Source: Campylobacteraceae bacterium (GTDB lineage Bacteria > Campylobacterota > Campylobacteria > Campylobacterales > Arcobacteraceae). From it: a stretch of 64,000 bases of DNA. Location of the stretch: the NCBI GenBank assembly GCA_013373175.1, contig JABXII010000014.1:124001-188000 (forward strand). The letters run 5' to 3'. The translations under genes and the position numbers were made by a program. The first letter of the stretch is position 1. Every line of letters starts with the position of its first letter. This document shows positions 1 through 64,000 of this stretch, one piece after another. The notes beneath the pieces are model-generated. The model was not told where the DNA came from. It saw nothing but the letters and a program-made list of their open reading frames with translations, and did no database searches.

Positions 1-117
1 TTCTGATTTAGTAGCACTTATAACTGTGATTTCTGAGATTTGTTTTGTTTGTGAGTAAAGATTTGTTGCTAAAAAAAGCGAAGCAACTACGCTTAAACAT
101 GTAGTTTTTTTTTGCAT
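1..117 (-). CDS. TonB-dependent outer-membrane receptor, N-terminal 39 residues only
   Basis: Only the 5' end lies in the window; the gene continues beyond base 1. The 39 visible residues form a signal peptide (MQKKTTCLSVVASLFLATNLYS), followed by a stretch ending ISEITVISATKSE, which resembles the TonB box and plug start of siderophore/haem receptors. Start ATG at 117-115 is preceded by AAGGA and overlaps by one base the TAA stop of the small upstream ORF (TAATG), so translation is probably coupled. The substrate cannot be told from this fragment. Confidence 0.7.
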   Translation of the reverse strand, partial: MQKKTTCLSVVASLFLATNLYSQTKQISEITVISATKSE

Positions 118-320
118 TAATTTTTTCCTTGTGTGTTGCATTTATTAGTAGAATAAAGTTTGATGGGTTTTAATTGGGAAACATGAAGTTTTTTCATAAT
201 CTTTGGTATATCAATTTTAACAAGATAGCTTAAACTATTAAGCAAAGAGTTTATTTTAGCACTAGCAGTTGCATTTAATATACCAAAAAATGAAAAGTAT
301 TTTTTAAAACTTTTGACCAT
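117..320 (-). CDS. Small 67-aa ORF translationally coupled to the TonB receptor
   Basis: I do not recognise this protein. It starts at ATG 320-318 behind a near-ideal Shine-Dalgarno (AGGAGGT, about 7 bases upstream), better than that of the receptor, and its TAA stop shares a base with the receptor start. The product is basic, with a hydrophobic N-terminal third (FFGILNATASAKINSLLNSL) and no clear signal peptide or lipobox. The strong ribosome site and one-base overlap argue that it is translated. It may be a leader peptide or accessory protein of the receptor; the function is unknown. Confidence 0.5.
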   Translation of the reverse strand: MVKSFKKYFSFFGILNATASAKINSLLNSLSYLVKIDIPKIMKKLHVSQLKPIKLYSTNKCNTQGKN

Positions 321-391
321 ACTTTATTACCTCCTAATAAAATTTGTGGAATTTTATTGCATAAAAATGAAGGTAATATAATTGTAATATA

Positions 392-1102
392 TTAGTTAGA
401 ATATATAAGTATGCTTTTATCTTGACCATTCATAAAGTTATATCCATTATACATAGTATATAAACCAAATAAAATCACTAAAATAGAAGCTAATGTAACA
501 AATAGGTTTCGTAGAGCAACTTGTTTAAATATACCTACAAAAAAACCTAATGAAAACATTGCAGGAAGAGTACTAAGTCCAAATATAAACATCACAAAAG
601 CACCCCAAATAGCACTAGCAGTACTTGCTGCTGTTATTGCAAATACATAGACAAAACCACATGGAAGTAAACCATTTAACATACCAAGGAAATAAAAACT
701 AAATAAAGAATCAGAACTCAACAGTCTTCTAAAACTCTTTTGATAAAGCTCAGATTTTGATACAGAGTGTTCAATAGAAGTTAAAAATTTAAGTTTTCCA
801 CTTAATGAAAGCCCTACTAAGACCATAAGGATTCCAGTTACAATTAAAAGTATTCCGTTTGTTGTATTATCAAAAGTTACAACAGAACCAACAAAACCAA
901 AGATAGCACCTAATATTACATATGTTGTTATTCTTCCAAAAGAGTATAATACATGAGAACTTGCTTGTTTAGTTTTATTCCAAGTACTATTTACTTTTGT
1001 ACTTGAATAAGCCACTACAATTCCTCCACACATACCTATACAATGTCCGAAAGAGCCTAAAAATGCTATTGTAATTATTGTTAAAATACTTATACTTTCC
1101 AT
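392..1102 (-). CDS. Sulfite exporter TauE/SafE-like (UreH domain) membrane protein
   Basis: A 236-residue polytopic protein with about six hydrophobic segments. Two family motifs are visible: GSFGHCIGMCGG in the first membrane segment and GLLPCGFVYVF in the middle, both Cys- and Gly-rich. This UreH/DsbD_2-like family is often found near cytochrome oxidase assembly and copper-handling genes, and a metal or thiol transport role is inferred from that. Start ATG 1102-1100 is chosen because AGG lies about 8 bases upstream and the protein then begins just before the first helix. In-frame starts at 1144 (ATG) and 1153 (TTG) would place the start against the terminator hairpin at 1155-1186. Confidence 0.75.
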   Translation of the reverse strand: MESISILTIITIAFLGSFGHCIGMCGGIVVAYSSTKVNSTWNKTKQASSHVLYSFGRITTYVILGAIFGFVGSVVTFDNTTNGILLIVTGILMVLVGLSLSGKLKFLTSIEHSVSKSELYQKSFRRLLSSDSLFSFYFLGMLNGLLPCGFVYVFAITAASTASAIWGAFVMFIFGLSTLPAMFSLGFFVGIFKQVALRNLFVTLASILVILFGLYTMYNGYNFMNGQDKSILIYSN

Positions 1103-1154
1103 TATTTGCCTAAAAAATTTTAATAATGATATATCAACTTGCATTAAAATCAAG

Positions 1155-1186
1155 AAAAAAAAAGCCTCACTTAAAAAAGTGAGGCT
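1155..1186 (-). terminator. Strong Rho-independent terminator, minus-strand direction
   Basis: A ten-base-pair stem, AGCCTCACTT / AAGTGAGGCT (1163-1172 with 1177-1186), has an AAAA loop and is followed on the minus strand by eight uninterrupted U residues (1162-1155). There is no U tract in the plus direction. It lies immediately upstream of the TauE/SafE-like gene rather than after a gene, so it must end a short non-coding transcript or attenuate that gene. Confidence 0.85.
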
Positions 1187-1290
1187 ATATTCAATTATAT
1201 TCAGTTGTAATGATGACGAAAATTAAAATTATTGGTAGTAGGAGGTTTTAATTTTCTTATGTTGTAAGTTTAATGTAAAAATGTTAATTG
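1155..1290 (-). ncRNA. Candidate small RNA with C-rich loop
   Basis: Between divergent genes, the minus strand has a possible -10 element (GATAAT, 1303-1298), an 11-bp stem-loop (1256-1218) whose 17-nt loop contains CCTCCTACTACC, and then the strong terminator at 1186-1155. Together these outline a transcript of about 135 nt with no convincing ORF. A single-stranded CCUCC is complementary to Shine-Dalgarno sequences, a pattern known for some trans-acting sRNAs. The 5' end is a guess. The alternative is an attenuating leader for the downstream membrane protein. Confidence 0.45.
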
Positions 1291-1326
1291 AGTGTTAATT
1301 ATCTTAATTAATTAATTTTTTTATAC

Positions 1327-1353
1327 TATAATTTCAATTCTAATATCAAGGAG
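1327..1353 (+). promoter_or_regulatory. -10 element and Shine-Dalgarno of the 1359 lipoprotein gene
   Basis: TATAAT at 1327-1332 fits a sigma-70 type -10, and AAGGAG at 1348-1353 sits 5 bases before the ATG at 1359. The resulting leader is about 20 nt. Confidence 0.55.
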
Positions 1354-1358
1354 AGTTT

Positions 1359-1976
1359 ATGAAAGTTGTTTCAACAATACTATTTACGGCACTTTTATCA
1401 ATATTTTTAATAGCTTGTAGTAATAAAAAAAGTAATATTTCTAATAATAATGAGATAAATGTTAATAAAAAAATCGAAACTATTTATATAAATAATATAG
1501 AAAATGATGACTTAAATTTAAAAGAACAACTTAAAAAAGAGTTACAAAAACAAGATAATAAAACAATTGCAATAAAAAAAGATAAAACAGATGCAACTAT
1601 AAAAACTAAAATTCTAAGTTCAAATATGAACTTTGAGTACTTTTATAAGCCAACAAATACAATAAAATGTTTAAACTATAAAATTGGGAATAATTCAAGA
1701 AAATGTATTGAATATGGAAATGTTAAAATCCCTTGCAAGAAAAAAGAGTTTGAATTAAAAACAAAAATTGATTTAGTCTCTAAAGATAAGGTTCTTTTTT
1801 CAAAGGTTTATGAACAAAAATTCTCAAAAGATATTTGCAAGAGTATAAAATACTCTTTTGATCCAACATACTATTTACCTAATAATACAAAAGAATTAAT
1901 ACAAAAATATAATACAAAGCTAGCAAAAAAGATTGCAAAAGACTCAATAAAAGACATTAATTTAAATACTCTTTAG
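1359..1976 (+). CDS. Predicted lipoprotein, unknown function
   Basis: A 205-residue protein with a lipoprotein signal (ILFTALLSIFLIAC, lipidated Cys at residue 20) followed by a low-complexity Asn/Lys linker. The rest is strongly basic and carries further cysteines (KCLNY, RKCIEY, IPCKKK, KDIC) that could form disulfides in the periplasm. I do not recognise the family. It has its own promoter and Shine-Dalgarno and probably ends at the hairpin at 2000-2040, so it looks monocistronic and separate from the mutase operon. Confidence 0.7.
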   Translation: MKVVSTILFTALLSIFLIACSNKKSNISNNNEINVNKKIETIYINNIENDDLNLKEQLKKELQKQDNKTIAIKKDKTDATIKTKILSSNMNFEYFYKPTNTIKCLNYKIGNNSRKCIEYGNVKIPCKKKEFELKTKIDLVSKDKVLFSKVYEQKFSKDICKSIKYSFDPTYYLPNNTKELIQKYNTKLAKKIAKDSIKDINLNTL

Positions 1977-1999
1977 AAAACAATTAATTTAAAACAATT

Positions 2000-2040
2000 T
2001 CACAACTTTTACGAAACTATGTAAGTAGTTGTGATTTCTT
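2000..2040 (+). terminator. Probable terminator after the lipoprotein gene
   Basis: TCACAACT (2000-2007) pairs with AGTTGTGA (2027-2034), with an inner TTAC/GTAA extension, followed by TTTCTT. The stem is interrupted and the U tract weak. Confidence 0.45.
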
Positions 2041-2130
2041 GGTACTTTCATAAATCATTCTAATACAAATGTAACTTATTTTTAGTTAAAATAATTGCCT
2101 TTTAATAATAATCAAAATATAGGTAATCAA

Positions 2131-2544
2131 ATGAAAGTAGTAACAGGTGTAGTTGGAAACGACATCCACGTTGTAGCAAACAGACTTATAGAACTTTCAC
2201 TGCAAGCTAGAGGCTTTGAAGTATTTAACTTAGGTGTAAATACATACTTAGAAGAGTTTATTGATGCAGTGGTAGAAACTAATGCAGATATTCTTCTAAT
2301 CTCTTCATTAAATGGAGAAGCTGAAGGTTGGTGTAGAGAAGTTAAAATCCTAAAAGCAAAGTATGGAAATCTTCTTGATAATGTAGTATTCATGATTGGT
2401 GGTAATCTTGTAGTTGGTACAGGAGATGCTTCTGATATTGTTCCTAGATTCAAAAACTATGGATTTGATTTAGTATTCCACCAAGTTGACTTAAGTACTG
2501 GATTAGATGAATTGGAAAAATTCATGGAGGAAAGAGATAAATGA
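2131..2544 (+). CDS. glmS: Glutamate mutase (methylaspartate mutase) sigma subunit, B12-binding
   Basis: A 137-residue cobalamin-binding subunit of glutamate mutase, which with the epsilon subunit interconverts L-glutamate and (2S,3S)-3-methylaspartate. The B12 signature D-x-H-x-x-G appears as D11-I-H13-V-V-A16: the cobalt-ligating His is kept, but the usual Gly is Ala. The later SSLNGE and IGGNLVVG stretches match the nucleotide-tail pocket. ATG 2131 is preferred over an upstream TTG (2095) because AGGTAA precedes it and the protein then begins like family members. A -10-like TAAAAT sits at 2087-2092. The gene overlaps the next by four bases (ATGA). Confidence 0.9.
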   Translation: MKVVTGVVGNDIHVVANRLIELSLQARGFEVFNLGVNTYLEEFIDAVVETNADILLISSLNGEAEGWCREVKILKAKYGNLLDNVVFMIGGNLVVGTGDASDIVPRFKNYGFDLVFHQVDLSTGLDELEKFMEERDK

Positions 2545-3905
2545 GTTTATTACAAGAAGAAAGAAATATAATATTAAACAACGAACACGTTGATAATTTT
2601 GATTTTGCAGAAGTTGAAGATTTTGTAAAAAATGCTTCTAAAGACCTATTTATATCTTACAACTTTAAGACAAAAAATAAGATGCTTGTACAACCCCGTG
2701 GTGGTTTTCCAACATATGACAAAATGTTTGCGCTTTATGAGTTTTTTGATAAAGCAGATGTGGATGTATTACCTTGTACTATTGATTCAAATACAAGATT
2801 AAACGACTATGCAACTGCAAAAAAGATGCTAAGACTTAGTGAAGAAAATGAAGTTGATATGTTAAATGGTTATCCTTTAGTAACCCATGGGTATAGAACA
2901 TCAAGAAAGATGATGACTCACTTTAACAAACCAATTTCACTAAGACATGGTACTCCTGATGCAAGACTTCTTATTGAAACAGCAATTGCTTCTGGTATTT
3001 TTGAAATTGAAGGTGGACCAATTACATATTTATTACCTTATTCTAAAAACTTTCCATTAGACAAGGCATTTCTTTATTGGAAATATGTAGAAAGAGTTTG
3101 TGCAGAATATTCAAAACTAAATGAACCAATCAACAGAGAATCATTTGGTCCCTTAACTGCAACACTTGTTCCTCCTTGTATAACAATTGTTATTCAACTA
3201 TTAGAGATGTTACTTGCTTTAGAAGAAGGAGTAAAATCATTCTCTGTATCTTTTTCTCAAACTGGTTCTATGAATCAAGACATTGTAATGGGTTCAGTTA
3301 TTAGAAAACTAGCTCGTCACTTCTCAGAAGAGATTGGTGTAACAGATGCAGATATACACTTAGTTTATCACCAATGGATGGGTGCATTCCCTATGGATCA
3401 AAACTATGCATCTCAACTTATAAGTATGAGTACAGTAATTGCTTCTATGGTTGGAGCAAATAAAATTATTACAAAAACAAAAGAAGAAGCGTCTGGAATT
3501 CCTACAAAAGAAGCAAATGCTGAAACTGTTGCAAACACACAATACATTTTAAGAATTTTAAATGGTTTACCAAATATTGTTGACGAACAAGAAGAAGAGA
3601 TTTTAACTGCTGAAGTTATGGCTATTATGGAAGCTGTATTCAATGACCCAGCAGATACATTATGGAGAAAAGTATTTAACTCAATCAAAAATGGAACTAT
3701 TGATGTACCATTTTCTCCTCATATTATCAACAATAACGAAATGATTACAGTAAGAGATAAAAATAAAAATATTAGAATAATAAAAAGAGGAAAAGTTCCA
3801 ATTCCAGATAGATGTTTTGAGTATGAAAAAAATCAATGTGATTTAAATAAAGATACAACATCTATTGTAAATGATATTATCCATGATATAGGAATTATGC
3901 AATGA
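2541..3905 (+). CDS. glmE: Glutamate mutase epsilon (catalytic) subunit
   Basis: A 454-residue TIM-barrel subunit that holds substrate above adenosylcobalamin. The substrate-contacting residues known from the Clostridium cochlearium enzyme are all found in register: Arg53 (QPRGGFP), Arg86 (SNTRLNDY), Arg135 (LRHGTPDAR), Glu157 (FEIEGGP) and Tyr167. This supports true glutamate mutase activity rather than a drifted paralogue. It overlaps its neighbours by four bases on each side, so S, E and L are a coupled operon. No methylaspartate ammonia-lyase gene occurs in the window, so the fermentative methylaspartate pathway is not shown. Confidence 0.92.
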   Translation: MSLLQEERNIILNNEHVDNFDFAEVEDFVKNASKDLFISYNFKTKNKMLVQPRGGFPTYDKMFALYEFFDKADVDVLPCTIDSNTRLNDYATAKKMLRLSEENEVDMLNGYPLVTHGYRTSRKMMTHFNKPISLRHGTPDARLLIETAIASGIFEIEGGPITYLLPYSKNFPLDKAFLYWKYVERVCAEYSKLNEPINRESFGPLTATLVPPCITIVIQLLEMLLALEEGVKSFSVSFSQTGSMNQDIVMGSVIRKLARHFSEEIGVTDADIHLVYHQWMGAFPMDQNYASQLISMSTVIASMVGANKIITKTKEEASGIPTKEANAETVANTQYILRILNGLPNIVDEQEEEILTAEVMAIMEAVFNDPADTLWRKVFNSIKNGTIDVPFSPHIINNNEMITVRDKNKNIRIIKRGKVPIPDRCFEYEKNQCDLNKDTTSIVNDIIHDIGIMQ

Positions 3906-5104
3906 GTTTAGCAAATAAAATGAAAGAAAATAAACTACTTATTGATGTAGGAAGTACATATTTTAAATTATGTACAAAAGATAATGTTCAACAACACTTT
4001 AGAGACTTTAACAAAGATATATATGATGATTTAACTTACAAATGTGCAGATATAATCAAAGAGTATAATAAAGAAGATATTCATATTTGTTCTTCTGCAA
4101 ATGGTGGATTAAGTACACTTATTATTGGAGTTACAAACTCTTTTTCTTTAAAGTATGCAACAAATATTGCGTTTAACTCTGGTATTAATATTATTGATAC
4201 AGTTTTATTTAGAGAGATAGAAAAAACTTCTATTCCAAGTGATTTAATTGATGTAGTAATAGTTGTCGGAGGAATTGATTCAGTTTCAAATATCTTTGAT
4301 GAAAGACTATTTAAATTTTTAGATGGTTTAAACTACTCAAATATAGTATATGTTGGAAGTGAAAATGATTCTGCATTTTTAAAAGAAAATATTAATAATC
4401 TTGTTGTTTTACCAAATATCATTAATGAAAAACTTCATGTTGAAGAAGAAAATCTAAAAGAGTATTTAACAAACCTTTATCAAGCAGATATTATGGGTAA
4501 AGAAGATATCAAACACCTATATGAGATAACTTCTAATCAGATTTTTTCAACTCCATATATTGTAAATAAAACTCTACCTATGATTGATTCAAAATTTAAA
4601 GTTGCTGATCCATATATCTTAATTGATATTGGTGGAGCAACTACGGATATACACTATTCTAAAGATTTAGTTGAAGAAAATATGGTTACAGAGAATGAGT
4701 ATGATAGACTTGTATTTAAAAAGCTTGGTGTTTATAAATCAAAAGAGTCTTTAATCTTTGCAGCAAAAAACAATGAGTTTGTTTATGAATTATTAGCTCA
4801 CTTAAAAGTTACAGAGAATATCTTTGAGGAATCAAGTGAAAAAGCAACTAGAATTTTAATGCAACTTGCTATCTTCTTAGTACTTTGCAAAGTGTCAGCT
4901 TATAGAAAAGCATATGTAAACCTAAAATTAAATGCTTTAAACTCAGTTGTTTTTACAGGTGGAATTACAAAAGTATTAAAACAAGAAGAAATAGAAGATA
5001 TAGTAACATTCTTCTATAAGAAAATATTAAATTCACAACATAATCCTACAATTGTAATGGATAACAATTATGATGTATGGACTCTTGGAATGTTAGAAAA
5101 GTAA
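3902..5104 (+). CDS. glmL: Glutamate mutase reactivating/accessory protein (GlmL/MutL type)
   Basis: A 400-residue ASKHA-fold ATPase of the GlmL/MutL family, distinct from the DNA mismatch-repair MutL. Phosphate-binding motifs are visible as LLIDVGSTYFKL near the N-terminus and ILIDIGGATTDIHYS mid-protein, with VVFTGGITKVL near the C-terminus. Such proteins are thought to exchange damaged cobalamin on the mutase. It overlaps the epsilon subunit gene by four bases and precedes the ligase by 10 bases, so co-expression is expected. Confidence 0.85.
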   Translation: MSLANKMKENKLLIDVGSTYFKLCTKDNVQQHFRDFNKDIYDDLTYKCADIIKEYNKEDIHICSSANGGLSTLIIGVTNSFSLKYATNIAFNSGINIIDTVLFREIEKTSIPSDLIDVVIVVGGIDSVSNIFDERLFKFLDGLNYSNIVYVGSENDSAFLKENINNLVVLPNIINEKLHVEEENLKEYLTNLYQADIMGKEDIKHLYEITSNQIFSTPYIVNKTLPMIDSKFKVADPYILIDIGGATTDIHYSKDLVEENMVTENEYDRLVFKKLGVYKSKESLIFAAKNNEFVYELLAHLKVTENIFEESSEKATRILMQLAIFLVLCKVSAYRKAYVNLKLNALNSVVFTGGITKVLKQEEIEDIVTFFYKKILNSQHNPTIVMDNNYDVWTLGMLEK

Positions 5105-5114
5105 AGGAAATACT

Positions 5115-6689
5115 ATGTCTATAAATTGTATTAGAACACTTATTGAAGATGCACAGGCGTCTCACCCAGAAAAAGTTGCTATAAAATTTAATGAAAAAGA
5201 GATAACTTATGAGGAGCTATTTACAAAAGTAAATCAAATAGCATTTTATCTAAGAGAACTAGATTTACCAAAAGGTAGTAGAATTGGTATTTACTCTACA
5301 AAAAGTATTGAACAAGTAATTGCCATACTTAGTATTTTATCTACTGATTATGTGCTTGTTCCTCTTACTAGACTTTTAAAGCCAGAACAAGTTGAATATA
5401 TAATAAAAGATTGTGATATTAAATGTATTATAACTGATAGATTAAAGCTTGAATCAATTGAAGAAATAAACTTTGATGGACATATTGTATCTTATGAGAC
5501 TACACATAAAGATATTGCTTCTTTTGAAGAGATTTTTAAATACTATAATAAACCATATACTTGTGAAATAAATGGGCATGACAATGCTGTTATTACATAC
5601 TCTTTTGGATTAACAGGAACTCCTAAAGGTATTGTAATCTCACATAGAAACTTAATTGATAGTGCAAGAGTGGTAAGTCAATACTTAGAATTAAAAGAAG
5701 ATGATATTATCTCAGGAACTTTAATTTTCAATCTGGATTATGGATTAAACCAAATTTTCTGTTCTTTATATAAAAGAGCTACTTTAGCTTTACATAGATT
5801 TATTCTTGCAGGTGATTTCTTTAATCACTTAATTAATGATGAAGTTACAGTTGTACCTTTAATGCCTATTAATATTTCATCTATGTTTGATGAAGATGAA
5901 CATAGACTTCCAAGTGCAGACTTACTTTCAAAAGTTAGAGTATTAACCTCTTCTGGTGGTAATGTTACACACAAGATGTTAAATGATTTAGATAAATATT
6001 TCCCTGATGCTAAGTTCTACTCAATGCATGGATTAACAGAAGCCTTTAGATCAACATATTTAGAACCATCTCAGATTTGGATTAGACCTAATTCTATTGG
6101 TAAAGCAATTCCTGATGTTGAACTATATGTTATCAATGAAGAAGGCAAAGAGTGTAAACCAAGAGAAGTTGGTGAACTTATTCATAGAGGTGGTTATATT
6201 TATAAAGGATACTGGAATGCACCTGTTGAAACCAGTGAGCGATTTAAATCAATTCAAATATTAAAAGATGTAATTAACTTAGAAGGACAACTAACAGATG
6301 AAATAGTTGTTGCAACAGGAGATTATGTTTACAAAGATGAAGAAGGTTATTTCTATTTTGTTTCAAGACATGATGATATGATTAAAACTAGAGGTTTTAG
6401 AGTAAGTCCATTTGAAATAGAATCAGTAGTAGCAAATAACTTACCACAAATAGACCAATGTGCAGTCTTCTCAATTGCTAATGAAGAGATTGAAGAAGAG
6501 ATAGTTATGGTATATAGTTCAAGAAGTGAAATTGTTTCAAAAGAGATCATCTTTGAATTAAAAAAACACTTAGCTTCATATATGATTCCAAATAAAATTA
6601 TTTATAAAAAATCACTACCTTTAATTCCAAGTGATAAAAGTAAAATAAATAAAGAAGAACTAAAACAAGAACTACTAAAAGACAACTAA
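5115..6689 (+). CDS. AMP-forming acyl/amino-acid adenylating enzyme in the glutamate mutase operon
   Basis: A 524-residue stand-alone member of the ANL superfamily (acyl-CoA ligases, NRPS adenylation domains). Motifs in order: an ATP loop YSFGLTGTPKG, divergent from the usual YTSGSTGxPKG; SMHGLTEAFRSTYL; ATGDYVYKDEEGYFYFVSRHDD; the hinge region KTRGFRVSPFEIE; and a C-terminal SDKSKINKEEL with the expected catalytic Lys. No carrier-protein or thioesterase domain is attached. It is separated by 10 bases from glmL, with AAGGAA before its ATG. The TEAFRSTYL region resembles exosortase-associated acyl ligases. The substrate is unknown; 3-methylaspartate or a derivative is a context-based guess. 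Confidence 0.82.
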   Translation: MSINCIRTLIEDAQASHPEKVAIKFNEKEITYEELFTKVNQIAFYLRELDLPKGSRIGIYSTKSIEQVIAILSILSTDYVLVPLTRLLKPEQVEYIIKDCDIKCIITDRLKLESIEEINFDGHIVSYETTHKDIASFEEIFKYYNKPYTCEINGHDNAVITYSFGLTGTPKGIVISHRNLIDSARVVSQYLELKEDDIISGTLIFNLDYGLNQIFCSLYKRATLALHRFILAGDFFNHLINDEVTVVPLMPINISSMFDEDEHRLPSADLLSKVRVLTSSGGNVTHKMLNDLDKYFPDAKFYSMHGLTEAFRSTYLEPSQIWIRPNSIGKAIPDVELYVINEEGKECKPREVGELIHRGGYIYKGYWNAPVETSERFKSIQILKDVINLEGQLTDEIVVATGDYVYKDEEGYFYFVSRHDDMIKTRGFRVSPFEIESVVANNLPQIDQCAVFSIANEEIEEEIVMVYSSRSEIVSKEIIFELKKHLASYMIPNKIIYKKSLPLIPSDKSKINKEELKQELLKDN

Positions 6690-6710
6690 TATAGCCTTGC
6701 TATATTAGTT
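6684..6710 (+). terminator. Hairpin at the end of the mutase operon
   Basis: A perfect 12-bp stem (6684-6695 with 6699-6710, loop CTT) overlaps the stop codon of the ligase gene. No U tract follows, so it may act as an mRNA 3'-end stabiliser or a Rho-assisted terminator. Confidence 0.5.
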
Positions 6711-6820
6711 CACAATAACTAATTTTCTCCACAATTACCCCACAAATTTTACACAATTTAATATTACAATTATTAAGTAAAGTAACTAAGAAAGGTATTT
6801 AACTTAAAATTATTTTATTT

Positions 6821-6834
6821 TTGATATAAATCAA
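6821..6834 (+). promoter_or_regulatory. FNR/CRP-type operator, perfect palindrome
   Basis: TTGATATAAATCAA exactly matches the FNR consensus TTGAT-N4-ATCAA. A -10 candidate (TAAAAT, 6857-6862) puts transcription start near 6869, so the box centre is about 41.5 bases upstream, the classical class II activator position. It suggests oxygen- or nitrosative-stress-responsive control of the cytochrome c553 gene. Confidence 0.65.
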
Positions 6835-6893
6835 AGCAAAATTAAGTTTATTAAGTTAAAATTCTAAGAAATAATTAAAAAAAAGGAACTCTT

Positions 6894-7169
6894 ATGAAAA
6901 AAGTATTACTTCTTACGTCAATTCTTGCATGTGCAGCTTTTGCTAATCCATATGCAAAATGTGTTGGATGCCACGGAGCAAATGGGGAAAAGTCTGCAAT
7001 GGGAAAATCTAAAATTATCAAAGATATGACTAAAGCTGAATTCATTGCTGCAATGAAAGGTTATAAAGATGGTTCTTACGGTGGACCAATGAAAGGTTTA
7101 ATGAAAGCTCAAGCTGCTGGTCTTTCTGATGCTGATATTGAAGCTATCGCTAACAAAATCGCTAAATAA
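6894..7169 (+). CDS. Cytochrome c553-type monohaem cytochrome
   Basis: A 91-residue periplasmic electron carrier. A cleavable signal peptide (VLLLTSILACAAFA) is followed by one haem-binding CVGCH motif. The region GGPMKGLMKAQAAGLSDADIEAIA supplies the probable axial Met. Small class I cytochromes of this kind link the bc1 complex to terminal oxidases or periplasmic enzymes. A strong AAAAGGAACTCTT precedes the ATG, an FNR box lies upstream, and a terminator follows. A paralogue is encoded at 23587-23892. Confidence 0.9.
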   Translation: MKKVLLLTSILACAAFANPYAKCVGCHGANGEKSAMGKSKIIKDMTKAEFIAAMKGYKDGSYGGPMKGLMKAQAAGLSDADIEAIANKIAK

Positions 7170-7173
7170 TCTT

Positions 7174-7202
7174 AAAACTAGAGTTTTTAAACTCTAGTTT
7201 TT
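7174..7202 (+). terminator. Terminator of the cytochrome c553 gene
   Basis: Arms AAAACTAGAGTTT (7174-7186) and AAACTCTAGTTTT (7189-7201) form a stem running into a T-rich tail. It lies five bases after the stop codon. Confidence 0.75.
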
Positions 7203-7229
7203 ACTTAATATCTTCTATTTTCTAAAATA

Positions 7230-7973
7230 TCAACTTTTTTGACTAAAAAACTTACCTAATTCACTTCCAAAAGGAAAAACTATAGTATTTGTTTTATCAC
7301 TAGAGATATCACTTAATGTTTGAAGATATCTTAATTGAAGTGCTTGTGGATTATTTGCTAATACATTAGCTGCTTCTAAAAGGTTTTGACTAGCTTCAAG
7401 CTCACCTTTTGAATTAATAACCTTAGCTCTTCTTTGACGTTCTGCTTCTGCTTGTTTTGCTATAGCTCGTATCATACTTTCATCTAAATCAATATGTTTT
7501 ATCTCAACATTTGAGATTTTTATTCCCCATGCATCTGTTTGTTTATCAAGTATTTCTTGAATATCTTCATTTAACTTTTCTCTTTCTGCTAACATTTCAT
7601 CTAGGTCATGACCTCCAAGAACTGATCTTAAAGTAGTTTGTGCAAGTTGAGAAGTTGCATCATTAAAACTTTCAACTTGAATAATTGCTTTTTCAGAATC
7701 TACTATTCTATAGTAAACAACTGCATTTACTTTTACAGAAACATTATCCTGAGAAATTACATCTTGAGATGGAACATCATGAACTATTGTTCTTAAATCT
7801 GTTTTCACCATCTTTTGAATAACAGGTATTACTAAAATCAATCCAGGTCCTTTTACTCCTGTAAATCTTCCTAATGTAAAAACAACACCTCTTTCATACT
7901 CTTTTAAAATTCTAATTGATGCTGCAATTATTAATATAACAATAAAAACAGCATATATAATAGTCATAAACAT
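7230..7973 (-). CDS. Slipin / stomatin-like SPFH membrane protein
   Basis: A 247-residue protein: one N-terminal membrane helix ([20 protein letters not shown]), then the SPFH domain beginning [13 protein letters not shown] with [11 protein letters not shown], then an Ala/Glu/Arg-rich coiled coil ([14 protein letters not shown]) used for oligomerisation. Slipins are usually encoded beside NfeD proteases and form membrane microdomain scaffolds; the partner is immediately upstream here. Start ATG 7973 is supported by GGAG seven bases upstream, inside the end of the nfeD gene. Confidence 0.87.
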
Positions 7974-7976
7974 TTC

Positions 7977-9251
7977 TTACTCCTTTTTAGGTTTTACTTC
8001 AAGTACTAAACCATCAATATTTTCTACAATAACATCTTTACCTACTTGAATCTCTTCTTTACTTTTTGCATTCCATACTTCTGAATGAATTTCAACTTTG
8101 TAAAAATCATCTTTCTTTTTTATAACTTTTGCACAAGAGCCTATTAACTCCTCACTACCAGTTTTTACTTTTTGTTTTCTTTCTTGAATAATTACTTTAA
8201 GTAGATAGATAAAAATAGCTATACTTACTAAAGCAAAAGCAATTATCAATGATAAAGAAATATCAATACCTAATGTTTTTTCATCAAATAGTATTAAAGA
8301 CCCAAAAACAAAAGCGATAATTCCACCAATACCAAGTATTCCAAAACCTACTATGAATACTTCTGATATCATAAGAATAATACCAATTAAAATAAGAAGT
8401 AAACCAGCAGTATCAAAGGGTAGGATATTAAGTGAGTATAATGCTAAAGCACCACTTATTAAACCTGTAACTCCTGGAAAAATAGAACCAGGACTCATTA
8501 ACTCAAAAAATATACCATAAATAGCCAAAAGCATTAAACCATAAGCAATACTAGGATTAGAAAGATAAGATAAAATTTTTATTTTAAAGCCCTCTTCAAT
8601 AGTTTGTACTTTTGAATTTTTTGTATTTAGTTTAACCTTTTTATTATCCATTTGAAACTCAAAACCATCTAACTTTTTTAAAAGAGAATCTAAATCATTT
8701 GCAATAAAATCAACAACACCTAATTCTTTTGCTTTCAAAGAATCAATACTTGCACCTTTTGTTACACTTTCTTTTGCCCATTGTACATTTCTATTTCGAA
8801 GTTTTGCTAAGCTTTCAATATATGCACTTGCATCATTTATGCCTTTTGTTTTCATAGTAGAAGGTGGATTATCTTTTTCTTCTTTAAAACCTATTTGTAC
8901 AGGGGTAGCAGCCCCTACATTTGTACCTTGAGACATAACTGCAATATGTGAAGCATATAAGATAAAAGTTCCTGCACTAGCAGCCCTAGAACCTTTAGGT
9001 GATATATATACAACAATTGGGATTTTAGAATTTAAAACTTGAGAGACAATATCTCTTGTTGAAGATAACAAACCACCTGGTGTATTAAGTTCAAAAATTA
9101 TAAATTGTGAATTTTGCTTATTTGCTTCTTTGATAGATTTCTTTACAAAAGCACTACTTGCAGGATTTATTGCTCCATCATAACTGAAGTGAGTGATATT
9201 TGAAGCAAAAAGAGTAATAGTTAAAGTAAAAAATAAAACAAGCAGTTTCAT
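7977..9251 (-). CDS. NfeD-family membrane-bound serine protease (ClpP class)
   Basis: A 424-residue protein. A signal peptide precedes a ClpP/crotonase-fold protease domain with FELNTPGG and SRAASAGTF. By comparison with archaeal 1510-N the nucleophile is Ser92, and the general base is probably a Lys near residue 134-136. Four to five membrane helices follow (about residues 230-345) and then a small OB-fold NfeD domain (GKDVIVENIDGLVLEVKP). Long NfeD proteins cleave stomatin-like partners. ATG 9251 is chosen because AAAGGAG precedes it and it starts exactly at the signal peptide, unlike the earlier in-frame start at 9284. Confidence 0.86.
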   Translation of the reverse strand: MKLLVLFFTLTITLFASNITHFSYDGAINPASSAFVKKSIKEANKQNSQFIIFELNTPGGLLSSTRDIVSQVLNSKIPIVVYISPKGSRAASAGTFILYASHIAVMSQGTNVGAATPVQIGFKEEKDNPPSTMKTKGINDASAYIESLAKLRNRNVQWAKESVTKGASIDSLKAKELGVVDFIANDLDSLLKKLDGFEFQMDNKKVKLNTKNSKVQTIEEGFKIKILSYLSNPSIAYGLMLLAIYGIFFELMSPGSIFPGVTGLISGALALYSLNILPFDTAGLLLILIGIILMISEVFIVGFGILGIGGIIAFVFGSLILFDEKTLGIDISLSLIIAFALVSIAIFIYLLKVIIQERKQKVKTGSEELIGSCAKVIKKKDDFYKVEIHSEVWNAKSKEEIQVGKDVIVENIDGLVLEVKPKKE

Positions 9252-9318
9252 AATAAACTCCTTTATTTTGTAATCATACTCCACTATTTTTCTTATGTCA
9301 AGTATAATTTTTATTTAT

Positions 9319-10173
9319 TTAATTATAAATAATAGTATCTCTACCCTGCTCTTTAGCTCTATAAACTGCACTATCTGCTTTTTTGATCATTTCATCTTTT
9401 GTTTTACAATCTTTATAAAAGGAAACTCCAATACTAACTGTTAAACTAATATCTTGTTTCGGATGATATATTTTGTGAGCTTTAATCTCTTCTTTTAATT
9501 CAATCAATTTTTGTTCTATCTCATATTTAGGTAGAAAACAAAGTATTAAAAACTCTTCTCCTCCATATCTATAAGCTTCACCATTTAAAAAGTTTGAGTA
9601 CTTTTGAATCTTTTTTGAAAGATAAGTTAAGGCTTTATCCCCTGTATCATGACCAAAGTTATCATTTATACTTTTAAATCTATCTGCATCTATAAAAATC
9701 GCAGTTAATAAATCTTTGTTATTTTGATTTATAAACATAGATAAATCATTTTCCATTTTTCGTCTATTATAAAGACCTGTTAAATGGTCTCTGTTCATAT
9801 TATCTTCTAATAAAGCTCTTTCTCTTAATAGCTCTTGTATCAAGGTGTCTTTATAGTCTTCATCAAGCTCAGAGTTTTTTTGCTCAATAATTCTTCCTAA
9901 ATAAAACTCAAATAAGTCTTTTTTAAATGAATAATCAATTTTTTCACACTCAATAATCATTTGAGGTTTTTCTTCACCTAATCCATTAGTTATTTTTATT
10001 TTATCAATTTGTTTAATACTATATTTTATTTTGTCATTTATGATTTTAGGCTCAAGTAATTCTCTTTTCCAATAAGAAGAAGTACTTTTTTCTAAAACCT
10101 TTAATTTTTTAAGTTGAATATCGTTAAATAGTTCTTTACTGACAGAAATTTTATACATATGAAATATTATCAA
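9319..10173 (-). CDS. Diguanylate cyclase (GGDEF domain)
   Basis: A 284-residue protein making cyclic di-GMP from GTP. About 125 N-terminal residues of unknown type precede a GGDEF domain that starts at DHLTGLYNRRK. The active loop is GGEEF at residues 204-208, compatible with activity, and the metal-binding FIDADRFKSIND is intact. The product-inhibition I-site (RxxD five residues before the loop) is absent (NGEAYR), so feedback control is probably weak. TTG 10173 is preferred as the start because AAGGG lies five bases before it; ATG 10158 has no ribosome site. No signal peptide or membrane helix is apparent. Confidence 0.85.
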   Translation of the reverse strand: MIIFHMYKISVSKELFNDIQLKKLKVLEKSTSSYWKRELLEPKIINDKIKYSIKQIDKIKITNGLGEEKPQMIIECEKIDYSFKKDLFEFYLGRIIEQKNSELDEDYKDTLIQELLRERALLEDNMNRDHLTGLYNRRKMENDLSMFINQNNKDLLTAIFIDADRFKSINDNFGHDTGDKALTYLSKKIQKYSNFLNGEAYRYGGEEFLILCFLPKYEIEQKLIELKEEIKAHKIYHPKQDISLTVSIGVSFYKDCKTKDEMIKKADSAVYRAKEQGRDTIIYN

Positions 10174-10297
10174 GTGTGCCCTTAATAATAGAATTAAATA
10201 TTTTTAACTATAAGTTATACTTATAAAATTACTAATCAGAAATTAATATTATTTAAAGTATATTTCCATAATTTAAAATTATATTTAAAGGATATAA

Positions 10298-11461
10298 ATG
10301 ACTTTAAGAGAGAAATTTAACCCGATGTGTTTTTTAGCTTCGCTAGGAGCTGGTGGACTATCTGTTTCATTTTTTATGTATTTAATGTTTTTAGTACCAC
10401 ACAAAGATACACCAATGGCAACATTTAATCATGTATTTCCTCAGCTTATAAAAGGAACTTGGTTATCTATAACAATTGCAATTGCTTTAATTGGTATACT
10501 ATTATTTGCTTTTTTCCACTTTAAACTACTAATTTGGAATACAAAACAGTTTAATATGTATAAAAAAACTGACAATTATAAAACACTTGTAAACTCAAAT
10601 GCAGAGATTACACTAATGACTATTCCATTAACTTATGCAATGACAATCAACGTGTGTTTTGTATTAGGTGCTGTTTTTGTACCTAATTTATGGACAATAG
10701 TTGAGTTTATGTTTCCCTTTGCCCTACTTGGATTTTTAGTAGCAGGATATTTTGCATTAAAAATAATCTTTGCTTACTTTTCAAGACTATTAGTAAAAGC
10801 AGAGTTTGATTTTACAAAAAATAATAATCTTTCTCAAATGATCTCAATATTCGCTTTATCAATGATATCTGTAGGTTTTGCAGCACCAGGGGCTATGAGT
10901 CACAATATTGTAATAAATGCTTTAGGAATATTTGGAGCTATATTCTTCGGTTCTTTTGCTATTTTACTACTTATTATTAAAATTACTATGGGGTTTAAGA
11001 ATATGTTTGAACAAGGTATCTCAATAGAAGCTAGCCCTTCTTTATGGATAATCTTACCTATTCTAACACTTTTAGGAATTATGATGATTAGAGTAACATT
11101 TGGATTAGACCATAATTTCAATTCTAACATGAGTAAATCCTCTTTATTTACTCTAACTTCAAGTATTCTTTCAATCCAAATTATCTTTGGTATCTTAGGA
11201 TATAAAGTAATGAAAATGAATAGATATTTTGAAACATATGTAGAAGATGAAAAAACAAGGTCTTCTGTATCTTTTGCTTTAATATGTCCAGGAGTAGCAT
11301 TTTTTGTATTTGGTATGTTCTTTATTAACTTTGGACTAACATTCAATAATGTACTAAATAAATACTCTATTGCATATTTTCTATTAATGATTCCATTTAT
11401 TTATATTCAATATAAAACTATTATCTACTTCTTTAAATTAAAAAGAAAATTCAACTTCTAA
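10298..11461 (+). CDS. Polytopic membrane protein, TsoY-like
   Basis: A 387-residue integral membrane protein with about ten hydrophobic helices and no soluble domain. The N-terminus NPMCFLASLGAGGLSVSF recalls what I remember as the TsoY (seleno)protein family, where the residue equivalent to Cys11 may be selenocysteine; that link is from memory and unverified. The overall arrangement also resembles tellurite-resistance/dicarboxylate (TDT) transporters. Preceded by AAAGGATATAA and followed by a 12-bp hairpin, it appears monocistronic. The transported substrate is unknown. Confidence 0.55.
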   Translation: MTLREKFNPMCFLASLGAGGLSVSFFMYLMFLVPHKDTPMATFNHVFPQLIKGTWLSITIAIALIGILLFAFFHFKLLIWNTKQFNMYKKTDNYKTLVNSNAEITLMTIPLTYAMTINVCFVLGAVFVPNLWTIVEFMFPFALLGFLVAGYFALKIIFAYFSRLLVKAEFDFTKNNNLSQMISIFALSMISVGFAAPGAMSHNIVINALGIFGAIFFGSFAILLLIIKITMGFKNMFEQGISIEASPSLWIILPILTLLGIMMIRVTFGLDHNFNSNMSKSSLFTLTSSILSIQIIFGILGYKVMKMNRYFETYVEDEKTRSSVSFALICPGVAFFVFGMFFINFGLTFNNVLNKYSIAYFLLMIPFIYIQYKTIIYFFKLKRKFNF

Positions 11462-11490
11462 ATATATAGTCTCACAAAGAGACTATATAT
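11462..11490 (+). terminator. Hairpin after the TsoY-like gene
   Basis: ATATATAGTCTC (11462-11473) pairs perfectly with GAGACTATATAT (11479-11490) around an ACAAA loop, directly after the stop codon; AAATTT follows. Probable terminator with a weak U tract. Confidence 0.55.
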
Positions 11491-11568
11491 AAATTTACTA
11501 TTAAATGTAATAAAATACATACTAAAAGATACTATCTAATGTTATAATGAAATAAAAAAGGATATATC

Positions 11569-12996
11569 ATGAAAGTACTACTTACAGGTTCAACTGGATA
11601 TATCGGTAGAAGACTAAATCAAAGACTTATAAAAAATAAAGATATAGATTTAAGATTATATGTTAGAAATAGAAGAACTCTTTCTAAGAATCTTCCTTCA
11701 GATGTTGAAGTAGTAGAAGGGGATACTTTCAATAAAGAGAAGTTAAAAGAAGCATTAAAAGATGTAGATATTGCATACTATTTAGTTCATTCTCTTTCAA
11801 GAAGTGATTATAAGAATTTAGATAAAGAATCCGCTCAAAACTTTGTAGATATTGCCCATGAATGTAATGTTAAAAGAATTATTTATTTAGGAGGATTGGG
11901 AGTAAAAAATGATCAAACGAGTGAACACCTTTTAAGTAGAATTGAAACAGGAGAGGTTCTAAGTTCAAATAAAGATATTCAAACTATTTGGATTAGAGCT
12001 GGAGTTATAATTGGTTCAGGTAGTACAAGCTTTGAAATTATTAGAAATCTAACTGAAAAACTTCCAATTATGACAACTCCAAAGTGGGTAAGCACAAAGG
12101 CTGAACCAATTGCAGTAGATGATGTACTTAATTACTTAGAGCAATCTATTTATTTAAAAGAAAAGAAAAATCTTATAGTAGATATTGGATGTGAACAATT
12201 AACATATAAAGAGATGATGCTTCAAACAGCAAAAGCTTTAGACTTAAAAAGAATAATAATTCCTCTACCTTTTCTTTCTATTAATGTTTCATCTTATTGG
12301 TTAAACTTATTTACTCCGGTGCAGTTTAAAGTAGCAAAAGCTTTAATAGAAGGATTAAAATCAGAAGTTATAATCCAAAATGACAATGCAAAGAAATATT
12401 TTCCAAATATAAAACCTATTCCATACATAAAAGCTGTAAAAAAAGCTATTAAAGAGATAAAAACTAATCAGGTAATTAGTCGTTGGTCTGATACGGATAA
12501 CTCAGGTAAAATATGGGATAAAGACCATGACAAAGAGATTGCAGATGCAATTTTCTATGATAGAAAAGAAGAGTTTATCAATAACTTATCAAAAGAACAA
12601 GTATTCAAAAGCTTTACAAGTATTGGTGGTAAAGATGGTTGGTTTACTTTTGACTTTCTTTGGGAAATAAGAGGTGTTATTGATAAAATGCTTGGTGGTG
12701 TAGGATTAAAAAGAGGAAGAAAAAATCAATATAATCTTAGTGTAGGAGAGAGTTTAGACTTTTGGAAAGTTGTAGATATAAAAGAGAATGAAAGATTACT
12801 TCTTTATGCACAAATGAAAGTTCCAGGAACTGCTTGGCTTGAGTTTAAAATTGAAGATAATAAACTTATACAATCAGCTTACTTTTACCCTAAAGGACTA
12901 TTTGGAAGAATTTATTGGTATGGTTTAATTCCAATTCATTATCTAGTTTTTAATAGTATGATTAAATCAATTATAAAAAAAGCAGAAAAGTTTTAA
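11569..12996 (+). CDS. SDR-family NAD(P)-binding protein with C-terminal DUF2867-like domain
   Basis: A 475-residue protein. The N-terminal 300 residues form an atypical extended SDR Rossmann fold beginning LLTGSTGYIGRRL, with YLVHSLSR and IRAGVIIGSGS, similar to YbjT-like and complex I NDUFA9-like proteins. The last 150 residues (GGKDGWFTFDFLWEIRGVID onward) match the DUF2867 partner domain. Substrate unknown; such proteins are often linked to quinone or lipid metabolism. AAAAAGGA precedes the ATG. The gene converges on the RND transporter gene, and both stops lie in a shared terminator. Confidence 0.75.
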   Translation: MKVLLTGSTGYIGRRLNQRLIKNKDIDLRLYVRNRRTLSKNLPSDVEVVEGDTFNKEKLKEALKDVDIAYYLVHSLSRSDYKNLDKESAQNFVDIAHECNVKRIIYLGGLGVKNDQTSEHLLSRIETGEVLSSNKDIQTIWIRAGVIIGSGSTSFEIIRNLTEKLPIMTTPKWVSTKAEPIAVDDVLNYLEQSIYLKEKKNLIVDIGCEQLTYKEMMLQTAKALDLKRIIIPLPFLSINVSSYWLNLFTPVQFKVAKALIEGLKSEVIIQNDNAKKYFPNIKPIPYIKAVKKAIKEIKTNQVISRWSDTDNSGKIWDKDHDKEIADAIFYDRKEEFINNLSKEQVFKSFTSIGGKDGWFTFDFLWEIRGVIDKMLGGVGLKRGRKNQYNLSVGESLDFWKVVDIKENERLLLYAQMKVPGTAWLEFKIEDNKLIQSAYFYPKGLFGRIYWYGLIPIHYLVFNSMIKSIIKKAEKF

Positions 12997-13009
12997 TTAT
13001 TCTGCTTTT
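12978..13009. terminator. Bidirectional terminator between convergent genes
   Basis: AAAAGCAGAA (12978-12987) pairs with TTCTGCTTTT (13000-13009); A and T runs at the outer ends give U-rich tails in both directions. The stop codons of the SDR (12996) and RND (12997) genes are within the loop. Confidence 0.65.
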
Positions 13010-16000
13010 CTTAGATAAATTAATCTATATACCATAGGTACGTAATATAGATTTAAAACTGTTGCCCATAAAATACCAAAACCTAAAGCAACTGCCATAG
13101 GCTGTAAAATAAGAGCTTGTCCTGAAGCAAAGAACATTAATGTAGCAAGTCCTAAGATTGTTGTAATAGAAGTTAATAAAATAGGTCTTAATCTCATTAT
13201 TGCATAATCTTTCATTTCATCTAGATTTTTTGCTTTTTTAATAAAATCCATCATGATAATTCCATCATTTACAATAACTCCTGCTAAGCCTACCATTCCA
13301 ATTAAACTAGGCATAGTAATATTTAAACCTAAAATTAAATGACCTAATAAAACACCAAAAATAGATAAAGGTATAGTTGAAATTATAATTAAAGGTTTAA
13401 CTAAAGAATCGAACATCCATATTAAAGCAAGGAAAATTAAGATAATAGCTAATAAAGCAGCCTCACCCATCTCTTTTTGTACTTTTTCATTTTCTTCTTG
13501 TTCTCCCTTGATATCGATACTAACAAACTTCTTTTGTTCTTCAAGGGTTGGATTTAATTGTTCAAAAACTTCTGAAGAAGTTACTTTATTAATACTTGCT
13601 GTTACAGAAACAATTCTTTTAGAATTTTCTTTAAAAATCTGAGACAGAGCATTTTTTCTTACAATATCAACAACATCTTTTAAAAGTACTTTTTGAGTTG
13701 TTCCTGGAATTAAAACTTCAAATCTATCTAAAGATGAAAGTTCATCTTTGTTCTTACTTTGAAAGATTACTTCAACAATACCTTTATTATCAAACATCTT
13801 TGAATAAGCACCTTTAAAATAAAAAGGCCTAACAGCAGAGATTATATAATTTTCAGTAAAACCTAATTTTTGTCCGTACTCATTTACTTTAAACTTTAAC
13901 TCTATATTTCCAACTAAAATATCATCAGCTACATTTGAAACTCCATCTATAGAGTTCAATTTATCTTTAATCATTTTAACTGCTTTGTTTATTGCTTTTG
14001 TATTTGCACCTGAAATAGCAAGTTCCAAGTCATTTTTAACAATACCAGCACCTGGTACACTTACTTTAAGCTCTTCATACTCTTTACTAGTGATTAAAGG
14101 CTTTAGAAGCTCTTTTAACTCTTCTTCAATCTCTTGGGCAGATTTTTGTCTAATCATATTTGTATCATCATATTTAGGTGATAAATAAGGATTAATATAT
14201 TTATCAAAAATATTTTGAGGAGCTCTTTCATATAGATTAACAAAAACTTGAAAATAGAACTCTTCACTTTGAGGTAGGTTTTTTCCATCAAGTTTCATAC
14301 CTGTAACTGATGAAATAGAGTCAATATTATTTGCAAAATCATATTCATCTATGATTTTTCTTTCTATTTTTTCAACTAACTTTTCTGTCTGTTCAATCTT
14401 TTTACCAACACCTACTGAACCATTTATATATAATTGTGTTGAATCAAAGTCTGGCAAAAACTGAAATCTTGACTGAGAAGCAATAAATATTGTTGCTATT
14501 ATAATTGAAGATATCATTGCAGTTAAAGCTACATATTTTCTTTTTAATAAAAAAGTTAAAATTGTTCTATATATATCTTTATTTACTTCCCAAATTCTAT
14601 CTGACCTTTTCTCTTTTTTATGTACATCAAAAATTTGCTTTGCATGCAAAGGAAGGAAAAAGAAAGCTTCAACTAAAGATGACAATAAAAGTATTGTAAT
14701 CATAATAGGTAATACTTTCATAAACTTACCAACTTCACCTGTCATAAGTAAAATTGGTAAAAATGCAAAAATAGTAGTTGCTGTTGCAGTTAAAACTGCT
14801 GGATAAACTTCTAAGGCTCCATCTAAAGAAGCTTGAAGTCTATTTTTACCCATTTCCATATGTCTATAAATATTTTCTCCAACAACAATTGCTTCATCTA
14901 CAAGCATTCCAAGAGCAATTAAAGCCCCTAGTAGTGATAACATATTTAAACTATATCCAAGAGCTTCTGCTGAAATAAGTCCTATCATAAAAGAAGTTGG
15001 GATACCTATAGCAATTACAATGGCAATTCTTACATTGATAAAATAAAATAAAGCCATAAATAAAAGACATAATCCAAATAAAATATTTGAAACAACAGTA
15101 TTAAGTCTGTTTTTAATCCATACAGAAGTATCAGTATGAGTATCAAAAGAAAGGTTAGGATAATCTTTTTTTGCTTCTTCTAAAATCTCTTTTATTCTTT
15201 TTACAAGTTCAATTGCATCACCAGTATCACTCTTGTTTATTCCGATTGAAACATCCCTATTTCCATTGAAGTGAGAAATATTGTTTACATCTGCTAATCT
15301 AAAATCCACACTTGCAATATCTTTTAATAGAACTCTTTGATTATTTATTTTTATAATTGTATTTTTAACTTTATCTATTTGTTTTTCACCATTAAAGGTA
15401 CTTAAATAGTAGTGTCTTGTACTATCTTTAATAATACCCGCTGGAAAAATTGAACTTATATTTTGAACAGTATTAACTACATCTTGAAGGTTTAATCCAT
15501 ATGCTAAGATTTTATTCTCATCAAATTTTATTAATAACTCTTTATCAGAATCTCCCCAAATAGAAATAGAACTCAAATCTTTAAGTGCAGAAATCCTAGA
15601 TTTAATATCATCAGCTACTTCAAGTAGTTTTTCCTTTGAATCTTCTCCATAAATAACAACTGTGATTAAAGGAATTTCACCTATTACTTCTTTTACAAGA
15701 GGTTCATCCATATCACTTGGAAGATTTACTTTAGTTTTTGTAACTATATCTTTTACATCATCAAGTACATCAGAAGCTTCAAAACCTCTTTTTAATTTAA
15801 TATTTATTGAAAAAAATCCGTTTTTAACAATTGATGTTATATCACTTGCTTCTTCTAAAGATACTAATTCATCTTCTAAATCCTCAACTGCCATCTTATC
15901 AAGTAAATCAGAACTTGCTCCTGCATAAGTTCCTGTAATGGCAACTGCATCAAGTGAAGCAGGTGGGAAAATCTCTTTTGGTATTTTAAAATATGCAAAA

Positions 16001-16083
16001 ATTGAAAGAACTAATAAAAAGAAGAGCAAAAAATGATTTAATATAGGTTTTCTAAGTGCGAATTCAATTATTGTTTTTATCAT
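12997..16083 (-). CDS. RND-family efflux permease (AcrB/HAE type)
   Basis: A 1028-residue inner-membrane proton-driven pump with the RND plan of twelve helices and two large periplasmic loops. N-terminal MIKTIIEFALRKPILNHFLLF and the helix-4 motif LGMLVDEAIVVGENIYRHM are typical, but the second proton-relay Asp of AcrB is Glu here (DE rather than DD). GMVGLAGVIVNDGIIMMDFI is the matching C-half motif. No periplasmic adaptor or outer-membrane channel is adjacent; a TolC-like gene lies 47 kb away at 62651. Its start overlaps the end of the ftsL-like gene by 20 bases. Substrate unknown. Confidence 0.88.
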   Translation of the reverse strand: MIKTIIEFALRKPILNHFLLFFLLVLSIFAYFKIPKEIFPPASLDAVAITGTYAGASSDLLDKMAVEDLEDELVSLEEASDITSIVKNGFFSINIKLKRGFEASDVLDDVKDIVTKTKVNLPSDMDEPLVKEVIGEIPLITVVIYGEDSKEKLLEVADDIKSRISALKDLSSISIWGDSDKELLIKFDENKILAYGLNLQDVVNTVQNISSIFPAGIIKDSTRHYYLSTFNGEKQIDKVKNTIIKINNQRVLLKDIASVDFRLADVNNISHFNGNRDVSIGINKSDTGDAIELVKRIKEILEEAKKDYPNLSFDTHTDTSVWIKNRLNTVVSNILFGLCLLFMALFYFINVRIAIVIAIGIPTSFMIGLISAEALGYSLNMLSLLGALIALGMLVDEAIVVGENIYRHMEMGKNRLQASLDGALEVYPAVLTATATTIFAFLPILLMTGEVGKFMKVLPIMITILLLSSLVEAFFFLPLHAKQIFDVHKKEKRSDRIWEVNKDIYRTILTFLLKRKYVALTAMISSIIIATIFIASQSRFQFLPDFDSTQLYINGSVGVGKKIEQTEKLVEKIERKIIDEYDFANNIDSISSVTGMKLDGKNLPQSEEFYFQVFVNLYERAPQNIFDKYINPYLSPKYDDTNMIRQKSAQEIEEELKELLKPLITSKEYEELKVSVPGAGIVKNDLELAISGANTKAINKAVKMIKDKLNSIDGVSNVADDILVGNIELKFKVNEYGQKLGFTENYIISAVRPFYFKGAYSKMFDNKGIVEVIFQSKNKDELSSLDRFEVLIPGTTQKVLLKDVVDIVRKNALSQIFKENSKRIVSVTASINKVTSSEVFEQLNPTLEEQKKFVSIDIKGEQEENEKVQKEMGEAALLAIILIFLALIWMFDSLVKPLIIISTIPLSIFGVLLGHLILGLNITMPSLIGMVGLAGVIVNDGIIMMDFIKKAKNLDEMKDYAIMRLRPILLTSITTILGLATLMFFASGQALILQPMAVALGFGILWATVLNLYYVPMVYRLIYLRKAE

Positions 16084-16333
16084 ATGCTTCTTCTATTGAG
16101 TATATTATTAAAGAGTCTTCTATTTGGTTTTTAAACTTCATATCTTCTAGCTGTTGAGCTAAAAACTTATTCTCTTCTTTTAAAGAGATATAGTGAGCAT
16201 AAAGTTTATTAATATCTTTACTTACATAATATATATTATTTGCTAAAAAAATCTTTGGAAAAAATAGTATAAGAGTCAAAAGTAAAGTGCCAAATACTAT
16301 TAAAAGAGAATTTCTAGAATTTAGTTTAATCAA
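16064..16333 (-). CDS. ftsL: FtsL-like bitopic division protein
   Basis: An 89-residue protein with a short cytoplasmic N-terminus, a single membrane helix (LLIVFGTLLLTLILFFPKIFL) and a leucine-rich coiled coil (INKLYAHYISLKEENKFLAQQLEDM). Size and topology match FtsL, which bridges FtsB and FtsQ in the divisome. FtsL proteins have little conserved sequence, so the call rests mainly on topology and position: it overlaps the end of rsmH by eight bases, the usual place for ftsL. It also overlaps the RND transporter start. Confidence 0.65.
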   Translation of the reverse strand: MIKLNSRNSLLIVFGTLLLTLILFFPKIFLANNIYYVSKDINKLYAHYISLKEENKFLAQQLEDMKFKNQIEDSLIIYSIEEAYDKNNN

Positions 16334-17228
16334 ATTTGAAAATCCTTAACTTTGAACTTCTACTTCGAGGGTTTTGTTTTATTTCTTCTTTTGTAGGTAT
16401 TACTGGTTTTCTTGTAATTATTTTACCTAAAGAGTGATTATTTCCACAAGTACATCTAAAAGCATCTGTTGGACAAATACAAGACTTACTCCATTTTTTA
16501 AAATAGTTTTTAACAATTCTATCTTCTAAAGAGTGAAAAGAGATAATTGCAACAGTACAGTCTTTAAGCTTTGCTTTTTCAATTGAGTCAAAAAGTCTTT
16601 CAAGAACTCCAAGTTCATCATTTACTTCTATTCTAATTCCTTGAAAAGGAAGTGTTGCTGGATGAATTTTTCCTTTGTACATTTTCTTAGATAAAAGAGT
16701 TGATAGCTCTTTTGCAGATGAAAATGGTCTATTACTTACTATTAAAGAAGCAACCTTTTTATATTCTCTTACTTCTCCATACTCTTTTAATACTCTTTCT
16801 AATTCATGTTGAGAGTATGTATTTACTACAACAGAAGCATCTAAAGATTGATTTTGATTCATTCTCATATCTAAAACAGAGCTTTCAAAACCAAAACCCC
16901 TATCCTCTTTATCAAGTTGCAAAGAAGAAACACCAATATCAGCTAAAATACCTTTTATATTTTCATCTTTATACTTTTCAATAACATGTTCAAAGTTACC
17001 TTTATTAAAGATAACTCTATTTCCAAAATCTTTTAATCTTTCTTTTGAAAAGTTTAAAGCTTCATCATCTTGGTCATTACATATTAGTTTGATATTTGAA
17101 TATTGTTTTATTAATCCTTCACTATGACCACCATAACCAGTAGTGCAATCAATAATATATCCATCATTTATACCTTCAAAAGCATCTAAAGTCTCTTGAA
17201 AAAGCACTGGAATATGGGGAATTTCCAT
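16326..17228 (-). CDS. rsmH: 16S rRNA (cytosine1402-N4)-methyltransferase RsmH
   Basis: A 300-residue SAM-dependent methyltransferase (formerly MraW) that modifies C1402 of 16S rRNA. The family signatures are clear: HIPVLFQETLDAF at the N-terminus, the SAM-binding DCTTGYGGHSEG, ILADIGVSSLQLD, and the Cys-containing SCICPTDAFRCTCGNNHS before the C-terminal RSRSSKLRIF. Start ATG 17228 has AAGGA eight bases upstream. It heads a minus-strand operon with ftsL and the RND pump, without the usual murein gene cluster following. Confidence 0.95.
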   Translation of the reverse strand: MEIPHIPVLFQETLDAFEGINDGYIIDCTTGYGGHSEGLIKQYSNIKLICNDQDDEALNFSKERLKDFGNRVIFNKGNFEHVIEKYKDENIKGILADIGVSSLQLDKEDRGFGFESSVLDMRMNQNQSLDASVVVNTYSQHELERVLKEYGEVREYKKVASLIVSNRPFSSAKELSTLLSKKMYKGKIHPATLPFQGIRIEVNDELGVLERLFDSIEKAKLKDCTVAIISFHSLEDRIVKNYFKKWSKSCICPTDAFRCTCGNNHSLGKIITRKPVIPTKEEIKQNPRSRSSKLRIFKFD

Positions 17229-17289
17229 TAAAATTGTCCTTAGTAATTTTTATGTATAATAGCGAAAAATTTATTTAAGGTTTTTTAAA

Positions 17290-17868
17290 ATGATAGACCC
17301 ACATACAGTTAAACTTTTAAGTGACTTATCTTTAACAATGTTTAGAAAAAATTTCTTTGGTATCTATCATGGTGCAATATCTTCAAAAGTTGACCATAAT
17401 ACTTTTATAATAAATACTTCAGATGCAATCTTTGATGAAATGACAGAAAAATCATTATGTAAACTAAATATGAATAAAAGAGATTATAGATGGCATGTTG
17501 CTAGTATTGAATCAGAAGTTCATTCAACTATATATAACAATATACATGAAGCAAAATATATTGCTTTTGGAATGCCAATTTATACAACTGCTTATACCTT
17601 TGAACATGATGAAATTATTTTTGATGATTATTTTGGGAAAACAGAGTTTTCTAAAATAAAAGTATATGACCCAGGAAATTTTGATACATGGTATGATAGA
17701 AATGCTTTAGAGATAACAAAATACTTAAAAGAGTCTGAAGAACATATAATGGTTATTAAAGGTGTTGGTACATATGTATACGATAGAGATATCAATAATC
17801 TAGTAAAAAGAATTGCAATTCTAGAGAACTCTTGTCGACTTTTAAGCATAAAATCTACATATAAATAA
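17290..17868 (+). CDS. Class II aldolase/adducin-like protein lacking the metal-site histidines
   Basis: A 192-residue protein with the overall arrangement of the class II aldolase/adducin fold: FFGIYHGAISSKVDHNTFIINTSDAIFDEM in the position of the substrate loop, then ASIESEVHSTIYNN. The canonical zinc motif HTHxP is not visible; the corresponding stretch reads AFGMPIYTTAY. The active-site metal is therefore probably absent and aldolase activity doubtful. Expressed from a short divergent region shared with rsmH; AAGG lies upstream of the ATG. Confidence 0.65.
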   Translation: MIDPHTVKLLSDLSLTMFRKNFFGIYHGAISSKVDHNTFIINTSDAIFDEMTEKSLCKLNMNKRDYRWHVASIESEVHSTIYNNIHEAKYIAFGMPIYTTAYTFEHDEIIFDDYFGKTEFSKIKVYDPGNFDTWYDRNALEITKYLKESEEHIMVIKGVGTYVYDRDINNLVKRIAILENSCRLLSIKSTYK

Positions 17869-17982
17869 TAAATAGTTGAATTTTATAGCATTTTACCCCC
17901 AACATATCAGGTTTTTTAGCTATTTTAAAGGTTAGTTAGTATAAAGTTTATTAAATTTTTATCTTACACAAGGAGTTCGTCT

Positions 17983-18258
17983 ATGAACAAAGCTGAATTT
18001 ATTGATGCAGTTGCTGCAAAAGCTGGTCTTTCTAAGAAAGATGCGAAAGGTGCTGTTGATGCAGTATTAGAAACTGTTACAGAAACTTTAGTAAAAAGAG
18101 AATCTGTTAGTTTTATTGGATTTGGAACATTTACAACAGCTGATAGAGCTGAAAGAACTGCAAAAGTTCCTGGAACAGACAAAACTGTTAAAGTTCCTGC
18201 AACAACTGTAGCAAAATTCAAAGTTGGTAAAGCTTTAAAAGAAGCTGTAGCTAAGTAA
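17983..18258 (+). CDS. hup: DNA-binding protein HU
   Basis: A 91-residue HU/IHF family nucleoid protein. MNKAEFIDAVAAKAGLSKKDA and GFGTF (VSFIGFGTFTTADRAERTAKVPGTDK) match the dimerisation core and the beta-arm root; the usual Arg-Asn-Pro tip region reads KVPGTDKTVKVPATTV. AAGGAG lies eight bases before the ATG and a strong terminator follows. Single-gene unit. Confidence 0.95.
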   Translation: MNKAEFIDAVAAKAGLSKKDAKGAVDAVLETVTETLVKRESVSFIGFGTFTTADRAERTAKVPGTDKTVKVPATTVAKFKVGKALKEAVAK

Positions 18259-18280
18259 TCTTACTTTCTATTCAACTTAT

Positions 18281-18312
18281 AAAGGGTTCATCTTAGGATG
18301 AGCCCTTTTTTT
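18281..18312 (+). terminator. Terminator of hup
   Basis: GGGTTCATC and GATGAGCCC pair (with one G-U) around a TTAG loop, flanked by AAA and followed by seven T residues ending at 18312. Confidence 0.9.
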
Positions 18313-18398
18313 ATGCCTTTAATTTCCTTCTAAAAAAAATTATTTTTTACACTTCACATAATCTTTATTTATTTTTATTTATCAGAATCTATAATTTT

Positions 18399-18437
18399 TA
18401 ATTTAGCTATAAAAACGTACTTTTTATAGCTAAATTA
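18399..18437. repeat. Perfect 17-bp inverted repeat upstream of an unknown gene
   Basis: Arms TAATTTAGCTATAAAAA (18399-18415) and its exact complement (18421-18437) flank CGTAC. An AT-only stretch follows (about 18438-18495) with three degenerate copies of ATATAAGTTAT-like sequence. The position, about 70 bases before the 18508 gene, suggests a large operator or an RNA hairpin in its leader. There is no U tract placing it with hup termination, which already has its own terminator. Confidence 0.7.
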
Positions 18438-18507
18438 TAGTTTTATATTAGTTTAATATAAGTTATAATATAGTTATATATAAGTTTTATTATAGAAAGA
18501 AGTAAAA

Positions 18508-19446
18508 ATGAATGATAAAGTAAAGATTTTCAATGATTTAATTTCATGCTTAGATGAAGAAAAACAGCAGTTTACAAAAAAAGATACCTTTGCAAAAAAC
18601 CTTGATTATGTAAAAAAACTATTATTTTCTGGTTTATCAACTAAAAAACAGATTGAAGAATATTCAAAAGAAATACAAACTATTTCAAGAAGTGCATATG
18701 AAAGTTATTGCAAAGAGTATCTAAAAGAAGAGTATGAAAAAGGTTTATTAAACACCCTACTTTTTAGAAATATAAAAACAATTGCTCACTACTTAACTCA
18801 AGAAGAAAATCCAACTTCTTCTAAACTTTATAATAAACTTTTAGAAAGTGGTTCTATAAAACAAGCAAGAAATAAAAAAGATTCATCAATTGATTATCAA
18901 ACTTTTATAACTCTATTAAAAAAGTTTTTAAAAGAGAGAGGTTATGAAAATATTATAGAGTTTGATAAAGAAATTGTACAAGTTAATATTAACAAAAAAG
19001 AAAGTGAAACTTCTCTTGTAGATAATAGTATTGAAGAAGAAACAGATATAAAACTTGAACTTGTAGATGGAACTTTAGAATCTTGTGATAAAAACTTCTT
19101 AAAAAGAAACTTTATTGAGTTTGAAAATAGTTATATTGATAACAATATTAAAGAAAAAAATGTTTATTATATTCAAGCAAGATATATAGATAAAGAGTAT
19201 AGTTTTGAAAAATTTAAAGAGATTATAAAAAACAATAATATTTTAGAAAACTACTCTATTATTATACATAACAACTCAAGTATAGATACAAGACTATATA
19301 TTTATAGATATATAGACAATAAACTTGTTGTTCTAAAAAGTCTAGATGCTGCTTCTTGTGTATTTGAACTTGATGAGCTTATTAGAAGAGGAAGAACAAA
19401 TTTCTTTGAAAAACTTGAAGAACACATAACTTACATCACAAGTTAA
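18508..19446 (+). CDS. Hypothetical protein, 312 aa, helical and charged
   Basis: I do not recognise this protein. The N-terminal 110 residues are Lys/Glu-rich and helical, containing GLSTKKQIEEYSKEIQTISR that could be a helix-turn-helix. An acidic linker (about 165-195, SLVDNSIEEETD) joins a C-terminal part with alternating beta-like stretches (SIIIHNNSSIDTRLYIYRYI). No signal peptide or membrane helix. The preceding large inverted repeat and AT-rich iterated sequence fit an autoregulated DNA-binding protein, but this is inference. Weak ribosome site GAAAGAAG. It stands alone between hup and a sensor kinase. Confidence 0.55.
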   Translation: MNDKVKIFNDLISCLDEEKQQFTKKDTFAKNLDYVKKLLFSGLSTKKQIEEYSKEIQTISRSAYESYCKEYLKEEYEKGLLNTLLFRNIKTIAHYLTQEENPTSSKLYNKLLESGSIKQARNKKDSSIDYQTFITLLKKFLKERGYENIIEFDKEIVQVNINKKESETSLVDNSIEEETDIKLELVDGTLESCDKNFLKRNFIEFENSYIDNNIKEKNVYYIQARYIDKEYSFEKFKEIIKNNNILENYSIIIHNNSSIDTRLYIYRYIDNKLVVLKSLDAASCVFELDELIRRGRTNFFEKLEEHITYITS

Positions 19447-19500
19447 AATTAGATTAAATTTATAAATTTATTATTCTATCTATTGAATAAGATGATATTT

Positions 19501-19524
19501 CTTGTTATTATATATAACAAGGAG
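19501..19524 (+). promoter_or_regulatory. Hairpin occluding part of the Shine-Dalgarno of the sensor kinase gene
   Basis: CTTGTTAT (19501-19508) pairs with ATAACAAG (19514-19521). The Shine-Dalgarno AAGGAG (19519-19524) is half inside the second arm, so folding would limit ribosome access to the ATG at 19531. Confidence 0.4.
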
Positions 19525-19530
19525 TCTATT

Positions 19531-21633
19531 ATGTCTTACATTACTTCTATTAAAAAAAACACTTTTTTATTTCTTGCCACAATAGGAATTATAAATACAT
19601 TCTTAGCAATCATTGTATTTATATACATAAAAAATCAACAAAAAGAACTCTTATATCATTCTAATTTTAATTTAGCAAAAACTGAATTTAGAGAAACAAA
19701 TAAAGCCATAGAATCCGAAATTAGACAATATAAACTCATATTAAGTACTTTAAAAGAAACAAAAGATTTGAATAGACTCTTAAATGGAAACAAAGATACT
19801 ATTAAATATTTAAAAGAAGACTTCTCTGATTTTGTAAAAGCAAGTGAAAATATCTTTCAATTAAGGTTTATTGACGAATTAGGTCAAGAGATAATTAGAA
19901 TAGATAAAGATAATAAGCATATTACTAAAATTGTAACTACCTTACAAAATAAAGCTTCTAGATACTATTTTAAAAAAACTAAGGAAATAAAAAATGGTGA
20001 ATTTTATATATCTGACTTTGATTTAAATATTGAGCATGGGAAAATAGAAGTTCCATTTAAACCTACTATTAGAATTTCAACTCCTATTTATAGAAATAAT
20101 GAGTTTAAAGGTATTATCATTATAAATTTCTTAGCAAGTGATTTAATTAATTTAATAAAAGATAAGGAACAATTCGATGTTTATTTCATGGATAATAATG
20201 GTAATTTCTTACTTCACCCAGATGAAAAAAAGAATTGGAGTACTCAAAGAAAAACAAACTACAAAGTAAAAGATGAAATTCCTTATATTGAAGAATTATT
20301 AAATACTAAACAAAAAGAATCAATAGACAAGAATAAACTATTTTATATAAATAAAGTACATTTTACAGATAATGACTTTTATATAATTTATAGTATTAAA
20401 GAGAATATATACACTAACCACATGAAAGAAAATACAAAAAGTGTCATATCTTTCTTTATTGTAATATTTTTACTTTCAATTCCATTTGTTTTATTAGGTG
20501 CATATTTACAATCAATTAGAATGAGAATCTTAGATAAACTAATAAACAATATTCCATTTCCAATATGCTTAAAAGATAAAAATGGTCTATTTTTAATTGT
20601 AAATGATTCATTAGCAAAACTTTATGGATATAGTTTAAAAGAAGAACTTATAGGAAAGAAATCCTATGATTTTACAGATAAAGACCTTCCTTATACATCA
20701 AAAAGGAAAGATGACTATGTTTTAAAAAAACAAAAACTAAAATTTATTGATACTGTAACTCTTAAAAACAATGAAAAACTATATTATGATACTAGAATTA
20801 TAAAAATGTCATTTTTAGGACTTTTTAATAAAACTTATATACTAGGTGTTGCAATAGATATTACTGCAATGAAAACACTAAATGAAGAGCTTCAAAAGAA
20901 AGTAAATGAAGAGTTAGAGAAAAGATTAAATACAGAAAGAATCTTATCTCAAAAAGCTAAACTTGCTGAAATGGGTAATATGATTGATCACATTATACAT
21001 CAATGGAAACAGCCCTTAAGTATTATAAAAGTAACTTCACAAGCATTAGAAATGAATCTTGAATTTAAAAATCTTTCCGAAGAACAAAGAGCAAATTATA
21101 TAAAAACAATTATTGAGAATGTAGATTTTATGAGTGATACTGCAAATGATTTTAGAAGTTTCTTATCACCTGATAAAATTAAAAGTGAATTTACTATTAA
21201 AGCCTGTACAGATAAAATCTTAAAAATTTTATTCTTAAGATTTAGAAAACAAAAAGTTGAAATAGTAAACAATATTGATATTGATATTAAAATCCATGGA
21301 TATAAAAGTGAATTATCTCAAGTATTATTAAATATATTCAATAATGCACTTGATGCATATAGTGAAAAAGAAGAGATTGAAGATAAAAAGATAATTATAA
21401 ATGCATATGAAAAAGACAAGAATCTTATTCTTGAAATTGAAGATAATGCAGGTGGAATTAAAGAAAAAGCTTTAAATCATGTATTTGAAGATAGATTTAC
21501 TACAAAAGATGACAATGGTACTGGTATTGGACTAACTATTTCAAAAAGAATTATAGAAGAAAGTTTCAAGGGAACAATAGAGATAAAAAATAAAAATAAA
21601 GGAGCAAATGTTCTTATAAAAATACCTATTTGA
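19531..21633 (+). CDS. Membrane sensor histidine kinase with dCache-like and PAS domains
   Basis: A 700-residue kinase. The first helix (residues about 12-32) and a second near 300-325 enclose a periplasmic dCache/LuxQ-like sensor (FRLIDELGQEIIRID-type strands, TPIYRNNEFKGIIIINF). A cytoplasmic PAS domain follows (about 340-445). The phosphoacceptor is His490 in HIIHQWKQPL, then N-box NIFNNALDAYSE, G1 DNAGGI and G2 GTGIGL. No response regulator is adjacent, so it is an orphan. Start ATG 19531 is chosen because AAGGAG precedes it; an in-frame ATG at 19483 would add 16 residues without a ribosome site. Confidence 0.85.
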   Translation: MSYITSIKKNTFLFLATIGIINTFLAIIVFIYIKNQQKELLYHSNFNLAKTEFRETNKAIESEIRQYKLILSTLKETKDLNRLLNGNKDTIKYLKEDFSDFVKASENIFQLRFIDELGQEIIRIDKDNKHITKIVTTLQNKASRYYFKKTKEIKNGEFYISDFDLNIEHGKIEVPFKPTIRISTPIYRNNEFKGIIIINFLASDLINLIKDKEQFDVYFMDNNGNFLLHPDEKKNWSTQRKTNYKVKDEIPYIEELLNTKQKESIDKNKLFYINKVHFTDNDFYIIYSIKENIYTNHMKENTKSVISFFIVIFLLSIPFVLLGAYLQSIRMRILDKLINNIPFPICLKDKNGLFLIVNDSLAKLYGYSLKEELIGKKSYDFTDKDLPYTSKRKDDYVLKKQKLKFIDTVTLKNNEKLYYDTRIIKMSFLGLFNKTYILGVAIDITAMKTLNEELQKKVNEELEKRLNTERILSQKAKLAEMGNMIDHIIHQWKQPLSIIKVTSQALEMNLEFKNLSEEQRANYIKTIIENVDFMSDTANDFRSFLSPDKIKSEFTIKACTDKILKILFLRFRKQKVEIVNNIDIDIKIHGYKSELSQVLLNIFNNALDAYSEKEEIEDKKIIINAYEKDKNLILEIEDNAGGIKEKALNHVFEDRFTTKDDNGTGIGLTISKRIIEESFKGTIEIKNKNKGANVLIKIPI

Positions 21634-21644
21634 GAAACATAAAA

Positions 21645-21983
21645 TTAAATGTTTAACTTCTTTTCCATTAAATAAGGATAAGAAATATCTGCATTACTAC
21701 TATTTGTAAAACCAAACTTTTTATAAAAAGTAATTAATTTTTCTAGCTTTAATCCATTTGAATCTAAAGGAAGAGGATTTAAATAAATCTTTTTATATTT
21801 AATCTCTTTAGAGATATATTCTAATATACCTTTTAATGTTTTCGTTGCATACTTTTGATTTCTAAAAGCTGGTAATGTTTTTATTATTTCAAGGGTTAAG
21901 ACATCATTATTTATACTTAAATTCCCAAATGATATATCATTATTATTAAACAATATTTTATCTTTCTTTTTTAAGATTTTCAT
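21645..21983 (-). CDS. Small GNAT-family N-acetyltransferase
   Basis: A 112-residue protein with a GNAT core: a strand LTLEIIKTLPAFRNQKYATKTL containing the acetyl-CoA pyrophosphate loop (R-x-Q-x-x-A variant of Q/RxxGxG/A) and the C-terminal LEKLITFYKKFGFT motif. Substrate unknown. ATG 21983 is selected because AAGGG lies six bases upstream; a TTG six bases earlier has no ribosome site. It converges with the sensor kinase gene. Confidence 0.7.
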   Translation of the reverse strand: MKILKKKDKILFNNNDISFGNLSINNDVLTLEIIKTLPAFRNQKYATKTLKGILEYISKEIKYKKIYLNPLPLDSNGLKLEKLITFYKKFGFTNSSNADISYPYLMEKKLNI

Positions 21984-22178
21984 ACACAACCCTTATTTAG
22001 ATAAATAATAATATCATTTTTTAATACAATATGCAAATTTTTGATATCAGAAAAATTATTTTATATTTTTAAATATTCTAGACAATAAAATTATTTTTGT
22101 TATAAAACTAGTTACTAGGCTTAATTTTACTTTAAATAAAAGAGTAATACAATTTGTTATATACCTAAGGAGGAAGTT

Positions 22179-23006
22179 ATGCAAATCAATAATGTACAAC
22201 TTGACCAATCGCCTTATATAAACTTAAATCAGTCGCTAAATAGAATCGCTAGTGGAAAAGAGATTACTAGTGCAGCAGATGATGCTTCATCATTAGCTAT
22301 TTCAGATCAGCTACGGACAGAAGCAAGTGGAATATCTCAATCTATTGATAACATAAATAGTGGTTTAGCTTCACTGCAAATTGCTGATAAATCAATTAGT
22401 GAGCAATCTAATATTCTAGATACTGTAAAAGAAAAACTATTACAAGCATCTACTGATACAACATCTCAAGAAGGAAGAGAACAAATATTAACTGAAATCA
22501 AAGACTTATTAGAAAACTTTGATGATATTGCAGCTAGTACTAATTATAATGAACAAACACTACTACAAAATGCTAGTGATGATAAAAGTGCTAGTGAAAG
22601 TCTGCAATTTCAGTCAGGAACTTCTTCTGAAGATGTAATAGAAACACCTTCTATTCAATCAAATACTGTAGGAGTGGGATTAGAAACTCTAATAAATCAA
22701 GATCCTTCTTCCTTTGATGCAAGTACTGCAAGAGCATACTTAGGGGATGTTGATAGTGCTTTAACAACATTAAATGATTATAGAGGGGATTTAGGTTCTT
22801 CTCAAAATCAACTTCAAAGTTCGGGAAGTAATCTAATTTCACAATATACTTCTACAAGAGATGCTCTTTCTACAATATCTGATTTAGATTATACTTCAGA
22901 GATAACAAACTTTAACAAGCAAAATATTTTAGCTCAAATAGGAGCTTATGGAGCAGCACAGTCAAATAATATAAATCAAAATATTGTGACTAGACTGTTA
23001 ACATAA
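22179..23006 (+). CDS. Flagellin, short form
   Basis: A 275-residue flagellin with the conserved N-terminal helix pattern LNRIASGKEITSAADDASSLAISDQLR and the C-terminal SEITNFNKQNILAQIGAYGAAQSNNINQNI. The N-terminus has fewer residues before the SGK element than typical flagellins, and the central variable domain is very small, giving essentially only D0/D1. No Cys. A near-perfect AAGGAGG sits just before the ATG, expected for a highly translated filament protein. I could not identify a convincing sigma-28 or sigma-54 promoter in the 170 bases upstream. Confidence 0.88.
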   Translation: MQINNVQLDQSPYINLNQSLNRIASGKEITSAADDASSLAISDQLRTEASGISQSIDNINSGLASLQIADKSISEQSNILDTVKEKLLQASTDTTSQEGREQILTEIKDLLENFDDIAASTNYNEQTLLQNASDDKSASESLQFQSGTSSEDVIETPSIQSNTVGVGLETLINQDPSSFDASTARAYLGDVDSALTTLNDYRGDLGSSQNQLQSSGSNLISQYTSTRDALSTISDLDYTSEITNFNKQNILAQIGAYGAAQSNNINQNIVTRLLT

Positions 23007-23028
23007 AGCTAAGGGAGACCTTAGCTTT
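23005..23028. terminator. Hairpin between flagellin and convergent gene
   Basis: AAAGCTAAGG (23005-23014) pairs perfectly with CCTTAGCTTT (23019-23028) around GAGA. It overlaps the flagellin stop region and serves the convergent gene end; the U tracts are short on both sides. Confidence 0.6.
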
Positions 23029-23548
23029 AAAAACTTATTGAGTGAGTGATTTTTACTCTTTTTTTAGGTCTTTTTGTAACTTTATAGTGTTCCACACCTT
23101 TGTAAACAAAATAGTTTTTATATCCTGTAATAACTTTTCTTTCAACATTTTTATATGTATCATAGCACTCTGTAGTAGTAACATAACTATAATTTGAGTT
23201 ATCACTGTGATAGTTATTTCTAATCTCATGGGCTACTTTCCCACCTAAAAGACCTCCTACAATTTGAGCGGCAACTCTACCATTACCTTTACCAACTTGA
23301 CTTCCTAGTACTGCACCTGCTGCTACACCAACTAAAGTATCAATTCCTAAGCTATCACTTCTTACAGAAGATGAGTTATAGTCTCTAACTCTTTTTCTTA
23401 CTTTATCACACTGTCTTTGTGGTTCTTGTTCATATACATATTCATAAATAGGTTCAGAGTATCTTACTTTTGCGAAATCATGAAACCTATCACCACCCGC
23501 AAAAAGAGAACTTACTATAAATGTTGTTGCTAATAATAACTTTTTCAT
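23027..23548 (-). CDS. Glycine-zipper 2TM-domain envelope protein
   Basis: A 173-residue exported protein: signal peptide MKKLLLATTFIVSSLFAGG, a mid-protein glycine zipper (LVGVAAGAVLGSQVGKGNG then AQIVGGLLGGKVAHEI) typical of Rickettsia 17-kDa-antigen-like proteins, and flanking Tyr-rich segments with a cysteine on each side (QRQCDKV, TTECYDT). No lipobox, so probably periplasmic or outer-membrane associated. Last gene of a minus-strand run; AAAAGG precedes its start. Confidence 0.75.
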   Translation of the reverse strand: MKKLLLATTFIVSSLFAGGDRFHDFAKVRYSEPIYEYVYEQEPQRQCDKVRKRVRDYNSSSVRSDSLGIDTLVGVAAGAVLGSQVGKGNGRVAAQIVGGLLGGKVAHEIRNNYHSDNSNYSYVTTTECYDTYKNVERKVITGYKNYFVYKGVEHYKVTKRPKKRVKITHSISF

Positions 23549-23586
23549 AATAAAACCTTTTAAAGACCTAAAATAAGTTTAGGTTA

Positions 23587-23892
23587 CTATTTTAAGTTAC
23601 TGATATGTTCAGCAACTGCTTTAATATCTGCATCTGAAAGTCTGGCTACTTGCCCTTTCATTACACCTTTCATAACTGAACCATAAGAACCATCTTTATA
23701 ACCTTTTAAGGCTGCAACTGTTTTTTCAACATCCCAACCTTTGATAACAGCTGATTTTCCTAAAGCATGTTTTTCAGCATTTGCACCATGGCATCCAGCA
23801 CATGAAGTATAAATTTTAGCTCCATCACTTGCAAATAAAGTTGTTCCTGCAATTACTGCTAAGCTTATTAAGATTTTTTTTGTAGTTTTCAT
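23587..23892 (-). CDS. Cytochrome c553-type monohaem cytochrome
   Basis: A 101-residue periplasmic cytochrome: signal peptide, haem-binding CAGCH, and SVMKGVMKGQVARLSDADIKAVAEHI providing the axial Met. It closely parallels the protein encoded at 6894-7169 (both have HGAN, GYKDGSYG and MKGxMK), so they are paralogues. It has a 71-base upstream gap, so it may have its own promoter rather than depending on the two-component operon before it. AAGGAG precedes the ATG. Confidence 0.88.
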   Translation of the reverse strand: MKTTKKILISLAVIAGTTLFASDGAKIYTSCAGCHGANAEKHALGKSAVIKGWDVEKTVAALKGYKDGSYGSVMKGVMKGQVARLSDADIKAVAEHISNLK

Positions 23893-23963
23893 ATTAAACT
23901 CCTTAATTTTTATAAAAGAAGTATAAATATTAATCGTGAAGTGATTGTGAAAGATTTATTTTA

Positions 23964-24296
23964 CTATTTTAGTTTTCCAAATACTTTATATTTATCCCAA
24001 TAAATATCTAGTGCTTTATTCAAATCATCTTTATTTAAAGTAGTAGCTTTTTTTACCCCAAACCTTTTTATAAAGGCTTCTGGCATAATTGTAGTATCTT
24101 TTGAAGGATTATTTAAATAGTTAGTCATAGCCTCTTTTACACTACGTTGGCTACTATATTTTAAAAGATACCTATAAAAATACTTATCAATAGTAACTGG
24201 AAGTTTGTTATGACAAGATACACAATTATTTTCATAAATATCATTTGCATTTAAAAATATAGATAATGAAAAAAGAATAAAAACTATTTTTGCCAT
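23964..24296 (-). CDS. Small monohaem c-type cytochrome in the two-component operon
   Basis: A 110-residue exported protein: signal peptide (IVFILFSLSIFLNA), one CVSCH haem motif close after it, and a helical remainder with METs in TIMPEAFIKRFG as possible axial ligand. Its start lies 13 bases inside the end of the histidine-kinase gene, so it is translated from the same mRNA. It could relay electrons or act as periplasmic redox partner or sensor of the kinase; this is contextual inference only. Confidence 0.75.
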   Translation of the reverse strand: MAKIVFILFSLSIFLNANDIYENNCVSCHNKLPVTIDKYFYRYLLKYSSQRSVKEAMTNYLNNPSKDTTIMPEAFIKRFGVKKATTLNKDDLNKALDIYWDKYKVFGKLK

Positions 24297-25477
24297 ATTA
24301 CTTCCATTTTAGTTCCAACCTTTTCTTGGGATTGAACATTAATTTTAAGATTATACTCTTTTGCAATCATTGAAACAATATTTAAACCTATTCCAAATCC
24401 CCCTACACTCTTATCAAATCGTGTATATCTTTCAAATAGATGCTCAACTTGAGCTTTACTCATACCTTTCCCACTATCTTCAATAATAAAAGAAGTTTCA
24501 TCTAAAAAGAGTTTTATGCTCCCTTTTACTTTATTATATTTTATAGCATTTGAAAGAAGATTATCTATAAGTTTTGATATCTTTTTATTATCACAGAAGA
24601 TAAAAACATCATCTTTAATTGAAGTTTCTATCTCTATTTTTTTTACATCAGCAAGGGTTTTAAAGTAATCAACTCTTTGTTTTACTATTTTTGAAAGATT
24701 AATATTTTCATCTTGAGAAATAATCTTATTATTTAAAGTAAGGTAAGTTAAATCTTCATAGATATTAGAGATAGTTTTAGCCCCTGTATCTATTCTTTTT
24801 ATTTTTCTAGCTAACTTTTCATCTAAAGAATCAATATCTATCATTTCTATATTTGTAATTACGGCAGAAACAGGAGTATTTAGTTCATGTGTTGTATCTT
24901 TTATAAATCTATCAAGTAAATGTAAAGCATCACGCATTGGTTTTAGAAATAGTTTTAATAAAAAATACCCAAGAAAAACCATAAAAGTAAAAGCTATTAA
25001 AATAAATAATGCAATCTCTTTTTTTAACTTTTCAAACCACAATAAATCATCATCTATTTCTAAAACCACATATTTGGCACCTAAATAATAAGATTCAGGT
25101 TGTTCAACAAAATGTATTTTTGAATCAGTAGTATAAACTTCGCTATTAAAATCAACTTTTTTTGACTGTAAAGTTGAGAAGATAAGCTTTCTATCACTAT
25201 CGTAAATTGCTGAATTGAATTTTTCATCCCTTGGATAAAATTTATATTTATCAAAATTGATATGCAAATCTTTTAATCTAAATATTAATTCATTAGAATA
25301 GTCTTGCATCAAGGCTCTTTTTTCTTGAAGCATTAAATCTTTTTGAAAAGAGTAATATAAAAAAGAAATAAATAACAAGATAACTATTGTAAAAAAAGAG
25401 TATAGAGTTAAGAAGCCTAAAAGGGTCTTCTTCTCACTTTGAGTTAAATCTATATCCAAGCTTTTTAAGACTAACAA
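24284..25477 (-). CDS. Sensor histidine kinase of the 23964-26323 operon
   Basis: A kinase of about 397 residues: helix one at 20-43, a periplasmic sensor of about 105 residues, helix two near 150-172, then HisKA with the acceptor His197 in DTTHELNTP and a HATPase domain (LLSNAIKYNK, DSGKGMS, GGFGIGLNIV). Its cognate regulator is upstream, overlapping by 44 bases if the TTG at 25477 is the start; TTG 25459 is an alternative. Neither has a clear ribosome site, suggesting coupling to the regulator gene. Confidence 0.82.
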   Translation of the reverse strand: MLVLKSLDIDLTQSEKKTLLGFLTLYSFFTIVILLFISFLYYSFQKDLMLQEKRALMQDYSNELIFRLKDLHINFDKYKFYPRDEKFNSAIYDSDRKLIFSTLQSKKVDFNSEVYTTDSKIHFVEQPESYYLGAKYVVLEIDDDLLWFEKLKKEIALFILIAFTFMVFLGYFLLKLFLKPMRDALHLLDRFIKDTTHELNTPVSAVITNIEMIDIDSLDEKLARKIKRIDTGAKTISNIYEDLTYLTLNNKIISQDENINLSKIVKQRVDYFKTLADVKKIEIETSIKDDVFIFCDNKKISKLIDNLLSNAIKYNKVKGSIKLFLDETSFIIEDSGKGMSKAQVEHLFERYTRFDKSVGGFGIGLNIVSMIAKEYNLKINVQSQEKVGTKMEVIWQK

Positions 25478-26102
25478 TTTTATCTTTTCCTAGAATTTTT
25501 CGTAAGTTTTTAATATATGTTCGAAGTGAATTATCACTTGGTTCCTCATCATAATCCCAAACATTTTCAAAAATTCTTTCATGACTTAGTAATTCATCAC
25601 TATTTTGTAAAAAGAATTTTAATAGTTTTAGTTCCTTAAGATTTAAAGGAACTGTCTCATTATTTTTAATTAGTTCATTATTTTGAGTACTAAATTTTAT
25701 TTCATCACTTATTTGAACAAACTCTTGCTTTTGAGAATACTCTCTTTTTATAATAGTTTGTACTCTAAGAAGTAACTCTTTTAATTCAAAAGGTTTTCTA
25801 ATGTAATCATCACAACCACTTTCAAACCCTTCTTCTAAAGAGTCCATTGAGTTTAAAGATGTAATAAAGATAGCAGGTGTTTTATTCCCTTCATTTCGAA
25901 CTTGCTTTAAAAGTTCAAAACCATTCATTGAAGGGACATTTACATCAAGTAAGAAAAGATCAAAACTTTGCTCATAAATAAGCTCATTTGCTTCATCTCC
26001 ATCATATGCAGCTATTATCTCAAAACCCTGCTCCTCAAAATAATCAATAACCGTTTCGCTAAGTGTTAAATCATCTTCTAGAAGTAATAATTTTGTTTTC
26101 AT
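25434..26102 (-). CDS. OmpR-family response regulator
   Basis: A 222-residue two-domain regulator. The receiver has the acidic pocket EDD (residues 9-11), phosphoacceptor Asp53 (LFLLDVNVPSMNG), and the conserved Lys in YIRKPFEL. The C-terminal winged helix ends SDNSLRTYIKNLRKILGKDKIVSLKKLGYRF. It starts at an ATG sharing one base with the stop of the preceding small gene (TAATG) and is followed by its kinase. Targets unknown; the operon itself is a natural candidate. Confidence 0.88.
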   Translation of the reverse strand: MKTKLLLLEDDLTLSETVIDYFEEQGFEIIAAYDGDEANELIYEQSFDLFLLDVNVPSMNGFELLKQVRNEGNKTPAIFITSLNSMDSLEEGFESGCDDYIRKPFELKELLLRVQTIIKREYSQKQEFVQISDEIKFSTQNNELIKNNETVPLNLKELKLLKFFLQNSDELLSHERIFENVWDYDEEPSDNSLRTYIKNLRKILGKDKIVSLKKLGYRFNSK

Positions 26103-26323
26103 TATCTCTTCATCTTTTTTAAATTCTTTTTATACATAGATTTTTCTTTTGGAGTCATAGTAGAAACTCTACTTTTCAATTCATTTTGGAACTTCGTTTT
26201 ATTTTTCTTATCAACATAACCCATTATAGAAATAAGTTCTTGTGTACTCATTTCAGAAAAATTCTCTGCTTGAGCAAATGTAGCGAAAAGTGCAATAATT
26301 AAAATACTTAAGTGTTTTCTCAT
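26102..26323 (-). CDS. Small periplasmic protein, DUF1104-like
   Basis: A 73-residue protein: signal peptide MRKHLSILIIALFATFAQA, then FSEMSTQELISIMGYVDKKNK and a helical Lys-rich tail (TMTPKEKSMYKKNLKKMK). The pattern resembles the Campylobacterota DUF1104 family. It is the first gene of the two-component operon, and small periplasmic proteins in that position often modulate the kinase (compare CpxP/Spy-like logic), though no sequence evidence proves it. Confidence 0.6.
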   Translation of the reverse strand: MRKHLSILIIALFATFAQAENFSEMSTQELISIMGYVDKKNKTKFQNELKSRVSTMTPKEKSMYKKNLKKMKR

Positions 26324-26416
26324 ATACTATTCTCTTAAATAATTTTTGATATGATAACATATTAATTGTAGAAAAATCGTAAACAAACTATTATAAAACA
26401 TAAAAAAGAGAGATAT

Positions 26417-26707
26417 ATGAAAAAAACACTACTACTTTCTATTTTTGCATCAGTTATTTTATCAGGGTGCTTTGGTGGACAACAACAAAAAGAAGATACA
26501 TGGACATCATTAATTTATCCTGACAAAGCAAATGAAAAAAGAAGTAAAAAATTTAAAGTTTATAAAACTTTAGAAGAATGTCAAATTGGATCGAAAGAAG
26601 AGTTAGCAAGACTAAATTTAAGTACAAGAGGTACTTACCAATGTGGATTAAACTGTGAATACCACGAGGGAATGAAATTAGATATTTGCGAATCATTAAG
26701 CAAATAA
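26417..26707 (+). CDS. Small lipoprotein
   Basis: A 96-residue predicted lipoprotein: LLLSIFASVILSGC with lipidated Cys at 18, then a Gln-rich linker and a compact domain with four cysteines (EECQIG, QCGLNC, DICES) suggesting two disulfides. I do not recognise the family. AGAGAG sits just before the ATG. It is seven bases upstream of the ABC exporter gene, so the two are co-transcribed. Confidence 0.65.
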   Translation: MKKTLLLSIFASVILSGCFGGQQQKEDTWTSLIYPDKANEKRSKKFKVYKTLEECQIGSKEELARLNLSTRGTYQCGLNCEYHEGMKLDICESLSK

Positions 26708-26714
26708 ACTTTAA

Positions 26715-28481
26715 ATGCAAAAAATAAATCTAAAATATCTTTTAAAACTACTACTTGAAAATAGAAAAGCACTTATTCTTGGTCAAGTAGTAACAATCAT
26801 AGCAATAGCAATTAGTGTGCCTATTCCACTAATGCTACCTGCTTTAGTAGATGAAGTACTATTAAATAAACCAGACTTTTTTTTAAATACTATTAACTCT
26901 GCTTTTGGAGCTGGAAATGCCTTTTACTATATAGCTATTGTAACTGTAGCTGTAATACTTTTAAGATTTTTATTTTTTATTTTTAATGTTATTACAACAA
27001 AAATATTTACTAAGATATCAAAATATATAACCTTTGAAATAAGAAAAAAAGCAATTAAACACCTAGAAAAAGTATGTATGAATGAATATGAAGGTTTAGG
27101 AAGTGGTTCAATTGCAGCAAATTTAGTAACTGATGTAAATACTTTAGATGACTTTATTATTAAAGGGGCTAGTAAGTTTGTAGCTTCTGTTTTAACACTA
27201 ATTGCAGTATCAATTGTAATGATTGCCATTCATCCTGTATTAGGATTAATGATTCTTTTAATACAACCAATAATAATGCTTATCTCAAAAAAAATAGCAA
27301 AAAAAGTTGGAGTATTAAAAAAAGAAGAGAATCAAGCAATAGAAGAGTTTCAAAATGATATAGGAGAAACACTAGAACTTTTTGGACAAATAAAAGCAAG
27401 TAATAAAGAAAACTACTTTTTTGAAAACTCAATAAAAAAAGCTAATAATATAAAAAATACTTCTAATGAGTACAACTATAAAAGTGTTGCTTATGAGAGA
27501 TTTTCATTTACCGTTTTTCTAGCTTCATTTGAAATCCTTAGAGCCTCAGGCTTATTAATGGTTGCATATAGTGACCTTAGCATTGGTATGATGTTTGCAA
27601 TGTTTGGCTATATCTGGTTTATTATGACTCCTGTACAAGATATTCTTTCTATGCAATACTCATACACTACTGCAAGTGCTGCCATGAAAAGAATAAACAA
27701 AATATTTACTCTCAATAAAGAGCACACAGGAAAAGAACAATTAGAAAAAAATAGTGATATTCATATAAAGATAGAAAACCTTACTTTTTCATATACTAAA
27801 GATAAAAAGACTTTACAAGATATCACTTTTGAAATAAAACCCAAAGATAAGATTGCTCTTATTGGAGCAAGTGGTAGTGGTAAAACTACATTAAGTCAAC
27901 TTATTGCAGGCTTCTATGAAAAAGACTCTGGAGATATAAAATACAATGGTATTAGCAGTTATAATATTGATAAAAAATCATTGAGAGAATCTATTTTTTT
28001 AGTTTTACAAATGCCTATATTATTTAATAATACTCTTAGATTCAATATAACTATGGGAAATGAAAATATAAATGAAGAGATGATTTTCAAAGCCTTAGAA
28101 GTAGCACAATTAAAAAATACAGTTTTAAATATGCAAAATGGCTTAGATACAATTGTTGGAAGACATGGTATTAGACTTAGTGGGGGACAAAGACAAAGGT
28201 TATCTATTGCTAGAATGATTATTGCAAACCCTAGTGTAGTAATATTTGATGAATCTACGTCAGCTCTTGATGTTCACACAGAAGTAAAACTATTTAATGA
28301 TTTAAAAGATTTTTTAAAAGATAAAACTGTTATAACTATTGCACATAGACTAAGTACTGTAAAAAATGCAAATAAAATCTATGTTTTAAATGATGGAGAA
28401 CTAGTTCAAAGTGGAACTCATGATGAGTTAGAAGATGAAGAAGGACACTATTTAGATTTTGTAAAAAAACAACTTATATAA
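26715..28481 (+). CDS. ABC exporter, fused permease and ATPase (MsbA-like)
   Basis: A 588-residue half-transporter: six membrane helices over about residues 15-310, then an ATPase with Walker A GASGSGKTT from residue 384, the signature LSGGQRQRLS, Walker B VVIFDESTSALD, and a switch His in TIAHRLST. It would act as a homodimer. No peptidase domain, so the substrate could be a lipid, drug or small peptide. It follows the lipoprotein gene closely and its stop overlaps the ribosome site of the next gene. Confidence 0.87.
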   Translation: MQKINLKYLLKLLLENRKALILGQVVTIIAIAISVPIPLMLPALVDEVLLNKPDFFLNTINSAFGAGNAFYYIAIVTVAVILLRFLFFIFNVITTKIFTKISKYITFEIRKKAIKHLEKVCMNEYEGLGSGSIAANLVTDVNTLDDFIIKGASKFVASVLTLIAVSIVMIAIHPVLGLMILLIQPIIMLISKKIAKKVGVLKKEENQAIEEFQNDIGETLELFGQIKASNKENYFFENSIKKANNIKNTSNEYNYKSVAYERFSFTVFLASFEILRASGLLMVAYSDLSIGMMFAMFGYIWFIMTPVQDILSMQYSYTTASAAMKRINKIFTLNKEHTGKEQLEKNSDIHIKIENLTFSYTKDKKTLQDITFEIKPKDKIALIGASGSGKTTLSQLIAGFYEKDSGDIKYNGISSYNIDKKSLRESIFLVLQMPILFNNTLRFNITMGNENINEEMIFKALEVAQLKNTVLNMQNGLDTIVGRHGIRLSGGQRQRLSIARMIIANPSVVIFDESTSALDVHTEVKLFNDLKDFLKDKTVITIAHRLSTVKNANKIYVLNDGELVQSGTHDELEDEEGHYLDFVKKQLI

Positions 28482-28491
28482 AGGATTACTC

Positions 28492-29187
28492 ATTATTTAT
28501 TATTTAACATTAGAAGATTTACAAGATGATGAAATATTAAATAAACATATATATCCCAATATGAATGAGAATTACTACTGGAGTGATGACTTATCTTGTG
28601 AGTTTTATATTGAAGCAGCAAAAAAAGGATTCATTACAACCTCAATGTATCACCAAAATCAATTTGTTTTACTTCCTGAAATACAATTTGACTATGCTGT
28701 ATTACATTTTGATGATATTAAAGTTCCTAAAAAAGTAAAAAAATTAATACAAGAAAATAACTATATTCTTGACATAAGTCAAAATCTTGAAAAAGTTTTA
28801 GAAAGAATTAATGAGTATCACCCCAATTCATGGTTGTCACAAGAGTATATAGACATATTAAATAATATTAATGTTAATTCTAACTTATACGAAAATTTTA
28901 ATTTATTAAGTATAGAATTATACGAAAAAAATGACAAAAAACTCATTTCTGGAGAGATTGGCTACCAAATTGGCTCAATTTATACATCATTATCAGGATT
29001 TACAACAAAAAATAAAAAATATAATAACTGGGGAAAATTACAATTGGTTTTATTAAATGATTATTTAAAAAGTAACAATTATAAAATGTGGAATTTAGGG
29101 CATCCCCAGCTACAATATAAGATTGATTTAGGTGCAAAAATATATAACAGAAAAGAGTTTTTAAAGCTCTGGAATAAAAATAAATAA
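28492..29187 (+). CDS. Aat-like (leucyl/phenylalanyl-tRNA-protein transferase fold) protein, probable ATT start
   Basis: A 231-residue protein with the Aat/GNAT-like arrangement: YYWSDDLSCEFYIEAAKKGF corresponds to the usual GLLAIGGDLSPERLLEAYRxGIF, and SGEIGYQIGSIY and the closing DLGAKIYNRKEFL match the C-terminal domain. The first ATG (28561) falls inside the homologous region and has no ribosome site. Upstream, the frame is open to ATT at 28492, preceded by AAAGGA with six-base spacing that overlaps the stop of the ABC gene. I therefore infer an ATT start. The activity could be true N-end transferase or a divergent acyltransferase. Confidence 0.6.
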   Translation: MIYYLTLEDLQDDEILNKHIYPNMNENYYWSDDLSCEFYIEAAKKGFITTSMYHQNQFVLLPEIQFDYAVLHFDDIKVPKKVKKLIQENNYILDISQNLEKVLERINEYHPNSWLSQEYIDILNNINVNSNLYENFNLLSIELYEKNDKKLISGEIGYQIGSIYTSLSGFTTKNKKYNNWGKLQLVLLNDYLKSNNYKMWNLGHPQLQYKIDLGAKIYNRKEFLKLWNKNK

Positions 29188-29313
29188 GACACTATCTTAT
29201 TATATTTGTCACATTTTTAAAAATTTAAAAAGAATTGTCTCAAAATTGTCTCAATTTTAAGCTTTCCTATAATTATATGTGTTATAATTAAAATAAAAAT
29301 ATGAGGTGTCATT

Positions 29314-29724
29314 ATGAGCAGCAATATTACAATCGATTTAACGAAAGATATGGAAAGATTTCTAAAAAGTAAAGCAAGAGAATTTAACTTACCTCTTGAA
29401 GAAACTTTAAAAGAGATTTTAAGTCAGCAAGTTGATAGTAGAATTGATCTTGGTAAAGGTTTCTACTATGATAAAGTTCTTAAAAAAGTTTTTGATAGAA
29501 AAAATGTTGATGTAGGTCTTACAAAGACTCAAATGAATATTTTCCATACTATCTTAAGAAGCCAAGGAACAATTGTTGATGTTGAAACAATTAAAAAGAA
29601 TGCATGGAAAGATAAAAATACTTCTATCTTTACATTAAGAAATATGATAAAACAAATAAGAGATAAAACTTATTATGGATTAATCAAAAGTCATTCAAGT
29701 AGAGGTTACTCTGCAGGATTTTAA
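29314..29724 (+). CDS. Receiver-less winged-helix transcription regulator
   Basis: A 136-residue protein. The C-terminal 75 residues match the OmpR/PhoB winged helix (LTKTQMNIFHTILRSQGTIV, then FTLRNMIKQIRDKT and SHSSRGYSAGF). Instead of a receiver domain there are about 60 residues starting ITIDLTKDMERFLKSKAREFNLPLEETLKEIL, which resemble a ribbon-helix-helix-type strand and two helices. No phosphorylatable Asp pocket is present. ATGAGGTGTCATT provides the ribosome site. Monocistronic with its own terminator. Confidence 0.7.
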   Translation: MSSNITIDLTKDMERFLKSKAREFNLPLEETLKEILSQQVDSRIDLGKGFYYDKVLKKVFDRKNVDVGLTKTQMNIFHTILRSQGTIVDVETIKKNAWKDKNTSIFTLRNMIKQIRDKTYYGLIKSHSSRGYSAGF

Positions 29725-29760
29725 TATTTAGACACTTATGTGTCTAAATATTTACTTTTT
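29723..29760 (+). terminator. Terminator of the winged-helix regulator gene
   Basis: AATATTTAGACAC (29723-29735) pairs perfectly with GTGTCTAAATATT (29740-29752) around TTAT, followed by a T-rich tail (TACTTTTTT). Confidence 0.85.
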
Positions 29761-29869
29761 TCAATAATTTTTTTATCTTTATAATACTTAAATCACCCTA
29801 CTTTATAGTAATAATATATTCATTTCTTCAAAATTATAGTTTATTGATTGTTTTTAATGTAAGAATAAT

Positions 29870-30189
29870 AAGGTACAACGGTAAGCTGGATTTTGTTTTT
29901 GACAATAATTTATCTAGTTGCTAAATTACTTAAGCAATCTTGCGAAGAACATAAACGTGAAGTTTATTACCAAGCTCTTCTTGCTGCTGGTTGGGTTTAC
30001 ATAGCCACTAAAATTACTTAAAGTGCTGGTGGGCTCTTACTCCACCCTTTCAGCCTTACCAATAAATTGGCGGTCTTCTCTCTGTTGCACTGTCCCTTAG
30101 GTTACCCTAGCCATTCTTTAAATGGAACCATACTTCACTGCAGCCCAGACTTTCCTCTTGAAGATTCAAGCTATTGTCTGTTGTACCTT
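29870..30189 (-). ncRNA. rnpB: RNase P RNA
   Basis: The 320-nt catalytic RNA that trims tRNA 5' leaders. The two ends pair as a perfect 10-bp P1 helix (AAGGTACAAC at the 5' end, GTTGTACCTT at the 3' end). Universally conserved segments are present in order on the minus strand: GAGGAAAGTCTGGGC (P4 5' half), CAACAGAGAGAAGACCGCC, AAGGGTGGAGTAAGAGCCCACC, and near the 3' end ACAAAATCCAGCTTA (P4 3' half). A -10-like TACTAT lies about seven bases before the 5' end. It is downstream of lolA on the same strand. It explains the only sizeable gap without protein genes. Confidence 0.96.
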
Positions 30190-30214
30190 AGGCGAAATAG
30201 TAGCTAAAAAATCT

Positions 30215-30742
30215 TTATTTTTTTATAATATCATAATGACTTGGGGGTATAAATCTGAAAAAGTCCTCAGGGATTTCTTCATTTTGAACCACATTTTCAA
30301 ATTTGATAACAATTGAGTTATCTAATTCATCTTTATATGAAACCTCATTTATCTTATTTTCATTAATCACAAGTTCGTACTTTCTATTATAAAAAAATGA
30401 TTCATATCTATTTTTTGATAATTTCTTAGACCCTTGTAAAATACTTAAGATATTAAGCTCTTCTTTTAGTTTTGTATAGATAACTTGTTCTAATTCAGGT
30501 TCATCTATTACTACAATATCATTTAATAAAAATACATTCTTCTTTATTGGAGAAATATATTTCCATAATACCCTATCATTATTCTTTATAAATACTTTTC
30601 CATTATATGAAATAGCTTTACCTGATTCATTGGTAACTGTCTGAGTAAAATCTGCTTGAAAAGTTTTGATTTCTTTTAATTCATCTAGTGCTAATAAATT
30701 TGAAAATGTAATTATTACAAATAGTAAAAGTTTATAAACCAT
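30215..30742 (-). CDS. lolA: Outer-membrane lipoprotein carrier LolA
   Basis: A 175-residue periplasmic chaperone that carries lipoproteins from the LolCDE complex to the outer membrane. Signal peptide (KLLLFVIITFSNLLA), then FQADFTQTVTNESGKAISYNGKVFIK and the hallmark RVLWKYISPIKK, with the closing FFRFIPP. It is divergent from secA, and a LolC/E permease follows secA, so envelope export functions cluster here. rnpB lies 26 bases downstream on the same strand. Confidence 0.9.
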   Translation of the reverse strand: MVYKLLLFVIITFSNLLALDELKEIKTFQADFTQTVTNESGKAISYNGKVFIKNNDRVLWKYISPIKKNVFLLNDIVVIDEPELEQVIYTKLKEELNILSILQGSKKLSKNRYESFFYNRKYELVINENKINEVSYKDELDNSIVIKFENVVQNEEIPEDFFRFIPPSHYDIIKK

Positions 30743-30838
30743 TTTTTAACCTTGTTTTTTATATAATCTTGCGATTATAACTAATACCAAATTAAACTAA
30801 AAGTATGGCGAAGGATTTGGTAAAAAGGAATTTATTTT

Positions 30839-33457
30839 ATGATTAATATGTTTTCAAAGATTTTTGGTACATCAAATGATAGAGAAGTAAAGAAATATAG
30901 AAAAAGAGCTAATCAAATTACTGCTTTAGAATCAACATACCAAACTATGAGTGATGAAGAGCTTCAATCTTCTTTTAATGCTTTAAAAGAAAAAGTTTTA
31001 CAAGAAGAGGTTAAACTAAATGAAGTTTTAAATGACTCATTTGCAATTACTAGAGAGGCTAGTAAGAGAATACTAAATATGAGACATCACGACGTTCAAC
31101 TAATTGGTGGAATGGTACTAAATGATGGAAGAATTGCAGAGATGAAAACAGGTGAAGGTAAAACATTAGTTGCAACTTTACCAGTTATTTTAAATGCAAT
31201 GACAGGAAAAGGTGTTCATGTTGTTACAGTAAATGACTATCTTGCAAGTAGAGATGCACAAGAGCTAGAACCTTTATATAACTTTTTAGGTTTCCAAGTA
31301 GGAGCAATTACTGGTGATTTAAAGGATGATGAGGCAAGAAAAGAACAATATAATGCTGATATTACTTATGGTACAAACAATGAATTTGGTTTTGACTACC
31401 TAAGAGATAATATGCATTATGAATTAGAAGAGAAAGTACAAAGACAACATCACTTTGTTATTGTAGATGAAGTTGACTCTATTTTAATTGATGAAGCAAG
31501 AACACCTTTAATTATCTCAGGACCTACTAATCATAAAAGTGCTGATTATGCAAAATCACAACAAATTGCAATGCAATTAGAAAAAGGTGAATTAATTGAG
31601 CCAAAAGATCCAAATGAAAAGCCATACTCTACTGGTGACTTTACAGTTGATGAAAAAAATAGATCTGTTTTATTAACAGAACAAGGTATTGAAAAAGCTG
31701 AAAAACTATATGATGTAGATAACTTATACTCTTTAGAAAATGCAATGCTTTCACATAATCTTGATCAAGCTTTAAAAGCAAACTATATTTTTGAAAAAGA
31801 TGTAGATTATGTTGTAAAAGACAATGAAGTAATTATTGTTGATGAATTTACAGGAAGACTTAGTGAGGGAAGAAGATTCTCTGAAGGTTTACACCAAGCT
31901 TTAGAAGCTAAAGAAAATGTTGCTATTCAAGAAGAGTCTCAAACACTTGCAGATATCACTTTCCAAAACTACTTTAGAATGTATGATAAACTAGCAGGTA
32001 TGACAGGAACTGCTCAAACTGAAGCAACAGAGTTTGCTGAAATCTATAACTTAGATGTTGTATCAATTCCTACAAATGTAGAAGTACAAAGAATTGATAA
32101 AAATGATTTAATCTATAAAAGTGAAGTAGAAAAATTTGATGCTGTTGCTAATAAAATCAAAGAATACCATGAAAAAGGACAACCTGTTCTTGTAGGTACT
32201 GCTTCTATTGAAAAATCAGAACACTTAAATAAGCTATTATCAAAACTAAAAATCCCTCATACAGTTTTAAATGCTAAACAACACGAAAAAGAAGGTAAGA
32301 TTATTGCAGATGCAGGACAAAAAGGTGCTGTAACAATTGCTACTAATATGGCTGGACGGGGTGTTGATATTAAATTAAATGAAGAAACTCTAGCTTTAGG
32401 TGGTTTAGCAATTATTGGTACTGAAAGACATGAATCAAGAAGAATTGATAACCAGTTAAGAGGAAGATCAGGACGTCAAGGTGATGTTGGTGAGTCACAA
32501 TTTTACCTTTCATTAGAAGACAACCTATTAAGAATCTTTGGAAGTGATAAGATTAAAGGTATCATGGAAAGAATTGGTATTGAAGAAGGTGAACACATTG
32601 AATCAAAAATGGTTACAAGAGCCGTTGAAAATGCACAGAAAAAAGTTGAATCTATGCACTTTGAAAGTAGAAAACACCTACTTGAATATGATGATGTTGC
32701 AAATGAGCAAAGAAAAGTTATCTATGCCTTTAGAAATGACTTATTAAACCCTGATTATGATATTAACTCTAAACTTGATGAAAATAGAGCTGAATATATT
32801 CAAAATCTTCTTATGAATGCTGAAATAATTGATGGTATGCCATCTGAAGATTTCAATTATGAGTTTATTATTACAAAATTCAAAGAAGAGCTTAACTTAT
32901 TAGTTGAAAAAGAAGATATTCAAGCACAAGACTATGCTTCACTTGAAGAGAAACTAATTTCTATTATTAAAGAAGTATACGAACAAAAAATGAGTGTTGC
33001 TGCTCCTGAACAAAAAAGTGAAATAGAAAGAATTCTTTACTTACAAATTCTTGACAAAGCTTGGAGAGAACACTTATACTCAATGGATACACTTAAAACT
33101 GGTATAGGCCTAAGAGGTTATAACCAAAAAGATCCATTAGTTGAGTATAAAAAAGAGTCTTATAATATGTTTATTGAACTTATCTCTAATATTAAAAATG
33201 AGATTATCAAAGTATTATTTACTGTTCAACTACAAAGCCAAGATGATGCACAAAAAGAAAGAGAAGCTTTAGAAAAAATGAAAGCTGAAATGGAAGAAGC
33301 TAATGAAGGGGCAATTACAAACCTTGAAGAGCATCAAATTCTTTCAAATGAAAAGAAAATAGCTAGAAACGAGCCTTGTCCTTGTGGTAGTGGCAAAAAA
33401 TATAAACATTGCCATGGTAAAAGTGGACCTAAAAGAGGTTTAGTGGCAGGTAACTAA
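30839..33457 (+). CDS. secA: Protein translocase motor SecA
   Basis: An 872-residue ATPase driving post-translational export through SecYEG. Walker [16 protein letters not shown]-type [16 protein letters not shown], the long preprotein cross-linking domain, NMAGRGVDI and [11 protein letters not shown] in the second motor domain, and the C-terminal zinc-binding [13 protein letters not shown], all intact. Start ATG 30839 has AAGGA nine bases upstream; an ATG three codons later is possible. Followed after one base by a lipoprotein-release permease gene. Confidence 0.97.
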
Positions 33458-33458
33458 T

Positions 33459-34667
33459 TTGAATAAAGAATTAGTAAATTTTATTGTCAAAAAATATCTA
33501 AAATTTGATAAGAAAAATCCTTTTATATCAATAAGTGCCATCTTGGCATTTATTGGTGTTGCAATTGGTGTTATGGTTTTAATTATAACTATGGCTATAA
33601 TGAATGGAACTGCTAAAGAGTTTGAAAATAAACTTTTTACAATGAACTATCCCCTATCTATCTACCCAAAATTTCAAAATAGTGTTGATAAAGACCTACT
33701 TAAATCTTTAGAAGAAGAGTTTCCTAATTTAAAGTTTTCTCCATATTTAAGCTCACAAGTAATCCTTCAAAGTGGCGAATCTATGAATGGTGGTATGATT
33801 TTTGGAATTGACCCTAAAAGAGAAGCCCCTATTAACTCTATTTATGAAAAAGCTATAAAAAATCTACAGTTAAATAAATATGACATAGTAGTTGGAGATG
33901 GCATAAAACAGAATCTATATCTAACACAAGGAGAGAAAGTAACTCTTTACTTTACTTCTTTAAGCCCTACAGGTTTATCTATGATGCCAAAATTAAAAAG
34001 ATTCACCTATAAAGGCTCATTTAAATCAGGTCTACATGCTTATGATAAAACTTATGTTTATACATCTATAGAAGCCTTACAAACTCTTCTTAAAAAGCCT
34101 GAGGCTATTTATGATGGTATTCATGTGTATTCTAATGATGCTATGAAGGATATAAAACCATTAAAAGAGTTTTTAGCTTTAAATGGTGGAGCTGGTGTTG
34201 TTGGATGGTGGCAACAAAATGGAAACTTCTTTGCGGCAATGGAAATGGAAAAGAAAGCCTTATTTATTGTTCTAATGCTTATAATCTTAGTTGCATCACT
34301 TAATATCATTTCTTCTTTATTAATGACTGTAATGAGTAGAAGAAAAGAGATTGCCCTACTTTTATCAATGGGTGCTACAGCAAATGAAGTTAAAAAAATA
34401 TTTCTAAAACTTGGTACTATTATTGGTTTTTCAGGAATTATAAGTGGAGTTGCTTTAGGCTTTTTAGGTATGTGGATTCTTGATACTTTTAATATAATCT
34501 CTTTACCAGCAGACGTTTATGGTACTTCAAAACTACCATTAGACCTTTCTAGTCTTGATTTTATTTCTATTGTAATTGGAGCTGCAGTTATTGTTTTAAT
34601 TTCTTCATATTATCCAGCTAAAAAAGCTACAAATATTGATGTAATTGACGTTTTAAGAAATGAGTAG
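33459..34667 (+). CDS. Lipoprotein-releasing ABC permease (LolC/LolE family)
   Basis: A 402-residue FtsX-type permease: an N-terminal helix (FISISAILAFIGVAIGVMVLIITMAIMNG), a large periplasmic MacB-core domain (about 50-255), and three C-terminal helices with the coupling segment SRRKEIALLLSMGATANEV. LolCDE extracts lipoproteins from the inner membrane for LolA. Starts at TTG 33459, one base after the secA stop, with AGG upstream in the secA tail. No LolD ATPase gene is in the window. Confidence 0.85.
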   Translation: MNKELVNFIVKKYLKFDKKNPFISISAILAFIGVAIGVMVLIITMAIMNGTAKEFENKLFTMNYPLSIYPKFQNSVDKDLLKSLEEEFPNLKFSPYLSSQVILQSGESMNGGMIFGIDPKREAPINSIYEKAIKNLQLNKYDIVVGDGIKQNLYLTQGEKVTLYFTSLSPTGLSMMPKLKRFTYKGSFKSGLHAYDKTYVYTSIEALQTLLKKPEAIYDGIHVYSNDAMKDIKPLKEFLALNGGAGVVGWWQQNGNFFAAMEMEKKALFIVLMLIILVASLNIISSLLMTVMSRRKEIALLLSMGATANEVKKIFLKLGTIIGFSGIISGVALGFLGMWILDTFNIISLPADVYGTSKLPLDLSSLDFISIVIGAAVIVLISSYYPAKKATNIDVIDVLRNE

Positions 34668-34682
34668 AATTTTTTCTACTCA
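34661..34682. terminator. Shared hairpin between convergent genes
   Basis: TGAGTAGAA (34661-34669) pairs with TTCTACTCA (34674-34682) around TTTT, overlapping the stops of both the LolC/E permease and AsmA-like genes. Confidence 0.55.
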
Positions 34683-37582
34683 CTTATTGAATCATATATC
34701 TTTTTTGGAGATTCAATTAATCTTTTAAAGAAGTTTACAGGTGCATTTATCCCATCTTTTGCTAAGTTTGTTTTATATTCTGGGTTTTCTAAAGTTCCGT
34801 ATATCTCCACTTGAGTATCTACTCTTTTATCTTCTCCTAAGAACAAATAGTTAAATACTGGTATTTCCCCAACTATTCTAGAATAATCTTTTAAAAAAAT
34901 CAGTTTTAACTTAGATTCAATTTGAGAAGTTTCAAAATTGATATTTGCTGTTCCATCAAAATCAATTCCATTTCCTTTTGTAAAGATTTTGTACATATTT
35001 AGAACCTTAGAGTCAAAGTCATAAGAGAAATCTACTCTTCCATCTGTTACTCTATAACCATTTATATTAAACCCACCATTTGTAGCCATTCCTACAACTG
35101 ATGGAATTGCTAATAAAGGATTAATTAGTCCAGGAGAAGTGTTTATAAAAATAAGTAGGTTATTTAAAATCGCTAAATCTTTTATCTTACTATTTTTTAT
35201 AAATGCTGTACCATTTAGTACTTTATCTTTTCCATAGGCACTTATATTTACATTCCCACCACTTATTAGGTCTTTGTTTAGTAATGAATTTAAAAACTCA
35301 TCACTCATATTTTTAGCTTCTAAGGTTATATTACCATTAAAATCTTGGTTATAAAGGAAATTTGTATCTTTATATTTTAACTCAACATTTGTTGAATGTT
35401 CTGCAAAAGTAAAATCATAATTTTCAGCTTTAATTATATGCTCTTTATTTACAATAATATTAGAATCTTTACCTTTTATATAATAAGAAATTGTTTCTTC
35501 TTTATTTATTTCTTCGGAATTATAAACTAAATTATAATTTACTAAATCTATATAAACCTTCTCTTCATCTAAAAGATATTTAATCAATAGTTTCTTATCT
35601 TTTGTATTTAAGTGTAAAATGCTATCTTTATATAAACCACTTAAAACTAAATCTTTTAACACTTTTCCATCTTTTTGGAAGGGTAAGTCTAAATCAACAG
35701 CTTTTGCATCAAATTTCACTTCTTTGTTATCTAAGTTTATTTTTGCCCACTGTACTTTATAAATACTGTCTTTATCCACTTTGATTTTAGAATTTTCTAA
35801 TTCAATATTTAAAGAAGGAATTTTGCCTTGTAAAGATTTTTCTTCTTGATTTACAGCTAAATCTATTCCACTTAATCTTAATAAAGGCAATTCATCTTTT
35901 TTAAGAATAATATCAATATCAGAATTATTTGTTTTTATTTCAGTTAAATCTTCTTTTATAACCCCAGTTGCTTTTAATTCAGTTATTTTCTTTCCATTCT
36001 TTTCAAAGGGGAAATCTAACTCTTTTAAATTAGTTTTAAAAGATATATCTTCTTCCCCTTTTATATTAACTTCTAAATCCCCTACTTTTACACCAAGCTC
36101 TTTTAGAAGTTCTGAATAAGGTTGTAAAACTCCTAAGTCTTCAACTGTTAAAGAAAAAAGTTCATCATCTATTATAATATTTGATTTCAAACTATCTAGT
36201 GAAATTTTAGTTTTATCTTTAAATTCTATATTTAAAGGTATTTTCTGGCCTTTCAAATTAATTAAGCTTTTTTCATCTGCAAGTATATTGAAAGAAGTAA
36301 TATCAACTTCTCCTTTTGCAGTTAAATCTTTTGTATTGATAGTTAAATCTAAAACACCTTCAATTAAATCTTTATGTTTAACTAACGATTTATTAATGAA
36401 TACATCATTGTCTTTTAAAACAACATCTGCTTTTTTTGTATAGAATTCAAAATCATTTAGTTTTAAAGTTGCATCATCTAAAAGAAACTTTCCATCAATA
36501 TCCATCTTTTTAGATGCCAAATATGGAATTCTTAATATTAAAGAAGAGTCTGCTTTTCCTGATAGTTGTTTTAATGGTAATTTTATTTTATAAGCTCTTA
36601 GTATTTCTAGAATATCTTCATTTAACATTGATTTTGTTTTTAAATCAACTACAACTAAACCTTTTTGCATACTTGTAAGATTTGGAATATATACTTTACT
36701 TCCATAAATCTCACTATTTCCATACATTGGTTTTTCTAAATCAAAAGATAAAGTATCATTTTCATAAGTAACTTTTAGTTTAGGAGTATTTACAGTTTTT
36801 ACATCTTTATGAAATCTAATTTTTGCATCACTAATTATTGCTTCACCCTTTATAGAGTTAAGTAGTACATTTTTATTTTTTAAATCTATTTGTCCATATA
36901 AATAGTTTAAATCAATATTCCCTTCTACATTATCATACATCCATGCTTCTGCTATTTTATCTAGCCTAAACATCTCTTTTAAAAAGCTAATTGATTTAAT
37001 TGAGTGACTTGTATTTACATAAAAATCTAAAATATCTTCTGTTATGTTTAAATTCAATTCTCCATCTACATTATCTTTATTAAAATATCCAAAGAAGTTA
37101 ATTATTCCTTTTGAAGCGTCAACTTTAGATTCACCAAAAAGTGTTAGATTTAGTTTTTTTACATATAAGGAATAAAGTTGCATATGTAATTCATCATCTA
37201 CAAATTTTAAATTTGCAGAAATATTTATATCCTTATTATTAAGATAGAACTCTTCATTATCTATTAATAAAGTAAGCTCGTTATCTTTTACTTTTAATCT
37301 TTTAATATCTATTTTTTCAAAATAATCTAAAATCTCAGGTACTTGAAGAAACCTCTCTTTAAGGTCTTCAACACTCATTTCATCTTTACTAGAAACATAA
37401 TCAAATACTAACTCGTCAAGTTCTAAAATAAGTTTTTTATCATATTTTAAATACAATTTCGAAATTGAAAAATTACCTAACGAAAAAGAATCAATTTTAA
37501 TCCCAGTAAAAAAAATGAGAGAAATGGAAAATAAAAAAAAGATTAATAGAGTTATTATGAGTAGTTTAATAACTTTTAGCAT
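34676..37582 (-). CDS. Large AsmA/YhdP-like envelope protein (DUF3971 type)
   Basis: A 968-residue protein anchored by one N-terminal helix (VIKLLIITLLIFFLFSISLIFF) with a long periplasmic part of repeating beta-strand segments (patterns such as LNLNITEDILDFYVN and GELDV-like strands), ending with the AsmA-like C-terminal module (LLIFINTSPGLINPLLAIPSV). YhdP-family proteins are thought to form bridges carrying phospholipids to the outer membrane. Start ATG 37582 has AAGGA 11 bases upstream. Its first 23 codons overlap, on the opposite strand, the first 22 or so codons of mltG. Confidence 0.78.
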   Translation of the reverse strand: MLKVIKLLIITLLIFFLFSISLIFFTGIKIDSFSLGNFSISKLYLKYDKKLILELDELVFDYVSSKDEMSVEDLKERFLQVPEILDYFEKIDIKRLKVKDNELTLLIDNEEFYLNNKDINISANLKFVDDELHMQLYSLYVKKLNLTLFGESKVDASKGIINFFGYFNKDNVDGELNLNITEDILDFYVNTSHSIKSISFLKEMFRLDKIAEAWMYDNVEGNIDLNYLYGQIDLKNKNVLLNSIKGEAIISDAKIRFHKDVKTVNTPKLKVTYENDTLSFDLEKPMYGNSEIYGSKVYIPNLTSMQKGLVVVDLKTKSMLNEDILEILRAYKIKLPLKQLSGKADSSLILRIPYLASKKMDIDGKFLLDDATLKLNDFEFYTKKADVVLKDNDVFINKSLVKHKDLIEGVLDLTINTKDLTAKGEVDITSFNILADEKSLINLKGQKIPLNIEFKDKTKISLDSLKSNIIIDDELFSLTVEDLGVLQPYSELLKELGVKVGDLEVNIKGEEDISFKTNLKELDFPFEKNGKKITELKATGVIKEDLTEIKTNNSDIDIILKKDELPLLRLSGIDLAVNQEEKSLQGKIPSLNIELENSKIKVDKDSIYKVQWAKINLDNKEVKFDAKAVDLDLPFQKDGKVLKDLVLSGLYKDSILHLNTKDKKLLIKYLLDEEKVYIDLVNYNLVYNSEEINKEETISYYIKGKDSNIIVNKEHIIKAENYDFTFAEHSTNVELKYKDTNFLYNQDFNGNITLEAKNMSDEFLNSLLNKDLISGGNVNISAYGKDKVLNGTAFIKNSKIKDLAILNNLLIFINTSPGLINPLLAIPSVVGMATNGGFNINGYRVTDGRVDFSYDFDSKVLNMYKIFTKGNGIDFDGTANINFETSQIESKLKLIFLKDYSRIVGEIPVFNYLFLGEDKRVDTQVEIYGTLENPEYKTNLAKDGINAPVNFFKRLIESPKKIYDSISE

Positions 37583-38624
37583 TATTGAGTTTATCCTTAT
37601 TGCAGCAATTGCAGTACTATTTTATATAAATATTCCACTAAGTTCGACTAAAGTCTTACATATTCCTAAAGGTAGTACAAACAGTATTATAACACATTTA
37701 AATAAAACGGGATATGAATTAAATACTATAGATAAATATATAATCAAATTTTTAGGTTATCCCCAAAGTGGTTGGATTGACTTAAAAACGCAATATATGA
37801 AAAAAGCTGATTTTCTATACAAATTAACAACTTCTAAGGCAGCTTTAAAAACAGTTACTCTAATTCCTGGTGAAACTTATTATGTATTTTTAAAAGATAT
37901 TGCAAAAAAGTTTAATCTTTCTGGAGAAAAACTAAATAAAATCTATAATGAGCATGCCTATAAAGCAGATGGAAATATTTTAGCAGAGACTTACTCTTTA
38001 CCTTACGGAATGAAAGAAGATCACTTACTTTTCTACCTTTTCTCAAATACTAATAAACAGTATGAAGAGTTCTCTAAAAAAATATTTGGATACTATGATA
38101 AGAAAAAATGGTATTACTATATTGTAATGGCATCTATTATTCAAAAAGAAGCTGCAAGTGTAGATGAAATGCCTTTAGTTTCAAGTGTTATTTACAATAG
38201 ACTTAGACGTGGTATGGCTTTACAAATGGATGGTACTTTAAATTATGGAAAATACTCCCATGTAAAAGTAACGGCACAAAGAATTAGAGAAGATAACTCT
38301 TCATACAATACGTACAAAAATAGAGGTCTTCCTGAAAACCCAATTTGTGCAGTTAGCCTAAATGCAATAAAAGCAGCAATTTTTCCAGTAAAAAGTAATT
38401 ATTTATACTTTGTAAGGGACAATACAACTGGTTTACATAAATTTACTAATTCCTATAGTGAACATATTAAAAATATAAATGCCAATAAAGGTGTTGCTAA
38501 AACATATACAAAAGAAAAAAGAGTTGAAAATAAATTTGATAAAGCAGCTAAAAAGATTATGAATACTGATGTTACTAAGCAAAAGCCTTCTTCTATCAAA
38601 TCTCTTTGGGATAATGTTAATTAG
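37515..38624 (+). CDS. mltG: Endolytic murein transglycosylase MltG
   Basis: A protein of up to 369 residues: cytoplasmic basic start, one membrane helix (FSIIEFILIAAIAVLFYINI), a LysM-like segment (VLHIPKGSTNSIITHLNKTGY), then the YceG domain with catalytic Glu212 in ASIIQKEAA and the conserved VSSVIYNRLRRGMALQMDGTLNYG and NTYKNRGLPENPICAVS. It cuts nascent glycan strands and sets their length. ATGs at 37515, 37524 and 37557 are all possible; every one lies inside the AsmA-like coding region on the other strand. Confidence 0.9.
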   Translation: MREMENKKKINRVIMSSLITFSIIEFILIAAIAVLFYINIPLSSTKVLHIPKGSTNSIITHLNKTGYELNTIDKYIIKFLGYPQSGWIDLKTQYMKKADFLYKLTTSKAALKTVTLIPGETYYVFLKDIAKKFNLSGEKLNKIYNEHAYKADGNILAETYSLPYGMKEDHLLFYLFSNTNKQYEEFSKKIFGYYDKKKWYYYIVMASIIQKEAASVDEMPLVSSVIYNRLRRGMALQMDGTLNYGKYSHVKVTAQRIREDNSSYNTYKNRGLPENPICAVSLNAIKAAIFPVKSNYLYFVRDNTTGLHKFTNSYSEHIKNINANKGVAKTYTKEKRVENKFDKAAKKIMNTDVTKQKPSSIKSLWDNVN

Positions 38625-38705
38625 TAAATTAGTATGTGAAATTTTGAAACAAAGATTATTTCCTTAGGTTTTAAAGTAACAATTTCATTTATCATAAATT
38701 TATTT

Positions 38706-40943
<2,238 letters not shown>

Positions 40944-40962
40944 TAATTAAATTCTTAAAATA

Positions 40963-40993
40963 AAAAGGCAAAGCTTTGGCTTTGCCTTTTTTT
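40963..40993 (+). terminator. Terminator of icd
   Basis: AAAAGGCAAAGC (40963-40974) pairs perfectly with GCTTTGCCTTTT (40979-40990) around TTTG, and the T tract continues to 40993. Confidence 0.92.
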
Positions 40994-41037
40994 ATGCCTA
41001 AAAAGTTATAATTTCAAAAAATAAAAAAGGAAATATC

Positions 41038-41985
41038 TTGATAACTAAAAAAGTAAGTATTATTGGAGTGGGTAATGTAGGCTCAACTTTAGCATATGCT
41101 TTAGCAAATAAAGGTATTTGCTCTTCTATAGTACTAAAAGACATACGTGAAAATATAGTACAAGCAATGGCATTAGATATTTCTCAAAGTGCAAATGCTG
41201 CAAAATCTCATACAGTAGTACACGCTGCACGAGATGGAAAAGACTTAGAAAATAGTGATGTTGTAGTTGTAACTGCAGGAATCCCACGAAAACCTGGTAT
41301 GAGTAGAGATGATTTACTTCTTACAAATGCAAAGATTATGAAGAGTGTAATAGATGATATTAAAACATATGCTTCAAATGCAATTGTTATTATCGTATCA
41401 AACCCACTTGATGCTATGGTTTATACTGCATTAAAAACATCTGGTTTTCCCGCAAATCAAATAGTTGGAATGGCAGGTATTTTAGATAGTGCTAGAATGT
41501 CTCACTTTATTTTAGAAAAAATAGGTTTTGGTGCTGGTCAAATAGAGTCTTCAGTTATGGGAGGTCATGGAGATGATATGGTTCCTCTTCCAAACTACTC
41601 AACTGTTGCAGGGGTACCTATTCCTGAATTACTTCCACTAGAAGATATTGAAGAAATAGTTGAAAAAACAAAAAATGGTGGGCTTCAAATTGTAAAACTA
41701 CTAGAAACAGGCTCAGCATACTATGCACCTGCACATGCAACTTCACTTATGGTAGAAGCCATTTTAAACAATCAAAAGAAGATTTACCCTTGTTCTGTTT
41801 ATTTAAATGGTGAGTATGGTTATAAAGATGTTGTTGGTGGTGTTCCAGTAATGCTTGGAAGTAAAGGTGTTGAAAAAATATTTGAATTAAAATTAGATAA
41901 TAAACAAAAAGAACTTTTTGATAAATCAATATCTTCTGTAAAAGAATTAATTGATACTCTAGAAAGTAAATTTTTTATAGATTAA
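41038..41985 (+). CDS. mdh: Malate dehydrogenase (LDH-like)
   Basis: A 315-residue NAD-dependent dehydrogenase oxidising malate to oxaloacetate. The nucleotide loop is GVGNVGSTLAYAL; the substrate loop reads AGIPRKPGMSRDDLL, where Arg rather than Gln after IP points to malate, not lactate; the catalytic His is in VMGGHGDDMVPL. Begins at TTG 41038 with AAAAAGGAAATATC before it. It lies behind icd, but a strong terminator separates them, so it probably has its own promoter. An SpoIIAA-like gene follows. Confidence 0.93.
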   Translation: MITKKVSIIGVGNVGSTLAYALANKGICSSIVLKDIRENIVQAMALDISQSANAAKSHTVVHAARDGKDLENSDVVVVTAGIPRKPGMSRDDLLLTNAKIMKSVIDDIKTYASNAIVIIVSNPLDAMVYTALKTSGFPANQIVGMAGILDSARMSHFILEKIGFGAGQIESSVMGGHGDDMVPLPNYSTVAGVPIPELLPLEDIEEIVEKTKNGGLQIVKLLETGSAYYAPAHATSLMVEAILNNQKKIYPCSVYLNGEYGYKDVVGGVPVMLGSKGVEKIFELKLDNKQKELFDKSISSVKELIDTLESKFFID

Positions 41986-42018
41986 TAAATACAATTAAAT
42001 ATCCAAAAGGAGTCTATT

Positions 42019-42399
42019 ATGAGTACAAGCAAAAATGGTTTATCAATAGGTCTACAAAGAACAAATACTAAAGTATATCTTTATTTAAAAGCAGTGGGTA
42101 CTCTTACCCATGAAGACTATGAAAAACTAACTCCTATGCTTGAAAATACTCTTAAGCAAATAGAAGACCCAAAAATAAAAGCATTAATAGATTGTAGTGA
42201 ACTAAATGGTTGGGAGATACAAGCTGCATGGGATGATTTAAAAATAGGATTAAAACATGGTAGTGAATTTGATAAAGTTGCTATTATTACAAATAGAACT
42301 TGGATAGAAGTTGGAGCTAAAGTATCAACTTGGTTTATAAATGGTCAAATACAAACTTTTGAAAAAGAAGATGATGCAATAAATTGGTTAAGTAAATAA
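42019..42399 (+). CDS. SpoIIAA-like (STAS-related) cytosolic protein
   Basis: A 126-residue protein resembling the SpoIIAA-like/DUF3478 family: KVYLYLKAVGTLTHEDYEKLTPMLE, IKALIDCSELNGWEIQAAWDDLK, and the C-terminal FEKEDDAINWL. The fold is STAS-like and may bind a lipophilic or nucleotide ligand; no catalytic role is known to me. AAGGAG precedes the ATG; 33 bases after mdh, so likely co-transcribed. Confidence 0.75.
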   Translation: MSTSKNGLSIGLQRTNTKVYLYLKAVGTLTHEDYEKLTPMLENTLKQIEDPKIKALIDCSELNGWEIQAAWDDLKIGLKHGSEFDKVAIITNRTWIEVGAKVSTWFINGQIQTFEKEDDAINWLSK

Positions 42400-42421
42400 A
42401 AGAGGAAAACCTCTTTTATTT
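42394..42421. terminator. Bidirectional terminator between SpoIIAA-like gene and sodB
   Basis: AAATAAAAGAGG (42394-42405) pairs perfectly with CCTCTTTTATTT (42410-42421) around AAAA. T-rich ends on both strands allow it to stop both convergent transcripts. Confidence 0.8.
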
Positions 42422-42433
42422 TAACTATTATAT

Positions 42434-43012
42434 TTATTTAGCTAAGTTTTCAGCTACAAAATTCCAGTTTACTAAAGCCCAGAAATTTTCTAAATATGCA
42501 GGTCTTGCATTTCTTACATCAATATAGTACGCGTGTTCCCACACATCACATGTTAATAATGGAGTTAATCCAGTAGTTATAGGAGTAGCTGCATTTGAAG
42601 TAGAAACGATTTCTAACTTACCTTCTGTAGTTTTAACAAGCCAAGTCCATCCTGAACCAAAGTTGTTAACTGCTGCATTTGTGAACTCTTCTTTAAATCC
42701 ATCTACTGAACCAAAAGCTTCAGTTAATGCTGCTTCAACATCAGAAGGAACATCAGAACCATTTGGAGTTAATCCATTCCAGAAAAAGTCATGGTTAAAT
42801 ACTTGAGCAGCGTTATTAAATACACCACCTTCAGAACTTTTTACAATATCAACTAAAGAAAGATCTTCAAATTTTGTTCCTTCAATTAGTCCATTTAATT
42901 TTGTTACGTATGTTTGGTGATGCTTACCATAGTGGAATTCTAAAGTCTCTTTTGACATTTGTGGCTCTAAAGCATCTAGTTCGTAAGGTAGTTTCATTAA
43001 TTCGTGTTTCAT
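42434..43012 (-). CDS. sodB: Iron superoxide dismutase
   Basis: A 192-residue cytosolic Fe-type SOD. Metal ligands are His27 ([11 protein letters not shown]), the His in VFNHDFFW, and the Asp and His of DVWEHAYY. The AAQVFNH sequence with Gln in that position and GSGWTWLV favour iron over manganese. AAAGGATAATAA lies before the ATG. A 16-bp palindrome at 43027-43042 sits between a -10-like sequence and the start. Confidence 0.95.
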
Positions 43013-43026
43013 TTATTATCCTTTAA

Positions 43027-43042
43027 ATAGTTAATTAACTAT
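43027..43042. promoter_or_regulatory. Perfect 16-bp palindrome in the sodB leader/promoter
   Basis: ATAGTTAATTAACTAT is self-complementary and placed just downstream of a -10-like TATTAT (minus strand), where a bound repressor would block transcription. Fur or PerR control would make physiological sense, but the sequence does not match a consensus that I can assign. Confidence 0.4.
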
Positions 43043-43097
43043 ATAATAATACATAATTAACTTAAAAGTGAATTAATAAAAATAATGTAGATTTTCC

Positions 43098-43122
43098 AAT
43101 TAAGACATAAATTGTCTTAATT
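43098..43122 (-). terminator. Hairpin after the 43137 gene
   Basis: AATTAAGACA (43098-43107) and TGTCTTAATT (43113-43122) form a perfect 10-bp stem with a five-base loop, 15 bases after the stop of the minus-strand gene. No U tract follows, so it is only a possible terminator. Confidence 0.4.
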
Positions 43123-43136
43123 AGATTAAAGTGAGC

Positions 43137-43730
43137 TTATATATTATTTACTAATTTAAATAATGGTTCTAAAGTTTTCTTTTTCTCTTCTTCAGTCATA
43201 GAGCCATCTAATGCACCCTCTTTTACCTGACCTGCATAAAGTTTTGAAATCACTCCTTCTTTTGAAACAATAAATGCAACAAATTTAGTTTTTGAGTTAT
43301 CAACAACATTTAGTACATTTACCATGTCTCCTTCAAAGTCATAAACCATTGGAATATTTGAACCTTCATTTAATTCTTCAAGTTTACCAGGTATAAACAT
43401 TTTCTTTACAAACCAAGGTGCTGCAGAAATATTTGCAACCATAACATATGGTGTTTTTAAATCAAAATATTTTGGTAACTCTTTTACTACAGATAAAGAA
43501 TCATGATTACCAACAACTATTAAAGTTTCTTCACCCTTTTTGATTAAGTCTTCTCTTTTTACTTTATCTTCTTTTCCAACAATTTCAAAAACTGATGGTA
43601 AAGAATCATACTTCACAATATTTACTACATTTTCACTTGCTACAATTTGTTTTGGTTTCTCTGCTGTAAAGAAAACCAATAGAGCAAAACCAACTAAACC
43701 TAAAAAAACCACTTTCAATAAATTTGCCAT
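43137..43730 (-). CDS. Membrane-anchored periplasmic protein, possibly thioredoxin-like fold
   Basis: A 197-residue protein with one N-terminal helix (LLKVVFLGLVGFALLVFF) and a periplasmic domain in which ETLIVVGNHDSLSVVKELPKYF, PYVMVANISAAPWFVKKMF and KTKFVAFIVSKEGVISKLYAGQV follow the strand order of thioredoxin-like folds. No CxxC motif is present, so redox activity is unlikely. ATG 43730 is chosen because AAGGAC precedes it and it fits the helix; an earlier start at 43769 would add 13 basic residues. Function not recognised. Confidence 0.55.
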   Translation of the reverse strand: MANLLKVVFLGLVGFALLVFFTAEKPKQIVASENVVNIVKYDSLPSVFEIVGKEDKVKREDLIKKGEETLIVVGNHDSLSVVKELPKYFDLKTPYVMVANISAAPWFVKKMFIPGKLEELNEGSNIPMVYDFEGDMVNVLNVVDNSKTKFVAFIVSKEGVISKLYAGQVKEGALDGSMTEEEKKKTLEPLFKLVNNI

Positions 43731-43786
43731 TTTAGTCCTTCTAAAAAAAATTCTTAAGATAATATCCACATAAAATTAATGGTTTA

Positions 43787-44953
43787 TTAAAATAATTTTT
43801 TAACCCATCTTTTAAATAATCTATGTGTAGTAATCTCCACATCCAAAAAATTATTTTCTTGTATTTCATCAACTAATTTTTTAGCTAAGTAAGGAGATAA
43901 AACATATCCTCTTCCGCCAACACCATTTAATACATATAAGTTATCTATTGTACTTAGCATTTCATTTTTTATATGAGAACCATTTTTCAAATGAGGGAAT
44001 TGTTCTAATGTTTTATTTGAGTCAACAAGTTTTCCTACCATAGGAAAATAATCTATGCTAGATGCCCTTGGCCCTATTTTAATATCTACAACTTTTGGCT
44101 CTTGTATAAGTTTTATATCATTTGCTTTTTCTAATAACTCATTGGTATTGTTCTTTACAAGCTCTTTTGTATAAGTATCATGCTCTATATCACTTAACTC
44201 TTTTTTATTTAAACAACAGTTACAAACCCTTAAATCACAATCAATTCTATTATGTGTAGCACCAATAGATGTTAAATAGGTATTTTTGTCTTTTTGTTTA
44301 GTTGAGTGAGAAAGTGAACAAGCCTTATGATAGTTTTTTGATATACAAGTTGTAGACTCAATATCTATCTTTTGTCCCCATACTGCTCTTATATTGAAAT
44401 ATTTTTCTTCTATTAATGAAACATCTGCACCTGTAGTAATAATCAAATTATTGGCTTTTATTTCATCATTTATTAACCAAAAATCATCTTTCTTTTTATA
44501 TGATTTCACTTCATATTTAAATCTTTTTTCTACATCTTTTGCTAAAATTTTACATATATTATAAGAGTTTACTTGTGAACCAATTTCAAAAAAATAGCCC
44601 TTTTCTTCTTGTGTAAATTCAAAATCCATATAAGGTTTATAGCTTTGAAACTTTTCTTCATCTTCGTTATTTTTTGGAATACGAACTACCCCACAATTAG
44701 TAATTTCACTAGGTGTAATTTCTTTATAAAACTGTGTTGAAAACTTTAAAGCTTCAGTTACAAGCTCTTTAAATTTATTTGGTTTTCCTAACAAAGGAGA
44801 AAGAAAAGCTCCCGCTGCTCCACTTGCACCTTGAGCTAAAGTACAATTTCTATCTATAAGTAAAATTGATTTACTATATTTAGATAAAAAATATGCTGTA
44901 CTGCATCCTGCAATTCCTGCACCAATAATTACATATTCATAGGTTTTATTCAT
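43787..44953 (-). CDS. FAD-dependent oxidoreductase, MnmC C-terminal-domain-like, with Cys-rich insertion
   Basis: A 388-residue DAO-fold flavoprotein: FAD site YEYVIIGAGIAGCSTAYFLS, GASGAAGAFLSPLLGKPNKF and the C-terminal LNGVGGRGYVLSPYLAKKLVDEI. It resembles the oxidase half of MnmC, which converts cmnm5(s2)U34 in tRNA wobble positions to nm5(s2)U34; the methyltransferase half is absent. Odd feature: after IGATHNRID comes C239-x4-C244-x-C246-C247, a possible metal or Fe-S site not typical of MnmC. A rhodanese gene precedes it by four bases, so the pair is co-expressed. Confidence 0.7.
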   Translation of the reverse strand: MNKTYEYVIIGAGIAGCSTAYFLSKYSKSILLIDRNCTLAQGASGAAGAFLSPLLGKPNKFKELVTEALKFSTQFYKEITPSEITNCGVVRIPKNNEDEEKFQSYKPYMDFEFTQEEKGYFFEIGSQVNSYNICKILAKDVEKRFKYEVKSYKKKDDFWLINDEIKANNLIITTGADVSLIEEKYFNIRAVWGQKIDIESTTCISKNYHKACSLSHSTKQKDKNTYLTSIGATHNRIDCDLRVCNCCLNKKELSDIEHDTYTKELVKNNTNELLEKANDIKLIQEPKVVDIKIGPRASSIDYFPMVGKLVDSNKTLEQFPHLKNGSHIKNEMLSTIDNLYVLNGVGGRGYVLSPYLAKKLVDEIQENNFLDVEITTHRLFKRWVKKLF

Positions 44954-44957
44954 TATA

Positions 44958-45275
44958 TTAATTCATCTCTTCAAATAGTTGATAGTTAGGTCTCCAATAA
45001 CCTCTTCCACCTCTTAAGCTAATACACTTGTAGTCTGGAAACTTACTCTTATAGTAATTCAGTCTCTCTTTACTTGTTTTGCCAGTATCACAATAAAAAA
45101 CAAAAACAGTTCCCTTTGGGTATTCTTTCATTTCAAAAGGATTATAAGTTATTGTTTCAATCTTTTCTAAAGGCTTTAAAACTGTATCAATAAGTACGAC
45201 TTTAATACCTTCTTTTTCTAATTCTTTTGTATATTTAAACAGCTCTTGCTGTGTCCATTCATCTTTTTCAAACAT
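44958..45275 (-). CDS. Single-domain rhodanese-like sulfurtransferase
   Basis: A 105-residue protein with the rhodanese fold: KVVLIDTVL early, catalytic-loop VFYCDTGKTSKERL with the persulfide Cys, and CISLRGGRGYWRP, where LRGG is the usual LxGG element. It is co-transcribed with the MnmC-like oxidase. Sulfur relay toward tRNA thiolation is an attractive contextual guess, since mnm5s2U needs both chemistries, but the sequence does not show it. ATG 45275 is preferred over TTG 45281. Confidence 0.75.
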   Translation of the reverse strand: MFEKDEWTQQELFKYTKELEKEGIKVVLIDTVLKPLEKIETITYNPFEMKEYPKGTVFVFYCDTGKTSKERLNYYKSKFPDYKCISLRGGRGYWRPNYQLFEEMN

Positions 45276-45365
45276 AAGCAATGATTACTAAAATATCATT
45301 AAAAACTCTTAAAGCTATTTTTTATTTAGCACTTAAGACTCAACTTAAACTATTTTGTAAATAAA

Positions 45366-45386
45366 CTTGATTGACTTTGACTCAAG
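45366..45386 (+). promoter_or_regulatory. HAIR operator (HspR binding site)
   Basis: CTTGATT-GACTTTG-ACTCAAG differs by one base from the HAIR consensus CTTGAGT-N7-ACTCAAG. It overlaps the -35 region of a promoter with extended -10 TGCTAAAAT (45391-45399), where HspR would repress. HspR itself is encoded at 46444, giving an autoregulated heat-shock operon. Confidence 0.85.
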
Positions 45387-45405
45387 TTTATGCTAAAATA
45401 TAAAT

Positions 45406-45545
45406 AAAAATATCAAGTCTTAATGCAAGAACAACTCGTTGTTCTCTTTAGGGTTTGCTACTTTAGATGGAATTTATTTCCATCGTTAAAAGTAGTCATA
45501 AATTATTTGGTTCCTTTAAAAAAGGGACTTTTTTAAGGACAAAAA
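45406..45545 (+). promoter_or_regulatory. Structured cbpA leader ending in a terminator hairpin
   Basis: The roughly 140-nt leader folds into three hairpins: 45428-45445 (AGAACAA/TTGTTCT), 45458-45495 (CTACTTT/AAAGTAG with inner GATGGAA/TTCCATC), and 45510-45528 followed by six T residues to 45534. The third looks like an intrinsic terminator, placed one base before the Shine-Dalgarno AAGGA (45535-45539) of cbpA. It is either a transcription attenuator or the 3' end of a separate small RNA of about 130 nt. Confidence 0.6.
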
Positions 45546-46430
45546 ATGGCAAAAAGTTTATACGAAACATTAGAAATTAATGAAAATGCTAGTGCAGATG
45601 AGATTAAAAAAGCATATAGAAAATTAGCAAGAAAATATCACCCTGATGTAAATAAAGATTCAGGAGCAGAAGATAAGTTTAAAGAGATTAATGCGGCCTA
45701 TGAAGTTTTAAGTGACCCAGAAAAGAAACAACAATATGATCAATTTGGTGATTCAATGTTTGGTGGTCAAAACTTCCATGATTTTGCAAGAGGTCAAGGT
45801 CAAGGTGTTGATTTAGATGAAATTCTAAGACAAATGTTTGGACAACAAGGAGGATTTGGTTCTTCTGGATTCTCACAAGGTGGTTTTGGAGGATTTGGTG
45901 GCTTTAACCAAGGTTTTGATGAACCAGACTTAGATACACAAGCACAAATCACAGTTGCCTTTGACGTAGCTGTTTTAGGTGGGAAACAACATATCTCTTT
46001 AAATGGCGATTCTTTTGATGTTAAGATTCCAGAAGGAATTAATGATGGACAAAAAATCCGTGCTAAAGGAAAAGGGAAATCATACCAAGGTCAAAGAGGA
46101 GATTTAATTATTAAGATTAATGTTGCTCCTAGTCCAGAATATGAAAGAGATGGTTCTACACTTACAAAAGTGTTTGATATTCCTTTAAAAACTGCTCTAT
46201 TTGGTGGTAAAGTTGAAATTAAAACTATTCATAAAACTATTACTTTAAAAGTACCACAGAATACTAAACAATATCAAAAGTTTAGAGTTAAAGAGCTTGG
46301 AGTATTAGATAGAAAAACATCAACAAAAGGTGATCTTCATTTAAAGGCAAATATAGTTTTACCAAAAGTTGAAGATTTAGATGAGAGTTTACAGGAGGTT
46401 TTAAAAGAAAAACTACCTGAAACAATATAG
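45546..46430 (+). CDS. cbpA: CbpA-type DnaJ-family co-chaperone
   Basis: A 294-residue J-protein: J domain with HPD at residues 32-34 (KYHPDVNKD), a Gly/Phe-rich linker (about 75-125, [16 protein letters not shown]), then two C-terminal substrate-binding beta domains ([16 protein letters not shown]). The DnaJ zinc-finger repeats are absent, placing it in the CbpA class. It stimulates DnaK and is encoded with the repressor HspR, behind a HAIR operator. Confidence 0.92.
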
Positions 46431-46443
46431 TAGGAGTAATATT

Positions 46444-46824
46444 ATGAATACCAATGCATATAATGAACCTGTATACTTGATTTCCGCTGTTGCAGAGATA
46501 TTAAATATTCATCCTCAAACATTAAGACAATATGAACGAGAAGGCTTAATAAAGCCTTCTAGAACTAATGGAAAAATAAGACTATATTCACAAAAAGATA
46601 TAGACCATATAAAATATGTACTTACATTAACAAGAGAGTTAGGAATCAATCTAGCTGGTGTTGATTTAATTTTACAATTGAATAAAAAAATAGAAAAACT
46701 TGAAAATGAAATTACTTCTTATCAAGCAAAAATGAAAGATATAAATAAATTTGGTATTGTTCCAAACTCTAAAGCATTAGTTATTAAAAAAAGTTCTTAT
46801 GATATAGTTATATTTGAAGAGTAG
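46444..46824 (+). CDS. hspR: MerR-family heat-shock repressor HspR
   Basis: A 126-residue repressor. The N-terminal MerR-type winged helix shows VYLISAVAEILNIHPQTLRQYEREGLIKPSRTNGKIRLYS-like order (positions 10-50), followed by a coiled coil (about 75-105). HspR binds HAIR inverted repeats to repress chaperone genes, and one lies in front of this operon. AGGAGT precedes the ATG 13 bases after cbpA. A palindromic terminator covers the stop. Confidence 0.92.
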   Translation: MNTNAYNEPVYLISAVAEILNIHPQTLRQYEREGLIKPSRTNGKIRLYSQKDIDHIKYVLTLTRELGINLAGVDLILQLNKKIEKLENEITSYQAKMKDINKFGIVPNSKALVIKKSSYDIVIFEE

Positions 46825-46840
46825 AAAATTTTCTACTCTT
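46817..46840. terminator. Palindromic terminator between hspR and ftsZ
   Basis: A 24-bp perfect palindrome (arms AAGAGTAGAAAA / TTTTCTACTCTT) spans both stop codons of the convergent hspR and ftsZ genes. Usable in both directions. Confidence 0.65.
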
Positions 46841-47975
46841 GATTTAAACTATACTGCATTCTATAGTTTCTCATTAAAGGTGGTATATCTAAATAGTTTT
46901 CATCATCTGGACTTAACTGTTTAGTTTTATTATCACTTGAGTCTTCTGTTTCTACTATTGGTTCATCATCTTTAGATTCAAAACCTGTTGCTACAATAGT
47001 AATTTTAACTTCATCTGTTTCAAGTGTATTATCTGATGTTGTACCAAAAATAATTTCTGCATTTGAATCAATTGTTTCATGGATTTTTGACATTACATCA
47101 TTAATAGCAAATAGTGAAACTTGAGGGTGAATATTAAAGTGAATAAGAATACCTTTTGCTCCACCTAATGATACTTTATCAAGTAATGGAGATTCAATAG
47201 CATCTTCTAAAGCTCTTTGAGCTGCAGCTTCACCTTTTGCTTTACCAATACCCATTAAAGCCATACCTTTGTGCTGCATGATAGTTTTAACATCAGCAAA
47301 GTCAGTATTAATATCAGAGTTACCTGGAGTAAGAATTACTTCTGTCATACCATTTACTGCTTGATAAAGAATATTATCAATGATTTTAAAGGCATCTTTC
47401 ATTCCCACATTTTCATCAATGATTTCTAATAATCTATCATTAGGAACTACGATAATTGAATCAGATACTTTTTTAATCTCTTCTAATCCAAGATTTGCAA
47501 GCCCTGCTCTTTTTTTACCTTCCCAAGTAAAAGGTTTAGTTACAACAGAAACTGTTAATGCACCTATTTCTTTTGCAGCTTTAGCAATAATAGCAGCAGC
47601 ACCAGTTCCAGTTCCACCACCAAGACCAGCAGCAATAAATACAATATCAGCACCCTTTAAAGCAGTTTTGATATCTTCATAACTTTCAACAGCAGAATCT
47701 CTTCCAATCTCAGGTTTCATACCTGCACCAAGACCTTTTGTTAGCTTAAGTCCTAACTGAATCTTTTTAGGTGCTTTAGATATATGTAATACTTGTAAAT
47801 CCGTATTAGCTGCAATTAAATCAATTTTATGAGAACCTTCGTTTATCATGTGATTGATCATATTACAACCACCGCCACCAACACCAATTACTGATATTTT
47901 GGCTACATTATCTGAAAGAGTTTTATTTGGCATTTCCACTTTAATATCATCCACCTTAAATAAGTTATTATCCAT
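46833..47975 (-). CDS. ftsZ: Cell-division GTPase FtsZ
   Basis: A 380-residue tubulin homologue forming the Z ring. GVGGGGCNMINHM, the tubulin signature GLGGGTGTGAA, VVPNDRLLEI and the C-terminal tail SPDDENYLDIPPLMRNYR (FtsA/ZipA-binding peptide region) are all present. The start is ATG 47975, sharing a base with the ftsA stop (TAATG), with GGAG eight bases upstream; a GTG at 47984 is less likely. Standard ftsA-ftsZ coupling. Confidence 0.97.
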   Translation of the reverse strand: MDNNLFKVDDIKVEMPNKTLSDNVAKISVIGVGGGGCNMINHMINEGSHKIDLIAANTDLQVLHISKAPKKIQLGLKLTKGLGAGMKPEIGRDSAVESYEDIKTALKGADIVFIAAGLGGGTGTGAAAIIAKAAKEIGALTVSVVTKPFTWEGKKRAGLANLGLEEIKKVSDSIIVVPNDRLLEIIDENVGMKDAFKIIDNILYQAVNGMTEVILTPGNSDINTDFADVKTIMQHKGMALMGIGKAKGEAAAQRALEDAIESPLLDKVSLGGAKGILIHFNIHPQVSLFAINDVMSKIHETIDSNAEIIFGTTSDNTLETDEVKITIVATGFESKDDEPIVETEDSSDNKTKQLSPDDENYLDIPPLMRNYRMQYSLNQE

Positions 47976-49384
47976 TAGAACCACTCCGTGATCATATTCC
48001 AGATCTTACCTACACCTTTCTTTTTACTATTTTCTGGCAACCTAGTAAGTGTAGTTGCGTTATCTGGATTTGTTTTAGATGAATTTGTAGCTTGTTCTCT
48101 TCTAACTTTTGGTTGTTCTTTTTGAACAATTTTCTCTTTAGTAGAAGATAAAGCAATATCATCATCCATTTTAGCTGTATTATCGTTTGTTTTTCTTTTT
48201 TTGATTAAGTTTTTATTTGAATCTAATTCAAAACCTCTATTAGGCTCTAAAGAGTAAAGTAAAATACCAACGATAGTTGCCATTTTTGAGTCTTCAAAAC
48301 TTAAATACCCATTTTCAATATTTACAGGATTTGAGATTTTAGTTGGAAAATTATCAAAAACTAATGATGTTAACTCTTTTAAACCATTTAGTTTACTCAT
48401 TCCACCAGTAAGAACAATTCCTGCTCCAAGGTTTTCATGAATTCCACTTTTCTTTAAATCTTTTTTAACTAAAGATAAAGTTTCTTCAACTCTTGCATGA
48501 ACAATAGTTTGAACATACTCTAAAGATACTTCAGAAGAATTCTTCTCATCACCAATTCTTGGTGTTCTAATTTTCTTATGTGTTAGTTCTTCACTAGTTT
48601 TTAATAAATCACCATATTCAGTTTTGATTTTTTCTGCTGCTAATGGTGGAGTATGCAGCATTACAGAAAGGTCATTTGTAATATGATTTGAACCAACAGG
48701 AATAAACCCATTATAAATCATAGAATGACCTCTGTAACATACAAACTCTGTAGTTGTAGAACCTATATTAATAACAGTTGCACCAAACTTTTTTTGCTGT
48801 TCATCTAAAACAGAAATAGCTGCAGCATAACCATCTAATATAAAGTTGTTTACAGAAAGTCCTGCAATCTTCATTGCAGATTTTATATTTGTTAGAGCTG
48901 TTTTCTTTGCAGTTAATACAAAAACAGATGCTTCAAGTCTTGAACCATTCATATTTAATGGATTTTCTACATCTGAAGAGTCATCAATTTTATATGAGAT
49001 AGGGATAACATGGACAACTTCATACTCAGGTATTATTGTTGCATTATAAAGTGCCATTTGAAGTACTTGGTTAATCTCATTTTCTGTAATTAATCCATTT
49101 GGTACATTTACACTTCCTGCACTTCTAATACCTTTAGTATAAGCCCCTGAAATAGAAACAATTGTAGAATCAAACTCTTCAGTTGTATTTTTTTTAGCAA
49201 TCAATACAGCATCTTTTATGCTCTTTGAAGCAGCCTCAATATTTGATATTACACCTTTATTTATCCCACTACTTTTTGATGAGCCAGTTCCCAATATATT
49301 TATTTTATAATCTAAGTTATTTCTAGCAATTACTGCTGTTATATTAGACGAACCAATGTCAATTGCTAAAAGAGTTTTATTCAA
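47975..49384 (-). CDS. ftsA: Cell-division protein FtsA
   Basis: A 469-residue actin-like membrane tether for FtsZ. LAIDIGSSNITAVIA (phosphate 1), VINIGSTTTEFVCY (phosphate 2) and GIVLTGGMSKLNGL (adenosine) are in place. A long charged linker precedes the C-terminal amphipathic helix VGKIWNMITEWF, the membrane-targeting sequence. Starts at TTG 49384 with GGAG six bases upstream, close behind ppiD. Confidence 0.95.
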   Translation of the reverse strand: MNKTLLAIDIGSSNITAVIARNNLDYKINILGTGSSKSSGINKGVISNIEAASKSIKDAVLIAKKNTTEEFDSTIVSISGAYTKGIRSAGSVNVPNGLITENEINQVLQMALYNATIIPEYEVVHVIPISYKIDDSSDVENPLNMNGSRLEASVFVLTAKKTALTNIKSAMKIAGLSVNNFILDGYAAAISVLDEQQKKFGATVINIGSTTTEFVCYRGHSMIYNGFIPVGSNHITNDLSVMLHTPPLAAEKIKTEYGDLLKTSEELTHKKIRTPRIGDEKNSSEVSLEYVQTIVHARVEETLSLVKKDLKKSGIHENLGAGIVLTGGMSKLNGLKELTSLVFDNFPTKISNPVNIENGYLSFEDSKMATIVGILLYSLEPNRGFELDSNKNLIKKRKTNDNTAKMDDDIALSSTKEKIVQKEQPKVRREQATNSSKTNPDNATTLTRLPENSKKKGVGKIWNMITEWF

Positions 49385-49387
49385 TTA

Positions 49388-50851
49388 CTACTCCTCTAAA
49401 GAGATTGAAGATTGTACTTCATACCTATTTTCTAAATTTTTTATTAAGTTATTAATTAACTCTTGATTTAATAGTTTATCTACTGTTGATTTAACAGCTT
49501 CATTTTTAGATTCATCATATTGCGCTAATTTTGCATCTTCTATTTTATATAATACAATTTTATTTCCTAAATTAACTTTTCCTTGCTTTTGCGTACTTTC
49601 AAAAAGTTTATTTAAAAAGCTTAAAGCCTCTTGTGGCTGAAGCTCTGGGATTTTTGTATAAGAGTCTCTTGAAACATAACCTAAACTTCTACCATTGAAG
49701 TTTTCTAACTCTTTTTTAGATAATTTTTCTAATGCCTTATTTAAAGCAATTGATTCATAGTTTTTAGCCACTTGCTCTTTTGCTTGTTCATATGATAATG
49801 GCTTTGGAAGTCCTTTATTTAAAACTTTTACTACAATAAAGTTTCCATCGTGGATAAATGGTTTTAAAACATCCCCAGGTACTGCACCATCAATTTTTTC
49901 TAAACCTTCTTGAGAATATGCTAATTTGCTTTCTTCTATTTCAACTTCTTTAGTGAATTTTTCTTCACCTTTTTTAAGTTTTAAGTATTTTTTTAGAGCC
50001 TCTTTTTTTGTAGCTTTTTCACTTAACACTTGAATCATATCTTCTTTTGCTTCATCAAATGTTTTAAGTTTTCCATCTTCTTTTCTATAGTCAGTTTTAA
50101 AATTCTTGTAGTGTTCTTTTAACTCTTCATCAGAAAAAGGTTTAGTTTCTACAGAAACCTCTTCAAATGCTAATTTAACAGTTGGTTCAGAAACATAACT
50201 ATTTTTATTTTCTTCCCAATATTTTTTTAATTCATCTTCTGTTACATTAACTTCTACATTATTTGCATTTAGTACTTTGATACTTACTTTATCTTGTGCA
50301 AATAGTAATTTATTTAAGTTTTCTAACTCTTTTGCATTTGCTTGTATTTGAAATAATGATTCAACTTTTTGTAAAAGAATATCTCTTTTTACAGAAGCTT
50401 CAAATTCAGTCGGGTTTGATCTATTTTGTTGAAGTACTTTGATATATGTGTCTTTATCAAACTTACCATCTTTTAAAAATGCAGGGATTTGAACTAATTG
50501 CTTAGCAATCTCTTCATTTGTAACATCAAGACCTAGTTCATCTGCAAATGATAAAATAAGATTTTTTTGAATAACTAATTTATAAGCTGCATCTTTTAGT
50601 TTAAGTTTATCAGCCATTTCTTGATTAAACTGGTTTCCAAACATTCTTGCATATTGGTCATAAAGACTTGAATATTCTCTTTGATACTCTTCAACACTTA
50701 CTTCTCTATCACCTATAACAGCTACTGCACCGCCTTTAGAACCATAGTCGTAAGACCCCCATCCTACAAAACCAGCTCCTACGAAAGCTATTGTACTTAT
50801 CCAAATAGTTATAACAAGCCACTTTTTGTGTCTTTGCATCCACGTTATCAT
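49388..50851 (-). CDS. ppiD: PpiD-like periplasmic folding protein (SurA/PPIase family)
   Basis: A 487-residue protein anchored by one N-terminal helix (KWLVITIWISTIAFVGAGFVGWG), followed by a SurA-N-like domain (GDREVSVEEYQREYSSLYDQYARMF) and a degenerate parvulin-type region (YSQEGLEKIDGAVPGDVLKPF). The parvulin catalytic motif is poorly preserved, as in PpiD proteins, which mainly act as chaperones at the SecYEG exit. First gene of the ppiD-ftsA-ftsZ run, three bases before ftsA. Confidence 0.82.
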   Translation of the reverse strand: MITWMQRHKKWLVITIWISTIAFVGAGFVGWGSYDYGSKGGAVAVIGDREVSVEEYQREYSSLYDQYARMFGNQFNQEMADKLKLKDAAYKLVIQKNLILSFADELGLDVTNEEIAKQLVQIPAFLKDGKFDKDTYIKVLQQNRSNPTEFEASVKRDILLQKVESLFQIQANAKELENLNKLLFAQDKVSIKVLNANNVEVNVTEDELKKYWEENKNSYVSEPTVKLAFEEVSVETKPFSDEELKEHYKNFKTDYRKEDGKLKTFDEAKEDMIQVLSEKATKKEALKKYLKLKKGEEKFTKEVEIEESKLAYSQEGLEKIDGAVPGDVLKPFIHDGNFIVVKVLNKGLPKPLSYEQAKEQVAKNYESIALNKALEKLSKKELENFNGRSLGYVSRDSYTKIPELQPQEALSFLNKLFESTQKQGKVNLGNKIVLYKIEDAKLAQYDESKNEAVKSTVDKLLNQELINNLIKNLENRYEVQSSISLEE

Positions 50852-50919
50852 AAAATATTATCCTCTGAAAAATTTTAGATATAATACATGAAGATTACTT
50901 TTATAAAGGTAAAATATTA

Positions 50920-53220
50920 TTAAAGTTTTTTTGAAAGAAGGTCATTTATTACAGATTCACGCTTTGTTGTTTCTATTCTTTTACAAGCACTTTTGAAAGC
51001 TTCTTCTTCACCCACAATAAAACACATATCTTTAGCTCTTGTAATTGCTGTATATAAAAGTTTTGTATTATGCATAATATAGTGGGAAAAACTCATAGGA
51101 ATTAGTGCATTTTCATACTCCATTCCTTGAGTTTTATGAATAGTCAAACAATATGCAAGTGATAATAATGAGCTTAAGCCATCAAACTCATAAAAAACCA
51201 CCATATCATCATTTGGATATAAGACAATACACTTTTGCTCTTCAGTATCTATTTTTATAATAAGTCCAAGTTGCCCATTAAAAACTCTTTTTTCCATAAA
51301 CTCAGTGGAACCTGTTTTATACATATGCATAGTTTGAGCTTTCATATTTTCATTTTTGATGTGAATTACTTTATCACTCATTTTATATTCATAAAGTTTA
51401 CTTTTATAACCCTCTTTTTTAGAATGATTAAATAAAGATTGAAGTTGCATATTAAGATTTTCAACACCTAAAACTCCTGCTTTCATAGGAGTAATTACTT
51501 GAAAAAGTGTTAATGCTGAAGAAATCTCTTTTTTCTTTATATATTCATAATATTTTCGTATATAATGACTAGAGATATTTAAAATAGTATTTAAAATTGA
51601 TTCCCCTATTTTGCTTCTTACATCAGAAAATTCATTTTGAGAACTTGAATTTTTAACGGCATAATAATTGTTTATTGAGACATCAATAAACTCAAAATCT
51701 TTATAATCATTTTTATACTCAGGAACTTGACCTTGTCTAATATCATTTGCAATAACTGCAATAGCTTGGTCTTCACTTTGTCTATAGATTTTAGTTAGTT
51801 TACAAATAGGTGCTAAGTCAAACTTAATTGCATCTGCTAAAATATTTCCTGCACCAATTGCAGGAAGCTGACCATCATCTCCTACAATAATAAATATAGT
51901 ATCATCATGTATTTTCTTAATAAGATTATAAAACATAACAGAATTAACCATAGAAGCTTCATCAAGTAAAATTACTTTGTGGGGGAAAAACTCTTTATCT
52001 TCATGCTTTACAAATAAAGATTGAATAGTTGAACTATTATATCCTGTAGTATCAGAGATTCTTTGACTAGCAATTCCACTTAAAGCAATAGTAATGATAT
52101 CATCATAGGCAACTATCTCTTCAAGTAGTTCTAAAACTGCCCTACTAGAAGTTGATTTACCAGTTCCTGCATAACCTATTAAAAATAGTGTTTTATGTCC
52201 ATCATTTATAAGTTCAACTGCTTTTTTTTGTTCTTCACTTAAAGTAAAGCCTAAAGTTTTCTCTTTTTTTTCTACATATTCATCAAAAGAAGCAATTATT
52301 TTTTTATTTCTTTCATTTTCTCTTCTTTGAAAAAACTCTAATATTCTTCTTTCTGCAAAATATAGCATTGAAGGAGAAATTCTATGCTCACTTGTTTGAA
52401 ATACTTCTTCTTCAACAAGCATATCAGAAACAACTTTTTCATATAAAATCTCTTCATTTCTAAAATGTAAACTCTCATCTAATAACTTATATAAATGAGA
52501 CTTGTCAATTGAAGAGTTTCCATTGTTATCACAAAACTCTCGTAAAGTATAGTTTACACAAGCACTTATTCTAAAATCAGACTTAGGATCTATTCCTAAA
52601 GCTTTTGCTATTTCATCTGCTCTTTTAAAACCAATACCTTTTATATTTATAAGAATATATGGATTATTTTTTATCTTATCAATTAAATTATCTACTTCAC
52701 TAAAATGAGAATAGATTTTATTGATTAAATTTGAAGTTACACCAAATTTTGATAAGAATTTCCCTAATTCACGCAAGTGTTTAAACTTTTGCCAAGAAGC
52801 AACTATCTTTTCTAGTTTCTTCTCTTTTATTCCTTTAAACTGTAAAAGCTCTCCTGGGTTTTCATTTAGTATTTTTACAAGTTCATCTTCAGTATATTTT
52901 TCTAAAAGCTCTTTTGCAAACTTCTTACCCACACCTTTAACAATTTTAGTTAAGAAGAAAAACATCTCTGCTTCTTTTAACTCTAAAGTTTCAAACTCAA
53001 ACTGAACACCATATTTTTTGTGTGTTGTCCAATTTCCTTTTAATAAAACTTCTTCCCCAACAATCTTTTCAATCTCTGTATCATAATAGTTACCACAAAT
53101 TTTTTGATTATTTTCAAGTACTGCTATTACATAGTTATTTTCATCATTTTTGTATAGAACTTTTTTCAAAACCCCTGAAAGATTGAAGGTTTTGTGTTCT
53201 TCATAAGTAGAATCAGACAA
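50920..53220 (-). CDS. recD2: RecD2-like superfamily 1B DNA helicase
   Basis: A 766-residue 5'-3' helicase. An N-terminal OB-like domain (SGVLKKVLYKNDENNYVIAVL) and helix-hairpin-helix region (GVGKKFAKELLEKY, FKGIKEKKLEKI) characterise RecD2 rather than RecBCD RecD. Walker A LIGYAGTGKST, Walker B VILLDEASMVN, TKIYRQSEDQ and the UvrD-like C-terminal SLAYCLTIHKTQGMEY follow. Two bases separate it from the preceding hypothetical gene. Confidence 0.87.
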   Translation of the reverse strand: MSDSTYEEHKTFNLSGVLKKVLYKNDENNYVIAVLENNQKICGNYYDTEIEKIVGEEVLLKGNWTTHKKYGVQFEFETLELKEAEMFFFLTKIVKGVGKKFAKELLEKYTEDELVKILNENPGELLQFKGIKEKKLEKIVASWQKFKHLRELGKFLSKFGVTSNLINKIYSHFSEVDNLIDKIKNNPYILINIKGIGFKRADEIAKALGIDPKSDFRISACVNYTLREFCDNNGNSSIDKSHLYKLLDESLHFRNEEILYEKVVSDMLVEEEVFQTSEHRISPSMLYFAERRILEFFQRRENERNKKIIASFDEYVEKKEKTLGFTLSEEQKKAVELINDGHKTLFLIGYAGTGKSTSSRAVLELLEEIVAYDDIITIALSGIASQRISDTTGYNSSTIQSLFVKHEDKEFFPHKVILLDEASMVNSVMFYNLIKKIHDDTIFIIVGDDGQLPAIGAGNILADAIKFDLAPICKLTKIYRQSEDQAIAVIANDIRQGQVPEYKNDYKDFEFIDVSINNYYAVKNSSSQNEFSDVRSKIGESILNTILNISSHYIRKYYEYIKKKEISSALTLFQVITPMKAGVLGVENLNMQLQSLFNHSKKEGYKSKLYEYKMSDKVIHIKNENMKAQTMHMYKTGSTEFMEKRVFNGQLGLIIKIDTEEQKCIVLYPNDDMVVFYEFDGLSSLLSLAYCLTIHKTQGMEYENALIPMSFSHYIMHNTKLLYTAITRAKDMCFIVGEEEAFKSACKRIETTKRESVINDLLSKKL

Positions 53221-53222
53221 TA

Positions 53223-53576
53223 TTAATATCCGTCATCAAATTTAGATTTTTTATGTTTATCTTTTTTGTAAGTACTTCTTTTCTTTTCTCTTTGTATATG
53301 GTTAGCTTCTTTAAGTAAGTTTGCTCTTTCTTCTTCAAACTCTTCACTAGAACTATCTGCATATTGAAGAGTCTTATTGATAAAAGCAATTAATTGCGTA
53401 AGATAAGGCGAATTAAGTTCAACGGCTTTTACTCTTTTTATGTCTTCATAGTTTTTTTTAGTTCTTTCTTTAAATAGTTCTTTATCAAAGTTTTCTAGCC
53501 TTAATAAAGAGACAGTTCTTGTAAAGAACTTCTCCAGTACTCTTATATATCTAACTCTTAGTTGTTTTTCGTGCAT
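53223..53576 (-). CDS. Hypothetical 117-aa charged protein
   Basis: Not recognised. Helical, rich in Arg, Lys and Glu, with a basic C-terminal tail (REKKRSTYKKDKHKKSKFDDGY) suited to nucleic-acid or acidic-protein contact. No signal peptide or membrane segment. It lies two bases before recD2 and 18 bases after fliW on the same strand, so it is probably cotranscribed, but nothing in the sequence connects it to either function. Confidence 0.6.
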   Translation of the reverse strand: MHEKQLRVRYIRVLEKFFTRTVSLLRLENFDKELFKERTKKNYEDIKRVKAVELNSPYLTQLIAFINKTLQYADSSSEEFEEERANLLKEANHIQREKKRSTYKKDKHKKSKFDDGY

Positions 53577-53594
53577 AAGTATTTGAATCTTTTT

Positions 53595-53975
53595 TTAAAA
53601 TTTTGGAAGTATATCGTTTAGACTATCTAAGCCTAACTCATGTAAATCTAAATGTATTTGTCCCATTTTCATTGATTTATTATTCATTATTAATGGAGCA
53701 AAAATATTCATTGAAGAATCAGATGTTTGAGCTTGTAAAACAAATATATAAAAAATAGATAAATCAGAGATATTCTCTATTTCTAATTTTGCTATAAAAT
53801 CCTCAGGTAACTCGAACTCTAAAGACTTTAGTGCTCCAAAACTCATAAGTCTAATAGTTTCACCTGTCTCAACACCTTCTATCATAGAAAAGAAATCATC
53901 TAATTTAGATAACTCAAACTCTTTTTCTCTTTCAAAGCCATCAATAGGAGTAACTACTTCAAATTTCATCTTCAA
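53595..53975 (-). CDS. fliW: Flagellar assembly factor FliW
   Basis: A 126-residue FliW: FEVVTPIDGFEREKEFEL at the start, then IRLMSFGALKSLEFELPEDF and the conserved SIFYIFVLQAQTSDSSMNIFAPLIMN. FliW binds flagellin and relieves or imposes CsrA control of flagellin translation. ATG 53975 or 53969 could be used; AAGG precedes the first. It is divergent from fliK. The flagellin of this window lies about 31 kb away. Confidence 0.85.
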   Translation of the reverse strand: MKMKFEVVTPIDGFEREKEFELSKLDDFFSMIEGVETGETIRLMSFGALKSLEFELPEDFIAKLEIENISDLSIFYIFVLQAQTSDSSMNIFAPLIMNNKSMKMGQIHLDLHELGLDSLNDILPKF

Positions 53976-54054
53976 CCTTTATTAATGATTTTGATTGTAC
54001 AAAAATAAAAATTTGATGTCAATATATATAATATTTTATGATATACTTTAAATT

Positions 54055-55989
54055 ATGATAGTTTCTAATAATAATCTACTGAAAATTCTTTTGCCAAATG
54101 ATAATAAAGTTTTAAAAGATGCACTAAAAGAAGCAGATATTAAAACCTTAGTAAATATAAAAAAAGGTGATGTAAGTGTAGATGATATATTAAAAGACCT
54201 TTTTACACAGGCTAAAACAGGAACTAAAACAAATGCTTCAATAGAAAACTTATTAAAAAACTCTACTATTTTTAAGGACTTAGGAAGTTTTAGTAAAAAT
54301 ATTGAGACACTTTTAAAACAAACTTCCCAAAATGAGACTCTTCAGAAGTTTAAACCCCAACTAGAAGCTTTGTTAAAAAATCTTGGGAATATTGATGAAA
54401 ATGTATTAAAAAACTCCCTTGATAAATCGGGAGTATTTTTAGAATCCAAAATGCTTTCTCAATCACAGGCAAAAACTTCTTTACCAAAGGATTTAGAAAA
54501 TATTTTAAATCAAATAAAAACTATTTTAAAACAAATAGATATTCCTCAAGCAAAAAATATTTCACAAATAATAGATAAACTTTTAAATCAAAATATTAAA
54601 GGACGTGATGCTAATCCTAGTGAAAACTTAAAGGATTTGAAAGCTTTAACTTCACAGTTAGAAACCCTTGGTAAATCCTTGCAGAACAAACAAACTGCAA
54701 ATTTAGAGCAATTAACAAGTAGTTTAAAAAATATTTCAAATCAAATACAATTAACCCAATCAAAAATAGACAATGGTTCTGCAACCCAAATAGAAAAACT
54801 TATTCATAATAAAAGTGAAGCTCTTGCAACAACAAGGGATGTTTTATTAAACTTAAAAAATGAAATATTACAAAACAATAATTTGCCAAATAAACAAAAT
54901 TTATTAAAGCAAATAGATAATCTACTTCAAACAAAAGAGTTAAATACAAATGTAAATCCTGCAACGATAAAAACTGCTTTAAATCAAGTTGTCAATGAAA
55001 GTTTATCAATTTTAAAAGATACTATTGTTTCACTGCAAAATAAACAACCTATAAATGCAGAAAAAGTATTAAATACTTTGCAAAATATCTCGTCTCAACT
55101 ACAAACAAACCAAGTTAAAAATGAAACTATATCTCAAGTAAAAGATATATTACAAAACCTAAAAAATGAACTTATTTTAGATAAGAACATTCCAAATAAA
55201 CCAGCTTTATTAAATCAAATAGACAACTTACTTCAAAATAAAAGTATGGACTCTTTAAATTTAAAACCTACTATTAATAATTTAACTTCAAATATAGAAA
55301 CTTTATTAAAAAATTTAAAAACAACTATTGCACAAGCAAACCAAGGTAATACAAATCAAGGAAGTTTTGAAAAAATAGATAAGGCCTTATCTAAACTTGA
55401 ACAAACTACTCAAAGTTTTATACAAAATTTAAATAGAGGTGATAATCCTAAGAATAGTAGTTCTAATTTGCAAAATGATATGAAAGCTATTTTATTAAAA
55501 GTTCAAGAAGAACTATCAACAAATACAACAGACCCAAAAGCTAGTGATACATCAAAACAAATTGATAAGGTACTAACTCAAATAGAATATCATCAACTTT
55601 TATCTATAGTTTCTAATAGTAATAGTGTTTATATTCCTTTTATTTGGGATATCTTAGAAGATGGCTCAATTTCTATGAGAGAGGGAAAAGAAGAGAAATT
55701 CTATTGTGAAATTAATTTAAACCTAAAAGAGTTTGGAGAAACAAGACTTTTACTTGGACTTTATGATAAAAATAAATTAGACTTAACAATTTATGCCACA
55801 AAAGAGCATTTTAAACAAGCAATAAAAGATAATATATACAAACTAAAAAGAGCTATGAATTCAGTTGAATTAATACCTATGAATATTCATATTTTAGATT
55901 TTGATAAAGAGAAAAAAGAGGAAATCAAAAAAACTGATGTATATACTCAAAATGCAAGCCTTGGCTTTGGCGTGGATATAAAGGCATAA
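54055..55989 (+). CDS. fliK: Flagellar hook-length control protein, FliK-like
   Basis: A 644-residue protein: a long Asn/Gln/Leu/Lys-rich region (about 1-510) with three diverged repeats of about 100 residues, followed by a FliK/Flg_hook C-terminal domain (FYCEINLNLKEFGETRLLLGLY, ELIPMNIHILDF). The long flexible N-part would act as the measuring ruler, and the C-domain would contact FlhB for the substrate switch. Consistent with this, an FlhB-tail protein gene follows after one base. No strong ribosome site. Confidence 0.72.
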   Translation: MIVSNNNLLKILLPNDNKVLKDALKEADIKTLVNIKKGDVSVDDILKDLFTQAKTGTKTNASIENLLKNSTIFKDLGSFSKNIETLLKQTSQNETLQKFKPQLEALLKNLGNIDENVLKNSLDKSGVFLESKMLSQSQAKTSLPKDLENILNQIKTILKQIDIPQAKNISQIIDKLLNQNIKGRDANPSENLKDLKALTSQLETLGKSLQNKQTANLEQLTSSLKNISNQIQLTQSKIDNGSATQIEKLIHNKSEALATTRDVLLNLKNEILQNNNLPNKQNLLKQIDNLLQTKELNTNVNPATIKTALNQVVNESLSILKDTIVSLQNKQPINAEKVLNTLQNISSQLQTNQVKNETISQVKDILQNLKNELILDKNIPNKPALLNQIDNLLQNKSMDSLNLKPTINNLTSNIETLLKNLKTTIAQANQGNTNQGSFEKIDKALSKLEQTTQSFIQNLNRGDNPKNSSSNLQNDMKAILLKVQEELSTNTTDPKASDTSKQIDKVLTQIEYHQLLSIVSNSNSVYIPFIWDILEDGSISMREGKEEKFYCEINLNLKEFGETRLLLGLYDKNKLDLTIYATKEHFKQAIKDNIYKLKRAMNSVELIPMNIHILDFDKEKKEEIKKTDVYTQNASLGFGVDIKA

Positions 55990-55990
55990 A

Positions 55991-56296
55991 ATGAATAAAA
56001 ATGATATAAAAAAAGCAGTTGCTTTAGATTATGACATTGAAGTTGATAATGCTCCTAAAATAGTAGCCAAAGGTAAAGGTGAAATTGCTAATAATATCAT
56101 TAAAATTGCCCAAGACAATGATATTCCTATAAAAAAAGATGAAGACCTTGTGGAACTTTTATCTGCTATTGATATAGAAAAAGAAATACCACCAAGTATG
56201 TATAAAGCAGTATCTGAAATTTTTGCATTTATTTATGATTTAACAGCTCTAGAAAGAAAAAAAAGAGAGTCTGAAAAAGCAAATGATATAATTTGA
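55991..56296 (+). CDS. FlhB C-terminal-domain homologue (FlhX type)
   Basis: A 101-residue soluble protein matching the cytoplasmic tail of FlhB/YscU: KKAVALDYDIEVDNAPKIVAKGKGEIANNIIKIAQDNDIPIKKDEDLVELLSAI corresponds to the segment after the autocleavage site. The NPTH cleavage motif itself is absent. In Campylobacterota such free-standing FlhB-tail proteins can substitute for the cleaved part of FlhB. Coupled to the fliK-like gene. Confidence 0.8.
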   Translation: MNKNDIKKAVALDYDIEVDNAPKIVAKGKGEIANNIIKIAQDNDIPIKKDEDLVELLSAIDIEKEIPPSMYKAVSEIFAFIYDLTALERKKRESEKANDII

Positions 56297-56353
56297 TATT
56301 TATGTAAGTATAGTTTCAATATAATCCCTTTAAAACGAAGAACTGTATAGCTA

Positions 56354-56794
56354 ATGAAAATTAATAACTTAGATAATCCTTTTTACATATTTTTATTTTG
56401 TATTTTTGCATTAATAGTTAATACAATGTCGTCTATATACTTTTTCCCAATAATGCTACTTGGTATAGTATTTATTGCATTTTATGTATGCATGGAAAAA
56501 AACTATAATTACACGCTATTTTTCTTAGGTATAACAACTATAATAATTGAAATAAATAATGGGTTTAAACCTTTTTCAATAATACTTCTTTGCTTTTTTA
56601 TTTATGCTTTTATTATTCCATATGTTTCAAGAGTTTTATCTGTTGATGGGATAAATCTGTATGTATATTTAATAATATTTTATTGTGGACTGTTATTTTT
56701 ATGGACTTTAAACAATGAAATGAGTTTCCAATTAAATTTTATTTTACTTTTAAATTTAGTGGTTGATTTAATAATCTTTGGAGTTTTCATTTGA
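56354..56794 (+). CDS. MreD-like membrane protein
   Basis: A 146-residue protein with five predicted helices and almost no loops (FYIFLFCIFALIVNTMSSIYFF onward). It has no diagnostic motif, but size, topology and its four-base overlap with mrdA match MreD, a component of the elongasome with MreC and PBP2. No mreB/mreC here. ATG 56354; the preceding bases (TGTATAGCTA) show no clear ribosome site. Confidence 0.6.
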   Translation: MKINNLDNPFYIFLFCIFALIVNTMSSIYFFPIMLLGIVFIAFYVCMEKNYNYTLFFLGITTIIIEINNGFKPFSIILLCFFIYAFIIPYVSRVLSVDGINLYVYLIIFYCGLLFLWTLNNEMSFQLNFILLLNLVVDLIIFGVFI

Positions 56795-58572
56795 CTAGAC
56801 TAAAATTAATATTTATTTTTATTATTCTTGTTTTGTTAACATTACTTGCAAGGGTATATTTTCTTAGTATTAAATCAAATACCTATTATGAAGAACTTTC
56901 AAAAAGAAACTATATTAAAAAAGTGTATGAAGTACCTAATAGAGGTATAATCAAAGATAGAAATGGAAAAGCTTTAGCTATGAATAAGCTTGGTTTTTCA
57001 ATTAATTTAAGACCTCACTTACGCTCATATAAAAATAAAAAAAGATTAGATAAACTAATTGTCTTAATTAATAAACACTTCCCTGAATATGAAAAAGAGA
57101 AACTATATAAAGAGTATAAAAAAGCTGATTCTCCTTATAAACACGACTTTGTAAAAGTTGTAAAATATATACCTTATGACAAGTTTTTCAAAAAATATAC
57201 CCTATTTAATTCCCTTGATGATATTCAAATTAAATCTGAAGTAAAAAGAGTCTATCCATACAAACAAGATGCTTCTCATATCATTGGTTATGTTGGAAAA
57301 GCTTCAAGATTAGATATTAATAGAAATCCTTTTTCAAAACATAGTGGAATTATCGGTAAAATAGGACTTGAAAAATATTATAATGAAAAATTACAAGGTA
57401 AACTTGGATACAAAAATATTAAAGTAAATGCTTTAAATAAAGAGCTTGAAGTACTTGAAGAGAAAAAACCATCAAGTGACAATGACCTTACAATCTCAAT
57501 TGATATTGAACTACAAAAATATATTCAAAAAAATTTTCCGGGAAAAGGTGGAGCAGCTATTGTAATGGATGCTCAAACAGGAGAACTACTTACAGCTAGT
57601 TCCTTCCCTGAGTTTGACAATAATATCTTTGTTGATGGTATCTCTGTAAAAGAGTGGAATAAAATGAGAACTGATTTTAACCACCCATTTACAAATAAAT
57701 TAATTAATGGTAAATATCCTCCAGGTTCTGTTATAAAGATGGGTGTAGCTTTATCATTTTTAGAACATGGAGTTAAGCCTAGTTATACAGTATTTGATAC
57801 AGGTGCAATCACATTAGGGAAAAGAAACTTTAGATGTTGGAAGCAAAAAGGTCATGGAAAAGTTGGATTTACTAAAGCTATTAGAGAAAGTTGTGATGAC
57901 TTTTTCTATAAAGGAAGCCTAAAAGTAGGTATAAATAACATTTCTGAAACATTAGCAAAATTTGGTATTGGTCAAAAAACTGGTATTGATTTAGATAATG
58001 AACACTATGGAACAAATCCAAATAAAGAGTGGAAACAAAAAAGGCACAATCTTCCTTGGTATGTTGGAGAAACAGTAATTACCTCAATTGGTCAAGGGGA
58101 AATGTTAACTACTCCTATGCAAATAGCTAGATATACAGCATTTTTAGCAACAGGGAAACTTCCAATACCTCACTTTGCAAAAGATAGTTATCAAGAACCA
58201 ATTGAAGTTCCACACGATGAAAATCATTTAGAATTGATAAGAAAAGGAATGTATGAAGTTAACAACCATAAAAAAGGTACTTTATACAGATACTCAAGAA
58301 ATAGTATTATAACTATGGCAGGGAAAACAGGAACTGCACAAGTTGTATCTATTCCTCAATCTGAAAAGAAAAGAATGAAAGAGAGTGAACTAGAATATTA
58401 TCATAGATCACATGCTTGGATTACTGCTTATGGGCCATATAAAGGTGATAAAAAATATGTTGTAACAGTTATCATTGAACATGGTGGACATGGGGGAAGT
58501 GCTGCTGGGTTATTAGTAAAAAACATCTTTAAAAAACTTTATGAGTTTGGTTACATAAAAGACCCTAAATAG
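56791..58572 (+). CDS. mrdA: Penicillin-binding protein 2, elongation-specific transpeptidase
   Basis: A 593-residue class B PBP: one N-terminal helix (LIFIFIILVLLTLLARVYFL), a pedestal domain with RNYIKKVYEVPNRGIIKDRNG, and the transpeptidase domain with nucleophile Ser313 in PPGSVIK, the second motif SCDDFF, and KTG at 512-514 (GKTGTAQ). It cross-links peptidoglycan during rod elongation with RodA. Starts at TTG 56791 overlapping the MreD-like stop (TTGA). Confidence 0.92.
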   Translation: MTRLKLIFIFIILVLLTLLARVYFLSIKSNTYYEELSKRNYIKKVYEVPNRGIIKDRNGKALAMNKLGFSINLRPHLRSYKNKKRLDKLIVLINKHFPEYEKEKLYKEYKKADSPYKHDFVKVVKYIPYDKFFKKYTLFNSLDDIQIKSEVKRVYPYKQDASHIIGYVGKASRLDINRNPFSKHSGIIGKIGLEKYYNEKLQGKLGYKNIKVNALNKELEVLEEKKPSSDNDLTISIDIELQKYIQKNFPGKGGAAIVMDAQTGELLTASSFPEFDNNIFVDGISVKEWNKMRTDFNHPFTNKLINGKYPPGSVIKMGVALSFLEHGVKPSYTVFDTGAITLGKRNFRCWKQKGHGKVGFTKAIRESCDDFFYKGSLKVGINNISETLAKFGIGQKTGIDLDNEHYGTNPNKEWKQKRHNLPWYVGETVITSIGQGEMLTTPMQIARYTAFLATGKLPIPHFAKDSYQEPIEVPHDENHLELIRKGMYEVNNHKKGTLYRYSRNSIITMAGKTGTAQVVSIPQSEKKRMKESELEYYHRSHAWITAYGPYKGDKKYVVTVIIEHGGHGGSAAGLLVKNIFKKLYEFGYIKDPK

Positions 58573-58637
58573 CTATATCTTTGAGATTTAATAACTTTTT
58601 GGATATAGTATTTTCTTATTTTATTTGAGGACGATAT

Positions 58638-59375
58638 TTGAAACTAGTATTTAGTTTATTGATTTTTTCTATTTCATTACTTTTTGCACAAGAAGAAGTA
58701 GCACCACCTGTTGTTAATCTTTCAATAGCAGCACTTGAAGAACCTGCACAATTTGTTAAAACAATTAATATTGCTATAATTTTAACTCTTTTAGTTTTAG
58801 CACCTACACTTATTTTAATGGTTACAAGCTTTACAAGACTGATTATTGTTTTTTCACTTCTTAGACAAGCAATGGGATTACAACAAACTCCTCCAAACCA
58901 AATTATTATTTCACTTTCTTTAATTTTAACAATCTTTATTATGGAACCATATTTTAAAAAATCTTGGGATGATGCTATTGTTCCGTATATGGATGAAAAA
59001 ATAGGTTATGAAGTGGCTTTTGAAAAAGGAGTTAAACCCTTTAAAGAGTTCATGATAAAGAATACTAGAGAAAAAGATTTAGCTTTATTTTATAGAATAA
59101 AAAAAGAAGAAAACCCTAAAAATATTGATGATGTTCCTTTAACTCTTTTAATGCCTTCATTCATTGTTAGTGAACTTAAAACGGCGTTTGAAATAGGTTT
59201 TTTAATCTTCTTACCATTTTTAGTAATTGATATTATTGTAGCATCTATTTTAATGTCCTTGGGTATGATGATGCTTCCACCTGTTATGATTTCCCTGCCC
59301 ATAAAGATAATCTTCTTTATTGTAATTGATGGTTGGTCATTGATTATTGGAAACCTGGCCCAGTCCTTTAAATGA
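58638..59375 (+). CDS. fliP: Flagellar type III export gate protein FliP
   Basis: A 245-residue protein: signal peptide (FSLLIFSISLLFA), then helices with the family signatures IILTLLVLAPTLILMVTSFTRLIIVFSLLR-type order, GLQQTPPNQIIISLSLILTIF and the C-terminal LGMMMLPPVMISLPIKIIFFI. It forms the FliPQR export gate. Starts at TTG 58638, preceded by GAGGACGATA. It converges with the large sensor kinase. Confidence 0.95.
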   Translation: MKLVFSLLIFSISLLFAQEEVAPPVVNLSIAALEEPAQFVKTINIAIILTLLVLAPTLILMVTSFTRLIIVFSLLRQAMGLQQTPPNQIIISLSLILTIFIMEPYFKKSWDDAIVPYMDEKIGYEVAFEKGVKPFKEFMIKNTREKDLALFYRIKKEENPKNIDDVPLTLLMPSFIVSELKTAFEIGFLIFLPFLVIDIIVASILMSLGMMMLPPVMISLPIKIIFFIVIDGWSLIIGNLAQSFK

Positions 59376-59376
59376 C

Positions 59377-61998
59377 TTAGTCAAAGGTGTAAGGTATTTC
59401 TATAAAAAACTTTGCACCGTTATTTGTATTTTGAACATAAAGCTTTCCTCTTAAACTCTCTGTAACAATCTTATAACTCATATGTAAACCTAAACCTGTA
59501 CCTTGTGACTTATGTTTTGTAGTAAAATATGGGTCAAAGATTTTGTCAATAATATTTTCAGGAATTCCCTTTGCATTATCTTCTATAGTTATTAAAAAGT
59601 TTTTTTCATTTTTTTCTAGATTTAATTCAATCCAAGGCTCTTTTATATCCTTCTCTTTTATTGCATCTTTTGCATTATTAATTATGTTTATTAATACTTG
59701 GTCTAATTCCCCTACTATTGTAGTAAAAGTGAAATTTTCATCTTTTATATTATTCTTTAAAAGAATATGTCTACTTTTTAAAGAATCCGTTACAATGCTT
59801 ATAACTAATTTTAATCTATCGTGTAAAACAACATCTCTTAACTCTTTTCTTTCTTTTAAAAAATTTCTAAAGGTATCAATTGTATTTGATAAGTACTTTG
59901 TAGTATCAACTATTTTATTCATATCTTCAGAAATAGATTCATACTTTGGTTTTTCTCCTAAGTCTATATTTAAACTAATTCCAGAAGAGATTGTAGAGAT
60001 TGAACTTAATGGTTGTCTCCATTGATGTGCAATATTTTCTATCATTTCACCCATTTGAGCTTGTTTAGTTTGTGATTCTAATTGTTTTATATGTGTAATA
60101 TCTATCAGACTAATTACATTAATATTTTTATCTTTTAATGTAAATTTTTTAAATAAAGCATAAAACTTTGTACCATCTTTTCTTTTAGATAAAATTTCTA
60201 TATTTTCCTCATTATTTTTTCTTTGTTTATAAAGTAAATCTTTTGATTCTTTCGATATAAATTCATCAAGTAAAAGACCCTTCATCTGATTTTTATCAAT
60301 AAATGAAAATATTTTAACAGCACTCTCATTTGAATTTATTAATCTATTATCTTTAAAAATAAGTATAGCTTCCATTGTGGAATCAATCAATTGTGAGAAC
60401 TCATTAATTGATTTTCTCATAAGATACTGTTTATATAAGAAAAGAAGAAATATAATAGAAAAAAATAGTAGAATTTTCCATATTAAACTATAATTTATTC
60501 CTTTTTCATACTTTATAACAATCCAATTATTAAAGATTTTTTGTTTTTCTTCTGCACTTATATCATCTATAAGTTTTTGAATAATATTTACTAAAATAGG
60601 TTCATCTTTTCTTACACCTGCACTTAAGTTCCAATAAATATCTGCTTCTCCAGCTATTTTTAATTGAATTCTTTGTTCTGATTGAAGTGCATAACTTATT
60701 GTTGCAAAAGAGTCAACATAACCAAAGACTTTTCCTTTTGCGACTAAACTTAGTCCTTCTGAAATATTATCTACATACTCAATATTTAAATTAGGATATT
60801 TCTCTTTTAACTTTTTTGCAATACCATAATCTTTTACTAAAGCTATTTTTCTATTTTCTAAGTTCTTAAAATCATCAATAAATGAGATATCTAATTTTGT
60901 TGCAATAACTATTGGTATTTTTAAATATGAAGAGGTAAAATTAAAAAACTTTTCCCTTTCTTTGGTATGAGTAATAAAAGAGACCATGTCACATTTTTTA
61001 TCTTTTATATACTCTATGGACTGACTCCAAGACTCTGTTTTTATTGTATTAAATATCAGTCCAGATTCTTGGGTAAATAGTTTAAAATAGTCTGCACTAA
61101 GTCCAATATGATTACCATTTTTATCTAAACTTTCATAGGGTAACCAATCAGGGTCGATACATAGATTAACACTTTTTCTAGTATTTATATAATTTTTTTC
61201 TTTTTCATTAAATATTGTATTTGAAATACTATTTTTTCCAAACCATTTCTTATTTAATTTTTCTATTTCTTCAATAGAAGTATTATCGTAGGATTTGTCT
61301 ATTATTGAGATTAAAATACTATTTTTCTTTAATGTTGCAAAATGATGGTCATCTAACTTAACTCCCTCTACATTTTTAACAGGATTAGAGATTTTTAAAT
61401 TATTATAACCATACTTTTTAATATAGTAGTTTGCTACATTGTCACTATTTATTATTGCATCAATTTTTCCTAAACTTAGGGCATTTAGTTTATCTTCAAT
61501 ATTATCTAAATACACTAAGTCAATTTCTGGGTACTTCTTAAAAAACTCTTCTTCTCCCCAGCCTTTAGAAATTCCTACTTTTTTACTAAATAAATCTTCT
61601 ATATCAACTATTTCTTTTTCATTTTCTCTTATTATGTAGCTTTGGATAACTTTTGAATAACCTAAAGAAAAAGTCATTGTTTTTTCTCTTTCTTTAGTTT
61701 TATAAATAGTATGAATTAAGTCTATTTTTTCATCATCTAAATCTTTAAGTAGTTGATTCCAAGGCTTACTTGAATATCTAATTTCAAGATTTGTATCTTT
61801 TAAAATAAGTTTTAATAAATCAATTGAATATCCTAGTGCCCTACCATTTCTATTGAAATCGTAAGGCTCATAGTCAAACTCGTTTGAGACAGTTATATAT
61901 TTTTTATTTTCTATATAAGTTAACTCTTCTTTAGTCAACTTATTATTAGCAAACAAAAAATTTAAAAACAATATTGGTATAAATAGTAACTTAATCAT
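59377..61998 (-). CDS. Hybrid-sensor type histidine kinase with two periplasmic solute-binding domains
   Basis: An 873-residue orphan kinase. After a signal sequence come two tandem SBP_bac_3 domains (about 22-255: ITVSNEFDYEPYDF, LGYSIDLLKLIL; and 260-505: VNLCIDPDWLPYES, IGLSADYFKLF), each with the entry motif of amino-acid-binding proteins. A membrane helix near 505-525, a PAS domain (about 535-640), and a kinase core with His658 in NIAHQWRQPLSSIS, NIINNAKDAI, DNAKGI and GTGLGLHM follow. The ligand may be an amino acid or similar. No receiver domain and no adjacent regulator. Confidence 0.87.
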   Translation of the reverse strand: MIKLLFIPILFLNFLFANNKLTKEELTYIENKKYITVSNEFDYEPYDFNRNGRALGYSIDLLKLILKDTNLEIRYSSKPWNQLLKDLDDEKIDLIHTIYKTKEREKTMTFSLGYSKVIQSYIIRENEKEIVDIEDLFSKKVGISKGWGEEEFFKKYPEIDLVYLDNIEDKLNALSLGKIDAIINSDNVANYYIKKYGYNNLKISNPVKNVEGVKLDDHHFATLKKNSILISIIDKSYDNTSIEEIEKLNKKWFGKNSISNTIFNEKEKNYINTRKSVNLCIDPDWLPYESLDKNGNHIGLSADYFKLFTQESGLIFNTIKTESWSQSIEYIKDKKCDMVSFITHTKEREKFFNFTSSYLKIPIVIATKLDISFIDDFKNLENRKIALVKDYGIAKKLKEKYPNLNIEYVDNISEGLSLVAKGKVFGYVDSFATISYALQSEQRIQLKIAGEADIYWNLSAGVRKDEPILVNIIQKLIDDISAEEKQKIFNNWIVIKYEKGINYSLIWKILLFFSIIFLLFLYKQYLMRKSINEFSQLIDSTMEAILIFKDNRLINSNESAVKIFSFIDKNQMKGLLLDEFISKESKDLLYKQRKNNEENIEILSKRKDGTKFYALFKKFTLKDKNINVISLIDITHIKQLESQTKQAQMGEMIENIAHQWRQPLSSISTISSGISLNIDLGEKPKYESISEDMNKIVDTTKYLSNTIDTFRNFLKERKELRDVVLHDRLKLVISIVTDSLKSRHILLKNNIKDENFTFTTIVGELDQVLINIINNAKDAIKEKDIKEPWIELNLEKNEKNFLITIEDNAKGIPENIIDKIFDPYFTTKHKSQGTGLGLHMSYKIVTESLRGKLYVQNTNNGAKFFIEIPYTFD

Positions 61999-62075
61999 AA
62001 CATAATCTTTAATAACAAAATTATTATATGTTATAGCTTTATACCTTATAGCTTAGTAAGAAAAAAAAACTATTT

Positions 62076-62423
62076 TTATTTGAAAGTGATTTCGTCTTCT
62101 TTTGTAGTAATCATACATAAAAACTCATAATCACTTCCATAACAGGCTTCATAATAGTGTTCTACTCCTGCTGGAATATAAATAAAATCACCCTCTTTTG
62201 CTTTATACTCTTCATTTCCAACTACGACCTTTGCTTCTCCACTTAAAACATATTGTTGATGTTGAATTATGTTTGTATGATTTGGCATAGAACCACCATT
62301 TTTTAAAACTATTTTTCTAACAATAAAATCTTTATCCTCATTTGGAGTTAAAACTGCAATATTTGCATTGTCAGTGTTTGGAATATGATTTTGTTCAATA
62401 CTATTTGAAGCTTTTAAATACAT
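62076..62423 (-). CDS. Small cupin-domain protein
   Basis: A 115-residue single-domain cupin: GGSMPNHTNIIQHQQYVLSGEAKVVVGNEEYKAKEGD-like order (about 48-84) gives motif 1 with two His, and IPAGVEHYYEA gives motif 2. A metal-binding sensor or enzyme of unknown substrate. AAGGA precedes its ATG. Stands alone between the kinase and a tiny divergent membrane-protein gene. Confidence 0.75.
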   Translation of the reverse strand: MYLKASNSIEQNHIPNTDNANIAVLTPNEDKDFIVRKIVLKNGGSMPNHTNIIQHQQYVLSGEAKVVVGNEEYKAKEGDFIYIPAGVEHYYEACYGSDYEFLCMITTKEDEITFK

Positions 62424-62479
62424 AATTATCCTTTTAAATTTATCTAAAATATTATACTATAAATGAAAGGATTTAATTA

Positions 62480-62581
62480 ATGGAAAACTTACAGAATGAA
62501 GTTATTAGTTTTGTAGCAATTGCTATTGTTGTGTTACTTTTAGCACTATTTACAAAAAAAATGGAAGATAAACATAAATAA
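62480..62581 (+). CDS. 33-residue single-helix membrane protein
   Basis: A very short ORF with AAAGGA (62466-62471) eight bases before its ATG. The product MENLQNEVISFVAIAIVVLL... has one hydrophobic helix (VISFVAIAIVVLLLALF) followed by a charged tail (TKKMEDKHK). This topology is typical of small subunits such as CydX or CcoQ-like peptides, but no partner gene is nearby. It is separated by about 70 bases with a promoter from the TolC-like gene. Confidence 0.55.
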   Translation: MENLQNEVISFVAIAIVVLLLALFTKKMEDKHK

Positions 62582-62615
62582 TATTTACTTATAATTGTTT
62601 TATTTTATTTTTTAA

Positions 62616-62646
62616 TGTATAATCCCTAAAAACAAACAATAGGAGC
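62616..62646 (+). promoter_or_regulatory. Promoter and ribosome site of the TolC-like gene
   Basis: An extended -10 element TGTATAAT (62616-62623) and Shine-Dalgarno AGGAG (62642-62646) precede the ATG at 62651. Confidence 0.6.
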
Positions 62647-62650
62647 CTAT

Positions 62651-63994
62651 ATGCATAAGTTGATATTATATTTATTATTACTATCAACATTTTCTTTTTC
62701 ACAAATAATTAGTTTTGAAAAAGCATTAACTTCTACTATTGAATACAGTAAGAAAATAAAACAACAAGAAATTGAAATAAAACAAAAAAATGAAGACTTA
62801 AAAAAAGTAAAGGCTTACTCTTATGGAAATATAGATTTAATCCATGAGGCTAGTAAAACAAATCATGCAGGTTATGTATTTAATTCAAAGCTTTCATCTA
62901 GAGAAGCTACCTTTGAAGATTTTGGTTTTTCTCAATTTGGGCAAGCAATAACTACTGAACCAGTTGATTTAAATTATCCAGATAGTAGAAATAACTTTAA
63001 TACAAAACTTACTTATACTATTCCTTTATTTACAGGGTTTAAATTATCAAATCAAGAGGATATTATATCCTTAGAAAAAAAAGCTCAAAAAATAAAACTA
63101 AATATTAATATAAACTATTTATCACTAGAGGTTTTAAAAGCATATAATAATGCAGTTGTTGCAAAAGAGTTTTTAAAAGCTTCTAAAGATGCAATAAAAG
63201 CTGTAAAAAAGTATGAAGATACAGCAAATGAGTTTTATAAAGAAGGACTTGTAACAAAAATTGATAAAAAACAAGCACAAGTAAAAAGATTAAATACTCA
63301 AAGTAGTTTCATTCAAGCAAAAAACAATTTTGAACTTTCTCTTGCTTATCTTAGCTTTTTAACGGGCATTGAAAATATAAGTGATGTAGAAGAACTTAAA
63401 AACTATGATACAAATCAAAATTATGATTCTTCTTTAGCCTTAGAAAAAAGAGATGAAATAAAGATACTAAATACTACAAATAACCTTTTCAAAAAGAATA
63501 TTGAACTAAATAAAGCTTCATATTATCCATCTATTTATTCTTATGTTGAGTATGGAATAAATGATAATAAAATCACTACAAGTGATGAAAAAGACTATTA
63601 TATGGCTCTTGTTGGAGTAAAATTTACACTATTTAATCAAACAAGAGAACATGACTTACAAAAAAGTAAACTTCAATACAAAAAATCATTACTTCAAAAA
63701 CAAGAGTTAGAAGATAGTATTAAACTTGAAGTAAAAAAAGCAAAACTAAACCTCAATGCAAAAAACAAAGTATTAGAAGAAAAATTAAAAGCCAAAGAAC
63801 TTGCATATGAAGTATTAGAACAATCAAAACTAATGTATAAAAATAAACTAATCTCTATGTCTGAACTACTTAAACAAGAAGCTATTTACAGACAAAATGA
63901 AGCAGAACTAATATTATCAAAATATGAAAAATCACTTGCAAAGGCAAAATTTAATTTAGCCCTTGGGAATGACTTATTTAAAGGGAACAAATGA
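62651..63994 (+). CDS. TolC-family outer-membrane efflux protein
   Basis: A 447-residue protein: signal peptide (LILYLLLLSTFSFS), then ISFEKALTSTIEYSKKIKQQEIEI and two heptad-rich helical halves, with TKLTYTIPLFTGFKLSN and VGVKFTLFNQTREHDL as the paired membrane-strand regions, as in OEP/TolC trimers. It is the outer-membrane channel of a tripartite pump. The next gene begins at its stop (ATGA), expected to be the adaptor, so the operon continues outside the window. Confidence 0.88.
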   Translation: MHKLILYLLLLSTFSFSQIISFEKALTSTIEYSKKIKQQEIEIKQKNEDLKKVKAYSYGNIDLIHEASKTNHAGYVFNSKLSSREATFEDFGFSQFGQAITTEPVDLNYPDSRNNFNTKLTYTIPLFTGFKLSNQEDIISLEKKAQKIKLNININYLSLEVLKAYNNAVVAKEFLKASKDAIKAVKKYEDTANEFYKEGLVTKIDKKQAQVKRLNTQSSFIQAKNNFELSLAYLSFLTGIENISDVEELKNYDTNQNYDSSLALEKRDEIKILNTTNNLFKKNIELNKASYYPSIYSYVEYGINDNKITTSDEKDYYMALVGVKFTLFNQTREHDLQKSKLQYKKSLLQKQELEDSIKLEVKKAKLNLNAKNKVLEEKLKAKELAYEVLEQSKLMYKNKLISMSELLKQEAIYRQNEAELILSKYEKSLAKAKFNLALGNDLFKGNK

Positions 63995-64000
63995 AAAAAA
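63991..64000 (+). CDS. Start of the next gene, cut by the window edge
   Basis: ATGAAAAAA overlaps the TolC-like stop by four bases. Only M-K-K is visible. A periplasmic adaptor (HlyD/RND-MFP) is the usual partner, but the sequence here cannot show it. Confidence 0.4.

Follow-up and report, generated by a model that had tools for sequence, protein, structure and literature searches.

The presence of glutamate mutase is commonly read as pointing to fermentation of amino acids or to precursor supply for antibiotic biosynthesis. In vicenistatin biosynthesis, the ANL-superfamily enzyme VinN adenylates 3-methylaspartate (PMC11284099), and PacE has been proposed as an activator of the same amino acid (PMC10662134), so that adenylation of 3-methylaspartate, regarded as unusual in the original prediction for the locus described here, does have precedent. 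The literature also records a "glutamate mutase pathway" leading to 2-ketobutyrate (Abramsky 1962, as cited in PMC7476758), and PMC8307300 quotes an equilibrium constant of 0.093 for glutamate mutase.

The locus that we analyzed lies in a window of 64,000 nucleotides from an Arcobacteraceae-type genome and comprises glmS, glmE, glmL and a gene for a stand-alone ANL-superfamily ligase-like protein (Table 1). Open reading frame positions confirmed the predicted layout, with 4-base overlaps at both the glmS/glmE and the glmE/glmL junctions and the ligase gene following after a 10-base gap. No cobalamin riboswitch was detected with Rfam in the window or in the 18 kb locus upstream.

Table 1. Genes of the glutamate mutase–ligase operon and ligase motifs, in window coordinates.
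Feature	Position	Strand	Remarks
glmS	2131..2544	+	137 aa, B12-binding subunit of glutamate mutase
glmE	2541..3905	+	454 aa, catalytic subunit of glutamate mutase
glmL	3902..5104	+	400 aa, divergent GlmL/MutL-type accessory protein
ANL-superfamily ligase-like gene	5115..6689	+	524 aa, VinN-like pocket
Ligase A3 / P-loop YSFGLTGTPKG, residues 162-172	5598..5630	+	departs from YTSG(S/T)TGxPKG
Ligase D208-Y209 = VinN D230-F231 (amino-group Asp and bulky neighbor)	5736..5741	+	
Ligase S280 = VinN S299	5952..5954	+	alignment to VinN
Ligase R312 = VinN R331, short substrate loop	6048..6050	+	ungapped alignment to VinN
Ligase K510 = A10 lysine position	6642..6644	+	Lys here, relaxed in family

GlmS matches NF002612 above the cut-off of that model (7.3e-47) and the glutamate mutase sigma subunit in the PDB (8.2e-22). 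Its B12-binding motif (DxHxxG...SxL...GG) retains the D, the H, SSLNG and GGNL, and the reported replacement of Gly by Ala is real and family-wide, given that 120 of 121 GlmS proteins read GNDIHVVA, as in the window, or GNDVHVVA; this is a conservative change. GlmE is recognized by PF06368 (6.6e-117) and matches PDB entry 6H9E (1.9e-81). All 18 active-site residues that we checked are invariant among 126 relatives, window included, comprising the five named at the outset (R53, R86, R135, E157 and Y167) and 13 more; in C. cochlearium numbering, Arg66, Arg100, Arg149, Glu171, Tyr177, Tyr181, Lys326 and Glu330 are among them. This invariance makes 3-methylaspartate, already suggested as the likely product, a well-supported prediction for GlmSE. 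The third protein matches MutL (PF13941, 1e-26) and scores 76 bits against a cut-off of 475 for the GlmL equivalog model, and we therefore call it a divergent GlmL.

A true glutamate mutase would be in line with methylaspartate (mesaconate) fermentation if the methylaspartase were encoded elsewhere. The absence of this enzyme from the window extends, however, to the whole host genome, which contains no PF07476 protein, and none was found in any of 58 operon-bearing genomes (the host and 57 others), where only partial enolase-superfamily matches of ca. 75 to 110 positions were detected. The fermentative pathway therefore does not explain the operon, as had been anticipated. Canonical clusters on plasmids, moreover, place the methylaspartase gene directly beside glmE. 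Unless a non-homologous methylaspartase is involved, this explanation stands refuted, and we consider it exceedingly improbable.

The same four-gene order recurs in other genomes of Campylobacterota and in Gammaproteobacteria. It is present in 45 of 48 Campylobacterota loci examined, across six family groups and at 58-98% protein identity, and in some 30 marine gammaproteobacterial loci; retention over such a range is therefore more than chance. In the three remaining Campylobacterota loci, the ligase gene is not beside glmL or the genes are split, which counts against the view of the operon as a module. Among 79 loci on assembled contigs, 58 keep the order, and many of the others are cut by contig ends or affected by missed open reading frame calls. 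The mutase gene set is nearly always accompanied by a relative of the ANL ligase, and the operon of this GlmE clade was found in 58 of 397 sampled genomes of free-living Campylobacterota. Its spread beyond Campylobacterota had escaped the original prediction, and searches of the open-access literature returned no description of this gene set. On plasmids, the five GlmE neighborhoods examined contain methylaspartase or unrelated clusters and in no case this ligase, and the ligase relatives examined belong to polysaccharide/exosortase-type clusters without a mutase.

The ligase comprises an AMP-binding domain (PF00501, 3.5e-62) and the C-terminal domain of the family, with the ANL fold and the A5, A7 and A8 residues of class I adenylate-forming enzymes. 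Its top NCBIfam model is TIGR03098, "exosortase A system-associated", at 437.9 bits and thus under the cut-off of 592. For the pocket segment, a PDB sequence search identified VinN as the closest protein of solved structure (1.9e-23, against ca. 1e-17 for the next one), and the complex of VinN with 3-methylaspartate ties for the top position in a fold comparison of the AlphaFold model (pLDDT 84.7; Z 45.0). By alignment to VinN, for which the roles of the pocket residues have been described (PMC11253843), D208, Y209, S280 and R312 occur in every one of the 107 relatives, Y209 is an aromatic residue standing for the VinN Phe, and the short loop aligns without a gap. VinN K330 is not kept, with F311 in 106 of the 107 relatives. 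Based on this VinN-like pocket, the ligase is likely a binder of 3-methylaspartate.

The catalytic motifs are more ambiguous. Residues of the AMP site and of A8 (E309, D403, R418, K424 and G427) are present in all 107 relatives. The ATP loop indeed diverges as predicted, reading YSFGLTGTPKG with Phe (F164) in place of the P-loop Ser in 105 of 107 relatives; the exosortase-A ligases retain YTSGSTGKPKG. Those P-loop positions at which mutation hurts most (PMC8388817) are mostly retained (Ser/Thr163, Gly165 and Pro170). The A10 lysine, said to be conserved without exception across class I adenylate-forming enzymes (PMC6122825), corresponds to position 510, where the 107 ligases carry K in 61 cases, Q in 19, R in 12, E in 6, L in 4, V in 3 and S in 2; residues 508-510 contain no Lys in 15 relatives, and at least 16 changes at the lysine position are required on the ligase tree. 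Because both the ATP loop and the A10 lysine are relaxed, ordinary adenylation by this protein is doubtful, and these features, together with the exchange of VinN Lys330 for Phe311, count against acyl activation more generally. They would instead fit an ANL protein that is no longer an enzyme and serves the mutase as a subunit or regulator binding both 3-methylaspartate and nucleotide, given also the invariant ligand pocket and the strict coupling of the ligase gene to glmL. A pure amino-acid binder would not, however, need the full set of invariant AMP-site and A8 residues, and the key P-loop Gly and Pro are mostly retained; we regard this reading as rather unlikely.

If the protein does activate 3-methylaspartate, its VinN-like pocket might point to the logic of VinN, VinL and VinO acting in trans, with the ligase loading an ACP and a PLP decarboxylase forming 3-aminoisobutyryl-ACP; related exosortase-A ligases indeed sit beside an ACP and a PLP decarboxylase. 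The partners are not in evidence, though. A check of the full host genome revealed no dedicated carrier, its two non-AcpP carriers belonging to an aryl polyene cluster, and each of 12 ligase-bearing genomes has a single, AcpP-like PP-binding protein. No shared VinO-type decarboxylase was found among 30 operon-bearing genomes: Aside from LysA- and SpeA-sized proteins, which the relatives have instead, a clear member of the decarboxylase superfamily is present only in the host, with two further marginal cases. This scheme is thus largely disfavored and seems very unlikely to us. A 390-aa DAPDC-like protein on contig C37 was also considered and set aside; it occurs only in the host among 32 genomes and is encoded beside radical SAM genes.

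An RraA-like protein, missed by the original prediction together with a gammaproteobacterial aminotransferase, is encoded in 40 of 40 operon-bearing genomes compared to 6 of 40 others (Fisher 1.7e-16; within one family 1.6e-7). In 32 of 49 Campylobacterota loci, its gene lies close to the operon, often upstream and divergent, and in 21 gammaproteobacterial-type loci an AspC-type aminotransferase is encoded near rraA. These partners could be part of a route from glutamate to 2-oxobutyrate for isoleucine or propionyl-CoA, in which transamination by the AspC-type enzyme would give 3-methyloxaloacetate for decarboxylation by the RraA-like protein, with the ANL protein as an accessory. Decarboxylation of oxaloacetate is known for the HMG/CHA aldolases, to which RraA is related (PMC5065237), the motif [E/D]-x20-R-D is retained in 60 of 60 scored RraA-like proteins, and such a route would correspond to the pathway of Abramsky as cited in PMC7476758. 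On the other hand, the third residue after RD is mostly Gln and not acidic as in some RraA-like proteins, and an invariant ANL protein would be left without a job. There is also no visible need for this route because each of the 53 operon-bearing genomes tested, like 16 of 16 genomes of the host's genus, encodes a biosynthetic threonine dehydratase (ilvA, TIGR01127). We therefore set isoleucine supply aside as the operon's purpose, although the route might furnish 2-oxobutyrate in addition to that enzyme, and consider the 2-oxobutyrate route unlikely overall, though not negligible.

Our preferred explanation, which we advance tentatively and at somewhat less than even odds, is that a mobile 3-methylaspartate module, non-fermentative and with ANL-dependent acyl activation, has this operon as its core. 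GlmS and GlmE with AdoCbl would convert glutamate to (2S,3S)-3-methylaspartate, their activity being maintained by GlmL, and the product would enter the VinN-like pocket with Asp208 at its amino group and Arg312 near its second carboxylate. The ANL protein might then catalyze AMP-dependent acyl activation of 3-methylaspartate, perhaps in an altered form, and thereby pull a mutase equilibrium that favors glutamate. Because no dedicated carrier or decarboxylase was found, the acyl acceptor would be a small molecule (CoA or an amine) or AcpP. The RraA-like aldolase/decarboxylase, joined in Gammaproteobacteria by the AspC-type aminotransferase, may act on 3-methylaspartate or on a dicarboxylate derived from it, though adjacency of the aminotransferase in Gammaproteobacteria only counts against a common module.

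Free-living Campylobacterota and marine Gammaproteobacteria thus regularly carry glutamate mutase of a distinct clade with a fixed partner set, and the product of this set, if found, would give these ecologically important bacteria an added B12-dependent pathway. The ANL protein, in turn, would probe how far its family can leave standard ATP-dependent adenylation. More speculatively, the partners may constitute a widespread, horizontally shared B12-dependent pathway in which 3-methylaspartate made from glutamate is passed via a reprogrammed ANL protein, the RraA-like protein and an aminotransferase to 2-oxobutyrate or a new metabolite derived from 3-methylaspartate. If so, genes could be assigned to the glutamate mutase route of 1962 as cited or, alternatively, a branch of ANL chemistry no longer reliant on the A10 lysine would be defined.

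Among known systems, the operons of the mesaconate pathway (glmS, glmL, glmE and methylaspartase) share homologous GlmS, GlmE and GlmL and all key mutase residues with our locus, which differs in its S-E-L order, a GlmE identity of ca. 35% with 42 diagnostic positions, its divergent GlmL and the absence of methylaspartase. The 2-ketobutyrate/isoleucine route of 1962 (cited in PMC7476758) would need a mutase, an aminotransferase and a decarboxylase, for all of which the gammaproteobacterial module has candidates, but requires no ANL protein, and ilvA is present in every operon-bearing genome tested. The TIGR03098 exosortase A ligases are the closest annotated family to the operon ligase (31-35% identity) and have an identical GLTEAFRSTYL core, yet their P-loop and NGK motif are not retained in our protein, and they sit with an ACP and the PLP decarboxylase TIGR03099, whereas the operon has no exosortase, ACP or decarboxylase partner. 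Like the operon, the vicenistatin genes vinH/vinI and vinN combine a stand-alone ANL enzyme with a glutamate mutase, and the two ligases have pocket residues D230, F231 (Tyr in ours), S299 and R331 (VinN numbering) and the short loop in common, though the operon ligase has Phe for K330 and a relaxed P-loop and A10. Unlike the vicenistatin set, the operon lacks a dedicated ACP, a VinO-type decarboxylase, VinM, VinK and a PKS, and its module instead has GlmL and RraA-like partners.

The glutamate mutase operon (glmS-glmE-glmL and an ANL-superfamily ligase-like gene) forms a run of consecutive ORFs in what, judged by named relatives, appears to be an Arcobacteraceae-type Campylobacterota genome, the window spanning C3:124001-188000. 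It is best supported as a module for 3-methylaspartate, where a subsequent reaction would draw off the product against the unfavourable equilibrium of the mutase (K 0.093, PMC8307300).

Features of the operon and two further genes of the window
Feature	Position	Strand	Basis or remark
glmS	2131-2544	+	ORF, domain searches agree
glmE	2541-3905	+	ORF, domain searches agree
glmL	3902-5104	+	ORF, domain searches agree
ANL ligase-like gene	5115-6689	+	ORF, domain searches agree
small cytochrome c gene	6894-7169		right after the operon; several relatives have it in tandem
Bacterial RNase P class A RNA	29866-30189	-	RF00010, 253 bits; ordinary

From reading their sequences, we take genes upstream of both the operon and the window to be cobalamin biosynthesis genes and a btuB/btuCDF-like uptake set, in keeping with a need for AdoCbl. 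GlmE matches the Clostridium cochlearium epsilon subunit across 412 residues (1.9e-81), and 18 residues near substrate and cofactor, including all substrate residues that the original prediction had listed as kept, are unchanged in 126 relatives; these residues make 3-methylaspartate the likely product. The clade carries 42 diagnostic substitutions vs four canonical GlmE sequences, and the Ala for Gly noticed earlier in the B12 motif of GlmS recurs in 120/121 sequences with the remainder of the motif kept.

The lack of a methylaspartase near the operon extends to the full genome and to 57 other operon-bearing genomes, none of which yielded one. Twelve ligase-bearing genomes each have a single carrier protein, which is AcpP-like. 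No VinO-type decarboxylase (the PLP decarboxylase of vicenistatin biosynthesis) is common to the relatives, and threonine dehydratase is present in every operon-bearing genome tested. Elsewhere in the window's genome, contig C37 (L011:5324-9793) has a row of genes for two radical SAM proteins of SPASM type, a leucine-rich-repeat protein and a PLP decarboxylase resembling DAPDC/FslC, the last of which none of 31 further genomes clearly matches; contig C21 (loci L009 and L010) carries an aryl polyene cluster with two ACPs, several ketosynthases, and ammonia-lyase-like, acyltransferase and partial ANL genes.

In the ligase, D208, Y209, S280 and R312 are equivalents of the VinN pocket residues D230, F231, S299 and R331 and invariant in 107 relatives, as are the AMP-site and A8 residues E309, D403, R418, K424 and G427. 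The divergent ATP loop is a family trait, with the P-loop Ser replaced by Phe in 105 of the 107; position 166 is mostly hydrophobic. At the A10 position, described as fully conserved Lys in class I enzymes (PMC6122825), Lys occurs in 61/107, the tree requiring no fewer than 16 changes there, and 15/107 lack Lys at positions 508-510, though the window ligase itself retains K510. Judged from this invariant pocket vs the variable P-loop and A10, amino-acid binding is strongly constrained and the ATP half-reaction looks relaxed; adenylation by the ligase is uncertain.

A second drain, from 3-methyloxaloacetate to 2-oxobutyrate, is possible through two further partners. An RraA-like protein lies near the operon in 32/49 Campylobacterota loci, mostly divergent upstream, and, in co-occurrence tests that covered chosen protein families and were uncorrected for shared ancestry, occurs in 40/40 operon-bearing vs 6/40 operon-free genomes (Fisher 1.7e-16); within a single family the counts are 24/24 vs 6/21 (1.6e-7). 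In the window's genome its gene is on contig C37, apart from the operon (72% identity to a linked copy). All 60 scored RraA-like copies of the module carry [E/D]-x20-R-D, presumably the metal and pyruvate motif. An AspC-type aminotransferase, whose closest solved structures are aspartate aminotransferases, is found in the neighbourhood at 21 gammaproteobacterial-type loci, nearly always tail-to-tail with rraA. HMG/CHA aldolases, which are related to RraA, act on pyruvate-type substrates and also decarboxylate oxaloacetate (PMC5065237). Such a drain would match a route reported in 1962, as cited in PMC7476758.

PF06368 is present in 58/397 Campylobacterota genomes from six family groups, and the ligase in 14/16 genomes of the genus. 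The ANL protein is the constant partner of the mutase genes; the four-gene order is intact in 45/48 readable Campylobacterota loci. Separately, two Campylobacterota loci (L089:8331-9410; L204) have an extra ORF of ~330-360 aa between glmE and glmL, and at L099:5530-9864 an NAD(P)H-hydrate epimerase/dehydratase-like gene takes the ligase's place after glmS-glmE-glmL. A scan of named genome contigs, many of them metagenome bins whose taxon labels may be wrong, matched Arcobacter, Aliarcobacter, Sulfurimonas, Sulfurospirillum, Sulfurovum and Hydrogenimonas and, beyond Campylobacterota, Neptuniibacter, Reinekea, Amphritea, Colwellia, Thalassotalea, Paraglaciecola, Vibrio, Halioglobus, Granulosicoccus and others, the latter group with identical operon order and 80-88% GlmE identity. 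Horizontal transfer of the module is likely, since proteins from Arcobacteraceae and Sulfurimonas resemble those of these Gammaproteobacteria more than those of Sulfurospirillum (about 72%), and class labels must switch several times along the GlmE tree.

Two plasmids also have GlmE or GlmE-like genes in clusters. That of Methylobacter (NZ_CP091425.1, L107:6847-12207) is another mutase-like cluster: asnA, an ATP-dependent aspartate beta-carboxyl activator, is followed by genes for a B12-binding protein and an EamA transporter and by two hypothetical genes, of which one resembles GlmE. That of Roseibium (NZ_CP045635.1, L106:2639-10069) groups an adenylation-domain protein, an aromatic amino acid lyase, a long GlmE (664 aa) and an amino acid racemase.

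The nearest annotated relatives of the ligase, exosortase-A ligases, adjoin an ACP and a PLP decarboxylase and, unlike the ligase family, keep both P-loop and A10 motifs. Among solved structures, the best sequence match to ligase residues 150-418 is VinN (1.9e-23, ahead of all others), and in comparisons with the AlphaFold model (pLDDT 84.7) its 3-methylaspartate complex tied for top (Z 45.0, with ties broad in the superfamily). In VinN, D230 contacts the amino group and a shortened loop places K330 and R331 opposite F231 and S299 (PMC11253843). The substrate loop of the ligase is equally short, though F311 stands where VinN has K330, and the pocket fits 3-methylaspartate as predicted ligand. 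Adenylating 3-methylaspartate, which the original prediction considered unusual, has a precedent in vicenistatin biosynthesis, where VinN pairs with the glutamate mutase VinH/VinI (PMC11284099); the mutase-ANL pairing is thus already known in kind, and the variant described here is new.
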